Shown here piece after piece: positions 1-64,000 of a stretch of 64,000 nt of DNA. Position 1 is the stretch's first letter; each line of letters begins with the position of its first letter. Position numbers and translations under genes: made by a program. The notes beneath the pieces were generated by a model. It did not search any database and was not told where the DNA came from. It saw nothing but the letters and a program-made list of their open reading frames with translations. Source of the DNA: Verrucomicrobiota bacterium (GTDB lineage Bacteria; Verrucomicrobiota; Verrucomicrobiia; Opitutales; UBA953); NCBI GenBank assembly GCA_030830965.1, contig JAURLX010000030.1, forward strand, positions 1 through 64,000. Direction: 5' to 3'.

Positions 1-1701
<1,701 letters not shown>

Positions 1702-2577
1702 TCAGGGCCGGGCGAGGAAGTCGGCGGCAGCCTTGATTCCAGGCTCTCCTGCATCCTCGAGGACATAGTGTCCGGCATCTGCAAATAGCCGCTCCTGGGC
1801 CGCCGGGAAACGCTCCCTGAAGCCCTGTAGAAAAGTCCGGTCGAAGCAGAAATCCTTCAGTCCCCAGCAAAGCAGCATGGGGTGGCGCGACAGGGAGGGC
1901 AGTCCGCGTTCGATCTCGTCCAAAGCCGGCCAAGACGGGTGAGAGCGCTCCATCGGGATATCCGCGACGAAATCGGCCACGGAACGGCGATCAGCCCAGT
2001 TTCGATATGGCGCCAGAAAACCCTCCCGAACGGCGGACGGAAGAGTGTGCCGGACCGCCATACTGACGGAAGGGCCCGCGAACGCGTCAAGGCCCTGCAC
2101 GAGGAAGCGGCCGAGGACAGGGATCCGGCAGACGGCGATGGAAGCAGGGATGCGGTCCGACCGGAACGCCGAGGTATTGGTGACCAATATGCGGCCGACC
2201 TTGCCGGGACGGCGCACCGCGACGCCGAATCCGATCGCTCCGCCCCAGTCGTGGACGCCGAGGTCGAAGCCGTCCACGCCGAGGGCGTCCAGCAGACGCT
2301 CGACATCACGGATGCGGTCGTTGAGCCGGAGAAACACGCCGGGCCTCGCCGACAGACCCATGCCCACGTGGTCCGGCGCGATGACGCGCCGGCCGCGCGC
2401 GACGAGCTCCCGGACCAAGTCTCGCCAGAGGAACGACCAGCTGGGGTTGCCGTGCAGGAGCAGGACCGGTCGGCCGGCGCGCGGACCTTCGTCGAGGTAG
2501 CTCATGCGGCCCGAGGGCGCAGCAAACTGCCGCGGGGCGAACGGATAGAGGGCGCGGACTGCGGGACCGAGTTCCAT
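1702..2577 (-). CDS. oleB: OleB-like alpha/beta hydrolase (beta-lactone decarboxylase / haloalkane dehalogenase fold)
   Basis: This is a 291-residue alpha/beta hydrolase. It has the oxyanion motif LHGNPSWSF (residues 41-49), the nucleophile elbow HDWGG with Asp110, and a C-terminal catalytic His near 270 (GHYVLEDAGE). The segment CWGLKDFCFD is typical of OleB, which decarboxylates cis-beta-lactones to long-chain olefins in head-to-head hydrocarbon synthesis. Haloalkane dehalogenases share the fold, so the call rests partly on position: it starts 3 bp after the oleA-like gene ends. It is the last gene of the fabZ-fabI-oleA-oleB operon. No OleC or OleD partner lies nearby. Confidence 0.75.
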   Translation of the reverse strand: MELGPAVRALYPFAPRQFAAPSGRMSYLDEGPRAGRPVLLLHGNPSWSFLWRDLVRELVARGRRVIAPDHVGMGLSARPGVFLRLNDRIRDVERLLDALGVDGFDLGVHDWGGAIGFGVAVRRPGKVGRILVTNTSAFRSDRIPASIAVCRIPVLGRFLVQGLDAFAGPSVSMAVRHTLPSAVREGFLAPYRNWADRRSVADFVADIPMERSHPSWPALDEIERGLPSLSRHPMLLCWGLKDFCFDRTFLQGFRERFPAAQERLFADAGHYVLEDAGEPGIKAAADFLARP

Positions 2578-2580
2578 GGT

Positions 2581-3615
2581 TCAGCACTCCACCGCGAGCA
2601 TCAGGCTGGCGAGTCCGCTCCCGATGCCCAGCAGCGCGACCTTCTCGCCGCGCCGGATGCGTCCGTCGGCAAGCGCCAGCGCGAACGTCGCGGGCAGGGA
2701 GGCCGAGCCTACATTGCCGAGCACGTCGAAGCTGCGACAGTCCCGGGCCGGGTCCAGCCCGAGCGACTCGAAGAGAAGCGCGGAGTGCCGGCGGCCCACC
2801 TGGTGGGTGACCACGCGGTCGGGCGTGGCCGCTTCCCAGCCAGTGGCGGCGCGGAAGCGCCCCCAGCAGCGTCCGGCAAGGGCGACGCCCGCCGCGAGGA
2901 GCGCCTCGGAGTCCGTGCGCATGTCGAGCTCGTCGGAGGCCGTGTCCCCTTCGCAGAGGCCGTTGGCGGACGAGTCCGTCTCGGCGGCGCCGCCCAGGAG
3001 CCGCACCGCGCCGGGGCCGGCCAGGTCCTCGTGACAGACCACGGCGGCCGCGGCGCCGGCGCCGATGGTGAGGTTGGCGAAGTAGGGCTTGATCGTTTCG
3101 CGTGTGAGCGTGGCATCCTCGTTGAGCAACCGCACGGTGCGCTCGACGAGCGGACGGCCGTCCTCCCCGGCGCAGACAAGCGCACGGCGGATCTGGCCCG
3201 ACTCCACCAGGCCGGCGGCGAGCACGACGGCGTTGAGCCAGCCGAGGCAGGCGTTGGACACATCGAGGATCTGCGCCTGCGGCCCGAGCCCCAGCAACCC
3301 GTGCACATAGGCAGCCGTCGAGGGCTCGAGCCGATCGCGGCAGACCGAGGCGTGGATGAGCAGGTCGATGTCGCCCGGCCCCGTCCCCGCGGCGGCCATG
3401 GCCCTGCGTCCTGCGGCGGCCGACGCGGCCGAGGGACGCACCGCGGAGGGCCAGAAACGTCGCTCACGGATGCCGGTCATCAGCTCGAGCCGCCCCTCGG
3501 GGAGCCGCAGGCGGGCATAGAGCGGGGCCAGACGCGACTCGAGGTCCGCGGAAGTCCAGACCTCGGGAGGCAGCTCGGCCGTGAGGCCGCAGATCACGGT
3601 CCGTCCGAAGCGCAC
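2581..3615 (-). CDS. oleA: OleA-like thiolase (3-oxoacyl-ACP synthase III superfamily)
   Basis: OleA joins two fatty acyl-CoAs by Claisen condensation to a beta-keto acid. This 344-residue protein has the thiolase-fold triad Cys123 (LDVSNACLGWLN), His272 (THQVGRRH) and Asn302 (LGNVGSASLP). It also has the OleA-type CRDRLEPSTA segment, whose Glu97 matches the glutamate used as base in OleA rather than in FabH. The C-terminal GIGSGLASLML is also OleA-like. The start is GTG at 3615, one base after the fabI stop, so translation is probably coupled. FabH is the alternative, but the LEPSTA motif and the oleB neighbour favour OleA. Confidence 0.8.
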   Translation of the reverse strand: MRFGRTVICGLTAELPPEVWTSADLESRLAPLYARLRLPEGRLELMTGIRERRFWPSAVRPSAASAAAGRRAMAAAGTGPGDIDLLIHASVCRDRLEPSTAAYVHGLLGLGPQAQILDVSNACLGWLNAVVLAAGLVESGQIRRALVCAGEDGRPLVERTVRLLNEDATLTRETIKPYFANLTIGAGAAAAVVCHEDLAGPGAVRLLGGAAETDSSANGLCEGDTASDELDMRTDSEALLAAGVALAGRCWGRFRAATGWEAATPDRVVTHQVGRRHSALLFESLGLDPARDCRSFDVLGNVGSASLPATFALALADGRIRRGEKVALLGIGSGLASLMLAVEC

Positions 3616-3616
3616 G

Positions 3617-4417
3617 TCAGGGCATCCGGTTCGAGGCCCGGACCAGTTCCTCGTCGAAGAAGTTCCAGCCCATGCCGGCGTCGACGACCAGGCCCTGCCC
3701 GTTGACGCCGCTCGAACGGGGCGAGAGTAGCCAGACCGCGGCGTCGGCGACCTCCTGCGTCTTCAGCGCCTCCTTGCGGAAGGTCATCTTCTCCGCGTGT
3801 AGGTAATTGTCGAGGTATCCGGGGATGCCCGCGCTCGCGCTGGTCTTGAGCGGCCCGGCGTTGACCGTGTTGAAACGCACGCGCGTGTCGGCCGAGAAAG
3901 ACTTGGCGAGGAAGCGCGACGCAGACTCGAGGGCGGCCTTGATTGGCGACATGTAACCGTAGCTGGAGGCCGTCACCTGGGAGGAGATGCCGACCGAGAC
4001 GACCGAAGCGTCCGGCCGGAGGCCGGGCTTGAGCGCGCGGGCGAGCTCGACCAGCGAGAAGCAGGAGACTGCGGTGGCCTGGAGGAAGTCCTGGCGCACG
4101 GTCCCGTGGAAGGGCTGAAGCCCCTTGGAATAGTTGGCGAAGGCCACGCTGTGCAGGAAGCCGTCGATCGGCCCATGGTCGCGGATCACGGTCTCGGCTA
4201 GGGAGGCCGTCTGGTCCTCGTGCTCGAGGTCGCAGAGATGGACTGCACGGCCTTCGAGCAGGCCCTTGAGCGAATCCAGCCGCGCCTGGCTGCGCACCGA
4301 GTAGACCACCTTGGCGCCCTCGGCCTCAAGGGTGCGGGCGACGTGCCAGGCGACCGACTTGCGGTTGGCGACGCCGGTGACGAGGTAGGTGCGGCCCTGG
4401 ATGCCGAGGAAGGACAT
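3617..4417 (-). CDS. fabI: Enoyl-ACP reductase I (FabI-like SDR)
   Basis: This 266-residue short-chain dehydrogenase is most like FabI, which reduces enoyl-ACP with NAD(P)H in the last step of fatty-acid elongation. An N-terminal nucleotide-binding motif reads LVTGVANRKSVAW. The Y-x6-K motif is Tyr153/Lys160 (SYGYMSPIK), and the substrate loop reads AGPLKTSASAGIPGY. The second tyrosine that FabI usually carries about ten residues before the catalytic one is not evident (GISSQ there). It could therefore be a divergent FabI or a related SDR tuned to unusual acyl chains. It sits 2 bp after fabZ and 1 bp before oleA, clearly in one operon. Confidence 0.8.
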   Translation of the reverse strand: MSFLGIQGRTYLVTGVANRKSVAWHVARTLEAEGAKVVYSVRSQARLDSLKGLLEGRAVHLCDLEHEDQTASLAETVIRDHGPIDGFLHSVAFANYSKGLQPFHGTVRQDFLQATAVSCFSLVELARALKPGLRPDASVVSVGISSQVTASSYGYMSPIKAALESASRFLAKSFSADTRVRFNTVNAGPLKTSASAGIPGYLDNYLHAEKMTFRKEALKTQEVADAAVWLLSPRSSGVNGQGLVVDAGMGWNFFDEELVRASNRMP

Positions 4418-4419
4418 GT

Positions 4420-4860
4420 TCAGGCGGGCTTGTCGACAAGGGCGAGGGCGAAGCGGATCGTCAGGACGGCCTTGCCGTCGCGGCGGACGACGCCGGTCAT
4501 GAAATGGAACTGCTGCATGGTCTCGGCATGCTTCACCTCGATCGAGACGGTGTCCCCCGGAAGGACCATGCCCTTGAACTTGGCCTCCTCGATGCGGCAG
4601 AGCACGGGCGTGCGGCCCTCGGCCGTACCCCCCTCGGAGAGAAGCTTCCTCGTGAGGTAGATCGCACCGGCCTGGAAGACCGACTCGCAGAGGAGCACGC
4701 CAGGGGTGATGGGGTTGCCCGGATAATGTCCCCCGTAGAACGGCTCGTCGGGCCGGAAAGTGCGGGTGCAGGTCGCACCGTCGGCCCGCACCTCATCCAC
4801 CCGGTCCAGGAAGAGGAAAGGAGGGCGGTGAGGGATGGTCGCGAGGACTTCCGTCAGCAT
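4420..4860 (-). CDS. fabZ: 3-hydroxyacyl-ACP dehydratase (FabZ-like hotdog fold)
   Basis: This 146-residue single-domain hotdog dehydratase removes water from 3-hydroxyacyl-ACP. The active-site helix region GGHYPGNPITPGVLLCES carries His45 and Glu59, matching FabZ HFPGxPVMPG...E. The N-terminus IPHRPPFLFLDRV is the typical FabZ opening. It is the first gene of a four-gene operon with a FabI-like reductase, oleA and oleB. Together with the 93-bp upstream gap this suggests that a promoter lies between it and the divergent peroxiredoxin gene. It may supply acyl chains for OleA or be the housekeeping dehydratase. Confidence 0.85.
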   Translation of the reverse strand: MLTEVLATIPHRPPFLFLDRVDEVRADGATCTRTFRPDEPFYGGHYPGNPITPGVLLCESVFQAGAIYLTRKLLSEGGTAEGRTPVLCRIEEAKFKGMVLPGDTVSIEVKHAETMQQFHFMTGVVRRDGKAVLTIRFALALVDKPA

Positions 4861-4953
4861 AAGGAATTACTGGTCCCCCGGGGGGCGGCTAGCGACACGA
4901 AAACACGTCGGCCGGCGTTTGCCTTTTCCGGGGGAAGCGGGCAACCTCCCGGC

Positions 4954-5466
4954 ATGCGCAACCTCCTCTCCGCCATGCTGCTGACCGCCCTCCCCCTCTT
5001 CGGCTTCGGCGCCGAAAAACTCGCCGTGGGCGCCGCCCTGCCGGCGGTCACCGTCAACGACCAAGACGGCAAGCCGGTCGACCTAGCCAAGGAAGGTGCC
5101 AAAGGATACCTCCTCGTCTACTTCTACCCCAAGGCCAAGACCGGCGGCTGCACCAAGCAGGGATGCTCGCTGCGCGACGGCTGGGCCGACCTCCAGAAGG
5201 CCGGCGTCCAGGTGCTGGGCGTGAGCACTGACGGCGAAAAGCTCCAGAAGGAGTTCAAGGAGGAGCAGAAGTTCCCGTTCCGGCTGCTGGCCGACAAGGA
5301 CAAGAAGGTCACCGAAGCCTTCGGCGTGAAGAACATCACGGGGCTCTTCGCCAGCCGGACCGCCTTCCTTTTCAAGGACGGCACGTGCGTCTACGCCGAC
5401 CACAAGGGGCACACCTCCGACCAGGCCCAGGTGGTGCTGGAGTTCCTGAAGTCGGCCAACAAGTGA
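4954..5466 (+). CDS. Secreted peroxiredoxin of the PrxQ/BCP type
   Basis: This is a 170-residue thiol peroxidase that reduces H2O2 and organic peroxides. The peroxidatic motif TGGCTKQGCSLRD carries two cysteines five residues apart, the atypical 2-Cys arrangement of PrxQ/BCP. The N-terminus MRNLLSAMLLTALPLFGFGA is a signal peptide cleaved near residue 20, so the enzyme acts in the periplasm. The ATG at 4954 was chosen because it begins exactly at this signal; the frame is open further upstream, but that part overlaps fabZ antisense. It stands alone, divergent from the fabZ operon and convergent with prs. Confidence 0.9.
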   Translation: MRNLLSAMLLTALPLFGFGAEKLAVGAALPAVTVNDQDGKPVDLAKEGAKGYLLVYFYPKAKTGGCTKQGCSLRDGWADLQKAGVQVLGVSTDGEKLQKEFKEEQKFPFRLLADKDKKVTEAFGVKNITGLFASRTAFLFKDGTCVYADHKGHTSDQAQVVLEFLKSANK

Positions 5467-5490
5467 CCTGGCGGCCGAGCCGGCCCGAGG

Positions 5491-6441
5491 TCAGTGCCCC
5501 TTGATGGGGAACAGGTCCGTGACGCTGCTGTTACCGTGGATGCGGCGGATCGCGTCCGCCAGCAGCGGCGCGATGGAGAGCACGGTGATGGGCAGACCTC
5601 GGGTCTCGATGGGCACGGAGTTGGTCGTGATCACCTCGTCGATGTGCCCGGTGCGCAGACGGTCGTAGGCGATCTCCTGGATCATGCAGTGCGAGACCAC
5701 CGCACGGACCGAACGCGCCCCGTTCTTCTTGAGCAGCTCGGCGGCGGCGACGAGCGTGCCGGCGGTCTCCGTCATGTCGTCGACCAGGATGATGTCGCGC
5801 CCGTCGACCTCGCCCACCAGGCTGGTGGCCTGCACGGTGGTGGCGCTGGTGCGCCGCTTGGCGACGAATCCGTAGGGAAGGCCGAGCATGTCGGCCACCG
5901 CGGCGGCGTACTTGAGGCCGCCGACGTCGGGCGAGAAGACCGTGGCCTCGCGGATCCACGGCTTGTTACGGACGTAGGCGTAGAACACCGGCGAGGCGTA
6001 GAGGTGGTCGACGGGGATGTCGAAGAACCCCTGAATCTGCTGCGCATGCAGGTCGACGGTCAGGACGCGGCTCGCGCCGGCGGCGGTGAGCAGGTTGGCG
6101 ACGAGCTTGGCCGTGATCGGCACCCGCGGCTTGTCCTTGCGGTCCTGACGCGCGTAGCCGAAGAACGGGATGACGGCCGTGATGCGGGCGGCGGAGGCGC
6201 GGCGCATGGCGTCGATCATGATGAGCAGCTCCATGATCCGGTCGTTGGCCGGCGCGCAGGTGGGCTGCACGACGTAGACGTCGGAACCGCGGATGTTCTC
6301 GTTGATCTGGACGAAGGTCTCTCCGTCCGGAAAACGGTTCACGGTGGCCGAGCCGAGCGGCGCCCCGAGGTGCTCGCAGATCTCACGGGCGAGGCCGGGA
6401 TTGGCGTTGCCGGAGAAAACCTTCATGGCGGGCAGTGTCAT
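5491..6441 (-). CDS. prs: Ribose-phosphate pyrophosphokinase
   Basis: This enzyme makes PRPP from ribose 5-phosphate and ATP for nucleotide, histidine and tryptophan synthesis. The length (316 residues) is normal for class I. Visible motifs are FSGNANPGLAREI at the N-terminus, FGYARQDRK, the metal-binding DLHAQQIQGFF and the PRPP loop IILVDDMTETAGTL, where many family members read DDMIDTAGT. The start overlaps the lpxD stop by 4 bp (ATGA), so it is translated with the envelope genes upstream. It is the last gene of the long minus-strand run. Confidence 0.95.
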   Translation of the reverse strand: MTLPAMKVFSGNANPGLAREICEHLGAPLGSATVNRFPDGETFVQINENIRGSDVYVVQPTCAPANDRIMELLIMIDAMRRASAARITAVIPFFGYARQDRKDKPRVPITAKLVANLLTAAGASRVLTVDLHAQQIQGFFDIPVDHLYASPVFYAYVRNKPWIREATVFSPDVGGLKYAAAVADMLGLPYGFVAKRRTSATTVQATSLVGEVDGRDIILVDDMTETAGTLVAAAELLKKNGARSVRAVVSHCMIQEIAYDRLRTGHIDEVITTNSVPIETRGLPITVLSIAPLLADAIRRIHGNSSVTDLFPIKGH

Positions 6442-7490
6442 CGTGCGTCCTTGGCAAGAGAGTCCAACGCGGCGGCCAGCGAATCAACCTTTTTGAACAG
6501 ATCGGGCAGGCGACGGGAAAGCACCACCAGCCGGCGCTCGAGGCCGAGCGGCTGGGCCGGGGTGCCGTTGACGAATTCGTCCGAGGGGACGTCCGACAGC
6601 ACGGCCGACTGGGCGCCCACCCGCACGCGGTCCCCGACGTTCAGATGACCGCCGACGCCAGACTGGCCCCCGAACACGCAACGGTCGCCAATCACCGAGC
6701 TGCCCGCGATGCCGACCTGGGCGGCGATCATGCACTGGGCACCGATGCGCACGTTGTGGGCGACCTGGACGAGGTTGTCGATCTTGGTGCCCCTGCCCAC
6801 CACCGTCCGGCTAAAGCGCGCCCGGTCGAGGGTGGAGTTGGCGCCCACCTCGACGTCGTCCTCGAGCACGACGATTCCCACCTGGGGGAGCCGGCGCACC
6901 TCGTCGCCGATGACCTCGTAGCCGAAACCCTCGGAGCCGACGACCACGCCTGGCTGCAGGCGGCAGCGGGCGCCGATGACGCAGTAGTCGCCGACGATGA
7001 CGCGCGGCCGCAGCCAGGATCCGGCGCCGACGGAGGCGTCCCGGCCGACATGGACGGACGCCTCCAGCACAACGTCGGCGGCGATACGGGCGCCCGCCTC
7101 GATGACACAGAGGGGACCGACGTGCGCCCCGGGGGACACGGAAGCGGCGGGCGAGACGACCGCAGTCGGGTGGACGCCCGACGCCGGACGGGGCCAGAGG
7201 GACGACTCGATGACCGAGCACAGCAGCGCCAGGGCGTAGGAGGGGTTCTCGACGCGGAGAAACACCTGCCCCCCGGAAGGCCGGCCCTCGAAGCCCTTCG
7301 GCACCAGGATCACCCCGGCCCGGGAGCCGGCGACTTCGGCGGCGTATCGGGGATTGCCGAGAAAAGAAAGGTCGTCAGGCCCGGCCTCGGACAAGGACGC
7401 AACCCCGGTGACAGGGCCCGCACGCACGCCCTCGGCCGAGGCGGCCCCCACATGAAGGACGAGCTGCTCGAGCGTGAAGGAGACGGCCAT
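6438..7490 (-). CDS. lpxD: UDP-3-O-(3-hydroxyacyl)glucosamine N-acyltransferase
   Basis: LpxD adds the second 3-hydroxyacyl chain in lipid A synthesis. The 350-residue protein has an N-terminal uridine-binding domain (residues 1-110, with LSFLGNPRYAAE) followed by hexapeptide repeats of a left-handed beta helix (for example IGARCRLQPGVVVGSEGFGYE). The catalytic His lies in VAHNVRIGAQC. A C-terminal helix follows. It is preceded by ompH and bamA and overlaps prs, the common bamA-ompH-lpxD envelope order. It shows that the organism makes lipopolysaccharide. Confidence 0.95.
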   Translation of the reverse strand: MAVSFTLEQLVLHVGAASAEGVRAGPVTGVASLSEAGPDDLSFLGNPRYAAEVAGSRAGVILVPKGFEGRPSGGQVFLRVENPSYALALLCSVIESSLWPRPASGVHPTAVVSPAASVSPGAHVGPLCVIEAGARIAADVVLEASVHVGRDASVGAGSWLRPRVIVGDYCVIGARCRLQPGVVVGSEGFGYEVIGDEVRRLPQVGIVVLEDDVEVGANSTLDRARFSRTVVGRGTKIDNLVQVAHNVRIGAQCMIAAQVGIAGSSVIGDRCVFGGQSGVGGHLNVGDRVRVGAQSAVLSDVPSDEFVNGTPAQPLGLERRLVVLSRRLPDLFKKVDSLAAALDSLAKDAR

Positions 7491-7503
7491 GTCCCTAAAG
7501 CAG

Positions 7504-7526
7504 GCGCCCCTGTCAGGCAGGGGCGC
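7504..7526 (-). terminator. Intra-operon hairpin between ompH and lpxD
   Basis: The perfect 9-bp stem GCGCCCCTG / CAGGGGCGC with a 5-nt loop fills the 41-bp gap between ompH and lpxD. No T-run follows on the minus strand, so it is more likely a processing or attenuation element that sets the ompH/lpxD ratio than a full terminator. Confidence 0.4.
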
Positions 7527-7531
7527 GGAGG

Positions 7532-8104
7532 TTACTTGGCGGCGGGCGCCGGAGCGGGCGCCGGGAGGACGGACTTGTAGCCGTCATTGAGGGCCTTGAT
7601 CACGTCGGCCGTGATGTCGAGGGTCGACTCGGAGAAGAAGGTCACGGCCTTGGGGACGACAAGCTGGAGGCCTTTCTCCTTGGCGAGCTTCTCGGACTGG
7701 ACACGTACGTCGGAGACGACCTGGCGCTCCATCTCCTGCAGGCGCTGCTGGATCGTCGCCTGGGCGGACTGGACGAACTGGACGTACTCGTTCTGGCGCT
7801 GCTGGAAAGCGCCCTGCTTGATCTGCGCCTCGGACTGGAGGGAGCGCTTGCCCGCGTCGTTGAGGATGGGGTCCTGGGAGCGCTTGACGGTGCTGTCGAA
7901 GTCGGCCTTGAGGGCCTGGAGCTCCTTCTCCCGCTCGGCGACGGCCTCGCGGGTGGACTGCACGGACTTGTCGATGCCGGCCTTGGTCTCGACGGCCTTG
8001 TTGTACTTGGCCATGACCTCGACGACGTCGACGACGCCCACGTTGGGGGCGGCGGCGAAAACCGGGGCGGTGGCGAGCAGGATGAGGGCTGACAGTGTCT
8101 TCAT
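7532..8104 (-). CDS. OmpH/Skp-family periplasmic chaperone
   Basis: This 190-residue protein has a signal peptide MKTLSALILLATAPVFA and a mature part made largely of one long charged coiled coil (roughly residues 35-145), the tentacle architecture of Skp. Skp binds unfolded outer-membrane proteins and hands them to BamA. A short C-terminal Ala/Pro tail (VLPAPAPAPAAK) is added. The ATG at 8104 was chosen because it opens the signal peptide; the upstream in-frame part overlaps bamA. It lies 44 bp after bamA, the classical pairing. Confidence 0.9.
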   Translation of the reverse strand: MKTLSALILLATAPVFAAAPNVGVVDVVEVMAKYNKAVETKAGIDKSVQSTREAVAEREKELQALKADFDSTVKRSQDPILNDAGKRSLQSEAQIKQGAFQQRQNEYVQFVQSAQATIQQRLQEMERQVVSDVRVQSEKLAKEKGLQLVVPKAVTFFSESTLDITADVIKALNDGYKSVLPAPAPAPAAK

Positions 8105-8148
8105 GATGATGTGTGGTTTAAGAAGGCCTCGACGGGGGCGGTTGGCAA

Positions 8149-10647
8149 TCAAAAGACCGTCCCGAAGCTGAAGTTGAAGCGCATCCCGGTGTCGTTGACG
8201 GCGGTGCCGGTGCCGGGGTCGGAGGTCGAGCGGAGGGGGAAGCCGAAGTCCAGTCGCATGATGGCCCCGCCCACGAGGATGCGGGCCCCGAAGCCCCAAT
8301 CCGAGTTCGCACCGGAGAAGGAGAGGTCGCCGGACGCGGAGTTGACGACGCCATGGTCGTAGAACGCGGCCAGCCGGAAGTTGTCGGCGACCTTGATGGT
8401 GTACTCCGCGCTGAGGTACCCGTAGGTCAGCCCGCCCACCGGCTCGTAGACGCCGGCGGCGTTCTCAAAGGTGGAGAACTCGCCGACCTGATTGTAGTCG
8501 AAGCCGCGCATATCGTAGGCGCCGCCAAGGTAGAACCGCTCGTAGAACGGGAGCGACGAGCTCGCGCCCGTCAGGAAGCCGGCGCGGCCGATGACGCTGA
8601 CGGTCTGCTCCGCCTGGCGGGACACCAGGAACCACTTGCCAGCACGAAACTCGGACTTGAGGTAGTCGACGTCGCCGCCGAGGCCGTTGCCGGCCAGCTC
8701 CTCGGTGAGCGAGATACGCTCGCCCTTGGTCGGGAAGTTGAGGGCGTCGCGCGTGTCATGCACGAGCGACAAAGTGAGGCCGGAGACGGTCTTGGGGTTG
8801 CCGTTCTCGGCCTGCACCGTGAGCGGCGCGGACGCGGTCACGTTGTCGACTTGGACGCGGCGGAGGTCGTAGGCGAGGCGCGCCTCGACGGTCGGCAGCA
8901 CGCGGCGTCGCACGTACACGCCGGCGCCCTGGGTGATCACGTCGTAGACCGAGGAGCGGAAGCCGCTGAACCGACGGAACAGGCTGTAGCCGGCGGCGAG
9001 GTCGCGGTCCCAGACGGCAGGCTCCTCGAAGGAGTGCTCGAAGGCGCTCGACCGGTCGCCGGTAGAGGCGCGAAGACGGAACTTTTGGCCCCCGCCGCGC
9101 CACCAGCCGTCGGGATTGGAGAAGTCGAAGTTGCCCTCGGCGTACTCCGCGAAGACGACCAGGGACTCGACCGTGCTGTAACCGGCGCCGAAACTGACCT
9201 GGCCGGTCGGACCCTCCTTGACGGTAACGCGCAGGTCGCTCTGGCCGGGCACGCTGGTGGGGACGGGAGCGACGCGGACCTCCTCGAAGAACTGGGTGTT
9301 GCGCAGCCGAGCCTCGGAGACGCGCATGCGCGCAAGGTCAAAGACCTCGCCGGGGGAGAGCGCGAGCTCACGGGCGATCACCGTGGAACGCGTCTTGGTG
9401 TTGCCCTGTATCTCGAGGGCGCGGACGGTGAAACGCTGGCCCTCGTCGATGGCGAAGGCGACGTCGATCGCGCCGGTGTCGAGGTTGGGCCGGCGCGAGA
9501 CGTCGACACGGGCGTTGAGGTAGCCCATCTGCCCGTAGTACTCCCGGAGCTTGTCGGCCGCGGCCTCGACGGCCTCGGAATTGAACCATTCGGCGGAGGC
9601 CAGCCGGTCGGCGGAGTCCGGATGGGCGCCCCGGCGAAGGGAGGGCTGTTCGATGACCTTGCGGAGGCTGTCGGTGGAGAAGACCGGGTCGGCGGCTCCG
9701 AGCCGGTTGCCCGAGATCGTGATGGCGCCCACGGAATAGCGGCGGCCCTCGGTCACGCGGAAGACCACGTCGACCCAGCCGGAGCCGCCGGAGACGTCAT
9801 GGACCACGCAGGCCTTCTGGGGGTCGGTCTCGGCCACCTCGACATCGAGGAAGCCCTGCGAACGATAATAATCCCGCAGCCTCTGGCAGTCGCGGCGGTA
9901 CTCCTCGGGATCGAGACGGCCTCCGTCGGTCATCCAGGAGAACTTCCACCAGCGCCAACTGGAGGCCTTCAGCTCCGCCCCGTCGACGACATCGGACTCC
10001 TCCAGCGCGGAGGCTCCCTCGACCGCCACGCGGTCTACCTTGAGTTCGACGCCCTCGCGGACCGTGATGACGACCTTGACGCCGCCGTCCACGGGCGCGG
10101 TGCGGGAGGCGAGGATCGTGAAGGGCCGCTTCTTGCGGAGTTCGGCCTGCAGCTTGACCTCGGCCCGGCGCAGCACGGCCGGGTCGAGCAGTTCGCCGAC
10201 CCGGACCCCCTCGAGGGGCTCGGCGTCGCCGAAGATGCGGGACACATGGTCGTCGACGAGGGCCTTGTCGCCCTCGAACTCGACGGCCACGAGGGCCGGG
10301 CGCGGCTCGACGACCACGGTGACGTCGACCTCGCCCGTCGCGGGGTCGAGACGCGGGATCACCACGGCCTGGGCGAACTTGCCGGTCGCGTAGAGGGAGC
10401 GCACGGTGGAAGCGACCGCGTCGCGCGAGAAGGGCTGGCCGACGCGCAGGGCGACGTGGCCCATCACGAACTGTGCGGAGACCTCCCCGCCCTCGGCCTT
10501 AACGGACACGGAGCGGACCTTCGGCTCCTTAGGCGCATCCGGGCGGACGGCGGCAGGACGCTCCTGGCCCGCGGCCGGAAGGGGACGCAGCGCGGTGGTG
10601 AGGATGGCCGCAGCAATCAGGCTGCGGCGGAGAAGAGGTCGGTTCAT
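8149..10647 (-). CDS. bamA: Outer-membrane protein assembly factor BamA
   Basis: BamA is the Omp85 core of the machine that folds beta-barrels into the outer membrane. The 832-residue protein has a signal peptide (residues 1-27), a series of POTRA domains to about residue 440 (for example RRYSVGAITISGNRL and QRFTVRALEIQGNTKT), then a 16-strand barrel. The Omp85 lid-lock motif appears as YDMRGFDYNQ. The protein ends in a phenylalanine (FNFSFGTVF), the usual outer-membrane beta signal. Its ATG overlaps the dnaB stop (ATGA), an unusual coupling of envelope and replication genes. Confidence 0.95.
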   Translation of the reverse strand: MNRPLLRRSLIAAAILTTALRPLPAAGQERPAAVRPDAPKEPKVRSVSVKAEGGEVSAQFVMGHVALRVGQPFSRDAVASTVRSLYATGKFAQAVVIPRLDPATGEVDVTVVVEPRPALVAVEFEGDKALVDDHVSRIFGDAEPLEGVRVGELLDPAVLRRAEVKLQAELRKKRPFTILASRTAPVDGGVKVVITVREGVELKVDRVAVEGASALEESDVVDGAELKASSWRWWKFSWMTDGGRLDPEEYRRDCQRLRDYYRSQGFLDVEVAETDPQKACVVHDVSGGSGWVDVVFRVTEGRRYSVGAITISGNRLGAADPVFSTDSLRKVIEQPSLRRGAHPDSADRLASAEWFNSEAVEAAADKLREYYGQMGYLNARVDVSRRPNLDTGAIDVAFAIDEGQRFTVRALEIQGNTKTRSTVIARELALSPGEVFDLARMRVSEARLRNTQFFEEVRVAPVPTSVPGQSDLRVTVKEGPTGQVSFGAGYSTVESLVVFAEYAEGNFDFSNPDGWWRGGGQKFRLRASTGDRSSAFEHSFEEPAVWDRDLAAGYSLFRRFSGFRSSVYDVITQGAGVYVRRRVLPTVEARLAYDLRRVQVDNVTASAPLTVQAENGNPKTVSGLTLSLVHDTRDALNFPTKGERISLTEELAGNGLGGDVDYLKSEFRAGKWFLVSRQAEQTVSVIGRAGFLTGASSSLPFYERFYLGGAYDMRGFDYNQVGEFSTFENAAGVYEPVGGLTYGYLSAEYTIKVADNFRLAAFYDHGVVNSASGDLSFSGANSDWGFGARILVGGAIMRLDFGFPLRSTSDPGTGTAVNDTGMRFNFSFGTVF

Positions 10648-12065
10648 GGGTTGGGGCGTTCCTTGGCCAGGGCCTCGAAGCGTGTGAGGCCACCGTTAAA
10701 GAGCAAGTTGATGTCGGCGGTCGGGCCGTTGCGGTTCTTGGCCACGATGAGCTGGCGCGCCCAGCAGCCCGGGGAATGCTCGACCTCCTCCTCGATGGCC
10801 TGCTTCTGGGAGCCCGTCGGCTTGGAAATCAGCATCACGATGTCCGCGTCCTGCTCGATCGAGCCGGACTCGCGCAGGTCGGAGATGCGGGGGAGACGGG
10901 CCTCGTCCTCGGACTTGCGATTGAGCTGGGCGAGGGCGATCACCGGCACCTCGAATTCCTTGGCCATGGCCTTGATGCTGCGGGAGACCTCCGCGATCTG
11001 CTGCTCCCGGGGGAGGCCGGAGTCGAGGCCGTTGATGAGCTGGATGTAGTCGATCACAATCAGGTCGAGCTTGCGCCGCGAGTGGACGCGGCGGCACTTG
11101 GCCCGGATCTCGAGGATGTTCTGCCCTCCGTTGTCGTCGATGATCAGCGGGCGGGTCTTGTACTCCTGGGCGGCCTCGAAGAGGTCCATCTGCATCCGTT
11201 CGTCCGGATGCGCGGTGCGGATCTTCTGCATGTTGACCCTGGCGCGGGAACACAGCAGGCGCAGGGCGAGGTCGCGCGCCGGCATCTCGAGCGAGAACAG
11301 CAGGACGTGGGCGGGCTCGCGGCCGGAGTTGGGCTTGGGGAACAGCGCGGCCTCGATGAAGTTGAGCGCGATGGAGGTCTTGCCCATGCCGGGACGGGCC
11401 GCCACGACGACCATCTGGCCGGGCTGGAAGCCGAAGGTGAGCGAATCGAGGTCCGAGAATCCGGTGGGGACGCCCTGCACGGAGTTCCGGTCGCGGATGA
11501 TGCGGGCGACGAGCTCCATGGCGTCGTCGATGGGCCGTTCGATGTGGACGGCGTCCTCGCTGATGCGGTTCTCGCTGATGCGGAAGAAGGCCTGCTCGAC
11601 GTCCTCCAGGAGTCGGTCGATGCCCTCGGCGTGCGCGTGGGCCTTCTCGACGGTGGAGACCGCGGTGGAGATGAGCTGGCGCAGGAAGTGCTTTTCGCGG
11701 ACGATGGCCAGCCAGTGCGGCGCGTGCGCGGTGGAGGCGACGAGGCCGGTGAGCTCGTTCAAGTAGGCGGCGCCGCCGGAAGACTCGAGACGACCGTCGC
11801 GGCGCAGGCGCTCGGTGATCGTGATCTCGTCGACGCCCGAGCCGGCCTGGCTCAGGTCAACGCAGGCGCGGAAGATGTCCTGATGCTTGGGGTCGAAGAA
11901 GAACTCGGGGGAGACGCGCTGCTCGAGACACCGCTCCAGCGTATCTCCGCCGTCGATGATGATGCTTGCGACGAGCCCGCGTTCGGCGTCGAGGTTGTGG
12001 GGCGGGACGCGGTCGCCGTAATCAGGCTGCTCGGGGCGGCGGCTGCGGGAGCTTCTTTCGACCAT
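10644..12065 (-). CDS. dnaB: Replicative DNA helicase
   Basis: DnaB is the hexameric helicase of the replication fork. The N-terminal domain opens with PPHNLDAERGLVASII. The RecA-like domain has Walker A AARPGMGKTSIAL, Walker B LIVIDYIQLI and the DLRESGSIEQDADIVM segment. The ATG at 12065 gives 473 residues, a normal length. A GTG at 12128 would add 21 residues unlike the family, so the internal ATG is preferred. It follows rplI across a strong hairpin, so it may have its own promoter. The ribosomal-protein-ssb-rplI-dnaB order is common in bacteria. Confidence 0.93.
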   Translation of the reverse strand: MVERSSRSRRPEQPDYGDRVPPHNLDAERGLVASIIIDGGDTLERCLEQRVSPEFFFDPKHQDIFRACVDLSQAGSGVDEITITERLRRDGRLESSGGAAYLNELTGLVASTAHAPHWLAIVREKHFLRQLISTAVSTVEKAHAHAEGIDRLLEDVEQAFFRISENRISEDAVHIERPIDDAMELVARIIRDRNSVQGVPTGFSDLDSLTFGFQPGQMVVVAARPGMGKTSIALNFIEAALFPKPNSGREPAHVLLFSLEMPARDLALRLLCSRARVNMQKIRTAHPDERMQMDLFEAAQEYKTRPLIIDDNGGQNILEIRAKCRRVHSRRKLDLIVIDYIQLINGLDSGLPREQQIAEVSRSIKAMAKEFEVPVIALAQLNRKSEDEARLPRISDLRESGSIEQDADIVMLISKPTGSQKQAIEEEVEHSPGCWARQLIVAKNRNGPTADINLLFNGGLTRFEALAKERPNP

Positions 12066-12140
12066 GGGGAGGCGAAGTTTGCGGTCCGGAGACGGACCTG
12101 ACAGCACGAAAACCAGTCCATGGCTCACGCCTTTTGCACG

Positions 12141-12197
12141 GGGCTATTCACAGCCCGGCAAGCAAGAGGGGGCGCCCGGCGAACCGGACGCCCCCTC
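12141..12197 (-). terminator. Tandem hairpins after rplI
   Basis: The main stem pairs GAGGGGGCG (12166-12174) with CGCCCCCTC (12189-12197) and contains an inner CCGG-CGAA-CCGG hairpin. On the minus strand it is followed by TTGCTT. A second small hairpin GGGCT-ATTCAC-AGCCC lies just beyond (12141-12156). This is the likely end of the rplY-to-rplI transcript, or an attenuator before dnaB. Confidence 0.6.
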
Positions 12198-12216
12198 GGG
12201 ACCGCCCTACCGGGCG

Positions 12217-12777
12217 TCACTCGGCCTTCGGGGCCTTCTCCTTGCGGGGCTTGCGGGGCTTCTTGGCGCGCTCGCCGGCCTCCTCGGCCTCAGGGGCCTC
12301 CTCGGCCGCGGGCTCGATCGGGTTCTCCGAGACGACCTCGAACTCTTGGTCGACCATGACGGTGGAGTGCAGACGGATGTGGCAGACGTGCTTGCCGAGC
12401 TGCTTGACGGGCCCCTGGCCGAGATGGATGCGGCGGCGTTCGATCTCGACGCCGTTCTCGGCGAGCTTCGCGGCGATCTCGGCGGTGCTGATGGCGCCGA
12501 ACATCTTGCCTCCCTCGCCGGTCTTGACGGCGAAGGTCACGGTCAGGGCGGCGAGCCTGGCCGCGAGGGCGTTGGCGGCCTCGAGGTCGCGGGCCTCGCG
12601 GACCTCACGGGCCTTCTTGAGGGCCTCGACGTACTTGGCGTTGGAACGATTGACGGGGAGCGCGACGCCCTGCGGGAGCAGGAAGTTGCGGGCGTAGCCC
12701 GAGCGGACGCGGACCTGCTCGCCTTCGGCGCCCAGGCCGTCGACGGGCTTGATGAGGAGGACTTCGGTGAATGCCAT
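12217..12777 (-). CDS. rplI: 50S ribosomal protein bL9
   Basis: bL9 binds 23S rRNA near the L1 stalk. The N-terminal domain (FTEVLLIKPVDGLGAEGEQV, then the GYARNFLLPQGVALPV signature) is followed by the long connecting helix and a C-terminal domain. At 186 residues it is about 35 longer than the E. coli protein. The excess is an acidic then Lys/Arg/Pro-rich tail (PEAEEAGERAKKPRKPRKEK) that probably contacts rRNA or is disordered. It follows ssb by 30 bp. The S18 gene that normally stands between them is absent. Confidence 0.95.
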   Translation of the reverse strand: MAFTEVLLIKPVDGLGAEGEQVRVRSGYARNFLLPQGVALPVNRSNAKYVEALKKAREVREARDLEAANALAARLAALTVTFAVKTGEGGKMFGAISTAEIAAKLAENGVEIERRRIHLGQGPVKQLGKHVCHIRLHSTVMVDQEFEVVSENPIEPAAEEAPEAEEAGERAKKPRKPRKEKAPKAE

Positions 12778-12807
12778 GATGTGTTCTTGTTTGGAAGGTG
12801 GATGAGA

Positions 12808-13245
12808 TCAGAAGGGGACGTCGTCGCCGCCCTGGTCGGGCTGGGAGGGCGGAGAGTCGTTGCCGCCACGGGAGCGGGGGGCGGAGCCGCCCTCGTCGCC
12901 GCCCTGGCCGCGGCCGCCGATGAAGGTGAAGTTCTCAAGGACGACGCCGAGCCGGGAACGTTTCTCGCCGGTCTTCTTGTCCTCCCACTGGTCGAGCTTG
13001 AGACGGCCCTCGACGAGGATTCCCGAGCCTTTGCCGCAGTACTTCGCGATGATCTCGGCCTGCTTGCCGTAGCTCTCGACGTCGACGTAGGTGACCTCCT
13101 CGCGCTTCTCGCCCTCCTTGGTGGTGTAGGTACGATTGACGGCGATGGAGAACTTGGTGAGGGCCTGGCCGGAGGGCAGCGAGCGAGCCTCGGGGTCGCG
13201 GGTCATGTTGCCCGCCAGGATCACGCGATTGAATGAGGAGGCCAT
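12808..13245 (-). CDS. ssb: Single-stranded DNA-binding protein
   Basis: SSB coats single-stranded DNA in replication and repair. This 145-residue protein has the OB-fold opening NRVILAGNMTRDPEARSLPSG and strands such as VTYVDVESYGKQAEIIAKY. A Gly/Ser/Arg-rich linker then leads to the acidic tip GDDVPF, the docking peptide for partner proteins (DDIPF in E. coli). It lies 18 bp after rpsF in the conserved rpsF-ssb arrangement. Confidence 0.95.
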   Translation of the reverse strand: MASSFNRVILAGNMTRDPEARSLPSGQALTKFSIAVNRTYTTKEGEKREEVTYVDVESYGKQAEIIAKYCGKGSGILVEGRLKLDQWEDKKTGEKRSRLGVVLENFTFIGGRGQGGDEGGSAPRSRGGNDSPPSQPDQGGDDVPF

Positions 13246-13263
13246 GGAGGCGGGCGGAGGAGG

Positions 13264-13569
13264 TTATTTGACGGACTGGACCAGGATGCGGTTGACCGTG
13301 CGGTCGAGGCGGAGCTTTTCGCGGAAAGCGACGGGAGCGGAGACAGGGCCCTCGAAGTGGAACTGCACGTAGAGCCCGGAGGGGAACTTCCGGTCGACGA
13401 CGCGGGAGAACTCCTTCTGGCCGAGGTTCTCGACTTCGGAGACTTTGCAGTCGACAGCCTGGAGAAGGTCCTTGAGGCGATCGATGGCGGCCTCGGGAGC
13501 CTCGGCCGATCCTCGGAGGTCGAGGATCAGGCTGGCGCGGTAGGAGCGGCGGAGGGTGGCGGCGGTCAT
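13264..13569 (-). CDS. rpsF: 30S ribosomal protein bS6
   Basis: bS6 is a small-subunit platform protein that normally pairs with S18. The 101-residue protein has the ferredoxin-like fold pattern: RRSYRASLILDLRG, a helix around EAAIDRLKDLL, then LYVQFHFEGP and REKLRLDRTVNRILV. The start overlaps the pth stop by 4 bp (ATGA). Its position before ssb and rplI is the standard order. No rpsR is found in the group. Confidence 0.9.
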   Translation of the reverse strand: MTAATLRRSYRASLILDLRGSAEAPEAAIDRLKDLLQAVDCKVSEVENLGQKEFSRVVDRKFPSGLYVQFHFEGPVSAPVAFREKLRLDRTVNRILVQSVK

Positions 13570-14150
13570 GGTGATGATGATTTTCTGTTGGTGAGGTTCT
13601 GGGCGGCTGGAAGGCCGCGGGAAAGGAGTGTGGAGAGGGCCTGGATGAAGTCAGGGATGCGGGCGCGGATGGTGGCTAGGTCTGGGTCGGGCAGACGCCC
13701 GAGCACGTGGTCCGCGAGGTCTTGGCCGGGGTGCCGCTTGGGGCCGATTCCGACCCGGCCTCTCACGAAGGCTTCGCCGAGATGGGCGATGCAGCTGGCC
13801 ACGCCGTTGTGGCCGGCGTCGGACCCTCCGAGGGAGAGGCGGAACTGCCCCGGCTCGAAGGCGATGTCGTCGTGCAGCACGACGAGTTCGGAGAGCTCGG
13901 CCCGGCGATAGCGCAGGAAGGCGGAGATCGGTACGCCGCTCAGGTTCATGAACGAAAGCGGCTTCACGAGGTGCACCGGCACGCCACCCAAGTCGGCTCT
14001 GGCGACGGAGGCGGGAAACCTCGTCTCCTCGCTCCAGACGGCGCCGGCCTGCTCGGCCAGGGCGTCGATGAGCATCCACCCGGCATTGTGGCGGGTGAGC
14101 GAGTATTCGCGACCCGGGTTTCCCAGGGCGGCGAGGACCGTGAATGGCAT
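13566..14150 (-). CDS. pth: Peptidyl-tRNA hydrolase
   Basis: Pth rescues tRNAs from peptidyl-tRNAs that drop off ribosomes. The 194-residue protein shows the active-site residues in order: Asn in LGNPGREY, the catalytic His in LTRHNAGWMLID, Asp in VLHDDIAF and Asn in DAGHNGVAS. The length is normal. It lies 45 bp after rplY, a very common pairing, and overlaps rpsF by 4 bp. Confidence 0.95.
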   Translation of the reverse strand: MPFTVLAALGNPGREYSLTRHNAGWMLIDALAEQAGAVWSEETRFPASVARADLGGVPVHLVKPLSFMNLSGVPISAFLRYRRAELSELVVLHDDIAFEPGQFRLSLGGSDAGHNGVASCIAHLGEAFVRGRVGIGPKRHPGQDLADHVLGRLPDPDLATIRARIPDFIQALSTLLSRGLPAAQNLTNRKSSSP

Positions 14151-14195
14151 CTGACTTCAAAGAACGGGGTGCCGGGAGCCGCCCGGCGCGGAGAA

Positions 14196-14891
14196 TCACT
14201 TCTTGGCGGCGGCGTCGGGCGCAGGGGCTGCGGCAGGCGCGGCTCCGGCGGCGGGCGCGGCTCCGGCGGCGGGCGCGGCTCCGGCGGCGTCCGCGACGGG
14301 CGCGGCGGCGGCGGCGGGCTCGGGGGCAGCCTCCTCCTCGGCCATCTCGGAGCAGACGACGACGACGCGCTTGGGGTCGCCGGGGAAGCTGATGCCGGCG
14401 GGGGCCTTGAGCTCGCCGACGTGGATGGATCCGTTCACCTTCAGGTCGGTCACGTCCACGTTGATGAACTCGGGCAGGTCCTTGGGAAGGCAGCGGACCT
14501 TGATGGTCTGCGAGACGACGGCGAGCGTGCCGCCCTCGGTCTTGACGCCGTAGGCCTCGCCGACGATGTTCACGGGGATGGCGGCGGTCATGGGCGACTC
14601 ACGGTCGATCTCCATGATGTCGATGTGGAGGAACTTCTGGGTGATCGGGTGACGCTGGTACTCCTTGATCAGGGAGAGCATCTTGGAGCCGTCGACGGTC
14701 AGCTCGATCAGCGCGGCGGCGTTGCCCTTGGTGCGCATCAGGTCGCGGAAGGCCTCCTGAGCGACGGACACGCTGCGGTTGCCCGACTTGCCGTAGATGA
14801 TGGCGGGGATGGAGCCTTCCTGGCGCAGGCGGCGGGAAGGGCCGCGGCCGTGGACGCCGCGGCTGGAGACGGTGAGACTGAGCTGCTTCAT
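14196..14891 (-). CDS. rplY: 50S ribosomal protein bL25, Ctc/TL5 long form
   Basis: bL25 binds 5S rRNA. The N-terminal half (from QLSLTVSSRGVHGRGPSRRLR, IPAIIYGKSG) is the 5S-binding domain. The second half (INVDVTDLKVNGSIHVGELKAP) is the TL5/Ctc beta domain. After EMAEEEAAPEP the protein ends in an Ala/Pro/Gly tail of roughly 40 residues encoded by an 18-bp tandem repeat. The ATG at 14891 gives 231 residues; the frame is open further upstream but that part lacks ribosomal-protein similarity and holds a terminator. It heads the pth-rpsF-ssb-rplI transcript. Confidence 0.93.
   Translation of the reverse strand: MKQLSLTVSSRGVHGRGPSRRLRQEGSIPAIIYGKSGNRSVSVAQEAFRDLMRTKGNAAALIELTVDGSKMLSLIKEYQRHPITQKFLHIDIMEIDRESPMTAAIPVNIVGEAYGVKTEGGTLAVVSQTIKVRCLPKDLPEFINVDVTDLKVNGSIHVGELKAPAGISFPGDPKRVVVVCSEMAEEEAAPEPAAAAAPVADAAGAAPAAGAAPAAGAAPAAAPAPDAAAKK
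14237..14290. repeat. Three tandem 18-bp repeats in the rplY tail
   Basis: The unit GCGCGGCTCCGGCGGCGG occurs three times head to tail, the last copy ending in T instead of G. It encodes an AAPAAG-type hexapeptide repeat in the bL25 tail. Being in frame, copy changes would only alter tail length. Confidence 0.85.
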
Positions 14892-15010
14892 TTTGGTTGA
14901 GATGGGCTTTGGATGCCTGGTCAGTCGCGGGCCCGCTGTCGCGGCCGCCCCTGTCCCAGGGAAAGGAGGGTTCAAAGTGGGTCCAGACCCCTTCTTGGCA
15001 AGGGGAAAAC

Positions 15011-15034
15011 AAAAGGGCCCCGAGGGGCCCTTTT
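15011..15034. terminator. Bidirectional terminator
   Basis: The perfect stem AAAAGGGCCC / GGGCCCTTTT with a CGAG loop gives a T-run on both strands. On the minus strand it terminates the CxxCH dehydrogenase transcript just after its stop at 15055 and separates it from rplY. Confidence 0.85.
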
Positions 15035-15054
15035 CAGAAGAAAATGCGACCTTT

Positions 15055-17751
15055 TCAGCGGTATCCGCCCATCCATTCGACGATGTCAGCCACATCCTGG
15101 GCGGTCAGACCAAGCTGGTCGGCCGAGAGCATCAGGGAACGGGTCATGCGGGACTGGCCCGCCGTGCGATCCCGGGGCACCATCTGAGTCGTGCCGCCGG
15201 TGGAGACGATGACGAGAGGATCCTGGCCCGACAGCAGGCGACCGTCGATCTGGCCGGCGTTCTTCTTGAGACGGACGGTCACGCCCTCGTAACCCAGGGC
15301 GATGGAGTCGGACGGCTCGACGATGGAACGAACGGCCGCCTCCCTTCCCTGGCGGTCCACGAAGCCCTTCAGCTCGGGCGCGTAGGAGCCAGGGCCGTTG
15401 CCAGCGACCTGATGGCACATGGTGCAGCGCTGCACGAGCTGGGCGCCCCGGGCGGCGTCGCCCTGCTTATCCAGCACGTCCTTGACGGAATAGGTGGGGG
15501 CGCCGGCCGGCTCGGGGACCACCACTGGATTCACGACGATCTTGGCAGGGTCGTAGACGCCGGCCTTCTTGAGTTCGGCTCGCACATCGAAAGCGGACCA
15601 GGACCCGGTCATGCGCATCAGCGCCCAGCGGGCCGCCTCGTCCTTGACGGGTGAGCCATCGGCGGAGAGCGCGATGGTGGCGAGGGCTGCCTCGCGGCTT
15701 TCGATGAAGGAGATGGTCTCCAGGGCGAGGGAGCGCTGGTCCGCGGCCAACTTGGGCGAGGAAGCGCGGGCGCGGAGGTCGGGCAGGGCGTCGGCGGGAT
15801 GAAGGATCCAGGCGATGCGCGCGAGCTGCGGGCTCCACGCCTCCGCGGAGGGGGCGGCAAGGGCCTTGCGTACGGCGGACCATACGGCGTCCTCCTTGCC
15901 CCGGGCGGCGACACCGAAGGAGGCGACGGAATTCTTGTCGGCGACGTCCAGGCGACGCGCGAGCTCAACGATGACGGGGAGGGCCTTGTCCGCCGGAGCG
16001 CCGAGGAGGGAGGTGGCCACGTCGCGCCTCACGGCGACATCCGGGTCGGACGCCAGCGAGGCGGCTAGGGGAACTGGGTCATGTCCGGCGGCGCGCAGGG
16101 AGCGGAAGGCGAGCTGGCGCTGCACGGGGTCGGCGTCCTTCAGTCGCTCACGGACCCGGGCCAGCCCCTCCTGGCCGAGATGCGGAAGCAGCCAGACGGC
16201 GCGGGCGGCGACGTAGGGGTTCGAGTCGCGAAGGACCTCGAGGACCTCGGGCAGGGCCTTGGCGCCGAATCCCTTGAGCGCGTTGAACCCGAGATGACGG
16301 ACGTGCACGGCGGGATTGCGGAGAGCGGCGGCGGCGCCGGCGGGCGTGGCGAGGTCGAGCCGCGGCACGACCGACTTGAAACCCTTGGGCGCGATTCGGT
16401 AGATGGCCCCGGTGCAGGTGTCGTCGAGGGTCTGGTGGCCGCCGACGCGCGAGTCATACCAGTCCGCGACGTAAACCGCGCCGTCGGGCCCGACCGCGAC
16501 GTCGGAAGGGCGGAACAGGATGTGCTGGGCGGGGGCGTCTCCGGCCTTCAGCTTATGGAAGTCCGTGCCCTGGAACTCGCGGCCGGGATTGGACGTGACA
16601 AAGTCGGCGCGGGTGCGCTCGCTGAGGGCGAAGGCCCCCTTCTCCGGACGGAGCTTGTAGGCGAGGACGGTGTTGCGGGAGGGTTCGCAGTTGAGGAGCG
16701 TGCCGATCCAGGAGTCGCCGAGGGCGCCGTTCTCGTAGATGGTGATGCCGGTCGGAGAGCCGGAGCCGTAGACGTCGCCGACATCCATCGTGTCGGGGTC
16801 GTCCTGACGCCAGTGGGCACGGGGGGTGGGCTGTCCGAGACGGCGCACGGATCCGTAACCCTGGGCGGCGTAGGTGGTGTAGCCGGCGGTGCCGCGCTCC
16901 ATCACGAAGGACGTTCGGCAGCTGCTAGAGTCGTCGTTGTCCCCTTGGAAGAGGTCCCCGAAGGAAGACGGGAAGTGCTCGAAGCTGTTACGGTAGCCGT
17001 TGCCGATGATCTCGGCGCCGGAGCCGTCGATGTTCATGCGGGCGGAAAAGCCGGAGGACCAGACGAAGCCGTCGTCGCTGGCCTTTCCGGCCTCGGCCTT
17101 GGCGTCGAAGGGCCAGGCGCCGCCGCGCTGGTCGACATAGCCGCTCGCGACGCGGAAGGTGCGACCGGACTTGTCCTTGAAGACGGCGCCGCAGTTGCCG
17201 GCGTTGAGGTAGAACTTGCCGTCGGGCCCGGTGACGAGCGCATGCAGCGAGTGGTCGTGGTCCTGCCCGCCGAAGCCGGTGAGGAACTCCTCGCGGCGGT
17301 CAACCGCGGGGTCGAACTTGCCGTCGCGATTGACGTCGGTGAACTTGTAGATGGTCGGCGCATGCGACACGTAGACGACATTGTCGATGACCGCGATGCC
17401 GAGCGGGGAGGTCCAACCGGGGTCCTGGACGAAGGTCTGGACGGAGTCCGCCCGACCGGCGCCCTTGGTGTCGCTGAGGACGATCACGCGGTCTCCCTCG
17501 GGTCGTCGCTTGCCCCCCTTGTTGTAGACGCGGTAGTTGACGCCCTCGTTGACCCAGAGCCGTCCCTGGGCGTCGAAGTCGATGTTGGTCGGATTGGCCA
17601 GCATCGGCGAACGGGCCCAGACGGTGATCTCAAGGCCTTCGGGCAACTTGAAGACGCCGGCGGGGAGCGAACCTCCCTCGGAAGGCTTGTAAGGTTCGGG
17701 CGCTCCAGAAAGCGCGGCGGCGGCCAGCAGAGGAAGTAAGCGGGGCGACAT
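15055..17751 (-). CDS. Secreted PVC-type dehydrogenase with HEAT repeats and c-type heme domain
   Basis: This 898-residue exported protein has three parts. After a signal peptide (MSPRLLPLLAAAALSG) comes a sorbosone-dehydrogenase-like beta-propeller (about residues 25-450, with NPTNIDFDAQGRLWVNEG and GPDGKFYLNAGN). A HEAT-repeat region follows (about 470-700). A C-terminal cytochrome-c domain has one heme motif CTMCH near residue 775. This architecture is characteristic of Planctomycetes and Verrucomicrobia and is thought to oxidise sugars or polyols and pass electrons to heme; the substrate is unknown. It is the last of three minus-strand genes with an epimerase-like protein and a PQQ-type dehydrogenase. 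Confidence 0.85.
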   Translation of the reverse strand: MSPRLLPLLAAAALSGAPEPYKPSEGGSLPAGVFKLPEGLEITVWARSPMLANPTNIDFDAQGRLWVNEGVNYRVYNKGGKRRPEGDRVIVLSDTKGAGRADSVQTFVQDPGWTSPLGIAVIDNVVYVSHAPTIYKFTDVNRDGKFDPAVDRREEFLTGFGGQDHDHSLHALVTGPDGKFYLNAGNCGAVFKDKSGRTFRVASGYVDQRGGAWPFDAKAEAGKASDDGFVWSSGFSARMNIDGSGAEIIGNGYRNSFEHFPSSFGDLFQGDNDDSSSCRTSFVMERGTAGYTTYAAQGYGSVRRLGQPTPRAHWRQDDPDTMDVGDVYGSGSPTGITIYENGALGDSWIGTLLNCEPSRNTVLAYKLRPEKGAFALSERTRADFVTSNPGREFQGTDFHKLKAGDAPAQHILFRPSDVAVGPDGAVYVADWYDSRVGGHQTLDDTCTGAIYRIAPKGFKSVVPRLDLATPAGAAAALRNPAVHVRHLGFNALKGFGAKALPEVLEVLRDSNPYVAARAVWLLPHLGQEGLARVRERLKDADPVQRQLAFRSLRAAGHDPVPLAASLASDPDVAVRRDVATSLLGAPADKALPVIVELARRLDVADKNSVASFGVAARGKEDAVWSAVRKALAAPSAEAWSPQLARIAWILHPADALPDLRARASSPKLAADQRSLALETISFIESREAALATIALSADGSPVKDEAARWALMRMTGSWSAFDVRAELKKAGVYDPAKIVVNPVVVPEPAGAPTYSVKDVLDKQGDAARGAQLVQRCTMCHQVAGNGPGSYAPELKGFVDRQGREAAVRSIVEPSDSIALGYEGVTVRLKKNAGQIDGRLLSGQDPLVIVSTGGTTQMVPRDRTAGQSRMTRSLMLSADQLGLTAQDVADIVEWMGGYR

Positions 17752-17815
17752 GGTGGGAAGAGAATTACTACATCCCGCCCCCCTGCAAGTTCCAGCCTAT
17801 CTTTAAGGCCCGCCT

Positions 17816-18718
17816 TCAGGCCCACCAACGTCGCAGCACATCGAGATCCCGACGCGTCGCCTCGATGGCCTCCCGGACATGGCTTTCATCGGAAACAGAC
17901 CCCTTCAGATACTCGACATGCAGGCAGACCGGCCCCTTGAAGCCCGCAGCCCGGAGCCGCGAGACGCTCTCCGGGGCGACCTGACCGGCCCCCAGAGGAC
18001 AACCTTCGGGAACCCTTCCCTTCCAGCTGAAGTCCTTGAAATAGGCCATGCCGATGCGCTCGGACGCCAGCATGAGCTCGTTGGGCCAGGAGAGACCTCC
18101 CTCGACCGTGACATGGAAAAGGTCGAATGCCCAAGCGAGGTCCGCAGGGGCGTGCTCGCGCATGAGGCCGGCCATGTCCCAGATGCCGGCTCCGACATAC
18201 TTCGCCCCCGAATGATTCTGATAGCAGGGCTGGATGCCGATCTGGCGGGCGAGGGCGACCAGTTCGGCCAGACGCGGACGGATCTCTTCCAACTGGGCCC
18301 AGGGAGAGCGACCCGCCGCGTAGGAGTACCACTTCATCCGGAAGCGAGGAATCCCGAGGGCGCGGGCGGTCCGAAGCACCTGCTCGGTCCGCGAGACCTT
18401 GTCCACCGCATTGATGTCCGTGGTGAGCATGGTGATGGAAAGCCCTCTCGAGCGGAGCGCCTCGACGAGACGGGGCAGACCGTCCTCGACGGCCTCCGGC
18501 TCGACGTGCCCGCCCTTGCGGACGGGGGCCTCCACGCCAGAGAAGCCGAGCTCGGCGACGATGTCGGCCACGCGGCCGAAAGGCAGGCCGACGAGATGCT
18601 TCGTGAAAACGCTGAACTGTGGGGCCGGACGCGAGCCTTCGGCGGCGGCCAGCGAAGGAAGCGCCGCGCCGCCCAGCAGACCGGCGGCGTTGCGGAGCAG
18701 GGCTCTTCGGGTCAGCAT
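17816..18718 (-). CDS. Exported sugar phosphate isomerase/epimerase-like TIM-barrel protein
   Basis: This 300-residue protein has an N-terminal Tat-type signal (LTRRALLRNAAGLLGGAALP) and an AP-endonuclease-2/xylose-isomerase-like TIM barrel (VADIVAELGFSGVEAPVRKGGHVEPE; later DLAWAFDLFHVTVEGG and CLHVEYLKGS with likely metal-binding Glu, His and Asp). Export with a twin-arginine signal suggests that metal is loaded in the cytoplasm. It lies 4 bp after the sugar dehydrogenase gene and 64 bp before the CxxCH dehydrogenase, so a role in periplasmic sugar epimerisation or oxidation is inferred. The substrate is not known. Confidence 0.8.
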   Translation of the reverse strand: MLTRRALLRNAAGLLGGAALPSLAAAEGSRPAPQFSVFTKHLVGLPFGRVADIVAELGFSGVEAPVRKGGHVEPEAVEDGLPRLVEALRSRGLSITMLTTDINAVDKVSRTEQVLRTARALGIPRFRMKWYSYAAGRSPWAQLEEIRPRLAELVALARQIGIQPCYQNHSGAKYVGAGIWDMAGLMREHAPADLAWAFDLFHVTVEGGLSWPNELMLASERIGMAYFKDFSWKGRVPEGCPLGAGQVAPESVSRLRAAGFKGPVCLHVEYLKGSVSDESHVREAIEATRRDLDVLRRWWA

Positions 18719-18722
18719 GGAA

Positions 18723-19982
18723 TCACTTGCGCACGATGCGCTTCACTTGCCCAGCCAGACTGGCCACGAGGACGTCGCCATTGGACGGGTCATGCCCGAA
18801 ACCAGCGACGGTGAGGTCCTTGGCGATCTGCTCGGACTGCCAGGCGCCGCCTTTCTTGCGCAACGCGAAGATGCGGCCGGAGGCGAAGTCTCCGAAAACA
18901 TAGGCTCCCTCGAGGCCCGGGACGCGGTCGCCGCGGCAGACGACGCCGCCGGTGACGGAGTTGCCGAGCTTGCGGTCATACTCGTGGATCGGGGCCTGGA
19001 ATTTGCTCGCGGTGTGATCCCCCTTGGAGGGCATGGCCTTCTTGCCGCCGGCGTCCTTCTTGTTGAAGACATGGTCACCTTCGAGCACCGACCAGCCGTA
19101 ATCGCCGCCTGGAACAAGGATGTCGATCTCCTCGTACAGGTTCTGCCCGACGTCGCCGGCGTAACAGACCCCGGTCTTGGGATCGAAGGAGAACCTCCAA
19201 GCGTTGCGCAGGCCTGTGGCCCAGATTTCGGTCCTGACCTTGGCGGGGTCGACCTCCAGCCCGCGGTGGCTCCGGGCCCCCACGAAGGGGTTGTCCGAGG
19301 GGACATGATAGGCCGGCTTGCCGTCGGGGAGGCTGCCCACCGCGGGGTGAGGGTTCGGAGCAAGATTCCGGTCCAGGCGGTCCACATCGATGCGGAATAC
19401 GGCGGCGAGGAAACGGTCGGCGATCTGACGGGCGGAATCGTAAGGATCTCCCCCTCCCCCACCGTCACCGGCGGAGATATACAGATACCCGTCGGGTCCG
19501 AAGTGAAGGTCACCCCCGTTATGATTTCCAGCGGGGTCTTGCTGGCTGATCAGGACTTGCTCCGTTGTCGGGTCGACCTGCAGGGAAGATGCGTCCGAGA
19601 GACGGAAGGATGAAACCCGCTGGTGGAGCTTGCCGTCTATCTTAAGACTGTAATATACATAGACTTGCGAATTCTTTGCATACTGAGGATGCAGAGCGAC
19701 TCCGAGAAAGCCGCACTCCCCACCCACCTCTAACTTGCCGTCTCTGGGCTGCGTGATGTCGAAGATCTTCCTCTTGGTCTGGACGGCCGACCCGAGGCCC
19801 TCGACCACCTGCAGGGTTCCGTTCTTTTCAACCACCAGAAGCCGCTGTTTGTCGCCAGGCACCGGACTGATGGCGACGGGCTGACTGAAGAACAGCTTCG
19901 GGAAGGCCGGCTCCAGCGCGACCTCGGCGGGGAGAGGGGCACGGACAGCGACCGCAAGCAAGGACAGGGCTATGATGCGCAT
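18723..19982 (-). CDS. Secreted PQQ-type glucose/sorbosone dehydrogenase-like protein
   Basis: This 419-residue protein has a signal peptide (MRIIALSLLAVAVRAPLPAE) and a six-bladed propeller of the soluble glucose/sorbosone dehydrogenase family. Typical segments are CGFLGVALHPQYAKNSQVY, NHNGGDLHFGPDGYLYISAG and YGWSVLEGDHVF. Family members oxidise aldoses with PQQ. The ATG at 19982 was chosen because it opens the signal peptide; upstream in-frame sequence is intergenic. A stretch around 19620-19690 is unusually AT-rich for this genome. It is the first gene of the module. Confidence 0.8.
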   Translation of the reverse strand: MRIIALSLLAVAVRAPLPAEVALEPAFPKLFFSQPVAISPVPGDKQRLLVVEKNGTLQVVEGLGSAVQTKRKIFDITQPRDGKLEVGGECGFLGVALHPQYAKNSQVYVYYSLKIDGKLHQRVSSFRLSDASSLQVDPTTEQVLISQQDPAGNHNGGDLHFGPDGYLYISAGDGGGGGDPYDSARQIADRFLAAVFRIDVDRLDRNLAPNPHPAVGSLPDGKPAYHVPSDNPFVGARSHRGLEVDPAKVRTEIWATGLRNAWRFSFDPKTGVCYAGDVGQNLYEEIDILVPGGDYGWSVLEGDHVFNKKDAGGKKAMPSKGDHTASKFQAPIHEYDRKLGNSVTGGVVCRGDRVPGLEGAYVFGDFASGRIFALRKKGGAWQSEQIAKDLTVAGFGHDPSNGDVLVASLAGQVKRIVRK

Positions 19983-20152
19983 GGCGACTTCAGGGAGGAG
20001 GATGGGGCGGTGAACCACTTCTGTCGGGGAAAACTTTTTTTGCAAGTCCGACACCCGTCCGGAAGAACTTCGGGCGACCCTTATTTTTCGCTGGTTTAAC
20101 GCGCGGGCATCCTTACAACCGAAGACGCATCAACGCACCAACCAACACCAAC

Positions 20153-20440
20153 ATGTCCAAAGCCCTCACCAAGTCCCAGATCGCCGGAGCCATCGCCGAC
20201 AAGGCCGAAATCTCGAAGAAGCAGGCCACCGAGATCCTCCAGATCATCGCCGAACTCGCCTACAAGAACGCGAAGAACTCCTTCACCCTTCCCGGCCTCG
20301 GCAAGCTCGTCCTCGTGCACCGCAAGGCCCGCACCGGCCGCAACCCCGCCACCGGCGAGACCATCCAGATCAAGGCTAAGCGCGTGGTGAAGTTCCGCGT
20401 GGCCAAGGCCGCGAAGGACGCCATCCTGGGCTCCAAGTAA
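20153..20440 (+). CDS. HU-family DNA-binding protein
   Basis: This 95-residue nucleoid protein bends and compacts DNA. It has the HU dimerisation helices (SQIAGAIADKAEISKKQATEIL) and the beta-arm signature with RKARTGRNPATGETIQI. The proline at the arm tip (RNPATG) is present. The gene is monocistronic: divergent from the sugar dehydrogenase across a 170-bp gap and followed by its own terminator. IHF subunits share the fold, but the N-terminus fits HU better. Confidence 0.92.
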   Translation: MSKALTKSQIAGAIADKAEISKKQATEILQIIAELAYKNAKNSFTLPGLGKLVLVHRKARTGRNPATGETIQIKAKRVVKFRVAKAAKDAILGSK

Positions 20441-20460
20441 TCACGAGAGCAGCTCGCATC

Positions 20461-20490
20461 GAGGGCGTCCCCACGGGGACGCCCTCTTCG
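20461..20490 (+). terminator. Terminator of the HU gene
   Basis: A GAGGGCGTCCCC / GGGGACGCCCTC inverted repeat (effective stem about 11 bp) is followed by TTCGTTT, 20 bp after the HU stop codon. It is a plausible Rho-independent terminator with a weak T-tract. Confidence 0.7.
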
Positions 20491-20557
20491 TTTGCGTGGG
20501 CGCCGAGGTTTGGCTTGCGACCGCGGCCGCACGACGGATTTAATCGAAGGACGCGAG

Positions 20558-20640
20558 GCCCGAGTGGCGAAATGGCAGCCGCAGCTGACTCAAAATCAGC
20601 CGTCTTCACCGACATGAAGGTTCGAGTCCTTTCTCGGGCA
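20558..20640 (+). tRNA. tRNA-Leu (anticodon CAA)
   Basis: The acceptor stem GCCCGAG / CTCGGGC closes an 83-nt class II tRNA. The anticodon arm is GCTGA-CTCAAAA-TCAGC, giving anticodon CAA (codon UUG). A long variable arm (TTCA/TGAA stem) and a GGTTCGAGTCC T-arm are present. The discriminator is A, and CCA is not encoded (ACCG follows). Confidence 0.95.
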
Positions 20641-20649
20641 CCGCGCGCC

Positions 20650-20892
20650 TCAGGACAACGAATAGGCCAGCGCCAGGAGCGCGACGGCTAGCAGCGGCGC
20701 GCATCCCCGCGAGGAGACTTTCTCCCGCCATGACATGCCGCTCCCAGGTAAGCCCGCCGTCACATGCGTGCCGGACTTGCCGACGTTCACCGTCGCACCC
20801 GGCCGTCCGGCCGAAACCGACACCCCCGTCTTCGAGACATTGATCCGGAGCAGTCTCCCCAGGGGGATGATCCGACGGAAACGGAAACCCAT
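20650..20892 (-). CDS. DUF4236 domain small membrane protein
   Basis: This 80-residue protein begins MGFRFRRIIPLGRLLRINVSK and continues SVSAGRPGATVNVGKSGTHVTAGLPGSGMSW, which is the DUF4236 pattern (MGFRFRK...GxRxNxSKSG...G...G...G). A hydrophobic C-terminus (LLAVALLALAYSLS) is probably a membrane anchor. The function of the family is unknown; it is often found in mobile or phage-related contexts. The ATG at 20892 was chosen because the DUF4236 motif starts there; upstream in-frame codons lack similarity. It lies head-on to tRNA-Leu, 9 bp away. Confidence 0.75.
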   Translation of the reverse strand: MGFRFRRIIPLGRLLRINVSKTGVSVSAGRPGATVNVGKSGTHVTAGLPGSGMSWREKVSSRGCAPLLAVALLALAYSLS

Positions 20893-21187
20893 GACCGTTA
20901 GGCTGCCCGCCCGGGCTAGGAAAGCCAGCCTCCGCATCGGGCCCTATGACACGGAGCCCGGCGAGGCGGGCTTGCATCCGGTCGCAAACCCGGCACAACA
21001 ATGGACAGTTCATTCGCAAAGCATCACGAGCAGCCCGTCCACCAGACGACGCTGCACCAACCGAGCCCGCAAGGGATACGGTGGTCTCCGAAGCCGCAAG
21101 GCGACGGGATGAGGGCCCTAAGGCCAAACCAAAAAATCCGGCAGATCCGGGCGTGATGTGGAGCGAAAATCCCCTCCATCCACGACC
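20893..21187. other. Non-coding gap between the DUF4236 gene and the integrase-like fragment
   Basis: About 295 bp with no supportable gene. Short open frames here have no recognisable domain and Arg-rich compositions typical of GC-rich noise. No inverted repeats or duplicated tRNA end were found. Confidence 0.5.
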
Positions 21188-21406
21188 ATGATCAACGCCA
21201 CCGAACAGCACGAAGCCGCCCGCCGATCCCTCCGGATCGACGTCGGAAACCCGCTCCACCACCTCTGGAACAACAACGGGACCTGGTGGGTGCACTACAC
21301 CGAGCACCTGCCCGACTTCACCAAGCGCCGTGTGCGCCGATCCCTTGGCACCCGCGACCAGGAGGAGGCCGTGCGCCGAAGAGACGCCCTGCTCGGGCGG
21401 ATCTGA
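21188..21406 (+). CDS. Small protein resembling an integrase arm-binding N-terminus
   Basis: This 72-residue protein contains LWNNNGTWWVHYTEHLPDFTKRR followed by RRSLGTRDQEEAVRRRDALLGRI. The pattern (W-x-v-h-Y-x-x... RxSLGTrdxxeA...Rrd) resembles the N-terminal arm-type DNA-binding segment of tyrosine recombinases. No catalytic domain follows; the frame stops at 21406, 8 bp before the convergent outer-membrane protein stop. It may be a relic of an integrase, an excisionase-like accessory protein or an independent DNA-binding protein. The proximity of tRNA-Leu fits an old integration site. The ATG at 21188 is the first methionine near the conserved part. Confidence 0.5.
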   Translation: MINATEQHEAARRSLRIDVGNPLHHLWNNNGTWWVHYTEHLPDFTKRRVRRSLGTRDQEEAVRRRDALLGRI

Positions 21407-21413
21407 AGGCGCT

Positions 21414-22283
21414 TCAGAAGCGAGCCCCCACCCGGCCGCCCAGACCCCAGATCGGCCTCACCTCGAAGGAGGAGACCGTGTCGCCGGCATGATGGAAGCT
21501 GTGTCGCGAGAACGGCACGTACTCGGCCTGCGCGCGGAGGAACCAGGTGCCCGACCTCTCGAGGAACTGGGTGACTCCCAGGCGCAGCGGGACTTCGCCC
21601 ACGCTCACGTCGCGGGCGCCGTAGGAGGCGTCCGTGAGCCGGAACATCAGCGTCTCGTAGGCCGCGGTGAAATCGACCGTGGTCGAGCGGTCCGCGGTGT
21701 AGCCGCGGAAAATGATCCCATTTTGAAGGCCGGTCGCCCTCAGCTCCACTTCGCCGAAACCGCAGGGACGCCACACGGCCTTGAGATAGGGGACCGGCAT
21801 CAGCGCCTGCTCGAACCTGTCCTGCGCGATGAGGCCCAGGGCCAGCTCCGTCTCCTTGTCAGGCGACCATTTCCAGGCGCCGCCGAGTCCCCAGCGGAAT
21901 CCATCGGCCAAGGACACGCCAGACTCCGCGGCGGACTCCAGCCCGTAGATCAACTGGAAGGAGCCCCACTGGCGGAAGCCGGTGATGATGACGTCGGTCG
22001 TGTCCAGATAGGAGCTTTCGGTGCCGGCCAGGCCGCCGCCGAAACGGTTGGAATACTCGTACCATTCAAAGTCGAGGGCCGAAGCATCGTCCTGATAGAC
22101 GAGCTCGATGCCGGAGCGCGAACGACCGAAGGTCCCGGCAGCCGGCCCGCCGGTCGTCGCATCGTCCCCCCGACGATGAAAGTCGGCCATCATCGTCCAA
22201 CGCTTCGGAGTCTGCTCAGCGGCGACGATCGATGAGCAAAGACACGCAATCTGCACAACTTTGAACAGAAACTTTCTCGGCAT
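21414..22283 (-). CDS. Putative outer-membrane beta-barrel protein
   Basis: This 289-residue protein has a signal peptide (PRKFLFKVVQIACLCSSIVA) and alternating amphipathic strands rich in aromatic residues (FRQWGSFQLIYGLESA; FRWGLGGAWKWS; LRAQAEYVPFS), ending in Phe (VGARF). This is the profile of an outer-membrane barrel of roughly 12 strands, similar in style to DUF6268 proteins. The function is unknown. It is divergent from amt1, and the shared 87-bp region carries a sigma-54 promoter facing amt1 and a dyad, so a link to ammonium or nitrogen uptake is possible. Confidence 0.7.
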   Translation of the reverse strand: MPRKFLFKVVQIACLCSSIVAAEQTPKRWTMMADFHRRGDDATTGGPAAGTFGRSRSGIELVYQDDASALDFEWYEYSNRFGGGLAGTESSYLDTTDVIITGFRQWGSFQLIYGLESAAESGVSLADGFRWGLGGAWKWSPDKETELALGLIAQDRFEQALMPVPYLKAVWRPCGFGEVELRATGLQNGIIFRGYTADRSTTVDFTAAYETLMFRLTDASYGARDVSVGEVPLRLGVTQFLERSGTWFLRAQAEYVPFSRHSFHHAGDTVSSFEVRPIWGLGGRVGARF

Positions 22284-22304
22284 AAAAAATGAATGAAGCA
22301 GAAA

Positions 22305-22329
22305 GCCCAACGAATCAAGCAGGTTGGGC
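22305..22329. promoter_or_regulatory. 7-bp dyad between the barrel gene and amt1
   Basis: GCCCAAC and GTTGGGC form a perfect inverted repeat with an 11-bp spacer. It lies 15 bp upstream of the amt1 -24 element and 22 bp before the barrel gene start. Read toward the barrel gene it is a hairpin followed by TTTCTGCTTC, so it could be an operator or a 5'-leader attenuator. Confidence 0.5.
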
Positions 22330-22343
22330 GGTTGTATGTTTTT

Positions 22344-22359
22344 TGGCACATAAGATGCT
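22344..22359 (+). promoter_or_regulatory. Sigma-54 promoter of amt1
   Basis: TGGCACATAAGATGCT matches the -24/-12 consensus TGGCACG-N4-TTGCW with the invariant GG and GC exactly 10 bp apart. The predicted start site is near 22370, immediately before the ATG pair at 22371/22374. NtrC-type activation under nitrogen limitation is expected for amt genes. Confidence 0.8.
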
Positions 22360-22370
22360 GACCTTTGTGC

Positions 22371-23645
22371 ATGATGCTTATTTCTGCCGCCCCCAATGCC
22401 GGTGATAACGCCTGGGTCCTCGTCAGCTCCGCCTTGGTCCTGATGATGTGCATACCGGGCCTCTTCCTCTTTTACGGAGGTCTGGTGCGCACCAAGAACG
22501 TGCTGTCCGTCGCCGCCCAGTGCGTGGCGCTGACGGCCCTCGGCCTTCTGATGTGGTGGGGCTTCGGGTACTCGCTGGTCTTCGGCAAGAGTTTCGCCGG
22601 TTCGGCGCTCGGCCACCTGTTCGGAGGCTCCGAGCACTTCGGGCTGGCTGGCATCGGCGCCGAGGCGAGCGCCTATGAGGGACGCATCTCCGGCGGTACC
22701 TTCGCCTTCTTCCAGGCGATGTTCGCGGCCATCACGCCCGCGCTGATCGTGGGCGCCGTGGCGGAGCGCATGAAGTTCTCCGCCGTGATGCTTTTCTCGG
22801 CCCTGTGGACGCTGCTGGTCTACTACCCCGTGGCCCACGCGGTCTGGGGCGCCACCGGAGACTTCGCGGGCCTTGCCAACGCGGAAGCCGGCTTCAAGGC
22901 GGCGGACTTTGCCGGCGGCATGGTCGTGCACATGACGTCAGGCTGGTCCGCTCTCGTGCTCTGCATCCTGGTGGGGCCCCGGGCCGGATTCGGCCGGCAC
23001 GCCATGCCCCCCCACAGCATGGTACTCTGCGTCCTCGGCACGGGCCTGCTCTGGGCCGGATGGTACGGCTTCAACGCCGGCTCGGCCCTGGCCGCCGACG
23101 GGATCGCCGTGCAGGCCTTCATGACCACCAGCCTCGGCGCGGCGGCCGCCACCCTGGTCTGGGCGGCGGTGGAGCGCCTACACCGCGGCAAAATCTCGGT
23201 GCTCGGGCTCTGCTCGGGCGCCATCGCCGGGCTGGCCACGGTCACCAACGCCGCCGGGTTCGTCTCGGCCGGATCGGCGGTGCTGATCGGCTGCCTCGCC
23301 GGAGCCCTCTCCTATGCGGCGTGCTCGGTGCTCAAGCCCAAGCTGGGGTATGACGACGCGCTCGACACCTTCGGCGTGCACGGCGTGGGCGGCACCATCG
23401 GCGCCCTCTGCACCGCGCTGCTCATGGATGCGACGGCCAATCCTGCCGGCGGTGCGCTCGTGCCCCAGGGGCTGGTCACCGGCCAGCTCATCGCGATGGC
23501 CTCCTGCATCGTCTTTTCCTGCGCCCTGACTTGGGTCATCGCCAGAATCGTGGCGGCCGCCGTAGGCCTACGGCCCTCGGAGGAGGAAGAATCCCAGGGG
23601 CTCGACATTACGGACCACGGCGAGGAAGGATATAACCGAGGATGA
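22371..23645 (+). CDS. amt: Ammonium transporter 1
   Basis: This Amt/Rh-family channel conducts ammonium across the inner membrane. The 424-residue protein has about 11 membrane helices. The pore twin histidines are His187 (DFAGGMVVHMTSG, with the preceding conserved Asp) and His337 (FGVHGVGG). GGLVRTKN and AERMKFSAVM are family signatures. It has no extra signal peptide, unlike the other two copies. The start is set at 22371; 22374 is equally possible and a TTG at 22365 would precede the predicted transcript start. The C-terminus GLDITDHGEEGYN is the cytoplasmic tail that contacts GlnK in relatives. Confidence 0.92.
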   Translation: MMLISAAPNAGDNAWVLVSSALVLMMCIPGLFLFYGGLVRTKNVLSVAAQCVALTALGLLMWWGFGYSLVFGKSFAGSALGHLFGGSEHFGLAGIGAEASAYEGRISGGTFAFFQAMFAAITPALIVGAVAERMKFSAVMLFSALWTLLVYYPVAHAVWGATGDFAGLANAEAGFKAADFAGGMVVHMTSGWSALVLCILVGPRAGFGRHAMPPHSMVLCVLGTGLLWAGWYGFNAGSALAADGIAVQAFMTTSLGAAAATLVWAAVERLHRGKISVLGLCSGAIAGLATVTNAAGFVSAGSAVLIGCLAGALSYAACSVLKPKLGYDDALDTFGVHGVGGTIGALCTALLMDATANPAGGALVPQGLVTGQLIAMASCIVFSCALTWVIARIVAAAVGLRPSEEEESQGLDITDHGEEGYNRG

Positions 23646-23687
23646 GGCCGCCGCCGCTCGACGGCGCCTGACCATTTTAACGCAAGA

Positions 23688-23711
23688 CGACCGGCGAGAA
23701 GGTCGCTTTTT
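23688..23711 (+). terminator. Possible weak terminator after amt1
   Basis: CGACC-GGCGAGAA-GGTCG followed by CTTTTT. The stem is only 5 bp but the T-run is good, and it lies 43 bp after the amt1 stop and before the amt2 promoter. Confidence 0.5.
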
Positions 23712-23747
23712 GCTCAGAAAGCGGGACGAAAGTCCATCCGAGGGCTT

Positions 23748-23763
23748 TGGCACGAGGGGTGCG
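23748..23763 (+). promoter_or_regulatory. Sigma-54 promoter of amt2
   Basis: TGGCACGAGGGGTGCG keeps the full TGGCACG -24 box and GTGC at -12 with correct spacing. The predicted start site is near 23774, 4 nt before the ATG at 23778. Confidence 0.8.
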
Positions 23764-23777
23764 AAGCACGGGATGCC

Positions 23778-25178
23778 ATGAAATCCCTGCTCCGCATGAT
23801 CACCATCCTCGCCCTGACGGCAGCGCCCTGCCTGTCGTGGGCGCAGGCCGCCCCCGCCGCGGCGACGGCGGAAACGCCGCCGGCAGCAGCCGCCCCGGCC
23901 AAGTACAAGGATCTCGCAGCGTTCAAGGAGGCGCCGGGTTACTCGACGTTCACCGTCAACAACACCTGGATGATGCTCGCCGCGGGACTCGTGTTCATCA
24001 TGCACCTCGGGTTCGCCACCTTGGAGACCGGCCTCACCCGATCCAAGAACACGGTCAACATCCTGTTCAAGAACAGCCTGATCCCTTGCATCGGGATCCT
24101 GACCTACGCGGTCGTGGGCTTTAACCTCATGTACCCGGGGGCCGACTATGCCGGCAAATGGTTCGGGTTCTCCGGCTTCGGGGTCTCGGTGACCGACGAC
24201 GTAGCCGCGCTGACCGACGTCTACAACGCCGGTTACACCTACTGGACCGACTTCCTCTTCCAGGCGATGTTCGCCGCCACCGCGGCCACGATCGTGTCGG
24301 GGGCGGTGGCCGAGCGGATCAAGCTCTCCAGCTTTCTCGTCTTCTCCACGGTCTTCGTGGCCGTCTGCTACCCGATCACCGGCATGTGGAAGTGGGGCAA
24401 CGGCTGGCTGAACACGATGGAGACGCCCTTCTACGACTTCGCCGGCTCGACCCTCGTGCACTCGGTGGGCGGATGGGGCGCGCTGGCCGGAGTGCTGCTG
24501 CTCGGGCCGCGCCTCGGGCGCTACCGTCAGGACGGAAGGGTCATTCCGATGCCCGGGCACAGCATGCCCCTCGCCACCATCGGAGTGTTCCTCCTCTGGC
24601 TCGGGTGGTTCGGATTCAACGGCGGCTCGGTGCTCTCCGCCGACCCCGGACTGGTCTCCCTCACGCTCGTGACCACCTCCATCGCCGCCGCCGCGGGAGC
24701 CGTGGGCTCCATGGTCGCCTCCTGGTCGCTGATCAAGAAGCCCGACCTCTCGATGGTGCTCAACGGCATCCTCGCCGGCCTGGTCGGCATCACGGCCGGA
24801 GCCGACCAGATGAACATGAACAGCTCCATCATCATCGGCCTCTCGTCCGGGGTGCTGGTGGTGCTCGCGGTGCTTCTCTTCGACAAGCTCAGGCTCGATG
24901 ATCCGGTCGGCGCCCTGTCGGTGCACCTCGTCTGCGGCATCTGGGGCACCCTCTGCGTGGGGCTCTTCGGAGCCAAGGCGGGGATGGCGCAGGTCGTCAG
25001 CCAGCTCAAGGGCATCGGGGCGATCGGACTCTTCACCTTCGTCTTCGCCTACGTCCTCTTCCTGGTCGTCCGGGCGGTGATGGGCCTGCGCGTGAGCGCC
25101 GAGGAGGAGACGGGCGGCCTCGACCTGGCCGAGCACGGCAACGAGGCCTACCCTGATTTCCTGAAATCGGCCAAATAA
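23778..25178 (+). CDS. amt: Ammonium transporter 2 (divergent subclass)
   Basis: This 466-residue Amt protein starts with a cleavable signal peptide (KSLLRMITILALTAAPCLSWA) and an Ala/Pro linker, then the channel. Pore residues are present: DFAGSTLVHSVGGWGALAG for the first His and GALSVHLVCGIWG for the second. NNTWMMLAAGLVFIMHLGFA and ETGLTRSKNTVNILFKN mark a subclass different from copies 1 and 3, so it is not a recent duplicate of them. The C-terminus GGLDLAEHGNEAYPDF is the regulatory tail. It has its own promoter and terminator. Confidence 0.92.
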   Translation: MKSLLRMITILALTAAPCLSWAQAAPAAATAETPPAAAAPAKYKDLAAFKEAPGYSTFTVNNTWMMLAAGLVFIMHLGFATLETGLTRSKNTVNILFKNSLIPCIGILTYAVVGFNLMYPGADYAGKWFGFSGFGVSVTDDVAALTDVYNAGYTYWTDFLFQAMFAATAATIVSGAVAERIKLSSFLVFSTVFVAVCYPITGMWKWGNGWLNTMETPFYDFAGSTLVHSVGGWGALAGVLLLGPRLGRYRQDGRVIPMPGHSMPLATIGVFLLWLGWFGFNGGSVLSADPGLVSLTLVTTSIAAAAGAVGSMVASWSLIKKPDLSMVLNGILAGLVGITAGADQMNMNSSIIIGLSSGVLVVLAVLLFDKLRLDDPVGALSVHLVCGIWGTLCVGLFGAKAGMAQVVSQLKGIGAIGLFTFVFAYVLFLVVRAVMGLRVSAEEETGGLDLAEHGNEAYPDFLKSAK

Positions 25179-25201
25179 GGCGCCGGAACCGCTCCATGCC
25201 G

Positions 25202-25229
25202 AAGGGCCGTCATGCGACGGCCCTTTTTT
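25202..25229 (+). terminator. Terminator of amt2
   Basis: AAGGGCCGTC-ATGC-GACGGCCCTT followed by T's is a strong Rho-independent terminator 23 bp after the amt2 stop. It shows that amt3 is transcribed separately. Confidence 0.9.
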
Positions 25230-25247
25230 GTCCATCCTGCCCAAACT

Positions 25248-25263
25248 TGGCACGGTAAGTGCA
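25248..25263 (+). promoter_or_regulatory. Sigma-54 promoter of amt3
   Basis: TGGCACGGTAAGTGCA is a near-consensus -24/-12 element. The predicted start site is near 25274, directly adjacent to the ATG at 25275, which also decides that start over the upstream in-frame codons. Confidence 0.85.
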
Positions 25264-25274
25264 TTCATAGTCTC

Positions 25275-26750
25275 ATGATCCTACTCCGACTCCTCTCCCT
25301 GGCCGTGATGATGCTCGCGGCCCCTCTGCTGCCGGCCCAGCAGGGCCCTGAAACCGGTAAGCCGGCCCCGGCCCCCGCCTCGCTCGAGCAACGGGTGGGC
25401 GACCTGGAGGCCTATGTGACCAACGCCGGGCCCCGGGCCGGCGACGACAAGGCGGCCGCGGGGCCGATCGCAGCCGCGCCGGGCCCCGGGCACAACGCCT
25501 TCATCATGGTGTGCACCGCACTGGTGCTCTTCATGACCCTCCCCGGACTGTTCCTCTTCTACGGCGGCCTGGTCAGGTCCAAGAACGTCCTCTCCGTCGT
25601 GGCGCAGTGCTTCGCGCTGGCAGGGCTGGTCTCCATCCTCTGGTGGGCCTTCGGCTACTCGCTGGTGTTCGGCAAGAGCTTCGACGGAACCACGCTCGGC
25701 AGGATCTTCGGCGGCAGCGAGTTCTTCTTCCTGGATGGGGTCGGGGCCGCGCCAAACGGCGACTACGCCTATTGGATCTCCCAGAACGTCTTCGCGATGT
25801 TCCAGCTCATGTTCGCGATCATCACCCCCGCCCTGATCGTAGGGGCCGTCGCCGAACGCATGAAGTTCTCGGCGGTTATGCTCTTCATGACAGGATGGAT
25901 GTTCCTGGTCTACTTCCCGATGGCCCACCACGTCTGGGGGGCGACCGGCGAGATGAACGGCGTCTGGAACGCCAAGGCCTCCATCAAGGCGATCGACTTC
26001 GCGGGGGGCACGGTGGTGCACATGACCTCCGGCTGGTCGGCGCTGCTGCTGTGCATCATCCTCGGGCCGCGCATCGGCTTCGGCAGGCGCGCCATGACCC
26101 CGCACAGCATGGTGCTCTGCGCGGTCGGCACTGGCATGCTTTGGGTGGGCTGGTACGGCTTCAACGCCGGCTCCGCCCTCTCGGCCGACGGCGTCGGCGC
26201 CCAGGCCTTCATGACCACGACCCTGGCCGCCGCGGTGGCCGCCTTCACCTGGGGCGCCCTGGAATGGGTCCTGCGCAGGCACGCCAGCATCCTGGGCCTC
26301 TGCTCCGGCGCCGTGGCCGGCCTCGTGGTGGTGACGCCCGCGGCGGGCTTCGTCACGGCCAGCTCCGCGGTCCTGATCGGCGTGATCGCCGGCATCATCC
26401 CCTTCCTTGCCGTGGTCTACCTGAAGGCCAGGCTCGGGTACGACGACGCCCTGGACACCTTCGGCGTGCACGCCGTCGGGGGCACCATCGGCGCGATCCT
26501 CACCGGGGTCCTAGCCACGGCCGAGGTGAACGGAAACCTGAACACCAACCTCAAGGACATCGTCGGCCGCGCGCTGCTGACCGAGCAGCTCAAGGCGATC
26601 GGCGTCACGCTGATCCTCTCCCTGGTCGCCACCGCAGTCCTCGCCTACTTGGTCAAGGCCCTCGTCGGACTTCGTCCGACGGAGGAAGACGAAGCCAAGG
26701 GCCTCGACATCACGGACCACGGGGAAGAAGGGTACAACTACAACTCCTGA
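25275..26750 (+). CDS. amt: Ammonium transporter 3
   Basis: This 491-residue Amt protein has a signal peptide (ILLRLLSLAVMMLAAPLLPA), a linker of about 55 residues with a short heptad-like stretch (SLEQRVGDLEAYV), and a channel domain closely like amt1 (GGLVRSKNVLSVVAQCFALAG; DFAGGTVVHMTSGWSAL; FGVHAVGGTIGAIL). Twin histidines are intact. The C-terminus EDEAKGLDITDHGEEGYNYN matches amt1. The extra N-terminal coiled-coil-like segment in the periplasm may trimerise. The sigma-54 promoter and terminator make it monocistronic. Confidence 0.92.
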   Translation: MILLRLLSLAVMMLAAPLLPAQQGPETGKPAPAPASLEQRVGDLEAYVTNAGPRAGDDKAAAGPIAAAPGPGHNAFIMVCTALVLFMTLPGLFLFYGGLVRSKNVLSVVAQCFALAGLVSILWWAFGYSLVFGKSFDGTTLGRIFGGSEFFFLDGVGAAPNGDYAYWISQNVFAMFQLMFAIITPALIVGAVAERMKFSAVMLFMTGWMFLVYFPMAHHVWGATGEMNGVWNAKASIKAIDFAGGTVVHMTSGWSALLLCIILGPRIGFGRRAMTPHSMVLCAVGTGMLWVGWYGFNAGSALSADGVGAQAFMTTTLAAAVAAFTWGALEWVLRRHASILGLCSGAVAGLVVVTPAAGFVTASSAVLIGVIAGIIPFLAVVYLKARLGYDDALDTFGVHAVGGTIGAILTGVLATAEVNGNLNTNLKDIVGRALLTEQLKAIGVTLILSLVATAVLAYLVKALVGLRPTEEDEAKGLDITDHGEEGYNYNS

Positions 26751-26771
26751 ACTCCGGACCGCGCGCATCAG

Positions 26772-26807
26772 GGGCCGCCTTCCCGTGGAAGGCGGCCCTT
26801 CTTTATT
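26772..26807 (+). terminator. Terminator of amt3
   Basis: A perfect 12-bp stem GGGCCGCCTTCC / GGAAGGCGGCCC with a CGT loop is followed by TTCTTTATTT, 21 bp after the amt3 stop. Confidence 0.9.
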
Positions 26808-26828
26808 TGCCAATAATGTTGCGATTTT

Positions 26829-27704
26829 ATGATGATTACAGCAGGGTGTACGCATACGAACATGCTGAAGCCCTCCGCCAACCTGAATTCTGATTTCCAA
26901 GGCACGGCCGCCGAGCTGGCCGCCTACGTGGCCCAGGAACTCCATCGACTGGGGTTCTCACCACGCTTCTACCCCAACGAGAGGCTGGTGCGTTACTACG
27001 CCTGGGAGCAGCTGCTGGAAAGACCTGAGCCAAGTCTGGAGGGCGACCGTCGACGCAAGCTCTTCAACGGCAGACAGGCCATGCGGCTGCTGGCGGCCCG
27101 CATCCTCTCCGAAAGAGGGTCTGATCTTGAGTCTATCCGGCGCCGGTTGAAGGCGGCGGCGGTCGAAAAGCGCGGTCTCGATGACCTCATCGATGAGGTG
27201 GCTTCCGTCCAGGCCCTCGAGGGTCGTGATGAAACTGAGCCCCCTCCCCTCGCCGAAATCAACGAGGAACAAGAGTTTTCAGCACGCCGGATGCGATCGG
27301 TGGAGAACTTCTCGGCCATGCACGTGGAGCCTGGGGTCACAGAGTTCAGGCCATTATTCAACAAAGCTTTCCCCCAGCGCGGCTCGCATTCAAGCCCGGG
27401 GTCGAAGCTGCGCAGGATCTCGGAATCATCGAGTCCGGGCCTCGCTTTCCGCAAGATGGTCATGCTGGAATCGACACGCGAAGACATCAGCGAAGAAGCC
27501 CGTAGTCTCTACCGACAACTGCTGGCTTTCCATCCGGCCGACAAAAGCGAGCCCCCCAAGCGCGAACGCTGGAGCAAACTACGTCTGGCACCCTGGTGCG
27601 AGGTGCTCCTCCGTATCGATGAAAAGCAGCGTCCAGACAGGTCTGAAATTGATTCTATCGTCAGTAACTTCCGCAAATCATTGGAAGATAACTATATGCA
27701 ATAA
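26829..27704 (+). CDS. MerR-like DNA-binding regulator
   Basis: This 291-residue protein has a MerR-type winged-helix segment at about residues 40-115: RFYPNERLVRYYAWEQLLERP, LFNGRQAMRLLAARIL and SDLESIRRRLKAAA follow the MerR helix-turn-helix, wing and second-helix pattern. The rest is charged, with no recognised effector domain and no cysteine cluster, so the signal is unknown. The C-terminus (EEARSLYRQLLAFHP, WCEVLLRIDEKQRPD) may mediate dimerisation or partner contact. The VWA protein gene follows after 96 bp and carries a dyad at its start, so this protein is the obvious candidate regulator. The start could also be 26832 or 26862. Its codon use looks less GC-biased than its neighbours. 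Confidence 0.65.
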   Translation: MMITAGCTHTNMLKPSANLNSDFQGTAAELAAYVAQELHRLGFSPRFYPNERLVRYYAWEQLLERPEPSLEGDRRRKLFNGRQAMRLLAARILSERGSDLESIRRRLKAAAVEKRGLDDLIDEVASVQALEGRDETEPPPLAEINEEQEFSARRMRSVENFSAMHVEPGVTEFRPLFNKAFPQRGSHSSPGSKLRRISESSSPGLAFRKMVMLESTREDISEEARSLYRQLLAFHPADKSEPPKRERWSKLRLAPWCEVLLRIDEKQRPDRSEIDSIVSNFRKSLEDNYMQ

Positions 27705-27752
27705 GTGTCAGTTTATGACACTGGTTTCTTCGTGAAAGATGCTGTGGTGATG

Positions 27753-27801
27753 TTGACATAAGTGGGGTGGGTTGGGATGATGACGGTCCTGATCATCCCA
27801 A
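27753..27801 (+). promoter_or_regulatory. Promoter and 30-bp dyad at the VWA gene start
   Basis: A perfect -35 TTGACA (27753-27758), 17 bp and GATGAT (27776-27781) form a sigma-70-type promoter. TTGGGATGAT (27772-27781) and ATCATCCCAA (27792-27801) are perfect 10-bp arms with a 10-bp spacer that cover the -10 box and end on the A of the VWA start codon. It looks like an operator, or an RNA hairpin at the start codon. Confidence 0.6.
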
Positions 27802-29144
27802 TGAGCCATCCCAACATCGAAATCCTGCCCCTGAAAAAGGGGTTCCTGCGCGCCGCGGCCGAACCTGCCTACGCCCTGGTCCGCATCGTCGCTCCCTCCA
27901 AACCGGCCGACCTGAAGGCCGAAGCCCGCCAGCCCATCGACCTGGCGATCGTCATCGACCGCTCCGGCTCGATGAGTGGACGTCCGCTCGAAGCGGCCAT
28001 CGAGGCCTCGGTGCGCATCATCAACGGGCTCCAGTCCGGCGACCGGGTCTCCGTCGTCACGTTCGACAGCTCGGTCGACGTCGTCAGCCCGCTCGCCGGC
28101 GTCGCGGAACGGAGCGAGCTCGTGAGCCGGGTCCGCGCCATCCAGAGCGGGGGATCGACCGCCCTCTTTGACGGCTGGCGCGAAGGGCTCAACCGTCTGC
28201 TGCCCCATGTGGACAAGGGCCGCGTCTCCCGCATCATCCTTCTCAGCGATGGCCAGGCCAACCACGGCCTGACCGACGAAAATGAGATCTTCCAGCATGT
28301 CGCCAAGGCGGCCGCCGAGGGAGTGACGACCTCCACGGTCGGACTGGGGCACGGGTTCAACGAGTCGCTGCTCACGGGCATGGCGCACGCCGGCGAAGGC
28401 GCCGCCAACTACGGCCAGAGCGCCGACGACCTGGACGAAGCCTTCGAGGAGCAGTTCTCCATCCTCTCCAACGCGTTCCTCCGTCAGGTCCGCATCACTG
28501 TCACCGGCGGGACCGAGGTCACCGCAAGGCTGGTCGGGGAGGTCGGCGGGCACGGAATCGACCGCAGCCGCAATCTGGGCACGCTCACGTGGGATTCGTC
28601 GCTCATCGCGGTGCTGGAACTGCGCCCCGGCCATGACGCCAAGGCGGCCGAACTCGCCGCCATCAGCGTCGAAGCGCTCACGAAGGACGGCGAGCGGGTC
28701 GCCTTCGGCCCCGCCATCGTCGCGATCCCCGAAGTCGACCTGGCCGCCCTCGCCGTGCTGCCTGAGTCGCCCGAGGTCCGTGCGGCGGTCAGCGAGGCGC
28801 TGCTCTCCGAACGTATCCAGGCCGCCGAGGCGCTGGTCCGCGAAGGCCGCACGAAGGAGGGCCGCGAGGCGCTGGAGAAGTTGTTGAACGATCCGAAGCT
28901 CTCCGACTACGCCCGTCAGAAGCTCCAGTTCCTGCTCAATCAGCTCGAGGAGGACAGCGTCTTCGCCGCCAAGGAGATGCGCTACGGTCGCAACGCGCTA
29001 CTCCGTAAGCTGCGCGCCGCCTCGACGGAGGATCTGGTCGCCGACTACAGCCCCCAGATCGAGTCCATGAAGGCCCTCTACCTGCGCAAGAAGCTGGCCG
29101 ACGGACAGGCCACGCGTCGCCCCCGCGGCCCGGGCGAGGCCTGA
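27801..29144 (+). CDS. VWA domain protein
   Basis: This 447-residue protein has a von Willebrand A domain with an intact metal site: D53-R-S55-G-S57 (VIDRSGSMSG), a Thr in GGSTALFDG and Asp in LLSDGQANHG. A beta-rich middle (QVRITVTGGTEVTARLVGEV) and a helical C-terminus (ERIQAAEALVREGRTKEGREALEKLL) follow. There is no signal peptide, so it is probably cytoplasmic. VWA proteins of this layout act as scaffolds in metal-dependent complexes, but the partner is unknown. The ATG at 27801 follows the promoter; ATGs at 27780 and farther upstream fall within or before it. Confidence 0.8.
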   Translation: MSHPNIEILPLKKGFLRAAAEPAYALVRIVAPSKPADLKAEARQPIDLAIVIDRSGSMSGRPLEAAIEASVRIINGLQSGDRVSVVTFDSSVDVVSPLAGVAERSELVSRVRAIQSGGSTALFDGWREGLNRLLPHVDKGRVSRIILLSDGQANHGLTDENEIFQHVAKAAAEGVTTSTVGLGHGFNESLLTGMAHAGEGAANYGQSADDLDEAFEEQFSILSNAFLRQVRITVTGGTEVTARLVGEVGGHGIDRSRNLGTLTWDSSLIAVLELRPGHDAKAAELAAISVEALTKDGERVAFGPAIVAIPEVDLAALAVLPESPEVRAAVSEALLSERIQAAEALVREGRTKEGREALEKLLNDPKLSDYARQKLQFLLNQLEEDSVFAAKEMRYGRNALLRKLRAASTEDLVADYSPQIESMKALYLRKKLADGQATRRPRGPGEA

Positions 29145-29170
29145 GGGGACCAGAGCGACTCGACCCTACA

Positions 29171-29201
29171 GCCCGGCGGACCTTGCACCGCCGGGCTTTT
29201 T
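29171..29201 (+). terminator. Terminator of the VWA gene
   Basis: GCCCGGCGG-ACCTTGCA-CCGCCGGGC followed by TTTTT, 26 bp after the VWA stop codon. Confidence 0.9.
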
Positions 29202-29243
29202 GTTGCCCGGGCAGGAGGGCGGCGGCAAGATGCACCGTCCCTT

Positions 29244-32200
29244 ATGCGCAGGCTTGTCCGAATCACCCTCTGGTCCTCGCTCGCCCTGGCGCTGCTGGTC
29301 GGCGCAGGCCTGCTTTGGGCGGAGTCCGAACTGAGGGCCGAAGCCCTTGCACGGCGCCTCCCAGGCCTGCTCGCGGACGCCGGCATCAAGGGTTCGGTGG
29401 CTCGGGCGGAGGGCTCGATCGACGGCAGTTTCACCGCCGAGAACGTGGACCTGACACTCGCCGACGGCACCCGGATCAAGGCCGCCGCGGTCAAGGGGGA
29501 TGTCGGTCTGCTCCGCACCATTCTGGGCACCTATTTCCTCGAGTCGCTTGATGTGAAAGGCCTCGAGGTCGACCTCGGCGGACGAGAGCCGGCGAAAGAC
29601 AAGCCGGTGGCGACTGTCGCGGGAGACGGCACATCGCTCCCCGCCTTCATCCTGGGCCCTTACTCCGTCACCGGGAAGGTTTCTCTGGCCGACGGGACCG
29701 TGGTCCGTTTCGGCACCCGGGGCGAATCGCTCGACACTTCCGGTGATTTTGAACTCCGGGCAGGACTCGCCTGGCCGGGCGTCACGCTCGCCTCAGGGAG
29801 GACGGAGCCGCGCGGGGAACTGGTGCTCGACGGCGCGTTCGCACGCACGCTCGGCGGCCACGGCACCTCGCCCGCCGAACTCGCCCGCGACATCGCGCGG
29901 CTCAGCCTGAATGTGCGCGCCAAAGACGCTGGACCCACCGCCGCGGGCTCGATGGAGCTCAATGTGGAGGCCCGGCCCGCCAAGGACGGACTCTCGCTCT
30001 CGGGCTCGATCAAGGACTCCGCCGTCAGGGATGCAGCCCGTCTCTCCGGCAGGCTCTCCGAGGACGGACGTCTCAGCATCGCGGCCGAACTCGACGTGGA
30101 TCCGTCCAAGTTCGGCATCCTCAGCGACAATCTTCCCGGCTGCAGGGTCAATGGATCCGTCCGGGCGGTGCAGGGCGCGACGGGCTGGTCGGCGGAGGCC
30201 GACGTGCGGGCCTCCTGGGCCGACCTGTCCAAGCTGTCCCCGCTCCTGGCGCGCGGCTCCCGCTCGGACTGGACGATACGGGCCAAGGCCGAGGCCGACG
30301 GCGCAGGGCTGAAGGTCGAGAAGCTCGAGCTTCGGGGCCACGGCATCGCGGTCACCTCGCCCGCGGTGCTGCGCTGGAAGTCCGGCCCCCTGCCGGAAGA
30401 CTCTTCCGGCGCCGCCCTCACGCTCTCCGCCGACAAAGCCGACCTGACGGCGCTGAATCCTTTTCTCGCGCCCTTCGGCGTGATCATCACCGCAGGCCGC
30501 TGGAGCGGCGACGCCTCGGTCTCCTTCCTGAAGGGACGTCCGGAAGTCACCGGCGGTCGCACCCATGTGCTCGCCGATCTCGCCGTCACGGTCGACGGCG
30601 AGCCCGTGTTCAAGGAGCTGAACGCCAGCTTCCCGCTCATCTCCAAGGACGGCACCATCACGCTCTCCTCGTTCGAAGCCGGCCTCGCGGGGGGACGGAT
30701 CGCCGGCGGCACCGTCTCATTCACGCCGGGCGAGGCCGGCTCATGGAAGGCGTCGGCCGACATGGACGTCGATCTCGCCGCGCTCACGACGATGCCCGGC
30801 TGGGAGAAGTTTCCGGCGGACAAGCTGAAGGGCCTGCGGGCCGCGGTGAAGGCCGAGGCCGCGAAGTCGGCCGGCGGACCGCCCACCGTCAACTCGGCGC
30901 AGGCCGGCATCACCAGGCAAGGCGCCGCGCTCCTCTCCGTTAGCCTCCGCCAGCCATACCCCTTCGGCGGACCCAAGCCCACCGGTACGCTGCTCGACGT
31001 CTCCGCCAACGCCCTGCCCCTCGAATCCCTGTCCGCGCTGCTCCCGGGACTCGGGCTCGCGGGGGAGATGCGCAAGGCGGAGCTCGCCGTCGGTTACCGT
31101 AGCGAGGGCCTCTTCATCCGCACCGAGGGCGCTCCGGTCACGCTCGCCGATGCGTCCGTCAGCTGGAAGGGCAAGCCTTGGGCCCGGCGGTGCGACTTCA
31201 CGGCCGGCCTCGAGATCCTGCTGAGCGAGAAAGCCACCACCATCGGGCTCAACAAGGCGGTGCTACGCAGCCGCGGAAGGACGCTCGCCGCCGGCGACAT
31301 CACGATCGGACTCGGCGCTGCTCCGACAACGCTCGAGCTCGCCGGCGACCTCGGCGGGCTGGGCGATCAGCCCTTCGCCGACGTCCTCTCGGTCGTGACC
31401 GCCGGCAGTTTCAAGGCCAAGGCCAAACTGGTGAACGACGGCGTCATGATGGCCGCGGCGGAGGTGGCCGACGTGGTGCTTCGGGAAAGCCCGGTCAGGG
31501 TGTCCTCCGGCTCGTTCCAGGCGCGCTACACGCCCTCGGCAGAGGGCTTCGACGCCGAAGGCGGCTTCCGGCTGGTCGCGCTCGGACGCAGCGAGGGCAA
31601 ATTCACCCTGCGCCGCCGCGACACCGGGCAGGCGACGGACTGGCAGGCGACGGTCGACGTGCCGTCCGTGATCGTGGACGATTTTCTCGCGCTCCTGCCC
31701 AAGTCGCAGGAACCGGCCGAAGCCGAGACGACCCCGCCGAAACCGGACCGGGAGCCTTTCTGGTCCGGGCACACGGGCTCCGTCCGGATCACGGTGGGCA
31801 AGGTGGACGCGCTGGGCATCCGGGCTGAAACGATCGAAGGAATGGTGGTCGCCAACGGGTCCTCGGTCAGCCTTCCGCGCCTGACCGGCCGGCTCGCGGG
31901 CGGCGCCTTCTCCGGCAAGGCCGCCCTGCTCTTCCAGCCGCGCACCTCGGGCGGCCCCTACGTCCTCGGCGGCGAAATCAAAGCCGCCGAGCTTGACCTG
32001 GCGGCCATCGGCGCCGCCTTCCCTGCGACCAAGAACTGCATCGAGGGCAAGGGTGACCTGAACGCCAAAGTCACGGCGGTCGCTGGCACCGCCGGCGAAC
32101 TCGCCGGACGGGCGGTGGTCGAGGCGTCGGCCACCTCGAAAGGCGGGCGCCTGCGCGCATTCGGCGACGGGAGCGGCAAGACCGCGGGAATCGTCAACGG

Positions 32201-32777
32201 AGCCGGGGAAGTCACCGAGGTGCTGGGCGCGCTCGCCATCCTCGGGGGCGCCCTCGGCAAGAGCGAGAAAGCCACGAAGATCGGCGCGGCGCTGTCGGCG
32301 GCGGCCAAGCTGCAGAAGGCGGTCTCCGACTTCCGTTACGACCAGGTGGAGATCAAGGCCGAGCGCCTTGCGAGCGGCACGCTCAAGCTGACGCGCCTGC
32401 AGGCCAGGAACGGGGAGCTGGACCTGACGGCCAACGGCGCGATCAGCATGAACCCGATGCTCGCCTTCTCCGACCGTCCGCTGCTCATCGACGCCCAGCT
32501 CAGGGGACGCGGAGAGTTCGCCGATTATTTCCAGATTCTCGGATTCGCCGAGGCCGTGCCGTCGCCGGACGGACTCACGCTTGGTCCCGGGGTGAAGGTG
32601 AGCGGCTCGCTGAACGACATCCGTAACGACCTTTCCGAGCGGATCCAGTCGGCAATCAACAAGCGTCGGTCCGAACCCCAGACGCAGCCCGCCCCGACGC
32701 AGCCGCCGGGAAACAACGCCGCGCCCGGCAAGCGGCCCAACCCCCTCAACGACCTGCTACGGGAGTTGGGACGATGA
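29244..32777 (+). CDS. AsmA/TamB-like envelope protein
   Basis: This 1177-residue protein has an N-terminal membrane anchor (LVRITLWSSLALALLVGAGLLW) and a very long periplasmic part made of repeating beta segments separated by Gly/Ala/Lys-rich turns (for example DGRLSIAAELDVDPSKFG, TLKLTRLQARNGELDLTANG). This fits the AsmA-like family, whose members form hydrophobic grooves that bridge the inner and outer membranes for lipid transport. The C-terminus ends in a Gln/Pro-rich segment and LLRELGR. Its last 4 bp overlap the start of an ABC permease (ATGA). Confidence 0.8.
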   Translation: MRRLVRITLWSSLALALLVGAGLLWAESELRAEALARRLPGLLADAGIKGSVARAEGSIDGSFTAENVDLTLADGTRIKAAAVKGDVGLLRTILGTYFLESLDVKGLEVDLGGREPAKDKPVATVAGDGTSLPAFILGPYSVTGKVSLADGTVVRFGTRGESLDTSGDFELRAGLAWPGVTLASGRTEPRGELVLDGAFARTLGGHGTSPAELARDIARLSLNVRAKDAGPTAAGSMELNVEARPAKDGLSLSGSIKDSAVRDAARLSGRLSEDGRLSIAAELDVDPSKFGILSDNLPGCRVNGSVRAVQGATGWSAEADVRASWADLSKLSPLLARGSRSDWTIRAKAEADGAGLKVEKLELRGHGIAVTSPAVLRWKSGPLPEDSSGAALTLSADKADLTALNPFLAPFGVIITAGRWSGDASVSFLKGRPEVTGGRTHVLADLAVTVDGEPVFKELNASFPLISKDGTITLSSFEAGLAGGRIAGGTVSFTPGEAGSWKASADMDVDLAALTTMPGWEKFPADKLKGLRAAVKAEAAKSAGGPPTVNSAQAGITRQGAALLSVSLRQPYPFGGPKPTGTLLDVSANALPLESLSALLPGLGLAGEMRKAELAVGYRSEGLFIRTEGAPVTLADASVSWKGKPWARRCDFTAGLEILLSEKATTIGLNKAVLRSRGRTLAAGDITIGLGAAPTTLELAGDLGGLGDQPFADVLSVVTAGSFKAKAKLVNDGVMMAAAEVADVVLRESPVRVSSGSFQARYTPSAEGFDAEGGFRLVALGRSEGKFTLRRRDTGQATDWQATVDVPSVIVDDFLALLPKSQEPAEAETTPPKPDREPFWSGHTGSVRITVGKVDALGIRAETIEGMVVANGSSVSLPRLTGRLAGGAFSGKAALLFQPRTSGGPYVLGGEIKAAELDLAAIGAAFPATKNCIEGKGDLNAKVTAVAGTAGELAGRAVVEASATSKGGRLRAFGDGSGKTAGIVNGAGEVTEVLGALAILGGALGKSEKATKIGAALSAAAKLQKAVSDFRYDQVEIKAERLASGTLKLTRLQARNGELDLTANGAISMNPMLAFSDRPLLIDAQLRGRGEFADYFQILGFAEAVPSPDGLTLGPGVKVSGSLNDIRNDLSERIQSAINKRRSEPQTQPAPTQPPGNNAAPGKRPNPLNDLLRELGR

Positions 32778-33718
32778 CCCGCGGTCCGTCCTCCGTCCTG
32801 ATCGGGCTGCTGCTGCTCGCCGTGGCGATGGCCGTCGCGGTCTCCCTGGGCTCGGCCGGAGCCGGCTGGGGCGAAGGCGGCGCGTTGGCGATGCTGCGCG
32901 CTCCGCGCGCGGCGGCCGCCGCGGCGGCCGGCCTCGCGCTCGGAGTAGGCGGCGCCCTCCAGCAGGGAGTCTTCCGTAATCCGCTCGCGGACCCCGGACT
33001 GACCGGCGTCTTCGGCGGAGCCCTCCTCGGTGCCGCGCTGCTGCTAGGATTTGCTCCGGAATACGCATGGGATCGGGCCTGGCACCTTCCGGCCGCCGGC
33101 TTCGCCGGCGCACTCGCGGCCTCGCTCGCCCTCACGGTCCTGGGCTCCGGCGGCGGGGCGGCCAGGCTCCTGCTCACCGGACTGGGCATCAACGCCTTCG
33201 CCGCCGCGGGAACGCTGCTGGTCGCTTCACTCCGACCAGGGGCCAGGGAGACGATCGCCAACGGAGCTTACGGCGACTGGCTCGGCACGTCATCGCCTGA
33301 GACGGTCTGGCTGCCCGCGCTCATCTGCCTCGTCGCCGCGGCCTTCGCCGTCCGGCTTGCGCCAGGGCTCGACCGGATCTCGCTCGGCGACGAGGTCGCA
33401 CGCACGCTCGGCTGCGACCCCGCCGCGCTCCGCCGCAACGCCGCGCTGCTGACCGCCTTGGCGGCAGGCGCGGCCACCTGCCTGGTCGGACAAGTCGCCT
33501 TCGTCGGGCTCATCGCGCCGCACGTGGCGCGAGCCCTGACCGGACCGGGCCACCGCCGCCTCATCCCCCTCTCAGGATTCATCGGGGCGACCCTGCTGGT
33601 CGCGGCGGACACGGCTGGACGGTCGCTGCCGCTCGCCGGCACCCTCCCGGCGGCGGCCGTCATGGCCGCGGTGGGCGCGCCTGCGTTCATCTGGATAGCA
33701 AGGAGCCGTGATGACTGA
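32774..33718 (+). CDS. FecCD-type ABC transporter permease
   Basis: This 314-residue permease of the iron-siderophore/cobalamin/heme importer family has about nine to ten hydrophobic helices. Typical segments are LGVGGALQQGVFRNPLADPGLTGV, LTGLGINAF, and the ATPase-coupling region ISLGDEVARTLGCDPAAL. The gene overlaps AsmA by 4 bp and the ATPase gene by 8 bp. No substrate-binding protein or TonB receptor is nearby, so the ligand cannot be named. Confidence 0.88.
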   Translation: MTRGPSSVLIGLLLLAVAMAVAVSLGSAGAGWGEGGALAMLRAPRAAAAAAAGLALGVGGALQQGVFRNPLADPGLTGVFGGALLGAALLLGFAPEYAWDRAWHLPAAGFAGALAASLALTVLGSGGGAARLLLTGLGINAFAAAGTLLVASLRPGARETIANGAYGDWLGTSSPETVWLPALICLVAAAFAVRLAPGLDRISLGDEVARTLGCDPAALRRNAALLTALAAGAATCLVGQVAFVGLIAPHVARALTGPGHRRLIPLSGFIGATLLVAADTAGRSLPLAGTLPAAAVMAAVGAPAFIWIARSRDD

Positions 33719-34391
33719 ATCCGTGGTCAGGACCCTGGCCCTGGGCGTGACGCTCCGCGGCCGGCGCGTGCTCGACGGCGTCTCGTTCGAGGCGAGGCCC
33801 GGGGAGACGCTCGCGGTGATCGGGGCGAACGGGGCGGGCAAGACCACGCTGCTGCGCGCGCTCTGCGGCCTGGTCGCGCCCTCCGTCGGTGCCGTCGTCG
33901 CGGAGGCGCCCGGCGGGGTCGGCTACTGTCCGCAGCATCCGCGCTGCGCCTGGGATTTCACCGTCCGCGAGATCTGCCGGCTTTCGCAACACCCCTCGGC
34001 CGCGGAAGGCTGGTGCGAGTCGCTGGGCGGCGGGTCGCTGCTGGAGCGCAGAATCCTGACAGTCTCCGGCGGCGAGCGACGCGTGGTCCATCTCGCCCTT
34101 GCACTGGCGGCCCCTGCCGAGCCTTTCGGAAGCCTGGTACTGCTCGACGAGCCCACCGCCGGACTGGACGCCGTCCGCCGCGGACGGGTCGGCGACGCGG
34201 TGCGACGGCTCGCCTCGGCCGGCGCGACGGTGGTGACCGCCACCCATGACCTCGCCCTGGCCGAATCATCGGACCGCGTGCTGGCGCTTTCCGAAGGGCG
34301 CATGAACGCGCTGGGCCCGCCGGACGCCGTGCTCAGCGACGACGTCGTGCGCGAGACCTGGGGCGCGGGGCCCTCGCGCCTCCGTCGCTGA
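33711..34391 (+). CDS. ABC transporter ATP-binding protein (iron/cobalamin type)
   Basis: This 226-residue ATPase pairs with the FecCD permease. Walker A is GANGAGKTTLLRAL, the Q-loop region is GVGYCPQHP, the signature is TVSGGERRVVHLALAL and Walker B is LVLLDEPTAGLD, followed by the switch His in ATHDLALAE. The ATG at 33711 is preferred over the GTG three bases earlier because an AAGGAG ribosome site lies 5 bases upstream. Its last 59 bp overlap the convergent glycosylase gene. Confidence 0.88.
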   Translation: MTESVVRTLALGVTLRGRRVLDGVSFEARPGETLAVIGANGAGKTTLLRALCGLVAPSVGAVVAEAPGGVGYCPQHPRCAWDFTVREICRLSQHPSAAEGWCESLGGGSLLERRILTVSGGERRVVHLALALAAPAEPFGSLVLLDEPTAGLDAVRRGRVGDAVRRLASAGATVVTATHDLALAESSDRVLALSEGRMNALGPPDAVLSDDVVRETWGAGPSRLRR

Positions 34392-35268
34392 GCCCGGGCA
34401 GTCGTCCCGCCCGCGCGGCGGCGAAGAGGTGCTGCTGGGCGAGTCCGGCGGCCGGGCCGAAATGGACACGGCCGAACATCTCCATACGCGCAGCGTCCCA
34501 GCCTCCGAGACCGTAGGCCGAGGCCAGGGCCTGGACGATCCAAGTGTCGACAGGGAAACACTCGAGACGGGCGAAGCCGAACAACGCGACGCAGGCGGCG
34601 ACCTTGGGGCCGACGCCGGGCAGCGAACGCAGACGTTCCAGCAGAGCCGGAGTCTCGAGGCGAGACCAGCCATCGGCCCAGTCGGGAGAGGACGCGAGCC
34701 GCAGGGCCACGCCGCGCACATAGGCGGCGCGGTAACCCAGGGCGCAGGCACGCAGCTCCTTCTCTTGTGCACGGGCCAAGTCAGCCCAGCTGGGCAGCGC
34801 CGTATGACCGGCGCCCAGGGGCGGACCGAACCCACGGGAGAGCGCGGCCACCATCGAGCGGATCTGCTGGATACGCTTATTCGAGCTGCAGAGAAAACAG
34901 AGCAGGGCCTCCGAGGGGTCCTGACGCAGGATGCGCAGCCCTGGGTGCACCGCCATCGCGGCGCGGAGGACAGGGTCGGAGCGCCAGGGAAGCCCGTCGG
35001 CCAGGCGCTCCTGCTCGCCGGCGGCGTCGAGATAGTTCAGCAGGGCCGGCTCGGTCGCGACGTCGCCCGCAAGCCCGCTCCATTCCACCGTCCCACCGGA
35101 GGCCCGCAGACGGGCGACATGACGGCCGAAGACGCCCGTCCACTCCCCCGGGGCGTGCTCGACCCAGCGGAAGGACTGTCCGCCGTCGAGCTGTTCGGCG
35201 AGGGCGGAGGAAGACAGCCCGCGCGCGAGCGCCAAAGGACGCCAGGAAGTCCAGCCGGGGCCGGCCAT
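34333..35268 (-). CDS. OGG1-like HhH-GPD DNA glycosylase
   Basis: This 311-residue base-excision repair glycosylase resembles OGG1/AlkA. The OGG1-type N-terminal domain (LDGGQSFRWVEHAPGEWTGVFG) is followed by LLCFLCSSNKRIQQIRSMV and the helix-hairpin-helix LPGVGPKVAACVALF, whose Lys is the expected Schiff-base residue. The catalytic Asp is in FPVDTWIVQ. The likely substrate is 8-oxoguanine. The Arg-rich end (APRPRSRARRRR) reads antisense into the ABC ATPase gene. It is the last gene of the tRNA-Asn/small-protein/lipoprotein run, 3 bp after the lipoprotein stop. Confidence 0.85.
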   Translation of the reverse strand: MAGPGWTSWRPLALARGLSSSALAEQLDGGQSFRWVEHAPGEWTGVFGRHVARLRASGGTVEWSGLAGDVATEPALLNYLDAAGEQERLADGLPWRSDPVLRAAMAVHPGLRILRQDPSEALLCFLCSSNKRIQQIRSMVAALSRGFGPPLGAGHTALPSWADLARAQEKELRACALGYRAAYVRGVALRLASSPDWADGWSRLETPALLERLRSLPGVGPKVAACVALFGFARLECFPVDTWIVQALASAYGLGGWDAARMEMFGRVHFGPAAGLAQQHLFAAARAGRLPGLSDGGARAPRPRSRARRRR

Positions 35269-35271
35269 GGC

Positions 35272-35781
35272 TCAGCGGCCGTCGTCAGGCGTGCCCCAGA
35301 GGAAGCTGTGCCGGGCGGCGAGCGTGCGGCCCGAGGCGTCGACGACGGAAAGCCTCCAAGCGACCGGCCGCCAACCCTCGGGACCGGCCTGGGCGCCCGT
35401 CAGGCCGACCGCGAACTCTCCGAAAGGGGCTGCGGGAAGCCGAGTCAGCGCGAACACATGACGCTCGGCGGCGACACCCTCTTTTCGCACGACCTGCAGC
35501 ACCAGCGACGAGCCGGCGGGCGGGGCGAAGTCGAGCTGCACGAAATAATAATGCCCGGCGCGGGAGGAAGGATCGGTACGCAGGGAGACGTGGACACCGT
35601 CGTCTTCGGGACGGCCGAAAGTGTCGCCGATGCGGGCGACATCCGCCGGACCGCGGCTCTTCTCCGCGAGGAGCGCTATCCCGGGGGACTCCACGCCGAA
35701 CTCCGGACGGCGGTCGCAACCGACCATCAGCAGCGCCAGCAGGGCGGCCGTGGGCAGGGCGCGGCCGACGGCTCGCGTCAC
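35272..35781 (-). CDS. Hypothetical lipoprotein
   Basis: This 169-residue protein has a signal with a lipobox (TAALLALLMVGC, Cys near residue 22) and a soluble beta-rich domain (HYYFVQLDFAPPAGSSLVLQVVRKEG; WRPVAWRLSVVDASGRTL). No family was recognised. The GTG start at 35781 overlaps the TGA of the upstream 39-residue gene as GTGA, which both fixes the start and implies coupled translation. Confidence 0.65.
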   Translation of the reverse strand: MTRAVGRALPTAALLALLMVGCDRRPEFGVESPGIALLAEKSRGPADVARIGDTFGRPEDDGVHVSLRTDPSSRAGHYYFVQLDFAPPAGSSLVLQVVRKEGVAAERHVFALTRLPAAPFGEFAVGLTGAQAGPEGWRPVAWRLSVVDASGRTLAARHSFLWGTPDDGR

Positions 35782-35897
35782 TTCTTGGCCTTCTTCTTGC
35801 CGGCGGCGGCGCGGGCGGCGTTCACGCGGGCCTTGCGACGTTCGAGATACGCGCGACGGCGGCGGCGCTTGATGACCTTGTTGAACTGTTGTCCCAT
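35778..35897 (-). CDS. 39-residue basic protein
   Basis: ATG at 35897 opens MGQQFNKVIKRRRRRAYLERR, continuing with an Ala/Lys-rich end (GKKKAKK). About half of the residues are Arg or Lys, with an initial short motif that looks conserved rather than random. Its size and charge resemble small ribosome-associated or nucleic-acid-binding proteins, but no family can be named from sequence alone. It sits between tRNA-Asn and the lipoprotein, with which it overlaps by 4 bp. Confidence 0.7.
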   Translation of the reverse strand: MGQQFNKVIKRRRRRAYLERRKARVNAARAAAGKKKAKK

Positions 35898-35955
35898 GAT
35901 GACCCCATCCTCCCGCCCCCGGGACGAGGGTCAAGGCGAAGGTTGCCGCCCCTCC

Positions 35956-36030
<75 letters not shown>

Positions 36031-36146
36031 ATGCGGAGGAAGGTGGATAAAGGCAAGGGTCGGCGGCGCCTGTCAAACCACAAAACGGCGGCCATTCCCG
36101 ATACCTCTGGACACCCCCGTGGGCTCCGCTTTTCTCGGACTCCGCC

Positions 36147-37127
36147 GTGCCTTCCCTGCGCTGGAACAGACTGCCAGACACGCCCAACGCTCCGGGCGCG
36201 GGAGGTGCCTTCGTCGGCGCGGCCGGTGAAACGCTCCTCTGTGCCGGAGGCTCGAACTACCCCGCCCGCCCCGGCTGGGAAGGCGGCCTGAAGGTCTGGC
36301 ATGATGAGGTGTGGACGCTTGCGACGACGCGCTCGCGCAAATGGACGCAGGCGGGAATCCTCCCGCGCGCGATGGGCTACGGCGTCGCCGTCAGCATCAG
36401 GCAGGGCCTGTTGATCGCCGGCGGCGCGGACTCCCACCGCCACTACCCCGACTGCTACGTACTCTCCCTGGCCGAGAAAGAGCTGCGCGTGCAGCCGTTT
36501 CCCTTCCTGCCGCGTCCGCTCGCCTACGCGGCGGGCGCTCTGGTCGGCAGCAAGGTCGTGATAGCGGGCGGCACGGACCGGCCCGACGCCGCAAGCGCGT
36601 CCTCGGCGGCCTACGCGCTGGACCTCGCGAACCTCAACGCGGGCTGGAAGGAGCTGCCCCTCTGCACGGGCGGAGGACGCATGCTGGCGCAGGCGGCCGG
36701 AACCAAGGACACCTTCTACCTCTTCGGCGGCGTCTCGCTCGCGCCCTCGGCGAAAGGCGTCGAGCGGGAGCATCTCGCGGACTGCCACGCCTTCACGCTC
36801 GGCAAGGAATGGAGGCGTATCGCCCCGCTGCCTCGCCCCTGCGCAGGCGCCCCTTCTCCGTGCCCGGTCCTGGGCGACCGGGTGCTGCTGGTCGGCGGGG
36901 ATGACGGAAGCCTGGCCGGAAAGGTGGAGGCGTCGCGGCATCCCGGCTACAGCAAGGCCGTGCTCGCCTACTCTCGCACGGCGGACGCCTGGTCGGAGGA
37001 GGGCGAGGGCTCCTGCGGACTGCTGTCGACCGGATGCGCCCGCTGGGGAGGCGGCTTCGCCGTGACCAACGGGGAGGCACGGCCCTTCGTGCGCTCGCCC
37101 GAAGGCTGGCTCATCAGGGAGGAATGA
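36147..37127 (+). CDS. NanM-like kelch protein (cyclically permuted mutarotase), cytoplasmic form
   Basis: This 326-residue kelch beta-propeller is related to N-acetylneuraminate epimerase NanM, which converts alpha- to beta-sialic acid. Blade motifs with GG pairs recur: LLCAGGSNYPARPGWEGG, LLIAGGADSHRHYPD, VVIAGGTDRPDA, FYLFGGVS, VLLVGGDDG. The start is GTG at 36147 and there is no signal peptide, unlike the next gene, so it probably acts in the cytoplasm. It opens the sialate cluster, 116 bp after tRNA-Asn on the other strand. Confidence 0.8.
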   Translation: MPSLRWNRLPDTPNAPGAGGAFVGAAGETLLCAGGSNYPARPGWEGGLKVWHDEVWTLATTRSRKWTQAGILPRAMGYGVAVSIRQGLLIAGGADSHRHYPDCYVLSLAEKELRVQPFPFLPRPLAYAAGALVGSKVVIAGGTDRPDAASASSAAYALDLANLNAGWKELPLCTGGGRMLAQAAGTKDTFYLFGGVSLAPSAKGVEREHLADCHAFTLGKEWRRIAPLPRPCAGAPSPCPVLGDRVLLVGGDDGSLAGKVEASRHPGYSKAVLAYSRTADAWSEEGEGSCGLLSTGCARWGGGFAVTNGEARPFVRSPEGWLIREE

Positions 37128-37173
37128 GGTTGGTGGTTGGCGGCGGCCCCGGCCGACGCTAATCAGGAAGCAG

Positions 37174-38217
37174 ATGCCCCGCCCCAGCGCATTGCCCTCG
37201 CTGCTTGCCGTCCTGACGGCCTGCCTTGCGGGGTGCGCGTCAGACCTGGCGCTGCCCGACCTTCCGGACCGGCACGGTCTGGGCGGCATGGCCGCGGCCA
37301 CGGTGCTCGCCGAGGATGGGACGGAGGCCGTCCTGGCCGCGGGCGGCTGCAACTTCCCGGACGGGCCGCCATGGAAGGGGGGCGCCAAGCGCTACTACCG
37401 GGACGTGCTGCTGCTCAGCCGTAGCGGCGGAGCCTGGAGGTGGCGGAAGATCGGCGAGCTTCCCCATGCGATCGCCTACGCCGCGTTCGCGCCCTCACCG
37501 GACAGAAAGTCCATGATCATCGCGGGCGGCTGCGACGAGAAGGTCCACCATTCGGCGACCTGGCTCGTGGGCGCCGACGGGAGCGTACGGAAACTGCCCT
37601 CGCTACCGGGGCCGCGCGCGTTCGCCGCCGGCGCTTCCGACGGAAGCACGCTCCTCGTGGCGGGCGGCTCGCACCGCCCGGATGCGACGCATGCCACCCT
37701 CCCCTGCGTCGAGCTCGACCTGACCGCGCCCGACAAAGGATGGAGACGGCGCGACGACCTCGGCACGTGGGGCATCCTGCCGCTCGTCGGACGGTCCGGC
37801 GCGAGCACCCTCGTCGCGTCGGGCTGCCGTCTCAAGGCTCAGGACGGCAAGCCCTTCCGCGTCTACGGCTCCTCCGTGCTGCACATGCGCGGCAGCGAAC
37901 GCAGGGAATCGTCGCTCGCCCGTCCCATCGTGGCCGCCGCCGGGCCGGGCATCCCCGCCGGAGGACGCCTGATCTTCGTGGGCGGCGACGACGGCGGGCA
38001 CTACCCCCGTCCGCCCGAGGACCACCCGGGACTCTCACGCGACATCATCGCTTTCGACGGCGTGACGCCGCGGGTGATAGGCCGTTGGCCCGGCCCCCTC
38101 GTGACCGCCCCGCTGGTGCGGCTCGGAGACACCCTCGTGACCGTCGGCGGAGAGGACCGGCCCGGCCACCGCACCGCCAAGGTGAGCACATGGACTCTGC
38201 CGGAGGCGTGGCGATGA
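37174..38217 (+). CDS. NanM-like kelch lipoprotein
   Basis: This 347-residue second NanM-like propeller has an N-terminal lipoprotein signal (LPSLLAVLTACLAGC). Blade motifs are AVLAAGGCNFPDGPPWKGG, SMIIAGGCDEKVH, TLLVAGGSHRPDA, LIFVGGDDGGHY and TLVTVGGEDRPG. As a lipid-anchored mutarotase it would act on sialic acid released outside by the sialidase, complementing the unsecreted copy. Its stop overlaps the MFS start by 4 bp (ATGA). Confidence 0.8.
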   Translation: MPRPSALPSLLAVLTACLAGCASDLALPDLPDRHGLGGMAAATVLAEDGTEAVLAAGGCNFPDGPPWKGGAKRYYRDVLLLSRSGGAWRWRKIGELPHAIAYAAFAPSPDRKSMIIAGGCDEKVHHSATWLVGADGSVRKLPSLPGPRAFAAGASDGSTLLVAGGSHRPDATHATLPCVELDLTAPDKGWRRRDDLGTWGILPLVGRSGASTLVASGCRLKAQDGKPFRVYGSSVLHMRGSERRESSLARPIVAAAGPGIPAGGRLIFVGGDDGGHYPRPPEDHPGLSRDIIAFDGVTPRVIGRWPGPLVTAPLVRLGDTLVTVGGEDRPGHRTAKVSTWTLPEAWR

Positions 38218-39449
38218 GCACGAACGCGCCTCGGACGGCCTGGATCGCGGTGGCGCTGCTGCTGCCCGTGGCTCTGCTCAACTACCTCGACCGGCAGCTG
38301 ATCGCCACGATGCAGAAATCCATCATGGCCGACGTCGCAGGCTTCGACGGCCCTGACAGGATGGAGAAGTGGGGGCACATGCTGGCATGGTTCAAGTGGA
38401 CCTACGCCCTGGCGAGCCCGTTGGCCGGGCTCGTCGCGGATCGCCTCAGCCGGCGCTGGGTGATCTGCGCGAGCCTTTTCATCTGGTCCGCCGACACATG
38501 GGCCACCTCCCTCGTGACCAGCTACGACCAGCTTGTCGTCACCCGCGCGGTGATGGGACTCAGCGAGGCGTTCTACATCCCCGCCGCGCTGGCGCTCATC
38601 GCCGACCACCACGCCGGCGCGACCCGCTCCCGGGCGGTAGGCCTCCATCAGGTGGGCATCTACGCAGGGGTCATGCTCGGCAGCCTCGGCGGCTTCGCGG
38701 CGGACCATCCGGACATCGGCTGGACCGCCTCCTTCGCCTTCCTCGGCGGACTCGGCGTCGTCTACGCCGTGCCCCTGCTCCTGTTCCTAACGGAGTCGCG
38801 CCGCTCCGGGGAGGAGGAGAGGTCGCCCGCCGCCCAGTCCCTGAAGGAGCTGCTGGGCGACCGCAACTTCCTGCTGCTGCTCGCCTACTTCACCCTCCCC
38901 GCGATGGCCGGCTGGATCGTGCGGGACTGGATGCCCAGCGTCCTGCAGAAGGAGCTCGGGCTCACGCAGGGGCTCGCGGGGTTCAGCGCCGTCATCTGGT
39001 GGCAGGGAGCGGCCGTGCTCAGCGCGATCGCCGGGGGCTGGCTGGCGGACCGGCGCATGCGCTCCACGGAGCGCGGCCGCATCCATGTGAGCGCGGCCGG
39101 CATGATGCTGATCATCCCCGCGATGCTCGGCGTCGGCCTGGTACTCGACCAGGGGTCGCTCCCGTTGGCCGTCGGCTTCCTCATGCTCTTCGGCCTCGGC
39201 TGGGGCCTGTTCGACTCCAACAACATGCCTATCCTTGCCCAGATCACCCGGCCCGGACTCCGCGCCACGGGCTACGGACTGATGAACCTGGTCAGCATTT
39301 CCTGCGGCGGCCTGGCCGACGTCGGCTTCGGCTGGCTGCGCGACCGCGAGGTGCCGCTGGACCTGGTCTTCGGGGGCTTCGCCGGGATCGCTTGTCTCTC
39401 GGCGTGGGTCGTCCTTAGCATACGCGTCCCGGCGCCTGCCGGCAAATGA
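38214..39449 (+). CDS. MFS transporter, probable sialic acid importer
   Basis: This 411-residue major facilitator has 12 predicted helices. The first reads WIAVALLLPVALLNYLDRQLIATM, the ACS/sugar-acid transporter style opening. The loop motif GLVADRLSRRWV is present between helices 2 and 3. Substrate cannot be read from sequence; sialic acid is inferred because the gene overlaps a NanM-like gene on one side and nanA on the other by 4 bp each. Confidence 0.8.
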   Translation: MSTNAPRTAWIAVALLLPVALLNYLDRQLIATMQKSIMADVAGFDGPDRMEKWGHMLAWFKWTYALASPLAGLVADRLSRRWVICASLFIWSADTWATSLVTSYDQLVVTRAVMGLSEAFYIPAALALIADHHAGATRSRAVGLHQVGIYAGVMLGSLGGFAADHPDIGWTASFAFLGGLGVVYAVPLLLFLTESRRSGEEERSPAAQSLKELLGDRNFLLLLAYFTLPAMAGWIVRDWMPSVLQKELGLTQGLAGFSAVIWWQGAAVLSAIAGGWLADRRMRSTERGRIHVSAAGMMLIIPAMLGVGLVLDQGSLPLAVGFLMLFGLGWGLFDSNNMPILAQITRPGLRATGYGLMNLVSISCGGLADVGFGWLRDREVPLDLVFGGFAGIACLSAWVVLSIRVPAPAGK

Positions 39450-40366
39450 ACGAGCCCTTCTCCTTCCGCGGACTCTGCCCCGCGACCCACACGCCGATGA
39501 ACGGCGATGGTTCCGTGAATCTGGCCGGCATCGGGGCGCTGGCCGCGCATCTCTCACGGCACGGACTGAAGACCGTCTTCATCTGCGGAACCACCGGCGA
39601 GAGCAGCTCGCTCACGCTGGCCGAACGCGCGTCCCTCTCCGACGCATGGGCCAAGATCGGTCCGGAGCACGGCGTGAAAGTCGTGGTCCACGTGGGTTCT
39701 AACTGCCTGGCCGACGCAAGGACGCTGGCGGCGCACGCCGAGCGCAACCGGGCCGACGCGGTCTCCATGATCGCCCCCAGCTACTTCCGGCCTCGGACGC
39801 TCGAGGACCTCGTCGCCTGCTGCGAGACGGTGGCCGGAGGATGCCCGCGTACGCCTTTCTATTACTACGATATCCCGGGCATGACGGGCATCTCGGGCTT
39901 TCCCGTCGACGCCTTCCTGGAGACTGCCTCCCGGCGCATCCCCAACCTCGCCGGAGTGAAGTACTCCAACCCCGACCTCGACGCCATGCGGCGCGCGGCC
40001 TCGCTGCAGGGCGGCCGATTCGACCTGCCTTACGGCATCGACGAGCGATACCTCGACGCGCTCGACGCGGGTGCGCGGGGCGGCGTGGGCAGCACCTACA
40101 ATTTCATCCCGGGCGTGCTGAGACGCCTCGTCGAGGCCCATGCGCGCGGCGACCGCGGGGCGGCCGAAGCCGAACAGGCCCGCGTGCCGGCCGTGGTCGA
40201 GACGCTCGCGCGTCGTGGCTACCTCGGCGCCGCCAAGGCCCTCATGCGCGAGATCGGCGTGCCCGTCGGGCCCGCCCGCCTGCCCAACGGCAATCCGACC
40301 AAGGCCGAGCTCGAAGCCATGCTCGGCGAACTGGACGCGATGGGCTACTTCTCATGGAAAGACTGA
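39446..40366 (+). CDS. nanA: N-acetylneuraminate lyase (DapA superfamily)
   Basis: NanA splits N-acetylneuraminate into pyruvate and N-acetylmannosamine. The 306-residue TIM-barrel aldolase has the GTTGES loop (residues 48-53), the Tyr-DIPG segment YYYDIPGMTG with catalytic Tyr141, and the Schiff-base Lys172 in GVKYSN. Dihydrodipicolinate synthase shares the fold, but the sialidase, epimerase and NanM neighbours point to sialate. It overlaps the MFS gene by 4 bp and the sialidase gene by 13 bp. Confidence 0.88.
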   Translation: MNEPFSFRGLCPATHTPMNGDGSVNLAGIGALAAHLSRHGLKTVFICGTTGESSSLTLAERASLSDAWAKIGPEHGVKVVVHVGSNCLADARTLAAHAERNRADAVSMIAPSYFRPRTLEDLVACCETVAGGCPRTPFYYYDIPGMTGISGFPVDAFLETASRRIPNLAGVKYSNPDLDAMRRAASLQGGRFDLPYGIDERYLDALDAGARGGVGSTYNFIPGVLRRLVEAHARGDRGAAEAEQARVPAVVETLARRGYLGAAKALMREIGVPVGPARLPNGNPTKAELEAMLGELDAMGYFSWKD

Positions 40367-41472
40367 TCCTGCTCCTGGCCGCGCTCGCCTGCGCGACCCC
40401 GATCTTCGCGCAACCCACGCTCGCAGGCGACGCCTCCGTGGCCGTCTTCGAGGCCAAGAAGAACCTCTCGCACGCCTCCGTACGCATTCCCGCGCTGCTA
40501 CGCACGAAGAACGGCACGCTCATCGCCGTCGCGGAGGCCCGCGACAAGGCGACCGACCAGGCCGGGAACGACCTCGTCGTCGCGACATCCAAGGACGACG
40601 GCGTCACCTGGTCCAAACCGCGCGTGGCCTACGACCAGGGCCAAGACAGCTGCAACAACCCTTGCCTCGTGCAGGATGCCCGATCGGGTCGCGTGTTCAT
40701 CTTCTTCCAGACCTTCCCGGCCGGGGCCCACGAGTTCGGCGGACTGCCCGCCGGGCCTGCCGACCCCAAGGGCACCCGCTGCTGGTACCTTGCCTCGGAC
40801 GACGACGGCGCGACCTGGTCGAAGCCGACCGACGTCTCCGCCTCGCTCAAGCCCGCCCATGCCGTCACGGTCGCATCCGGACCTGGCATCGGCATCCAGT
40901 TGCGTCGCGGCCCCGTCGCGGGTCGACTGGTGATCCCCTTCAATTCGCAGGACACGAAGCGCAACTTCGTGAACTGGGTGGCCTACAGCGACGACGGCGG
41001 CAAGACCTGGCAGCGTGGCGCCGAGGTCCCGCAGAGGGACATGCAGCTCAATGAAGTGCAGGTGGCCGAAACAGGCGACGGTTCGGTTTACCTGAACTCG
41101 AGGCGCTGGAAAGGCTCGGCGTTGCGCAAGACTTCCTGGTCGAAGGACGGAGGCGAAACGTGGTCTCCGGCGGCCGATGACGCCGCGCTGCCGGAACCCA
41201 CGTGCCAAGGTTCGCTGCTCACCCTTCCCGCCGGCGCCAAATCGGCAGTCTTCTTCCTCAATCCGGCCGGCAAGGGACGCGCCAACGGCACGCTCCGCCG
41301 CTCCGACGACGGGGGCCGGACCTGGGCCGAATCGACCCTGCTCTTCCCCGGCCCCTTCGCCTACAGCAGCATGGCGCCCGTCGCTGGGGGCATCGGCGTG
41401 CTCTACGAGCCGAACAGCAACACGGTCGTGCTCTTCCGGAGGGTGACCGGCCTCGGATTGGACGCCCGCTGA
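40354..41472 (+). CDS. Secreted exo-sialidase
   Basis: Sialidase releases terminal sialic acid from glycans. The 372-residue protein has a signal peptide (ERLILLLAALACATPIFA), the RIP motif at Arg44 (ASVRIPALL) and at least four Asp-box repeats (SKDDGVTW, SDDDGATW, SDDGGKTW, SKDGGETW, SDDGGRTW), which together define the GH33 propeller. It is a compact single-domain form. The 13-bp overlap with nanA shows tight coupling of release and cleavage. Confidence 0.9.
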   Translation: MERLILLLAALACATPIFAQPTLAGDASVAVFEAKKNLSHASVRIPALLRTKNGTLIAVAEARDKATDQAGNDLVVATSKDDGVTWSKPRVAYDQGQDSCNNPCLVQDARSGRVFIFFQTFPAGAHEFGGLPAGPADPKGTRCWYLASDDDGATWSKPTDVSASLKPAHAVTVASGPGIGIQLRRGPVAGRLVIPFNSQDTKRNFVNWVAYSDDGGKTWQRGAEVPQRDMQLNEVQVAETGDGSVYLNSRRWKGSALRKTSWSKDGGETWSPAADDAALPEPTCQGSLLTLPAGAKSAVFFLNPAGKGRANGTLRRSDDGGRTWAESTLLFPGPFAYSSMAPVAGGIGVLYEPNSNTVVLFRRVTGLGLDAR

Positions 41473-41481
41473 CGCGGTCGG

Positions 41482-42678
41482 TCAGCGCGCCTCCTCCAGC
41501 ATCCGCCAGCACATCAGCTGCTGGCGTGGAAGGTGGAAAGGGCCCTTCCACATCGATCCCTTAAGCTCGCTCGTGGGACGGCCCTGACGGTCAAGATAGC
41601 CGAACCACTCGCCGTGCCCGGGGTCAGGGAAATGGCGATGCGACCAGTCGTGCACCTGACGGTGCATCTCCGCGAAAGCGGCGTCGCCGGTGACGAGATG
41701 CGCCATGAGCGTGGCGATGATGGCTTCGTTATGGGGCCACCAGAACTTCATGGGGTGCCAGTACTCCTGGACCGGCCGCCCGTGCACGTCCGTGAAATAG
41801 AGCAGGCCGCCGTGCTCCGGATCCCAACCGCGCCCCCACATCCAGCGCAGCATGTCGAGGCCGAGGCGCATCCAGTCGTCCCGGCCGCGCAGCTTAGCCT
41901 CGCGCATGATGAACCACGAGGCCTCGATGGCGTGCCCGGGGTTCAGGAGCCTTCCCTCGAAATGGTCGATCACCTCGCCGCCCGGGCCGACGGACTCCAT
42001 CACGGCCTGCAGGTCGGGCTTCACGAAGTCACGCGCGATCTCGTCGACCGCCCAGGCGGCCCATTCGGACATCGTGCGGCCGCGGACGGAAACGTCGCCC
42101 AGGTCCTCGCGTAGGTCCTGCGCGGTGACCAGGGTCATCATCAGCGGGGCCAGGCCCTTCATCGGCCGGGTCTGCGGAGAGACCTTGGGCGGGATCAGGC
42201 CGGGTTCGAAGCTGTGACGCAGGAAGGCATCGTAAGCCGCGCGCGAAAGCAGGCCCCAAGCCTCGTCGCCCGTGGCGCGCCGGAGCGCGGCGTACCCGGA
42301 GGCCGCGAAGCACTCGCTGAAGACGTAGCGGCGCATGCGGAGAGGGTCGCCCCCGGCCGTCACGGTGAAGTTCAGCTTGCCGTCCGGTCCGGCGCAGCGG
42401 TCACGGAGGAAGCGGCCGCAGGAGAGCGCGGCGTCGAGCCACTCGATCCGCGGCCCGACGAGGTTGTGCAGCGTGGCGAAGGTCCAGGCCGCACGCCCCT
42501 GGAACCAGACCGACTTGTCGGTGTCGACCACCTCGCCCCGCCGTCCCAGCGCGGTCCAGATGCCGCCCGACTCGCGGTCGAGCCCGTGACGGATCCAAAA
42601 GGGAATGACGTCGTCCAGCAGGCCGCCGCGGTAGGCGCGGATGAGCTCCTCACGTCGCTCCTGGAGATAAGGGGTCAC
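41482..42678 (-). CDS. N-acylglucosamine 2-epimerase family protein
   Basis: This 398-residue (alpha/alpha)6-barrel protein of the AGE/RnBP family interconverts N-acetylmannosamine and N-acetylglucosamine in sialate breakdown. Conserved segments are WFQGRAAWTFATLHN, LLNPGHAIEASWFIMRE and EYWHPMKFWWPHNEAIIATL with the catalytic histidines. Cellobiose 2-epimerases are relatives, but the position, converging on the sialidase with a 9-bp gap, supports ManNAc. It lies on the opposite strand, so its regulation may differ from the rest. Confidence 0.88.
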   Translation of the reverse strand: MTPYLQERREELIRAYRGGLLDDVIPFWIRHGLDRESGGIWTALGRRGEVVDTDKSVWFQGRAAWTFATLHNLVGPRIEWLDAALSCGRFLRDRCAGPDGKLNFTVTAGGDPLRMRRYVFSECFAASGYAALRRATGDEAWGLLSRAAYDAFLRHSFEPGLIPPKVSPQTRPMKGLAPLMMTLVTAQDLREDLGDVSVRGRTMSEWAAWAVDEIARDFVKPDLQAVMESVGPGGEVIDHFEGRLLNPGHAIEASWFIMREAKLRGRDDWMRLGLDMLRWMWGRGWDPEHGGLLYFTDVHGRPVQEYWHPMKFWWPHNEAIIATLMAHLVTGDAAFAEMHRQVHDWSHRHFPDPGHGEWFGYLDRQGRPTSELKGSMWKGPFHLPRQQLMCWRMLEEAR

Positions 42679-42708
42679 TGCGGCATGCTGGGACCCCGGC
42701 GAGGCGCG

Positions 42709-43416
42709 TCAACGCCCGGACCCATCCTGGCCGGTGATGAACGGAGCCCCGGCCGGGTCATCGGTCCCGTAGTAGTCGGCGATGACCGCGACAAGGTAGG
42801 CCTTGAGGTCTTCCCCCATGAAGCTGCCAAATGAGATCTCCTTCCCGCTGGAAGAGACGACGACCGCCTCGACCGGACGGTTGTTCATCGAGGCCCCCCG
42901 GTGGGCGAGGAACGGATTCACCGGCCCGGTCACCGCAAGGCGCTCGCTCCAGCCCACGCGAGGCAGCAGCAGAAGCTCGGAACGCACCGAGGATGGCGAA
43001 AGCGTGATGCGCCGACGGGCGGCGAGCGTCGCCCCGCCGCCCAGGGCGAAGAGGGCCGGCACCAGGAGGAACACGGCGTAATGCTCCGGGCCGGGCTCCC
43101 TGATGAGACGGCCGTTGATATGCAGCTCGGCGCCGAGGAGCACAGCGGCCGCGAAGACGCCCAGAAGGAGGAGGCTCGCGCCGGTCCAGATCCAAGCGAA
43201 CAGGCCGCCGCCCGAACGGACCAGGAGCACGACCTCGTCGCCCGACTGCTCCGCCGCGACCTTGGGATGCCCACCTGAGAGGAGTTCCGGCCGGGGAGGA
43301 CGGCGACCGCTTTCGCACCATGGGCAGGAGACGCCGGCCCGGCGAAGGGCCAGCGGCACAGGGCGTCCGCAGATGCGGCAGGGCATCGACGGCAAGGCCG
43401 GAGAGTCATCGGACAC
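42709..43416 (-). CDS. Zinc-ribbon membrane protein of unknown function
   Basis: This 235-residue protein begins with a zinc ribbon (MPCRICGRPVPLALRRAGVSCPWC, two Cys pairs) and then has two membrane helices (WIWTGASLLLLGVFAAAVLL; AVFLLVPALFALGGG) and a soluble C-terminal domain. The tail GEDLKAYLVAVIADYYG resembles a PH-like or YcxB-like end, but no family can be named. It precedes the sialate epimerase gene on the same strand (30 bp) and is divergent from the next gene. Confidence 0.6.
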   Translation of the reverse strand: MSDDSPALPSMPCRICGRPVPLALRRAGVSCPWCESGRRPPRPELLSGGHPKVAAEQSGDEVVLLVRSGGGLFAWIWTGASLLLLGVFAAAVLLGAELHINGRLIREPGPEHYAVFLLVPALFALGGGATLAARRRITLSPSSVRSELLLLPRVGWSERLAVTGPVNPFLAHRGASMNNRPVEAVVVSSSGKEISFGSFMGEDLKAYLVAVIADYYGTDDPAGAPFITGQDGSGR

Positions 43417-43502
43417 GGCGCGAGTGAACCGCAGGACGACGACGGCCGCAATCCCTTTGCTTGAAAGCGACGCCGCTCCCGGATGTCATGGGCCCACCCC
43501 GC

Positions 43503-44759
43503 ATGAGAAGCATCCTCGCCTTCCTGCTCCTGCCGCTCGCCCTCCTGTCGGACGGCGTCCGGCACAGCGTCACCTATCCAGCCTCCGACCAGCCGGGCGG
43601 GCTGATCTTCGCCGCGACCTACAACCTCTGGATCCCCGAAGGCGTCAGGACCGTGCGCGGCATCATCGTGCACCAGCACGGATGCGGCGAAGGGTCCAAC
43701 AAGGGGGCGGTCACCGCCGCGGACGACCTCCACTGGCAGGCGCTCGCCCGCAAATGGGACTGCGCGCTGCTCGGCCCGGTGATCCACCAGCCCGAGAAAG
43801 GCAACTGCCGCATGTGGTGCGACCCGCGCAACGGATCCGAGAAAGTCTACCTGCGCGCCCTTTCCGACCTGGCCTCGAAATCCGGGCACCCCGAGATCGC
43901 GACCGCGCCCTGGTGCCTCTGGGGGCACAGCGGCGGCGGCTTCTGGGCCAGCATCATGCAGGCGCTGCACCCGCGGCGGATCGTCGCCATCTGGTTCCGT
44001 TCCGGCACGGCCTACTCGTATTGGCAGAAGCCTGAAGACCCTAAGCAAGATCGTCAGATCCCCGAGGTCGTCCTGCCTCCCGAGGCCTACGGCATCCCCA
44101 TGGTGGCCAACCCCGGCGTGAAGGAGAACGGCGACAAACGTTTCAACGGCGCCTGGACCGGAGCCATCGCGATGTTCAAGGACTACCGCGGCAGGGGCGC
44201 ACCGATCGCCTTCGCGCCCGACCCGCTGACCTCCCACCAGACGGGCGACATGCGCTACGCGTGCCTGGCCTTCTTCGACGCCTGCCTCGCGCTGCGTCTG
44301 CCCGAGAGCGGCAACGAGCTCCGCCCCCTGGACATGAAGGCAGGCGTAGAGAGGAAAGCGCCCGGAGCCGACTTGGCCGCCGGCTGGCTGCCCGCCGCGT
44401 TCGTCCCGGCCTGGGAACAGTATGTGCGCAGCGGAGCCACCGAGGACCGCACGCCCCCGCCCGCGCCCTTCGGGCTGAAGACGCGCCAGACGGACGAGGG
44501 CGTCGAGCTCACCTGGGACGCCCACGCCGACCTGGAGAGCGGGCTGCGTCAGTTCGTGATCGAGAAGGACGGCAAGGTGATCGGCCGGCTGCCCGAGAAC
44601 CCCAAGAGCAGCTTCGGCCGTCCGCTCTTCCAGGGCATGACCTACGGCGACACGCCCACCCTGCCCCTCGCCTCGATGCGCTTTGTGGACAAGGCCGCCA
44701 AGGAAGGCGCCAAGTACCGCGTGATCGCCGTCAACTCCGCCGGCCTGGAGTCGCGCTGA
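43503..44759 (+). CDS. Secreted alpha/beta hydrolase with C-terminal Fn3-like domain
   Basis: This 418-residue protein has a signal peptide (RSILAFLLLPLALLSDG), a serine-hydrolase core with the nucleophile elbow WGHSGGGFWAS, an oxyanion region GIIVHQHGCGEG and a late His in LTSHQTGD, and a C-terminal fibronectin-III-like domain (APFGLKTRQTDEGVELTWDAHADLESGLRQF). It may be an esterase or carbohydrate-related hydrolase; the substrate is unknown. The ATG at 43503 begins the signal; an ATG at 43488 is the alternative. Confidence 0.7.
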   Translation: MRSILAFLLLPLALLSDGVRHSVTYPASDQPGGLIFAATYNLWIPEGVRTVRGIIVHQHGCGEGSNKGAVTAADDLHWQALARKWDCALLGPVIHQPEKGNCRMWCDPRNGSEKVYLRALSDLASKSGHPEIATAPWCLWGHSGGGFWASIMQALHPRRIVAIWFRSGTAYSYWQKPEDPKQDRQIPEVVLPPEAYGIPMVANPGVKENGDKRFNGAWTGAIAMFKDYRGRGAPIAFAPDPLTSHQTGDMRYACLAFFDACLALRLPESGNELRPLDMKAGVERKAPGADLAAGWLPAAFVPAWEQYVRSGATEDRTPPPAPFGLKTRQTDEGVELTWDAHADLESGLRQFVIEKDGKVIGRLPENPKSSFGRPLFQGMTYGDTPTLPLASMRFVDKAAKEGAKYRVIAVNSAGLESR

Positions 44760-44781
44760 GCCGGGCGGCGGGCAAACAGAA

Positions 44782-44807
44782 GGGCCGCCCCGAGGGCGGC
44801 CCTTTTT
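44782..44807. terminator. Terminator between the hydrolase and enolase
   Basis: GGGCCGCCC-CGA-GGGCGGCCC followed by TTTTT on the plus strand, 22 bp after the hydrolase stop. On the minus strand the same stem is followed by TTCTGTTT and may also end the enolase transcript. Confidence 0.85.
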
Positions 44808-44827
44808 CGTGGCGTCGACGACGCCCC

Positions 44828-46355
<1,528 letters not shown>

Positions 46356-46404
46356 GTAAAGGCGGATGTTGAACAAAGGAAGGCGGGGAGGCTCTGGCAA
46401 GCCT

Positions 46405-46893
46405 TCAATGCACATCCCCGATGTAGACCGCCGTGCCGTCCTTGAGGGCCCGCCTCAGCACCTGCGCCAGCCCGCGCGGAGAGAGGGGGTGGCGGTCGAG
46501 GTCCTCCAGGGGGATCCATTCGTAGCCGACCTGACGGCGGTCCTGCCCTTTGCCGTCGCCGAGCGGGGTGAAGTCGGGGCACTCGCAATGAAACACGGCC
46601 TCCACCTGGTGGAAGTGGGCGTGGATCCGGCGCATCGCGTGGTTCTTGCCGACGTACTCGCGGACGTACAGGAGCGACCTGGGCGTCACCGCCAAGCCGA
46701 GCTCCTCGGCGACCTCCCGACGCACCGCATCGGGCAGGGTCTCCCCGTGCTGCTGCCCTCCGCCGGGCAGCACGAGGAACTCACCCTCGTCCGTGCGCAC
46801 GCGCACCGCGAGCAGCCTGCCCGCGCGGACGATCACGGCCCGGGCGGCGATGCGCACGGTCTCGGATCGGCGTCGGGGGACGGGTCGGGACAC
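46405..46893 (-). CDS. Nudix hydrolase
   Basis: This 162-residue protein has the Nudix box GGGQQHGETLPDAVRREVAEELGL (GX5EX7REUXEEXGU) preceded by AVIVRAGRLLAVRVR. Nudix enzymes cleave nucleoside diphosphates linked to another moiety, and the exact substrate cannot be read. It follows yebC across 48 bp on the same strand and precedes tRNA-Val. Confidence 0.85.
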   Translation of the reverse strand: MSRPVPRRRSETVRIAARAVIVRAGRLLAVRVRTDEGEFLVLPGGGQQHGETLPDAVRREVAEELGLAVTPRSLLYVREYVGKNHAMRRIHAHFHQVEAVFHCECPDFTPLGDGKGQDRRQVGYEWIPLEDLDRHPLSPRGLAQVLRRALKDGTAVYIGDVH

Positions 46894-46941
46894 GTCCGCA
46901 GGGTGCGCGAAAGGCCGCCGATGGCAAACTCAGGCGCCGAT

Positions 46942-47682
46942 TCAACCGAGGGCCGAGGGCTCGATCTGCTGGTTGCCGTGGACGGCCTTGACGTCGTCCA
47001 GCGCTTCCAGGGCGTCGATGAGCTCCATGACCTGCCTGGCGACGGCGGCGTCGGAGACCGGCACGGGGATGCTCGAAACATAGGCGAGTTCGGCCGACTC
47101 GGGCTTGATGGACTTCTCCTGCAGCGCCCGGGAGATGGCGTCGAACGCGGCGACCGGGGACAGGACCTCGAAGTGGTCGCCGTTGTTCACGACGTCCTCG
47201 GCGCCGGCCTCGAGGGCGAGCTCCATGAGGGCGTCCTCCCCGACTTGGGAGGAGCCGATGAGGAACTGCCCCTTCTTCTGGAAGCTGTGCGACACGGCGC
47301 CGGTCTGGGCCATATTGCCCCCGTTGTCGTTGAAGGCCTGCCGGACCTCGGCGGCCGCGCGATTCTTGTTGTCGGTGGTGACCTCGACGATCAGCCCCAC
47401 GCCGCCGGGAGCATAGCCCTCGTAGACGATCTCCTCATAGGTCACGCCCGGGATCTCGCCGGTGCCCTTCTGCACGGCACGCTTGATGTTGTCGCCGGGC
47501 ATGTTCGCGGCGCGTGCCTTGTCAATCAGCGTGCGCAGGCGCGCGTTGGATTCCGGGCTGCCGCCGCCGGCGCGAGCGGCCAGGGTGATCTCCTTGGCCA
47601 GCACGGAGAAGATCTTGCCGCGCTTGGCGTCGATGACGGCCTTGTGCCGCTTGGTGGTGTGCCACTTGCTGTGACCTGACAT
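46942..47682 (-). CDS. YebC/PmpR family protein
   Basis: This 246-residue protein has the family opening SGHSKWHTTKRHKAVIDAKRG and GGGSPESNARLRTLIDKARAANMPGDNI, then EIVYEGYAPGGVGLIVEVTTDN. YebC proteins were first described as transcription regulators and are now also linked to translation of proline-rich stretches. It lies 15 bp after yidC on the same strand. Confidence 0.93.
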   Translation of the reverse strand: MSGHSKWHTTKRHKAVIDAKRGKIFSVLAKEITLAARAGGGSPESNARLRTLIDKARAANMPGDNIKRAVQKGTGEIPGVTYEEIVYEGYAPGGVGLIVEVTTDNKNRAAAEVRQAFNDNGGNMAQTGAVSHSFQKKGQFLIGSSQVGEDALMELALEAGAEDVVNNGDHFEVLSPVAAFDAISRALQEKSIKPESAELAYVSSIPVPVSDAAVARQVMELIDALEALDDVKAVHGNQQIEPSALG

Positions 47683-47697
47683 GGCTGGGAGTAGGTG

Positions 47698-49446
47698 TCA
47701 GCCCTTGGCCGGCTTGGTTTCCGCCGCGTCGGGCGCGTTCTTGGTAATCCAGGACTGCAGCATGGTCAACAGGTTCTGGATGGTCATGTAGAGCGTGAGG
47801 GCCGACGCCATCGGATAGCAGATGACCGGGAAGAAGACCGCCATCAGGTTGAAGATCATCTTCTGCGACGGGTCGGACTGCGGCGTGGGAGTCATCTTCA
47901 TCGAGAGCCACATCGTGAGGCCCATCAGCACGGGGAGGGGGTTGATCGGGAAGCCGGCGATGTGCGCGACCGTGTCGGGGGCGGAGAGGTCACCGATCCA
48001 GAGGAAGTGCTGGAGGCGGAGCTCGACGGTGGTCTGGAAAGCGGTGTACAGGCCGAAGAAGATCGGGATCTGGATGAGGACGGGGAGGCAGCCGGCGAAG
48101 GGGTTGATCTTGTGCTCCTGATAGAGCTTCATGAGCTCCTTCTGCATCTTCTCGGGGTTGTCCTTGTAGCGCTCCCGGATGTCCTGCATCGGCTTGGAGA
48201 ACTTCGCCATCTTCTTGGCGGCCTTCTGTTGGGCGGAGGTCAGCGGCCACGTCACGGCCTTGAGGATGAGCGTGAGGGCGACGACGGCCCAGCCCCACGA
48301 CCATGAGCCGGCCCACCCGAGCAGATGGTGGACGCCCCCGAGGCAGGCGAGGAGGAGCTTGCAGATCGAGTCGAAGGGGATGAACCCGAAGAGCTTGGTG
48401 AACTGGAGGACCTCGACCTGGCCGTCGGGAAGGGCCGAGACGCGGGCGTACTCCTTGGGGCCGACGAAGAAGTCGCCTGTCTGCGTCACGGAGAGATCGG
48501 CCCCCGCGGGCGTCTCCCAAGAGACGTAGGCGTCGATGCCGCGGGCGCCCGCGGCGAAGGCCACCGGCCGGACAAGCACGTCGCTGCGACCGCCGCGCAC
48601 GGAGGTATCAGGCCGTACGATCGAGGCGAAGAACTGGTTGCCCGAGGCCACCCAGGCGTGCGTCCGCCCCGCGGCCGCCACGGCGTGCTCGGCCTCGGCC
48701 TTGTGGGAGCCGAGCCCGAAGAAGCCGCTGGAGTCGGTGAACACGTCGAGCCCCGTGCGCGTGAGCGCCTCGCCGTCGTGGGCGAGCACGGAGAGGAACT
48801 GGTTGACGGAGTCCCCGACGGTGGGCTGCCAGGAACCGGTCGAAATCCAGAAACGGGGCGCGGGACGGTCCGGCGAGGCCGGGATCAACCGGGTCGTGAA
48901 ACGGAGGAGATGGGGGTCGGAGGCGGCGTCGGCCGGGAGCGCGTAGGTGCGCTCCACGCGGGTCCCGTCGGCAAGCGTCCCCGCGAGGGTGATGGCCCCC
49001 GAACCTTCGTCCGCGGCCACGGGCAGGAACTCGGAACGCACGGATTCGAGCTGACGGGTGGCCGGGTTCTGGACGGCGAGGGTCAGGGCCGCCTCGGCGT
49101 TGCCGGCGTTGAAGATGACGTTGCCGGACGCCTTGTCCTGAGCGGAGCGCTCCCGGAGCAGCTCGACCGTCTCGATGGCGCCTCCCCGGGAGGTGAAAGT
49201 CACGCGGAGACGGTCGTTCTCCCGGACGAAACGGCGGACGGCGGCGTCAGCGACCGGGCGGGGGGCCAGGGCCGAGGCGGGGGGCGGAGGCGAGGCCTGG
49301 TTGAGGGCGGGCGCCGGAACGACGGCGGGGGCGGCGGGGACGGGGGCGGCCGGGGCTAGGGGCGTGGACGCGGGCTTGGTGAAGATGAAGAGCGCGAAGG
49401 CCCCGACGATGCAGGCCGTGCCCAGGATGAAGTTTTTTCGGTCCAT
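47698..49446 (-). CDS. yidC: Membrane protein insertase YidC
   Basis: YidC inserts proteins into the inner membrane, alone or with Sec. The 582-residue protein has the long Gram-negative form: first helix (KNFILGTACIVGAFALFIF), an Ala/Pro-rich linker, a large periplasmic beta domain (residues about 75-370) and the five-helix core. In the core the cytoplasmic loop KFSKPMQDIRERYKDNPEKM and NPFAGCLPVLIQIPIFFGLY are typical. The ATG encoding MDRKNF was chosen; in-frame codons upstream have no family similarity. The rnpA and rpmH genes that often precede yidC are not here; pyrE is. Confidence 0.95.
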   Translation of the reverse strand: MDRKNFILGTACIVGAFALFIFTKPASTPLAPAAPVPAAPAVVPAPALNQASPPPPASALAPRPVADAAVRRFVRENDRLRVTFTSRGGAIETVELLRERSAQDKASGNVIFNAGNAEAALTLAVQNPATRQLESVRSEFLPVAADEGSGAITLAGTLADGTRVERTYALPADAASDPHLLRFTTRLIPASPDRPAPRFWISTGSWQPTVGDSVNQFLSVLAHDGEALTRTGLDVFTDSSGFFGLGSHKAEAEHAVAAAGRTHAWVASGNQFFASIVRPDTSVRGGRSDVLVRPVAFAAGARGIDAYVSWETPAGADLSVTQTGDFFVGPKEYARVSALPDGQVEVLQFTKLFGFIPFDSICKLLLACLGGVHHLLGWAGSWSWGWAVVALTLILKAVTWPLTSAQQKAAKKMAKFSKPMQDIRERYKDNPEKMQKELMKLYQEHKINPFAGCLPVLIQIPIFFGLYTAFQTTVELRLQHFLWIGDLSAPDTVAHIAGFPINPLPVLMGLTMWLSMKMTPTPQSDPSQKMIFNLMAVFFPVICYPMASALTLYMTIQNLLTMLQSWITKNAPDAAETKPAKG

Positions 49447-49519
49447 AAAAAGGGGAGCCCTTGGGCGTAGGGAAGCCCCCTCCCGGGCGCAAGGCAAAGG
49501 CGCCCTCCCCTGCCAGCCC

Positions 49520-50089
49520 TCAGGAACCCGGCTTGGAGGCGGGAATGGCGGCCAGTTCGGGCGGCAACGCGTCCGCCGGATAAGTCGGGAACGTCAGCTC
49601 GAGCAAGGACACGAATGGCACGCTGAACCTGGTCTGCCCGCCCGATCGGTCGACCAGACTGGCGACCCCTACGGCCTCCGCACCGGAGGTCTTCAGGATG
49701 TCGAGGCACTCCTGCGCCCTTCCGCCACGGGTGACCACATCCTCGGCGACGAGCACGCGCTCGCCGGGGCGGAAGGTGAAGCTGCGCCGCATGACGAGTC
49801 GGTCGTTCTCCTTCTCGGCGAAGACGAAGCGGGCGCCGAGCTGCCGTGCGACTTCCTGGCCGACGACCAGGCCGCCCATCGCGGGGGCCAGGACGGTCTC
49901 GACGCGAAGCTCCGTCAGACGGGGGAGTAGCAGTTCGATCAGGCGGGTGACCTTGTCCATGTGCTGGCAGACCTGGGCGCACTGGAAGAAATGTCCGCTG
50001 TGCAGGCCGGAGCGCAGGACGAAATGCCCGGTCAGCAGGGCCCTGGACTCCCTGAAGATGCGGAGTACCTCTTCGTCGGTGGAACTCAT
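49520..50089 (-). CDS. pyrE: Orotate phosphoribosyltransferase
   Basis: PyrE attaches orotate to PRPP in pyrimidine synthesis. The 189-residue protein has the N-terminal FVLRSGLHSGHFFQC (substrate hood), FVFAEKENDRLVMRR with the catalytic loop, and the PRPP loop RVLVAEDVVTRGG. It is upstream of yidC on the same strand with a 73-bp gap and divergent from the FGE gene. Confidence 0.93.
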   Translation of the reverse strand: MSSTDEEVLRIFRESRALLTGHFVLRSGLHSGHFFQCAQVCQHMDKVTRLIELLLPRLTELRVETVLAPAMGGLVVGQEVARQLGARFVFAEKENDRLVMRRSFTFRPGERVLVAEDVVTRGGRAQECLDILKTSGAEAVGVASLVDRSGGQTRFSVPFVSLLELTFPTYPADALPPELAAIPASKPGS

Positions 50090-50199
50090 CTCGTCGGCGG
50101 GGTTAAAACGGGAAACGCCGCGAGAGCGAGGCCTTTCGATTCACATCGGCCAAAGAAAGTTCGACCCAGCCCGCCCTCAGGACATTAATCCGTCTCCCC

Positions 50200-51273
50200 A
50201 TGGAAAAGCCCGAATCCAGCCAGGCGGCGAAGACCAAGGCCCTAATCGTCCTGATCGCGTGCGGCCTGATCGCGCTGTCGGCCGGCATGTTCTACTTTCT
50301 GGCGACCGGCGAGTCCGCCACCAAGGAACCCGCCCGCGCGACGGACCTTCGCGGCATGGTCTGGATCCCCGGGGGCACGTTCCCCATGGGCAACGACAAG
50401 GCCACGGAGGATCATTTCGAAGAGCGTCCGGCCCATCAGGTCGCCCTCAAAGGCTTCTGGGTGGACGAGACGGAGGTGACCAACGCCCAGTTCAAGAAGT
50501 TTGTCGATGCCACGGGCTACCTGACCGACGCCGAGAAGGACCTCGACCCACGGCAGTTCCCCAACAGCCCGCCCGAATACCTCAAGGGCGGCTCGCTCAT
50601 CTTCAAGCCCGTCGCCGGGGTGGACCCTAAGAAATGCGGCGCCGGCAACCTGCCTTGGTGGAAGTTCACCGCCGGCGCGACCTGGAGAAGCCCCGAAGGC
50701 CCGGGCTCCACGATCCGAGACCGCATGGACCACCCCGTGGTCTGCGTCACCTACAAGGACGCCCAGGCCTACGCACGCTGGGCCGGCAAGCGGCTGCCCA
50801 CCGAGGCCGAATGGGAGTTCGCGGCGCGCGGAGGACTCAGCGGCAAGCCCTTCGTCTGGGGCGACGAGGAACGGCCGGAAGGCAAATACATGTGCAACCA
50901 CTGGCAGGGGAAATTTCCCGAGGTCGACCTGGGTCTCGACGGGTATCTCTCGACCGCGAAGGTGAAGTCCTATCCGCCCAACGGCTACGGACTGTACGAC
51001 GTCGCCGGCAACGTCTGGGAGATGTGCGAGGACTGGTACGGCAAGGATTACTACGCGCGTTCGCCCAAGGACGCGCCCGCCGGCCCCCCCGCGGGCGAAG
51101 ATCCCGAGAACACGGGCTACGGGCAGCACGTCATCCGCGGCGGCTCCTGGCTCTGCGACGAAGGCTACTGCTTCCGCTTCCGCGTGGCCTCACGGCAGGG
51201 ACTCGACACCCTCACCTCGACCAACCACGCCGGCTTCCGCTGCGTGGCCGACGCGCCGGCCCCCGCGCGCTGA
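50200..51273 (+). CDS. Membrane-anchored formylglycine-generating enzyme
   Basis: This 357-residue SUMF1-type protein has an N-terminal transmembrane anchor (ALIVLIACGLIALSAGMFYFL, about residues 14-35) and a complete FGE domain from VWIPGGTFPMGND to the C-terminus. The two copper-binding catalytic cysteines of true FGEs are present as Cys319 and Cys324 (GGSWLCDEGYCFRFR), with STNHAGFRC near the end. True FGEs convert a Cys in sulfatases to formylglycine. No sulfatase gene is in the window. The anchor suggests action at the membrane, before or during export. Confidence 0.87.
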   Translation: MEKPESSQAAKTKALIVLIACGLIALSAGMFYFLATGESATKEPARATDLRGMVWIPGGTFPMGNDKATEDHFEERPAHQVALKGFWVDETEVTNAQFKKFVDATGYLTDAEKDLDPRQFPNSPPEYLKGGSLIFKPVAGVDPKKCGAGNLPWWKFTAGATWRSPEGPGSTIRDRMDHPVVCVTYKDAQAYARWAGKRLPTEAEWEFAARGGLSGKPFVWGDEERPEGKYMCNHWQGKFPEVDLGLDGYLSTAKVKSYPPNGYGLYDVAGNVWEMCEDWYGKDYYARSPKDAPAGPPAGEDPENTGYGQHVIRGGSWLCDEGYCFRFRVASRQGLDTLTSTNHAGFRCVADAPAPAR

Positions 51274-51277
51274 GCGC

Positions 51278-52582
51278 TCAGCGCATCTCCTGGTAGTCGA
51301 GGTCCTTGCCGTAGGTCTCCTCCATCTTCCAGAGGGCGAGGAAGGCGGCGATGAAGCAGACGGCGCCGATTACGCCGCCGGCCACGGAGGCCGAGAGCCA
51401 GGGAGACGCCTTGGTGCCGGTCAGCTGCGTGAAGCAGAAGGTGAGCAGCACGAGCGAACCGCGGGCGAAGTTCGGGACGGTCGTGGCGACGGTGGCGCGC
51501 AGGTTGGTGCCGAACTGCTCCGCGGCGATGGTCACGAAGAGGGCCCAGTAGCCCATACCGAAGCCCATGAGGAAGATGAGCCGGTAGTAGGCATCGGACG
51601 TCCAACCCTGGGCCCCGAAGAGGTAGATTCCCACGCAGACCAGGCTGAACAGCAAGAACGCGAACACGACCTTGCGCCGGGAACGCGCCAGCTGGCTGCC
51701 GACGCCGCTGGCGAGGTCGCCGAAGGTCAGGCCGAGGTAGAAGGCCGCGACGGCCCAGTTGGTCTGGATCTTCTCGCCCTGGATGCCGGAGGCGGGGGCG
51801 AAGACGGTGGCCGCGCGCTGCACGAGGATGCCAATCATGTACCAGGTGGGGAGGCCGATGAGCACGCAGCGGGCATAACGGAAGAAGCGGTCGCGGGCGG
51901 TGAAGAGGGAGAGGAAGTCGCCGCGGCGAACCGAGCCATGCGAGGCGGAATCGCGAGCCTGCTGGAACATGCCGGACTCATGCACCCCGATCCGCATGAC
52001 CAGGAGCGCCAAGCCCAGGCCGCCGCCGATGAAGTAGCTCATGCGCCAGCCGTCCGTGCCGACCATCGCGCCAAGCGCGTCGACATGGTCGGCCATCCAG
52101 CCCGCGACCACCGCACCGAAGACGCCCACGGCGGCGACGAGCGCGGTGCCGTAGCCGCGGCGCTCCTTCGAGAGGGTCTCGGAGACGAGCGCGATGCAGC
52201 CGCCAAGCTCGCCGGCGAGGCCCACGCCGGCGATGAAACGCCACGCCGCGTAGGCGCCGAAGGAGTCGACGAGCCCGTTGGCGATGTTGGCGACGGAATA
52301 GAGGAGGATGGAGCCGAAAAGGGTGGTGAGACGGCCCATGCGGTCCCCCAGGACGCCAAAGAAGATGCCGCCCAGGAGCATGCCGGCCATCTGCCAGGAA
52401 AGGAGGTCCTGATACCAGGGTGCCCCCGTGATGAGATGCGCCAGACCGAGCCCGTTCAGGCTCTTCTCGCGCACGGTCATGAACAGGGTGAGGTCGTAGA
52501 TGTCGACGAAGTAGCCAAGGGCACCGACGATGACGGCAGGATGCAGCAGATCCTTCCAGAGGGGGCGCGGGGTTTCTTGCAT
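51278..52582 (-). CDS. MFS transporter of unknown substrate
   Basis: This 434-residue permease has 12 predicted helices. DIYDLTLFMTVRE in the first helix and GVLGDRMGRLTTLFGSILLY between helices 2 and 3 recall the metabolite/H+ symporter branch (sugar, phosphate or organic-acid carriers). A central loop (ESGMFQQARDSASHGSVRRGD) separates the halves. It is 4 bp from the FAD oxidoreductase gene on the same strand and ends 4 bp from the FGE stop. Confidence 0.82.
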   Translation of the reverse strand: MQETPRPLWKDLLHPAVIVGALGYFVDIYDLTLFMTVREKSLNGLGLAHLITGAPWYQDLLSWQMAGMLLGGIFFGVLGDRMGRLTTLFGSILLYSVANIANGLVDSFGAYAAWRFIAGVGLAGELGGCIALVSETLSKERRGYGTALVAAVGVFGAVVAGWMADHVDALGAMVGTDGWRMSYFIGGGLGLALLVMRIGVHESGMFQQARDSASHGSVRRGDFLSLFTARDRFFRYARCVLIGLPTWYMIGILVQRAATVFAPASGIQGEKIQTNWAVAAFYLGLTFGDLASGVGSQLARSRRKVVFAFLLFSLVCVGIYLFGAQGWTSDAYYRLIFLMGFGMGYWALFVTIAAEQFGTNLRATVATTVPNFARGSLVLLTFCFTQLTGTKASPWLSASVAGGVIGAVCFIAAFLALWKMEETYGKDLDYQEMR

Positions 52583-52586
52583 GGGG

Positions 52587-54002
52587 TCAGGCCTTCAGAC
52601 CGTGCAGATTGGCCATGGAAATGCCAGAAAGCATTGCTCCGGTCACCCCGAGGAAGCCCTGGTCGGTGCCGATCAGGTAGAGGTTCGCGAGGTCGGTGCG
52701 GCCGTCGCGCCGCTTGACGGTCGAGCCGTAAATGGCGCCACCCACGTGTCCGGTGTACTTGCGCACGGTGCGGGGCGTGAACATGTCCGTGGAAACGACG
52801 GCCCCGTCGTGCGAGGCGTCGATCACGGCGGGGAGGTGACGGCGGGCGACGCGGTTGAGGCGGCCGAACCAGTCGGCCTTGCGGGCGCGGTACTCCTCCT
52901 CGGGCAGCGCGCACCAGGCGTCGTGCGAGGCCAGCGCAGTCACGCGCAGCCAGCCCTCCTCCAGCCGGCGCCCGGGACCGTAGTCGTAGTTGTTGGGGAT
53001 GCAGATGACGCCGGAGGAGGGGTCGACGAGCTCCGCGGGCGAACGGTAGGAGAACCGCTCGGCGTCGCAGAAGAAGACGATGGTGTCCTTCCAGCCGAAC
53101 TCCGCGAAATCATGGGCCCGATAGGTGGCGATGGTCTCCGCATAACCCAGCCGTCCGGCCTCCGCCGCACCCGCGTCGGCGGACAGGTCGGAACGCAGGC
53201 GCATGGTCTCCACGGCGCCCGCGGAGGAATAGACGGCGTCGGCCGTGACCTCAGAGCCGTCGTCAAGGATGAGCGCGGCCGCCCTGCCCTGCCGGACCTC
53301 GATGCGGCGGACGCCGCACTTCATGCGCCGCTCGACGCCGTGCTCGCGGCAGCGGTCGGTCAGCAGACGGATCACACGGCGCACGCCCTCGAAGGGACGG
53401 GCGAAACCTTCGTGGAAGAGGGATCTCCACATGATCGCGAATTGCGACACCTCGATGTCGTCCTCCAGCGCGCTCCCGTAGTAGCAGGTCGGAATGAGGA
53501 GGAGGTCCCGCAGGAGGGGGCTGGAAAGATGCCGGGCGAGGAGGTCGCGCGCGGAACCCCCATGGGCTTGGAGCGAGGCCTCGTCGAGCGCCGCGATCCA
53601 GGCGTCAAGCCGCCGGAAGCCGTCGACGTCGCCGGGGAAGGCCGCCGCCACGTCCGCCGCGAGGTGGGCGAAATCGTTGTCGATGCGCAGGGAGACGCCG
53701 CCCATCGTCACGCGGGACCCCAGCTGGGGGCAGAGGTCGAGCTCCTCGCGGCGGATCCGCAGCTGGCGCATCAGCTTGACGAGCGGGGCGCCCTTCACCC
53801 CGTCCGGAACCCAGTTCGTGAGGGCGTGCAGGCCGACGTCGTATTTCCGGACGCCCCGGGCGTAGAAGGAATTCAGCCCTCCGGGCGCGTTGTGCCGCTC
53901 GAGCACCAGCACCTTCCGGCCATACATGGAGAGGCGCACGGCCGCCGCCAGGCCGGACATGCCGGCGCCGATGATCGCGGCGTCATAATGCGTTTCGGAC
54001 AC
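52587..54002 (-). CDS. FAD-dependent oxidoreductase, phytoene desaturase/retinol saturase-like
   Basis: This 471-residue flavoprotein has the dinucleotide-binding motif DAAIIGAGMSGLAAAVRLS, followed by VLVLERHNAPGGLNSFYARG, and a C-terminal FAD segment (LANLYLIGTDQGFLGVTGAMLSGISMAN). This matches the CrtI/CrtH/retinol saturase family, which desaturates, isomerises or saturates isoprenoid or other hydrocarbon chains. No carotenoid genes are near, so the substrate is open. It lies between an MFS and a GT9 gene on the same strand. Confidence 0.8.
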   Translation of the reverse strand: MSETHYDAAIIGAGMSGLAAAVRLSMYGRKVLVLERHNAPGGLNSFYARGVRKYDVGLHALTNWVPDGVKGAPLVKLMRQLRIRREELDLCPQLGSRVTMGGVSLRIDNDFAHLAADVAAAFPGDVDGFRRLDAWIAALDEASLQAHGGSARDLLARHLSSPLLRDLLLIPTCYYGSALEDDIEVSQFAIMWRSLFHEGFARPFEGVRRVIRLLTDRCREHGVERRMKCGVRRIEVRQGRAAALILDDGSEVTADAVYSSAGAVETMRLRSDLSADAGAAEAGRLGYAETIATYRAHDFAEFGWKDTIVFFCDAERFSYRSPAELVDPSSGVICIPNNYDYGPGRRLEEGWLRVTALASHDAWCALPEEEYRARKADWFGRLNRVARRHLPAVIDASHDGAVVSTDMFTPRTVRKYTGHVGGAIYGSTVKRRDGRTDLANLYLIGTDQGFLGVTGAMLSGISMANLHGLKA

Positions 54003-54042
54003 GCGGCCACTCTCACCGCCGGAGCCGCGGGGTCAAGGTGCC

Positions 54043-55041
54043 TCAGCGGGAGGAGACGCGCAGCAGCTCCTCGGTCGCGCGGAGGATCTGCTCGGGCGTG
54101 ACTCGGGCGAGCGCCCGGTCCATGCGACGGAGGTAGTCGGCCCTCGCCTCGCCCTCGAAGGGCGTGGCGTCAATCCTCACGGCCCTGCAGAGCACGCCCC
54201 AAGGCCTGGCGCGGGCGTAGTCGGAGGGGCCGTAGACGCCAAGCACCGGGGTGCCGACGGCGGCGGCGAGCTGAAGTACGGGCGAATCGACGCCAAGAAA
54301 AGCGCGGGCCCCTCGGATGAGCGAGGCGAGCTGGGAGAAACGCAGACGCCCCCCGGTGGACAGTGCTGAGGGACCGATGAGCCCGCAAAGCGCCTCGGCC
54401 ATGATGCGCTCCTCCCCAGCCGGCCCGGCCGAGACGACGACGCGCTCGGCCTCGCCGCGGGCGACAAGCTCGCGGGCGACGGCGGCCCACTTGTCGATCT
54501 CGAGAATCCGCTCGGGGCGCGAAGCCCCGGGATGGAGGACGACGTAGCGTCCCTCGTCGAGGACGAGCCCGTGCTCCTGCATCCGCGACGGGGCGAACCA
54601 CATCGCGGGCGGCTCGCAATGGAATCCGAAGGCCTGCGTGATCACCTCGTGGTCGCGCGCCGCCTCATGCGGGTCGACCGCACGGGCGGTCGCCTGCCGG
54701 TGGAAGAAAGGCGACCAGTGCCAGGGGGCGGCGCCCGCGCAGACGCGCCGCACGGCCCCGCTCAGCGCGGCGAGGCGCGTCGCCGGGGAGGGCCCACCCA
54801 GCGTCACGGCTACGTCGAAATGCTGGGCCCGGATCCGGGAGAGCAGCGCAAGGGAGCCGGCGCCCGGCTCCAGGGCCACCGTCTCGACCACCGCGGGGCA
54901 GCCCTCCAGGGCGGCCTCGGCGCCGGGACGGCAGACGAAGGTGAAGGCAGCGGCAGGGTGGCGTTCACGGACCGCGCGGAGACCCGCGGTGGCCGCGAGC
55001 GCGGCGCGGAGTCCGCCGAGCTTGACGATGAGCCCGCGCAT
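54043..55041 (-). CDS. Glycosyltransferase family 9 (heptosyltransferase-like)
   Basis: This 332-residue protein has two Rossmann domains typical of ADP-heptose:LPS heptosyltransferases. The N-terminal part reads LIVKLGGLRAALAATAGLRAVRERHP, and the C-terminal half has VLHPGASRPERILEIDKWAAV, LIRGARAFLGVDSPVLQLAAAVG and VLGVYGPSDYARARPWG. It probably adds a sugar to the LPS core. Its start overlaps the stop of the MsbA-like exporter gene by one base, tying it to lipid A export. Confidence 0.88.
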   Translation of the reverse strand: MRGLIVKLGGLRAALAATAGLRAVRERHPAAAFTFVCRPGAEAALEGCPAVVETVALEPGAGSLALLSRIRAQHFDVAVTLGGPSPATRLAALSGAVRRVCAGAAPWHWSPFFHRQATARAVDPHEAARDHEVITQAFGFHCEPPAMWFAPSRMQEHGLVLDEGRYVVLHPGASRPERILEIDKWAAVARELVARGEAERVVVSAGPAGEERIMAEALCGLIGPSALSTGGRLRFSQLASLIRGARAFLGVDSPVLQLAAAVGTPVLGVYGPSDYARARPWGVLCRAVRIDATPFEGEARADYLRRMDRALARVTPEQILRATEELLRVSSR

Positions 55042-56843
55042 CAGGCGGACCCCTGCGACTGCTCGTCCCAGAGCCGGCGGAAGAGCGCGTTGTCACGGTA
55101 GACCTGATCCCGCGGCCCGTCCGCCACGACCCGGCCTGCTTCAAAGACGAGGACGCGCGCGGCGTCGCGGATGGTGCTGAAGCGGTGCGCCACGATGAGC
55201 GTCGTGCGGCCCTTCATCAGCAGCGCCAGCGACTCGCGGACCCCCTTCTCGGATTCGGCGTCCAGGGCCGAGGTCGCCTCGTCGAGGATGAGGATAGGGG
55301 CGTCCTTAAGGAAGGCGCGGGCCACGGCCACGCGCTGACGCTGGCCGCCGGATAGGCGCGATCCACGCTCACCGACGCGCGTGGCAAAGCCTTCGGGCAG
55401 GGCTTCGACAAAGGGCAGCGCCCCGGCCAGCCGGGCCGCCTCACGCACCTCCGTGTCGGAGGCGGAAGGTCGCCCGAGGCGGATGTTCTCCATCACCGTG
55501 TCGTCGAAGAGCACCGGCTCCTGGGAGACCACGGCCACGTTGGCGCGGAGGTCGCCCTGGAGGACCGAACGGACGTCCTGGCCGTCGACGAGGACGGCGC
55601 CTGCGCCCGGATCGAAGAACCGGGGGACGAGGTTGACGAAGGTGCTCTTGCCGGCGCCGCTCGGGCCGACGAGGGCGACCGACTGCCCCGCGGGGATCGT
55701 CAGCACGACATCCCTCAGCACGGGCTCGGCGCCGTATCCGAAGGTGACCCCGCGGAACTCCACCTCGCCGCGGACCCGGCCGAGCGGACGGGCGTCCGGC
55801 GCGTCCGCCACTTCGGGCACGGCGTCCAAGACCTCCTCCAGCCGGACCAGTCCCGCGTCCGCGAGCGACATCAGGCTGGTGACACGACCAAGCTTCTTGA
55901 TCGGCTCGTAGGCGAAGTACATGGCGCCCACGATGCCGAGCAGGTCCTGGTAGCGCATGCCGGCGTCGGCGCCCACCCACACGGCGCCAGCCACACCGAA
56001 GGCGGCCGCGACCTCGAGCAGAGGCGAGAGGGACTTGTCGTAACGCGCGATCTTCGACTGGATGCGCAGGCCCTCGCGGGAGGCGGCGCCGAAACGCGCC
56101 TGTTCGCGCGCCTGCAGGCCGTAGGCCCGGACTTCCCGGGGCGACTGCAGGTTCTCCACCACGATGCCGCCGAGGCTCGCGGAATTGGCGGCGGCCCTGC
56201 GGGCCCTGGTCTGGAGGGCGCGGCCGATCGCGCGAACAAGGAAGACCGAGAGGGGGATGACGGCCAGCGAGAGCAGGAACCACAGCCCGCCGGGCAGCGT
56301 GAGGCAGTTCCAGAGCACCCAGCCGGCGGCGAACACGAGCGTGAACGGCTGGATGACCAGGTCGGTGGAGACGTCCACCAGCACCAGCCTCACCGAGAGC
56401 ACGTCGCCCGTGAGCCGCTGCAGCAGGTCACCCGTGCTGAACCGACCGAAGAATCCGAGGTGCAAGGACTGCAGGCGCGCGAAGGCGGCCGTGCGCACGG
56501 ACTCGACCACGCGCATGCCCGCGACGTTGACGCTGTAGCTGGCGGCGAACTGGGCGGCCCCGCGAAGGAGGAACACGGCCGGCAGGAAGGCCACGGCGAA
56601 AAAAGTCTCATGCCCCACGGGCAGCGTCAGGGGCGACCAGCCCGTCCAGGCGGGGAAGGAAAGCAACGCCGCGGCGCGCTCGGCAGGGGTGCCGAACGTC
56701 GCGGGCAGCACCCGCGAGAGGAGGAACGGCACCCCGAAGGCGCTGGTGGCCGAATAGAGCATCCCGAACAGAGCGGCCGACACGAGCAGCGTCCAACTGC
56801 CTCGCAGGTGGGGGAAATAACGCCTGTGCCTCCGGGTCAGCAC
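55041..56843 (-). CDS. MsbA-like ABC exporter
   Basis: This 600-residue half-transporter fuses a six-helix membrane domain (about residues 15-330) and an ATPase. Walker A is LVGPSGAGKSTFVNL, the signature LSGGQRQRVAVARAF, Walker B ILILDEATSALD, and the switch His is in VAHRFSTI. The architecture and the overlapping GT9 gene suggest that it flips lipid A or a related lipid. Other drug or lipid exporters of the same class are possible. Confidence 0.87.
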   Translation of the reverse strand: MLTRRHRRYFPHLRGSWTLLVSAALFGMLYSATSAFGVPFLLSRVLPATFGTPAERAAALLSFPAWTGWSPLTLPVGHETFFAVAFLPAVFLLRGAAQFAASYSVNVAGMRVVESVRTAAFARLQSLHLGFFGRFSTGDLLQRLTGDVLSVRLVLVDVSTDLVIQPFTLVFAAGWVLWNCLTLPGGLWFLLSLAVIPLSVFLVRAIGRALQTRARRAAANSASLGGIVVENLQSPREVRAYGLQAREQARFGAASREGLRIQSKIARYDKSLSPLLEVAAAFGVAGAVWVGADAGMRYQDLLGIVGAMYFAYEPIKKLGRVTSLMSLADAGLVRLEEVLDAVPEVADAPDARPLGRVRGEVEFRGVTFGYGAEPVLRDVVLTIPAGQSVALVGPSGAGKSTFVNLVPRFFDPGAGAVLVDGQDVRSVLQGDLRANVAVVSQEPVLFDDTVMENIRLGRPSASDTEVREAARLAGALPFVEALPEGFATRVGERGSRLSGGQRQRVAVARAFLKDAPILILDEATSALDAESEKGVRESLALLMKGRTTLIVAHRFSTIRDAARVLVFEAGRVVADGPRDQVYRDNALFRRLWDEQSQGSA

Positions 56844-56888
56844 CCTGAGAGGGTGGCCGTTCGGATACCCGGTGGAAACACCAAAACC

Positions 56889-57938
56889 TCAGCCCCTCGT
56901 CTTCTTCGGAAAGACGAAGGAGAGGCCCACGGACGCGGTCATGACGACGCCGATGACGGAGAGAGAGACGGTCGTGGGCACATGCACGACGCCCTTGTGC
57001 AGCATCCAGGCCGGGACCCAGCCCGCGGGCGCCCCGTCGACGCCCCCGAAGGAGGCGACCCAGGGCAGGATCATCTTGCAGCCAATGAAGCCGAGCACCA
57101 GGGCGAGCGCGGGCTTGAGGAATCGGAAGCGCTTGAGAAACCCGGCGATGGCGAAATACATCGAGCGGAGTCCGAGGACGGCGAAGATATTGGACGTGAA
57201 CGCGATGAAACGCTTCTCCTCGATGGAGAGGTCCGGCGGCAGGATGCCGAGGATCGCCGGGATGGAGTCGACTGCGAAGATCACGTCGGTCGCCTCGACC
57301 ACGAACAGCACCACGAAGAGCGGCGTGCAGACCAGCCTTCCGCCTTCGCGCGCCCAGAAGGCGTCGCCGTGGAACCGCGTCGTCACGGGGAGGAAGCGGC
57401 GGGCCATCCGTACGACGAACTGGTCGTCGACGGGCTTGCCGCCGTCGGCGTCCCCGGCGAGCACGAGTCGAAGGCCGGTGAAGACCAGGAACGCGCCGAA
57501 AAGGGGAAGGAGGAAGGTGAATCTCTCGACCGCCGCCACGCCTGCCACGACGAAGATCGCGCGCATGACCACCGCGCCGATGATGCCCCAGAAGAGCACG
57601 CGATGCTGGAGTCGGGCGGGAATCGCGAAATGCCCGAAGACGAGGATGAAGACGAAAAGATTGTCGACGGACAGGGCCAGCTCCAGGACGTAGCCGGCGG
57701 CGAAAAGTTGGGCGTCCTCCGGCCCTCGCCACGCGGACAGCATGAGGCCGAACCCGACGGCGAGGGAGAACCAGACAAGGCACCAGACAGCCGCCTCCTT
57801 GAGACTCGGGACATGAGCCCGGCGGTTGAACACCCCGAGATCCAAGGCCAGCATGAACGCGATGAACCCCAGGAACGCGGCCCACGCCCAGTGAGGAATC
57901 GCCGGGGAGGGCTCGGCCAAGAGCATCAGAGCATTCAC
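56889..57938 (-). CDS. TerC/Alx family membrane protein
   Basis: This 349-residue protein has about nine helices and the TerC acidic motifs ELALSVDNLFVFILVF and VVEATDVIFAVDSIPAILGI, with the SNIFAVLGLRSMYF segment. Relatives export Mn2+ and supply metal to secreted enzymes, or take part in tellurite resistance. A 7-bp dyad precedes the start, but the Mn2+ riboswitch often found before such genes was not recognised. It lies 45 bp before the exporter gene on the same strand. Confidence 0.88.
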   Translation of the reverse strand: MNALMLLAEPSPAIPHWAWAAFLGFIAFMLALDLGVFNRRAHVPSLKEAAVWCLVWFSLAVGFGLMLSAWRGPEDAQLFAAGYVLELALSVDNLFVFILVFGHFAIPARLQHRVLFWGIIGAVVMRAIFVVAGVAAVERFTFLLPLFGAFLVFTGLRLVLAGDADGGKPVDDQFVVRMARRFLPVTTRFHGDAFWAREGGRLVCTPLFVVLFVVEATDVIFAVDSIPAILGILPPDLSIEEKRFIAFTSNIFAVLGLRSMYFAIAGFLKRFRFLKPALALVLGFIGCKMILPWVASFGGVDGAPAGWVPAWMLHKGVVHVPTTVSLSVIGVVMTASVGLSFVFPKKTRG

Positions 57939-57946
57939 TCAGGAAG

Positions 57947-57985
57947 GAGTGGCCGCCGTCCGGGCCTAGTCAAGCCGACCACTCC
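57947..57985 (-). promoter_or_regulatory. Leader dyad before terC
   Basis: GGAGTGG (57947-57953) and CCACTCC (57979-57985) form perfect 7-bp arms with a 25-bp GC-rich spacer that can form an inner stem. It lies 9 bp upstream of the terC ATG, so the RNA hairpin could block ribosome access. Confidence 0.4.
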
Positions 57986-58032
57986 ATCGGGGCTTGCCGA
58001 CCGAGGCCCCAGGCCTCTGTATGAACGTCCGC

Positions 58033-58104
58033 GTTCCCGTAGTTCAACGGATAGAACATTGGTTTCCTAAACCGAGGATGTGGGTTCGATTCCCGCCGGG
58101 GACA
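58033..58104 (+). tRNA. tRNA-Arg (anticodon CCT)
   Basis: The acceptor GTTCCCG pairs with CGGGGAC (one T-G). The anticodon loop TTCCTAA gives CCT, reading AGG. The T-arm GTGGGTTCGATTCCCGC is present. CCA is not encoded (AGCG follows). Confidence 0.95.
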
Positions 58105-58118
58105 GCGGAGTCGGCCTC

Positions 58119-59270
58119 TCAGCGCTTGAGCCTGAACCCCTGTACGCGCGTGGAGGGCGACTTCCGGTAGATCGCGTCGACGTCGGCGACCTGCATGAAG
58201 ACCCAAGGCGCGAGGATGCTGTCTCCGTTCTTGGTGAAGACGATGTCGTCCGCCACGTAGACGCAGGTGTGCAGGCCGTCTGAATTGTCGAGGAAGCAGA
58301 GGACGTCGCCGAACTTGTAGGGGGCGTCCACGACCTCGTACTTCTCGAGGAGATAGGAGGCGGCCAGACGCGTGTCCAAGAGGAAGTCCTGGGGGATCGG
58401 GGCGAAGAAGTTGAGGGACGTCCAGTGACAGTCGGGGAACCGCCCCTTCACGCCGAGCTCGAGCTCGGGATAGGTGTAGATCTTCTGCCGCATGAGGGAC
58501 GGCAGGAAGTTGCTCACGTCGATCGTCTGCTCGGCGCGGCGGTTGGCGACCGCGGAGAGGAAGGGGAGCCGGGCGGACTCGGACCGCCCTCCGGTCCAGT
58601 AGTCGAGAAACTGCTTGCGGTCCACGGTCACCGGCAGCTTGAGCGAGACGATCAGGGTCCGCACGCGGGTCACGGAGCGGAACACCGTCTGAACCTCGTC
58701 CTGGTTGCGCGCCAGGCTGAGAAGCACGTTGATGTCGCTGAACACCATGGCCCCGCCGCGCTTCCAGACGAGACGACGGAACACCTCTCGCTGCTCCGCG
58801 TTGAGATTGGAGGTCTCCAACCAGTCATCGACGTCCTGACCGACGATGAAGACGGGGTCGCGCTGGAACTCGTTGGCCGGATACTTGGCCAGTTCAAGGT
58901 AGAGGGCGGAGCGAACAGGGATGTCCAGCGACAGCAGCTCGTCCACCGTCGGGAAGATGGTGATGGCGTTGCCGGAGGCGACCTTGCGGGCGGGGGCCAT
59001 GAGGCGATCCACCAGCTCATCCTTGAGGCCGGCGGCGTGAAGCGAGGCGCGTACGGACTGCTCGCTGGCCTGGTCGAATGTCCACTTGGTCGTCGAGTTG
59101 GGCTTGGCCGCGGCGGCAAGCAGGTTGTCGGGTGCCTCGAGGAAGGCCGTGCGCACCTCCAGGTCGCCCCAAGGCCCGGGCTTGGCACGCCAGACGGGCT
59201 CCTTGGCGTTGGCTCCTTCCGCAGCCATCAGCACGAAAGGCAGGAGAATCAGGGCGAATACGTTGTACAT
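58119..59270 (-). CDS. Secreted protein with NlpC/P60-like C-terminus
   Basis: This 383-residue protein has a signal peptide (MYNVFALILLPFVLMAAEGANA). The N-terminal two thirds form an unrecognised helical region (TVDELLSLDIPVRSALYLELAKYP). The C-terminus looks like an NlpC/P60-type cysteine hydrolase: Cys281 in FPDCHWTSLNFF, then YKFGDVLCFLDNSDGLHTCVYVADD with His334 and KNG after it, matching the Cys-His-polar order of the family. A role in peptidoglycan or amide-bond hydrolysis is inferred; the N-terminal domain may be specific to this lineage. It is convergent with tRNA-Arg, 14 bp away. Confidence 0.6.
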   Translation of the reverse strand: MYNVFALILLPFVLMAAEGANAKEPVWRAKPGPWGDLEVRTAFLEAPDNLLAAAAKPNSTTKWTFDQASEQSVRASLHAAGLKDELVDRLMAPARKVASGNAITIFPTVDELLSLDIPVRSALYLELAKYPANEFQRDPVFIVGQDVDDWLETSNLNAEQREVFRRLVWKRGGAMVFSDINVLLSLARNQDEVQTVFRSVTRVRTLIVSLKLPVTVDRKQFLDYWTGGRSESARLPFLSAVANRRAEQTIDVSNFLPSLMRQKIYTYPELELGVKGRFPDCHWTSLNFFAPIPQDFLLDTRLAASYLLEKYEVVDAPYKFGDVLCFLDNSDGLHTCVYVADDIVFTKNGDSILAPWVFMQVADVDAIYRKSPSTRVQGFRLKR

Positions 59271-59364
59271 GTACGTTTACTTAGTTTTTACACACGGGCG
59301 CGCGCTGATGTTCGGTTATCTGGAGGAACACCATGATATGAAGAAGGTAGCATCACCTGCGAGT

Positions 59365-59382
59365 CTAAAACAGGAGTTTTAG
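59365..59382. promoter_or_regulatory. CTAAAAC/GTTTTAG palindrome upstream of the NYN gene
   Basis: A perfect 7-bp inverted repeat with a 4-bp AGGA centre in the AT-rich part of the gap, 41 bp before the NYN start. No T-run follows, so an operator is more likely than a terminator. Confidence 0.45.
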
Positions 59383-59423
59383 CCGTTGCCGCCGGCGAAG
59401 GCGGGACTACCCAAGGGGGGTCA

Positions 59424-60500
59424 GTGAACAAATCATCCTCAAAACGAGGGGGTAAAAGAGGCGCCCGGCCCTCCCCCCGACGCCCCCGACAAGGGGTCGC
59501 CGCCTCCACGTCCACCCCGGAGGCCGCCAAAGGCCGGGAGGACCAGCGCATCGGGCTGCTGATCGATGCGGACAATGTCTCCCACCAACACCTCCCCACG
59601 CTGAGGAAATTCATCGGGGAGACGCCGCTTATCTCCGCCCGGGCCTACGGGGACTTCCAAGGCAGACTCAGCGGCTGGCGGGCCGCCGCCGCCGAATGGC
59701 CGGAGCTGGAACTAGTGGACCAGCGCAGCTACACCCCGGGCAAGAACGCCGCGGACATGCGCATGACGATCGACGCGGTCAAGCTGCTCGCCGGAGCCAG
59801 CCCGCCCACGACGCTGGTCTTCGTGACCAACGACAGCGACTTCACCCCGGTGGTGGAGGACGCCAAGCGGCTGGGCGTGCGCATCGTAGTCATGGGCGAG
59901 CGTACGCATCGCGCGCTGCGTTCCACCGCCCACCATTACCTCAATCTCACGGAACTGCGCGAACGTCTGGAGGCCGAGGCCGACTCGAAGTCGGATCCTC
60001 GGCGCGCCCTCGAGCTCCTGTCCAAGGCGATGCGACTGCTCGCACCCAAGTCGAAGGCTGAGGCCCTCGCGCTGCTCGACGAGCTCGACGCGCTGCTGCC
60101 CGGGATCAGCTTCGGTCCGGCGTCCAGGCCGCCGCGCGAACCACGGGCGGCCAAGGAGCCCCGCCAGACGCAGGGCTCGGGACGCGGACGACGCCGGACG
60201 GCCGCGGCCGAAGCGGCGCCCACGCCATCCGCCGCCAGCCAGGCCGAGACCGAGATGCGCCGGCAGAAACTCCTCGCCTGCGACGGACTGGTCGAGGCGC
60301 TCGTGGCCACGGCCGGGGAGCAGAAGACCGGGGATGGGTGGATGAAGGTCGAGTTCCTCAAGAAGGACTTCCTGCGCCTGCACCCCGGCCTCGAGGCCGA
60401 CGCACCCCGTTACGCCAAGTTCTACCGGATGCTCGAGGATACCGGGCGGTTCGAGACGGAGATGCGGGGCTCCACGGTCTACACCAGGCTCAAGGCCTGA
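59424..60500 (+). CDS. NYN-domain RNase-like protein with C-terminal LOTUS/OST-HTH domain
   Basis: This 358-residue protein has a basic, disordered N-terminus (residues 1-40), a NYN/PIN-like nuclease fold with acidic residues Asp48 (LLIDADN), Asp111 (KNAADMRMTIDAV) and Asp137/Asp139 (FVTNDSDF), a Lys/Pro/Arg-rich linker, and a C-terminal winged-helix segment (DGWMKVEFLKKDFLRLHP, YAKFYRMLEDTGRFE) like OST-HTH/LOTUS. LabA-type NYN proteins are linked to RNA metabolism. The start is GTG at 59424. Confidence 0.82.
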   Translation: MNKSSSKRGGKRGARPSPRRPRQGVAASTSTPEAAKGREDQRIGLLIDADNVSHQHLPTLRKFIGETPLISARAYGDFQGRLSGWRAAAAEWPELELVDQRSYTPGKNAADMRMTIDAVKLLAGASPPTTLVFVTNDSDFTPVVEDAKRLGVRIVVMGERTHRALRSTAHHYLNLTELRERLEAEADSKSDPRRALELLSKAMRLLAPKSKAEALALLDELDALLPGISFGPASRPPREPRAAKEPRQTQGSGRGRRRTAAAEAAPTPSAASQAETEMRRQKLLACDGLVEALVATAGEQKTGDGWMKVEFLKKDFLRLHPGLEADAPRYAKFYRMLEDTGRFETEMRGSTVYTRLKA

Positions 60501-60506
60501 GGGAAA

Positions 60507-61520
60507 TCAGCGCGCGGGCCGACCGATCGTGCGGGCCAAGAAATCAAGGGTCGCCTCCGCGATGTCGGCGGTGGTCGACGAGGAGGCGACGGGCCTGCCG
60601 CCGACCACGCCCGTGCGCCTCCACGAGGCGCCCTTCGGATGAAGGTCGAAGGTGTGCGGCGCGCCCTCTACGACGACCAGCTCATGGTCCACGCCGGCCG
60701 CAGCCAGCGCCCGCGCCATGACCTCGGACTGCTCGAGGGCGACGGTGGTATCGGCGGTGCCGTGCAGGATGAGCACAGGCGGATCGCCAGCCCCGGCCTG
60801 ATGAACGGGCAGGTAATCCTTCTGCCGCTCGGACGGGACGCCGGGGACTTCGCCACGCCCGTGCTTGGAAAAGTCCGTCACGCCGTACATGTCGATGACG
60901 GCGGAGACTTTGGCGGAATGCCTCGAGGCCGGGTCGCCACCCGGCCCGGTCCGGTCATCCGAGAGGCCCACCATCAAAGCCAGATAGCCGCCGGCGGAGC
61001 CGCCCGCGACGGCGATGCGCCCGGCGTCGAGGCCGAGCAGGTCAGCGTTGGCGCGCATCCAGCGGACGGCGGCGCGGCAGTCCGCGATGTTGCGCGGCCA
61101 GACGACGGGATCGGACTTCGGCCCGAGGGCGTAGTTGCAGCTCACCACCACGTAGCCGGCGCGGGCGAGGTCGGCGCTGACGCTCGACGAGCGGTATTCA
61201 GCCTTGTCGCCCCCGGTGAAGCCGCCGCCATGGATGAAAAGCACCCCGGGTTGGCGCACCTTGAGGTCGCGGCCATGCTGGACATACAGGTCGAGGCGTT
61301 CCTTGCGGTCGGGAGGGAGGAAGGCGAGGTCGCTGAGCCGATGCACGGGCGGCGGTAGATCCATGGTATAGAAGCGACCCATGGCCGCCTCGATCAGGCC
61401 GGGCAGTTCCGCGAGGCCGGCTTGTCCGGGGGGCGAAAGTTCGAAGATCTTGGCCGGGACCTTCTTGCCCTGCGCAAGCAGGACGGAGCAGGAGAGAAGC
61501 AGGATGAGCAGGGTACGCAT
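60507..61520 (-). CDS. Secreted alpha/beta hydrolase (esterase/lipase, HSL/BD-FAE type)
   Basis: This 337-residue enzyme has a signal peptide (RTLLILLLSCSVLLAQG), the oxyanion motif FIHGGGFTGGDKAEY, the nucleophile elbow VAGGSAGGYLALM with Ser, Asp in LILHGTADTTV and His in EGAPHTFDLHP. The family deacylates small esters or trims polysaccharide acyl groups. It lies 6 bp from the NYN stop (convergent) and 52 bp after cimA on the same strand. Confidence 0.85.
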   Translation of the reverse strand: MRTLLILLLSCSVLLAQGKKVPAKIFELSPPGQAGLAELPGLIEAAMGRFYTMDLPPPVHRLSDLAFLPPDRKERLDLYVQHGRDLKVRQPGVLFIHGGGFTGGDKAEYRSSSVSADLARAGYVVVSCNYALGPKSDPVVWPRNIADCRAAVRWMRANADLLGLDAGRIAVAGGSAGGYLALMVGLSDDRTGPGGDPASRHSAKVSAVIDMYGVTDFSKHGRGEVPGVPSERQKDYLPVHQAGAGDPPVLILHGTADTTVALEQSEVMARALAAAGVDHELVVVEGAPHTFDLHPKGASWRRTGVVGGRPVASSSTTADIAEATLDFLARTIGRPAR

Positions 61521-61572
61521 GGCGGGGCAGGCAAGCTCTACCCTGCCCCGCCGCGTCCGTCAACGGCACCGC

Positions 61573-63129
61573 TCAGGCGAGCGCGTGGGAGTAGCCGTCG
61601 ACGATGGCCCGGAGGGAGGCCTCTACCAGGTTTTCGCTGACCCCGACCGTGCCCCAGGAGGACCTGCCGTCAGAGGAACGGATGACCACGCGGGTCTTGG
61701 CAGCCGTGCCGTCGGAGCCCGTGAGGATGCGCACCTTGTAGTCGACGAGCTTGACCTTGGAAAGCCGCGGGAAATGGCTGACGAGCGCCTGACGCAGCGC
61801 CTGATCGAGCGCATGCACGGGGCCATCGCCCTCCGCCACCGTCGGCGTGACCTTGCCTGCGATGGAGACGCGGACGACCGCCTCGCAGTGCGCCCCGTCG
61901 CGGCCGCCGCGGGCGGCGACATGATAGGACGCGACCTCGAAAGGGGCCTTGCCGGAGCGTCCGAGGTGGCGGCGCAGAAGGAGCGCCAGGGAGGCCTCGG
62001 CGTCCTCGAAGCTCCACCCAGCGTGCTCGAGCTTCTTCAGCTCCTCGAGCGCCGCGGAGGTGGCGGGAGAATCGCGGTCAAGATCGATGCCAAGGGCCTG
62101 GGCCTTCAGCACGATGTTGCTGCGCCCTGACTGGTCGCTGACCAGGACGGTGCGCTCGTTGCCCACGGCCGCCGGGTCGACATGCTCGTAGGCGGCGGAG
62201 AACTTGCGGACGGCATCGACATGCGTCCCGCCCTTGTGGGCGAAGGCGGCGGACCCGACCCAAGGCCGGCGCGGATCGGGGGCGAGATTGGCGACGCCGT
62301 CGACGAAGCGCGACAGGTGCGTCAGCCGACGCAGGGAGGCCGCGGGCACGCATCGCCAGCCGTGTTTGAGCTGGGCGCAGGGGATGACGGCGGTCAGGTC
62401 GCAGTTGCCGGTGCGCTCCCCGATCCCGTTCATCGTGCCCTGCACGTGAGAGGCGCCGGCCTCGAGCGCGGCGAGGGCGTTGGCCAGGCCGAGGCCCGAG
62501 TCGTCATGGGTGTGGATGCCGACCGGCACCCGGAGGGCCTTCATCGCGGCGCGCGTGGCGGCGGCCACCTCAGCGGGCAGCGACCCGCCGTTGGTGTCGC
62601 AGAGCACGACGCGGTCCGCCCCGCCCTCGACGGCGGCCAGCATCGTCGCGAGCGCGTAAGCGGGATCCTCCTTCCATCCGTCGACGGCGTGCTCGCAGTC
62701 ATAGACGACCTCGCGGCCGTGCGACTTGAGGTGCGCGACGGTGTCGCGGATCATGGCGAGGTTCTCCTCGGGCGAGCAGCGGAGCACCTCCCGCACGTGA
62801 AGCGCGGAGGTCTTCCCGTAGATGGTCACCACCGGCGTGCCGACCTCGAGCAGGCCGCGCACCTGGGCGTCCTCGGCGGCGCGCACGCCCTTGCGGCGCG
62901 TCGAACCGAAGGCGGCCAGCTTGGCCCGCTTCAGGCGCAGCTTCTTGGCGCGGGCGAAGAACTCGACGTCACGGGGGTTGGATCCAGGCCAGCCGCCCTC
63001 GACGTAGGCCACGCCGAAGCGCTCAAGCTCGGCGGCGATGCGCAGCTTATCTTCGACGGAGAAATGGATGCCCAGCCCCTGCGAGCCGTCGCGGAGGGTG
63101 GTGTCGTAGATTTCGATGCTGCGTGCCAT
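61573..63129 (-). CDS. cimA: (R)-citramalate synthase
   Basis: CimA condenses pyruvate with acetyl-CoA to (R)-citramalate, opening the threonine-independent route to isoleucine. The 518-residue protein has the HMGL catalytic domain (YDTTLRDGSQGLGIHFSVEDK, metal-binding VGIHTHDDSGLGLANALA, GTMNGIGERTGN) and a C-terminal LeuA dimer-type regulatory domain (from about residue 385; VTPTVAEGDGPVHALDQAL, VDYKVRIL) where isoleucine feedback acts in relatives. 2-Isopropylmalate synthase is the alternative, but the RDGSQG motif and length fit the citramalate subfamily. The ATG at 63129 begins the conserved domain. An attenuator-like leader lies upstream. Confidence 0.9.
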   Translation of the reverse strand: MARSIEIYDTTLRDGSQGLGIHFSVEDKLRIAAELERFGVAYVEGGWPGSNPRDVEFFARAKKLRLKRAKLAAFGSTRRKGVRAAEDAQVRGLLEVGTPVVTIYGKTSALHVREVLRCSPEENLAMIRDTVAHLKSHGREVVYDCEHAVDGWKEDPAYALATMLAAVEGGADRVVLCDTNGGSLPAEVAAATRAAMKALRVPVGIHTHDDSGLGLANALAALEAGASHVQGTMNGIGERTGNCDLTAVIPCAQLKHGWRCVPAASLRRLTHLSRFVDGVANLAPDPRRPWVGSAAFAHKGGTHVDAVRKFSAAYEHVDPAAVGNERTVLVSDQSGRSNIVLKAQALGIDLDRDSPATSAALEELKKLEHAGWSFEDAEASLALLLRRHLGRSGKAPFEVASYHVAARGGRDGAHCEAVVRVSIAGKVTPTVAEGDGPVHALDQALRQALVSHFPRLSKVKLVDYKVRILTGSDGTAAKTRVVIRSSDGRSSWGTVGVSENLVEASLRAIVDGYSHALA

Positions 63130-63152
63130 GGTGGTGGTGAAGAGGAAGGCGT

Positions 63153-63201
63153 CCGTTCCGGAGTCCGCGGAACGGGGAGGCGCCGGAGGCGGTCCGTTTC
63201 G
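63153..63201 (-). promoter_or_regulatory. Attenuator-type alternative stems upstream of cimA
   Basis: Read on the minus strand: segment 2 CGAAACGG (63201-63194), segment 3 CCGTTCCG (63175-63168), segment 4 CGGAACGG (63160-63153). Segments 3:4 pair in 8 of 8 positions (terminator-like), segments 2:3 in 7 of 8 (antiterminator-like), so they exclude each other. A further hairpin at 63202-63216 overlaps the leader stop codon. The T-run after 3:4 is poor (ACGCCTTCCTCTTC). Confidence 0.6.
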
Positions 63202-63206
63202 CGGGC

Positions 63207-63296
63207 TCAGAGCCCGATGATGCCGATAATCGCCGTGATGGAGGCACGGCCTCCCCTGATGGGGGCGGGCGTCGTGGACTGGACCTTGGCGGGCAT
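63207..63296 (-). CDS. Isoleucine-rich leader peptide upstream of cimA
   Basis: This 29-codon ORF (MPAKVQSTTPAPIRGGRAS then ITAIIGIIGL) ends with five isoleucines within eight residues, read by ATC, ATT, ATC, ATC, ATC, just before the stop, 78 bp upstream of cimA. Isoleucine is the end product of the cimA pathway. The ORF is therefore proposed as an attenuation leader peptide: ribosome stalling at the Ile cluster would mask the stop-codon hairpin and favour the antiterminator. A longer in-frame start at 63401 would also reach the same stop, but it overlaps the divergent gene. Confidence 0.6.
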   Translation of the reverse strand: MPAKVQSTTPAPIRGGRASITAIIGIIGL

Positions 63297-63399
63297 TGGA
63301 AACGGGACTCCATAGGCGGAGGCAGGATGAGTCAAAGGCAAAGGCGCGACGGCGGGCCTGCAGGCTCGCAAAAAGGGGGTAAATGGCCTTTCTGAAGCC

Positions 63400-64000
63400 A
63401 TGCGGCTGATTCCTGCACTGCTTCTGCTGGTGGGAGCCGCCTGTTCGCTGCAGGCCCAGTGGCAGATCTTCGCCGAGAAACTTCCGGAATCCGGCTCCTG
63501 GGCGACCTACCGCATGGAGCGCAGCCGCGAAGGCAAAGTCTTCTCCACCGCCGACCTGCGCGTGTCGGTGACCGAAGGCGGCGATGTCGGCGGGATGCCG
63601 CACGCCTGGCTGACCATCGAGCCCGTAGGATGGCTGGGCTCCCGGGAGAAGGGCCCGCTGCGCCTCCTGCTTCCTAGAAACCTCGGCAGGTCGGGGGCGA
63701 GCCGCCTGCTGGAGAACGCAGCGGCCATCGTCTTTGAAAACCCCAAGAAGGGAGCCTACCGGATGCGGGCGGAGGATGTCGCCTGGCTGATGGACTGGGC
63801 GAACCTGACCTACGAGAGCGAGCTCACACCAGAAGGACCGTCGGGCGAGAAGACCCTCGTCGCCGGCAAAGAGTACGCCTGCGGCAAATACCGCATGCGA
63901 ACCGTGACCGCCACCGACCCTCCGCTCGTACCGAAGCAGACGATCACGATGGACGGGGCGCTGTGGCGGGACGAATCGACGCCTTTCGCGGTGGTGAAGG
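63400..64000 (+). CDS. Secreted protein, start only
   Basis: An ATG at 63400 opens a signal peptide (RLIPALLLLVGAACSLQA) followed by QWQIFAEKLPESGSWATYRME. About 200 residues are visible before the window ends. Repeated patterns of charged turns and hydrophobic strands (HAWLTIEPVGWLG, LRLLLPRNLGRSG) suggest a beta-rich periplasmic domain. No family was recognised. It is divergent from cimA, and its promoter must share the 270-bp gap that holds the cimA leader. Confidence 0.75.
   Translation, partial: MRLIPALLLLVGAACSLQAQWQIFAEKLPESGSWATYRMERSREGKVFSTADLRVSVTEGGDVGGMPHAWLTIEPVGWLGSREKGPLRLLLPRNLGRSGASRLLENAAAIVFENPKKGAYRMRAEDVAWLMDWANLTYESELTPEGPSGEKTLVAGKEYACGKYRMRTVTATDPPLVPKQTITMDGALWRDESTPFAVVK

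Follow-up and report, generated by a model that had tools for sequence, protein, structure and literature searches.

Organisation of the locus

The 64,000-nucleotide stretch of Verrucomicrobiota DNA that was analysed as a whole (the window) contains a very short minus-strand gene, whose product, MGQQFNKVIKRRRRRAYLERRKARVNAARAAAGKKKAKK, is 39 aa long, consists of 44% Lys+Arg and has a calculated charge of about +15. Its own 1.8-Mb genome holds one match to this protein at E<=10. The gene and its surroundings are listed in Table 1. The original prediction described it as a complete short gene located between tRNA-Asn and a lipoprotein gene, and this description is exact: the frame has its own ATG and TGA, and the lipoprotein gene begins at its stop. 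The predicted GTGA overlap is also there, since the stop of the small gene shares these four letters with the GTG start of the 169-aa reading frame.

Table 1. Features at and around the gene of the small basic protein (window coordinates)
Feature	Position	Strand	Remarks
8-oxoguanine DNA glycosylase-like gene	34333..35268	minus	OGG_N, E 8.7e-11; third gene of the order-level cluster
169-aa lipoprotein-like gene	35272..35781	minus	GTG start; 4-nt overlap with the stop of the small gene
Gene of the 39-aa basic protein	35778..35897	minus	ATG starts at 35897, TGA ends at 35778
GAGGAT, -10-like hexamer	35907..35912	minus	16 nt after TTGACC, 9 nt before ATG
TTGACC, -35-like hexamer	35929..35934	minus	In 43/44 loci of the genus and sister genus; putative function
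tRNA-Asn(gtt)	35956-36030	minus	Upstream neighbour, 58 nt from the small gene
ORF	36147-37127	plus	Adjacent to the next ORF and with similar GG-containing repeats; kelch- or mutarotase-like by eye
ORF	37174-38217	plus	As above

The 169-aa reading frame carries a lipobox-like stretch, LMVGC. Its family is found in much of the order and is marked by motifs like LRTD..R.GLYF, GLTG.DW, VAWR, and SFLW; the two members searched had no Pfam match. The lipoprotein is predicted to be β-rich, with an Ig/FN3-like sandwich. The best Foldseek match to this model had an E of 0.006 (none <=0.001), with common β-sandwiches only, and the best VIA-align match was a GH2 domain with Z 8.1, where 7-8 is usual without a clear match. 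In one locus (L092) the lipoprotein is a part of a longer ORF.

The small gene is under selection

A protein of 39 residues might be mistaken for the product of a chance ORF, yet this one is encoded by a real gene. There are 57 ORFs of at least 25 aa overlapping the 5 kb around it, therefore ORF length alone proves nothing, and these numerous mechanical ORFs are what speaks for a chance frame in GC-rich sequence. The substitution pattern speaks against it. Comparison of the genus copies with the window's copy gave a mean pS of 0.53 and a mean pN of 0.10, so that pN amounts to roughly a fifth of pS. Among the 34 distinct genus sequences (561 pairs), changes at the codon positions 1, 2, and 3 numbered 1569, 1664, and 5860, a strong bias to the third position. 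These sequence comparisons show the gene to be under purifying selection within the genus.

The start position is kept as well. ATG is present at the corresponding place in all 98 order-level homologues whose loci were fetched from the listed matches. Among 40 loci from the class and phylum levels, the start is ATG in 36 cases, GTG in two and TTG in one, and that of L166 was misplaced by the automated assignment. With the amino acid sequence and the start kept across the phylum, purifying selection and fixed core residues (see below), a chance ORF has a practically negligible probability and was rejected. In a single genome (G417, locus L320) the frame is broken into two fragments located in different frames, by either sequencing error or decay.

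Distribution

The original prediction called for conservation of the reading frame in other Verrucomicrobiota. It is conserved there, and the gene proved to occur throughout the phylum, which is more than had been asked. Using the single sequence as a query, we found matches at E<=1 in 38 of 57 relatives and in 218 of the 372 order genomes; the window's own genome is counted in both cases, as are some weak matches. At the same threshold, a profile built from 32 order sequences (A1) matched 296 of the 384 genomes of the class and 220 of the 288 of the phylum, again with the window's genome and weak matches counted. The second profile (A3) was constructed from 80 diverse members of the same phylum. 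At E<=0.01 it matched 110 of the 145 phylum genomes searched, a count that includes the window's genome and the genomes which contributed rows and so match by construction. When A3 was applied to 36 genomes lacking an earlier match, nine were found at E<=1 and only three of them below 0.01.

An exact degenerate DNA pattern, which partly fixes residues 1-13, was also run on the contigs of 84,980 species. Diverged members are missed by an exact pattern, and the scan is a sample of the family. It found at least 119 stretches, and all 119 among the matches listed encode the family, two of them (L243 and L275) as judged from their translation. Tyr17 is shared by 116 and Arg20 by 117 of these stretches, and neither position is demanded by the pattern. 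Record titles of the listed matches name Verrucomicrobia, Opitutae, Akkermansiaceae (e.g., L194, L251, and L280), Pedosphaera, Methylacidiphilum, Lentisphaeria, and similar taxa, with three exceptions. One exception, L208, is titled 'Auribacterota'. This is a separate phylum, whose 44 genomes share none with the Verrucomicrobiota set; seven of them gave a match at E<=0.01, with two reaching only 0.001 and 0.0065. Readable Auribacterota members include MGRQYNRREKRTRKKQYIKRKKA and MSKPHRVVIKRIRRKKYLKRKKE.

Several record titles seem unreliable. L282 is titled 'Omnitrophota', but its genome groups with the Verrucomicrobiota phylum genomes, so the title misleads. The title 'Planctomycetaceae' of L307 looks wrong, as 27 residues are identical to the Verrucomicrobia record L252. 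We also doubt the 'Akkermansia muciniphila' titles of L214, L292, and L306, the last of which encodes 40 residues identical to those of the Opitutaceae-type L077. A virus-borne protein was considered and rejected: the sole viral-contig pattern match among those listed (L311) encodes something else.

Overall, the small basic protein represents a conserved, selected and mostly single-copy family spanning the phylum Verrucomicrobiota. It is found mainly in this phylum, in most sampled genomes, and is not universal. In several families of the order the gene was undetected in good genomes that look complete, and it therefore looks dispensable in some lineages; these absences suggest repeated loss.

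A short conserved core with a variable tail

The conserved core covers about 22 residues, M-G-[QK]-Q-x-N-K-x-x-K-R-x-R-R-x-A-Y-L-x-R-x-K, and consists of 44% K+R. In 117 distinct N-termini which were not found by the DNA pattern, M1, Q4, R13, Y17, and R20 are invariant, and variation was registered at K7 in one, at K10 in two and at N6 in seven. When the rows of the pattern scan are added (208 distinct N-termini, listed matches), Y17 varies in three and R20 in one. Conservation fades at about residue 22-26, and the sequence varies freely from about residue 26 onwards.

Most members are hardly longer than the core. Among 251 of them, 199 have at most 50 aa, often just 27-40 aa (the minimum is 27), and 43 exceed 80 aa. 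The long members carry Lys-rich or acidic tails, PAKKA/AAKK-rich in several cases (e.g., L160, L170, and L191). Seven loci (L046, L047, L050, L057, L071, L079, and L085) encode tails some 65-170 residues long, which have a DVLGPE-like motif in common and contain acidic stretches.

AlphaFold, run on the single sequence, returned one helix spanning residues 4-37 (mean pLDDT 83.6, pTM 0.42), so the core is predicted to be one basic helix. A helix-like period is also seen in the conservation pattern, but the signal is weak, with p 0.05 at 100 degrees and the peak at 110.

Neighbouring genes and the upstream region

The original prediction proposed a search for such products downstream of tRNA-Asn in other Verrucomicrobiota and regarded the protein as coupled to the lipoprotein. 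Both linkages hold locally, that to the lipoprotein also in much of the order. Same-strand tRNA-Asn is located upstream of the gene in 35 of 41 genus loci, and three of the six others have less than 150 nt of upstream sequence. Related genera contribute three loci with an inverted tRNA-Asn (L036, L037, and L056). Beyond the window's family the association disappears: tRNA-Asn was found within 1.5 kb in none of the remaining loci among the 98 of the order.

The GTGA overlap is present in every one of the 44 loci fetched from the window's genus and its sister genus, and a GTGA or ATGA end in nine of the other 54 order loci. Among the 98 order loci, 64 have a lipoprotein homologue downstream and 55 have the glycosylase. 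In family f14 (Opitutaceae-type, a label taken from record titles) this place is occupied by a rimO-like gene in 24 of 27 loci; radical-SAM/TRAM domains were found in the one rimO-like gene checked. At the class and phylum levels, the lipoprotein gene was not found in any of 40 loci, and a crude comparison based on picking the longest ORFs revealed no neighbour common to the whole phylum. As the linkages to tRNA-Asn and to the lipoprotein are confined to some lineages, neither neighbour defines the small protein, and a defining link to either of them was ruled out by the change of neighbours across families.

These data bear on the idea that the small protein is a partner or a leader peptide of the lipoprotein gene, so that either translation of the small ORF or its product serves the envelope lipoprotein. 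The invariable overlap in the two closest genera and the frequency of the lipoprotein homologue in the order agree with this. Elsewhere, though, the small gene persists next to rimO-like or unrelated genes, and it is the peptide sequence itself that is conserved across the phylum. Since the small gene is conserved without the lipoprotein, such partnership is largely refuted as a general function, and we regard it as very improbable. The overlap is probably a local operon arrangement and not a functional partnership.

In 43 of the 44 loci of the genus and sister genus, many of them close relatives, the upstream region contains TTGACC-N16-[GA]AGGAT (GAGACT in two), followed by 6-12 nt to the ATG. 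This configuration looks like an own promoter of the small gene with a very short or absent leader, going by the letters and their spacing. TTGACC by itself occurs 22 times in the window, the -10-like hexamer overlaps a GGAGGA Shine-Dalgarno-like string, and a sigma-70 promoter scan found 0 sites. Outside the window's family, 12 of the loci L045-L191 have a sigma-70-like match of at least 9/12 located 12 to 62 nt from the ATG, so that no common short leader emerged, and the arrangement described above was not seen in other families.

Comparison with known small basic proteins

Neither NCBIfam nor Pfam has a name for the family, and no relative of solved structure was found. In NCBIfam no match was found for the window protein at E<=10 or for 80 members at E<=0.1. 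Pfam gave only matches below the cut-off, both for the window protein and for the 80 members. One of them, CBFB_NFYA (PF02045), stays under its gathering cut-off: the first member scored 16.7 bits against 27, and eight of the 80 members matched at E<=0.1, with the best E of 0.001. PDB sequences contain no relative, the only match being a chance one to a methyltransferase at E 9.5; this means only that no detectable relative has a solved structure. The literature searched, with its limited share of subscription papers, showed no paper naming the protein, and we do not claim its absence from print.

The ribosomal protein bS22 is similar in kind. It is about 30 aa long, consists mostly of Lys and Arg, is helical, can go unannotated and sits in an rRNA pocket; in Borrelia, unannotated bS22 (61% Lys+Arg) was found in the ribosome by cryo-EM (PMC10618245). 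Membership of bS22/COX24_C (PF08213) was nevertheless rejected, as neither the window protein at E<=10 nor the 80 members at E<=0.1 matched this family. The same genome has a separate bS22/AURKAIP1-like PF08213 gene over the cut-off (C12:48443-48529, minus strand), therefore the small basic protein and bS22 coexist. At E<=0.001, PF08213 was detected in 35 of the 79 phylum genomes searched, 33 of them over the cut-off. The short basic helical ribosomal proteins eL41 and mS38 are described as bS22 analogues (PMC10618245). They differ in being eukaryotic or mitochondrial, and no PDB sequence match connects them with the small protein.

Thx is another very basic protein, with an MGK-like start. 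Its conserved motif probably differs from that of the small protein, and NCBIfam presumably contains a Thx model. PF17067 is RPS31, a 99-position family, and says nothing on Thx. Thx (S31) is tiny, has a central helix embedded in 16S rRNA, is patchily distributed by phylum, and its gene is mostly located apart from ribosomal genes (PMC3353972). The small protein, with its Verrucomicrobiota distribution, is unlike Thx in this respect.

CT421.2 is the third protein to be compared. The purified protein is said to bind DNA and RNA non-specifically. The published descriptions present it as a small PVC-restricted protein whose function is not known (PMC3444138; PMC2474590), about 53 to more than 80 aa long, with a 53-aa region common to the Chlamydiae, Planctomycetes, Verrucomicrobia, and Lentisphaerae sequenced at that time (PMC3444138). 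The window protein has only 39 aa, 199 of 251 members do not exceed 50 aa and conservation ends at about residue 22-26. As the short members cannot hold the 53-aa region, we take the family as separate from CT421.2; going by the description of CT421.2, identity of the two is unlikely.

CT421.2 is relevant to the main alternative, that of a non-specific nucleic-acid-binding or nucleoid-associated protein similar to histone H1 and perhaps related to CT421.2, in which the basic core would bind DNA or RNA and a Lys-rich tail would condense it. A PVC-wide protein of 53 to more than 80 aa, whose function is given as not known, does exist in print (PMC3444138). Another argument is provided by the 43 of 251 members longer than 80 aa, several of which have PAKKA/AAKK-rich tails. 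These tails are of what we take to be the H1-like type. This reading accounts poorly for the predominance of members with at most 50 aa, and for a core which is nearly fixed including the non-basic Q4, N6, and Y17; besides, conservation ends far short of the 53 residues conserved in CT421.2. We therefore consider it unlikely, while keeping it as the most serious rival.

A possible ribosomal function

The original prediction suggested RNA or ribosome binding. We infer such binding from composition, the predicted helix, the distribution and precedent. The small basic protein of Verrucomicrobiota would best be explained as a structural, lineage-specific ribosomal (rRNA-binding) protein of the Thx and bS22 type, a reading to which we give slightly better than an even chance. 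It is favoured since the protein is small, very basic, mostly single-copy, largely phylum-specific, predicted to be helical and resembles Thx and bS22. Of the 27 Opitutaceae-type loci, 24 have the small gene just ahead of a rimO-like one, which also argues for a ribosomal protein. RimO modifies ribosomal protein uS12. A further argument is that the protein stays while the neighbours change between families, as reported for Thx (PMC3353972).

Residues 4 to about 25 would form one positively charged helix. The nearly fixed residues Q4, N6, K7, K10, R13, R14, Y17, R20, and K22 could dock into an rRNA groove, as in Thx and bS22, and the variable tail would be a dispensable decoration. As the non-basic Q4, N6, and Y17 are nearly fixed, one specific binding site is favoured over general charge. 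Taken as a whole, the proposal is that Verrucomicrobiota ribosomes possess a structural protein, about 30 residues long and specific to the phylum, that has so far gone unrecognised. It would be a lone basic helix lying in an rRNA groove, would have been in the phylum since early with relatives in a neighbouring phylum, and would have been missed because its gene is short. This is tentative and falls a little below an even chance.

Several facts speak against a ribosomal protein. The gene has no ribosomal operon context and its neighbours differ between families. It was undetected in several families, no PDB chain matches the protein, and the conservation pattern shows helical periodicity weakly. 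Lys-rich tails of the PAKKA type would also suit a DNA-binding protein, whereas the acidic tails of other members fit neither the ribosomal nor the DNA-binding reading specially.

The protein may also visit the ribosome without being its structural part, as a transient translation or RNA factor acting in hibernation, in assembly or as a tRNA- or mRNA-binding chaperone. The same distribution and composition would suit such a factor, and so would the neighbouring tRNA-Asn in the window's family and the rimO-like gene in Opitutaceae-type genomes. On the other hand, no domain beyond one helix is predicted, and no neighbour is kept across the phylum, as far as the crude comparison goes. We find a transient factor rather improbable.

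Whether ribosomal or not, a core which is nearly fixed in most sampled phylum genomes likely matters for basic cell function. If the small protein belongs to the ribosome, it should be expected in any Verrucomicrobiota ribosome structure or proteome. The core may also serve as a short phylum marker sequence in metagenomes.
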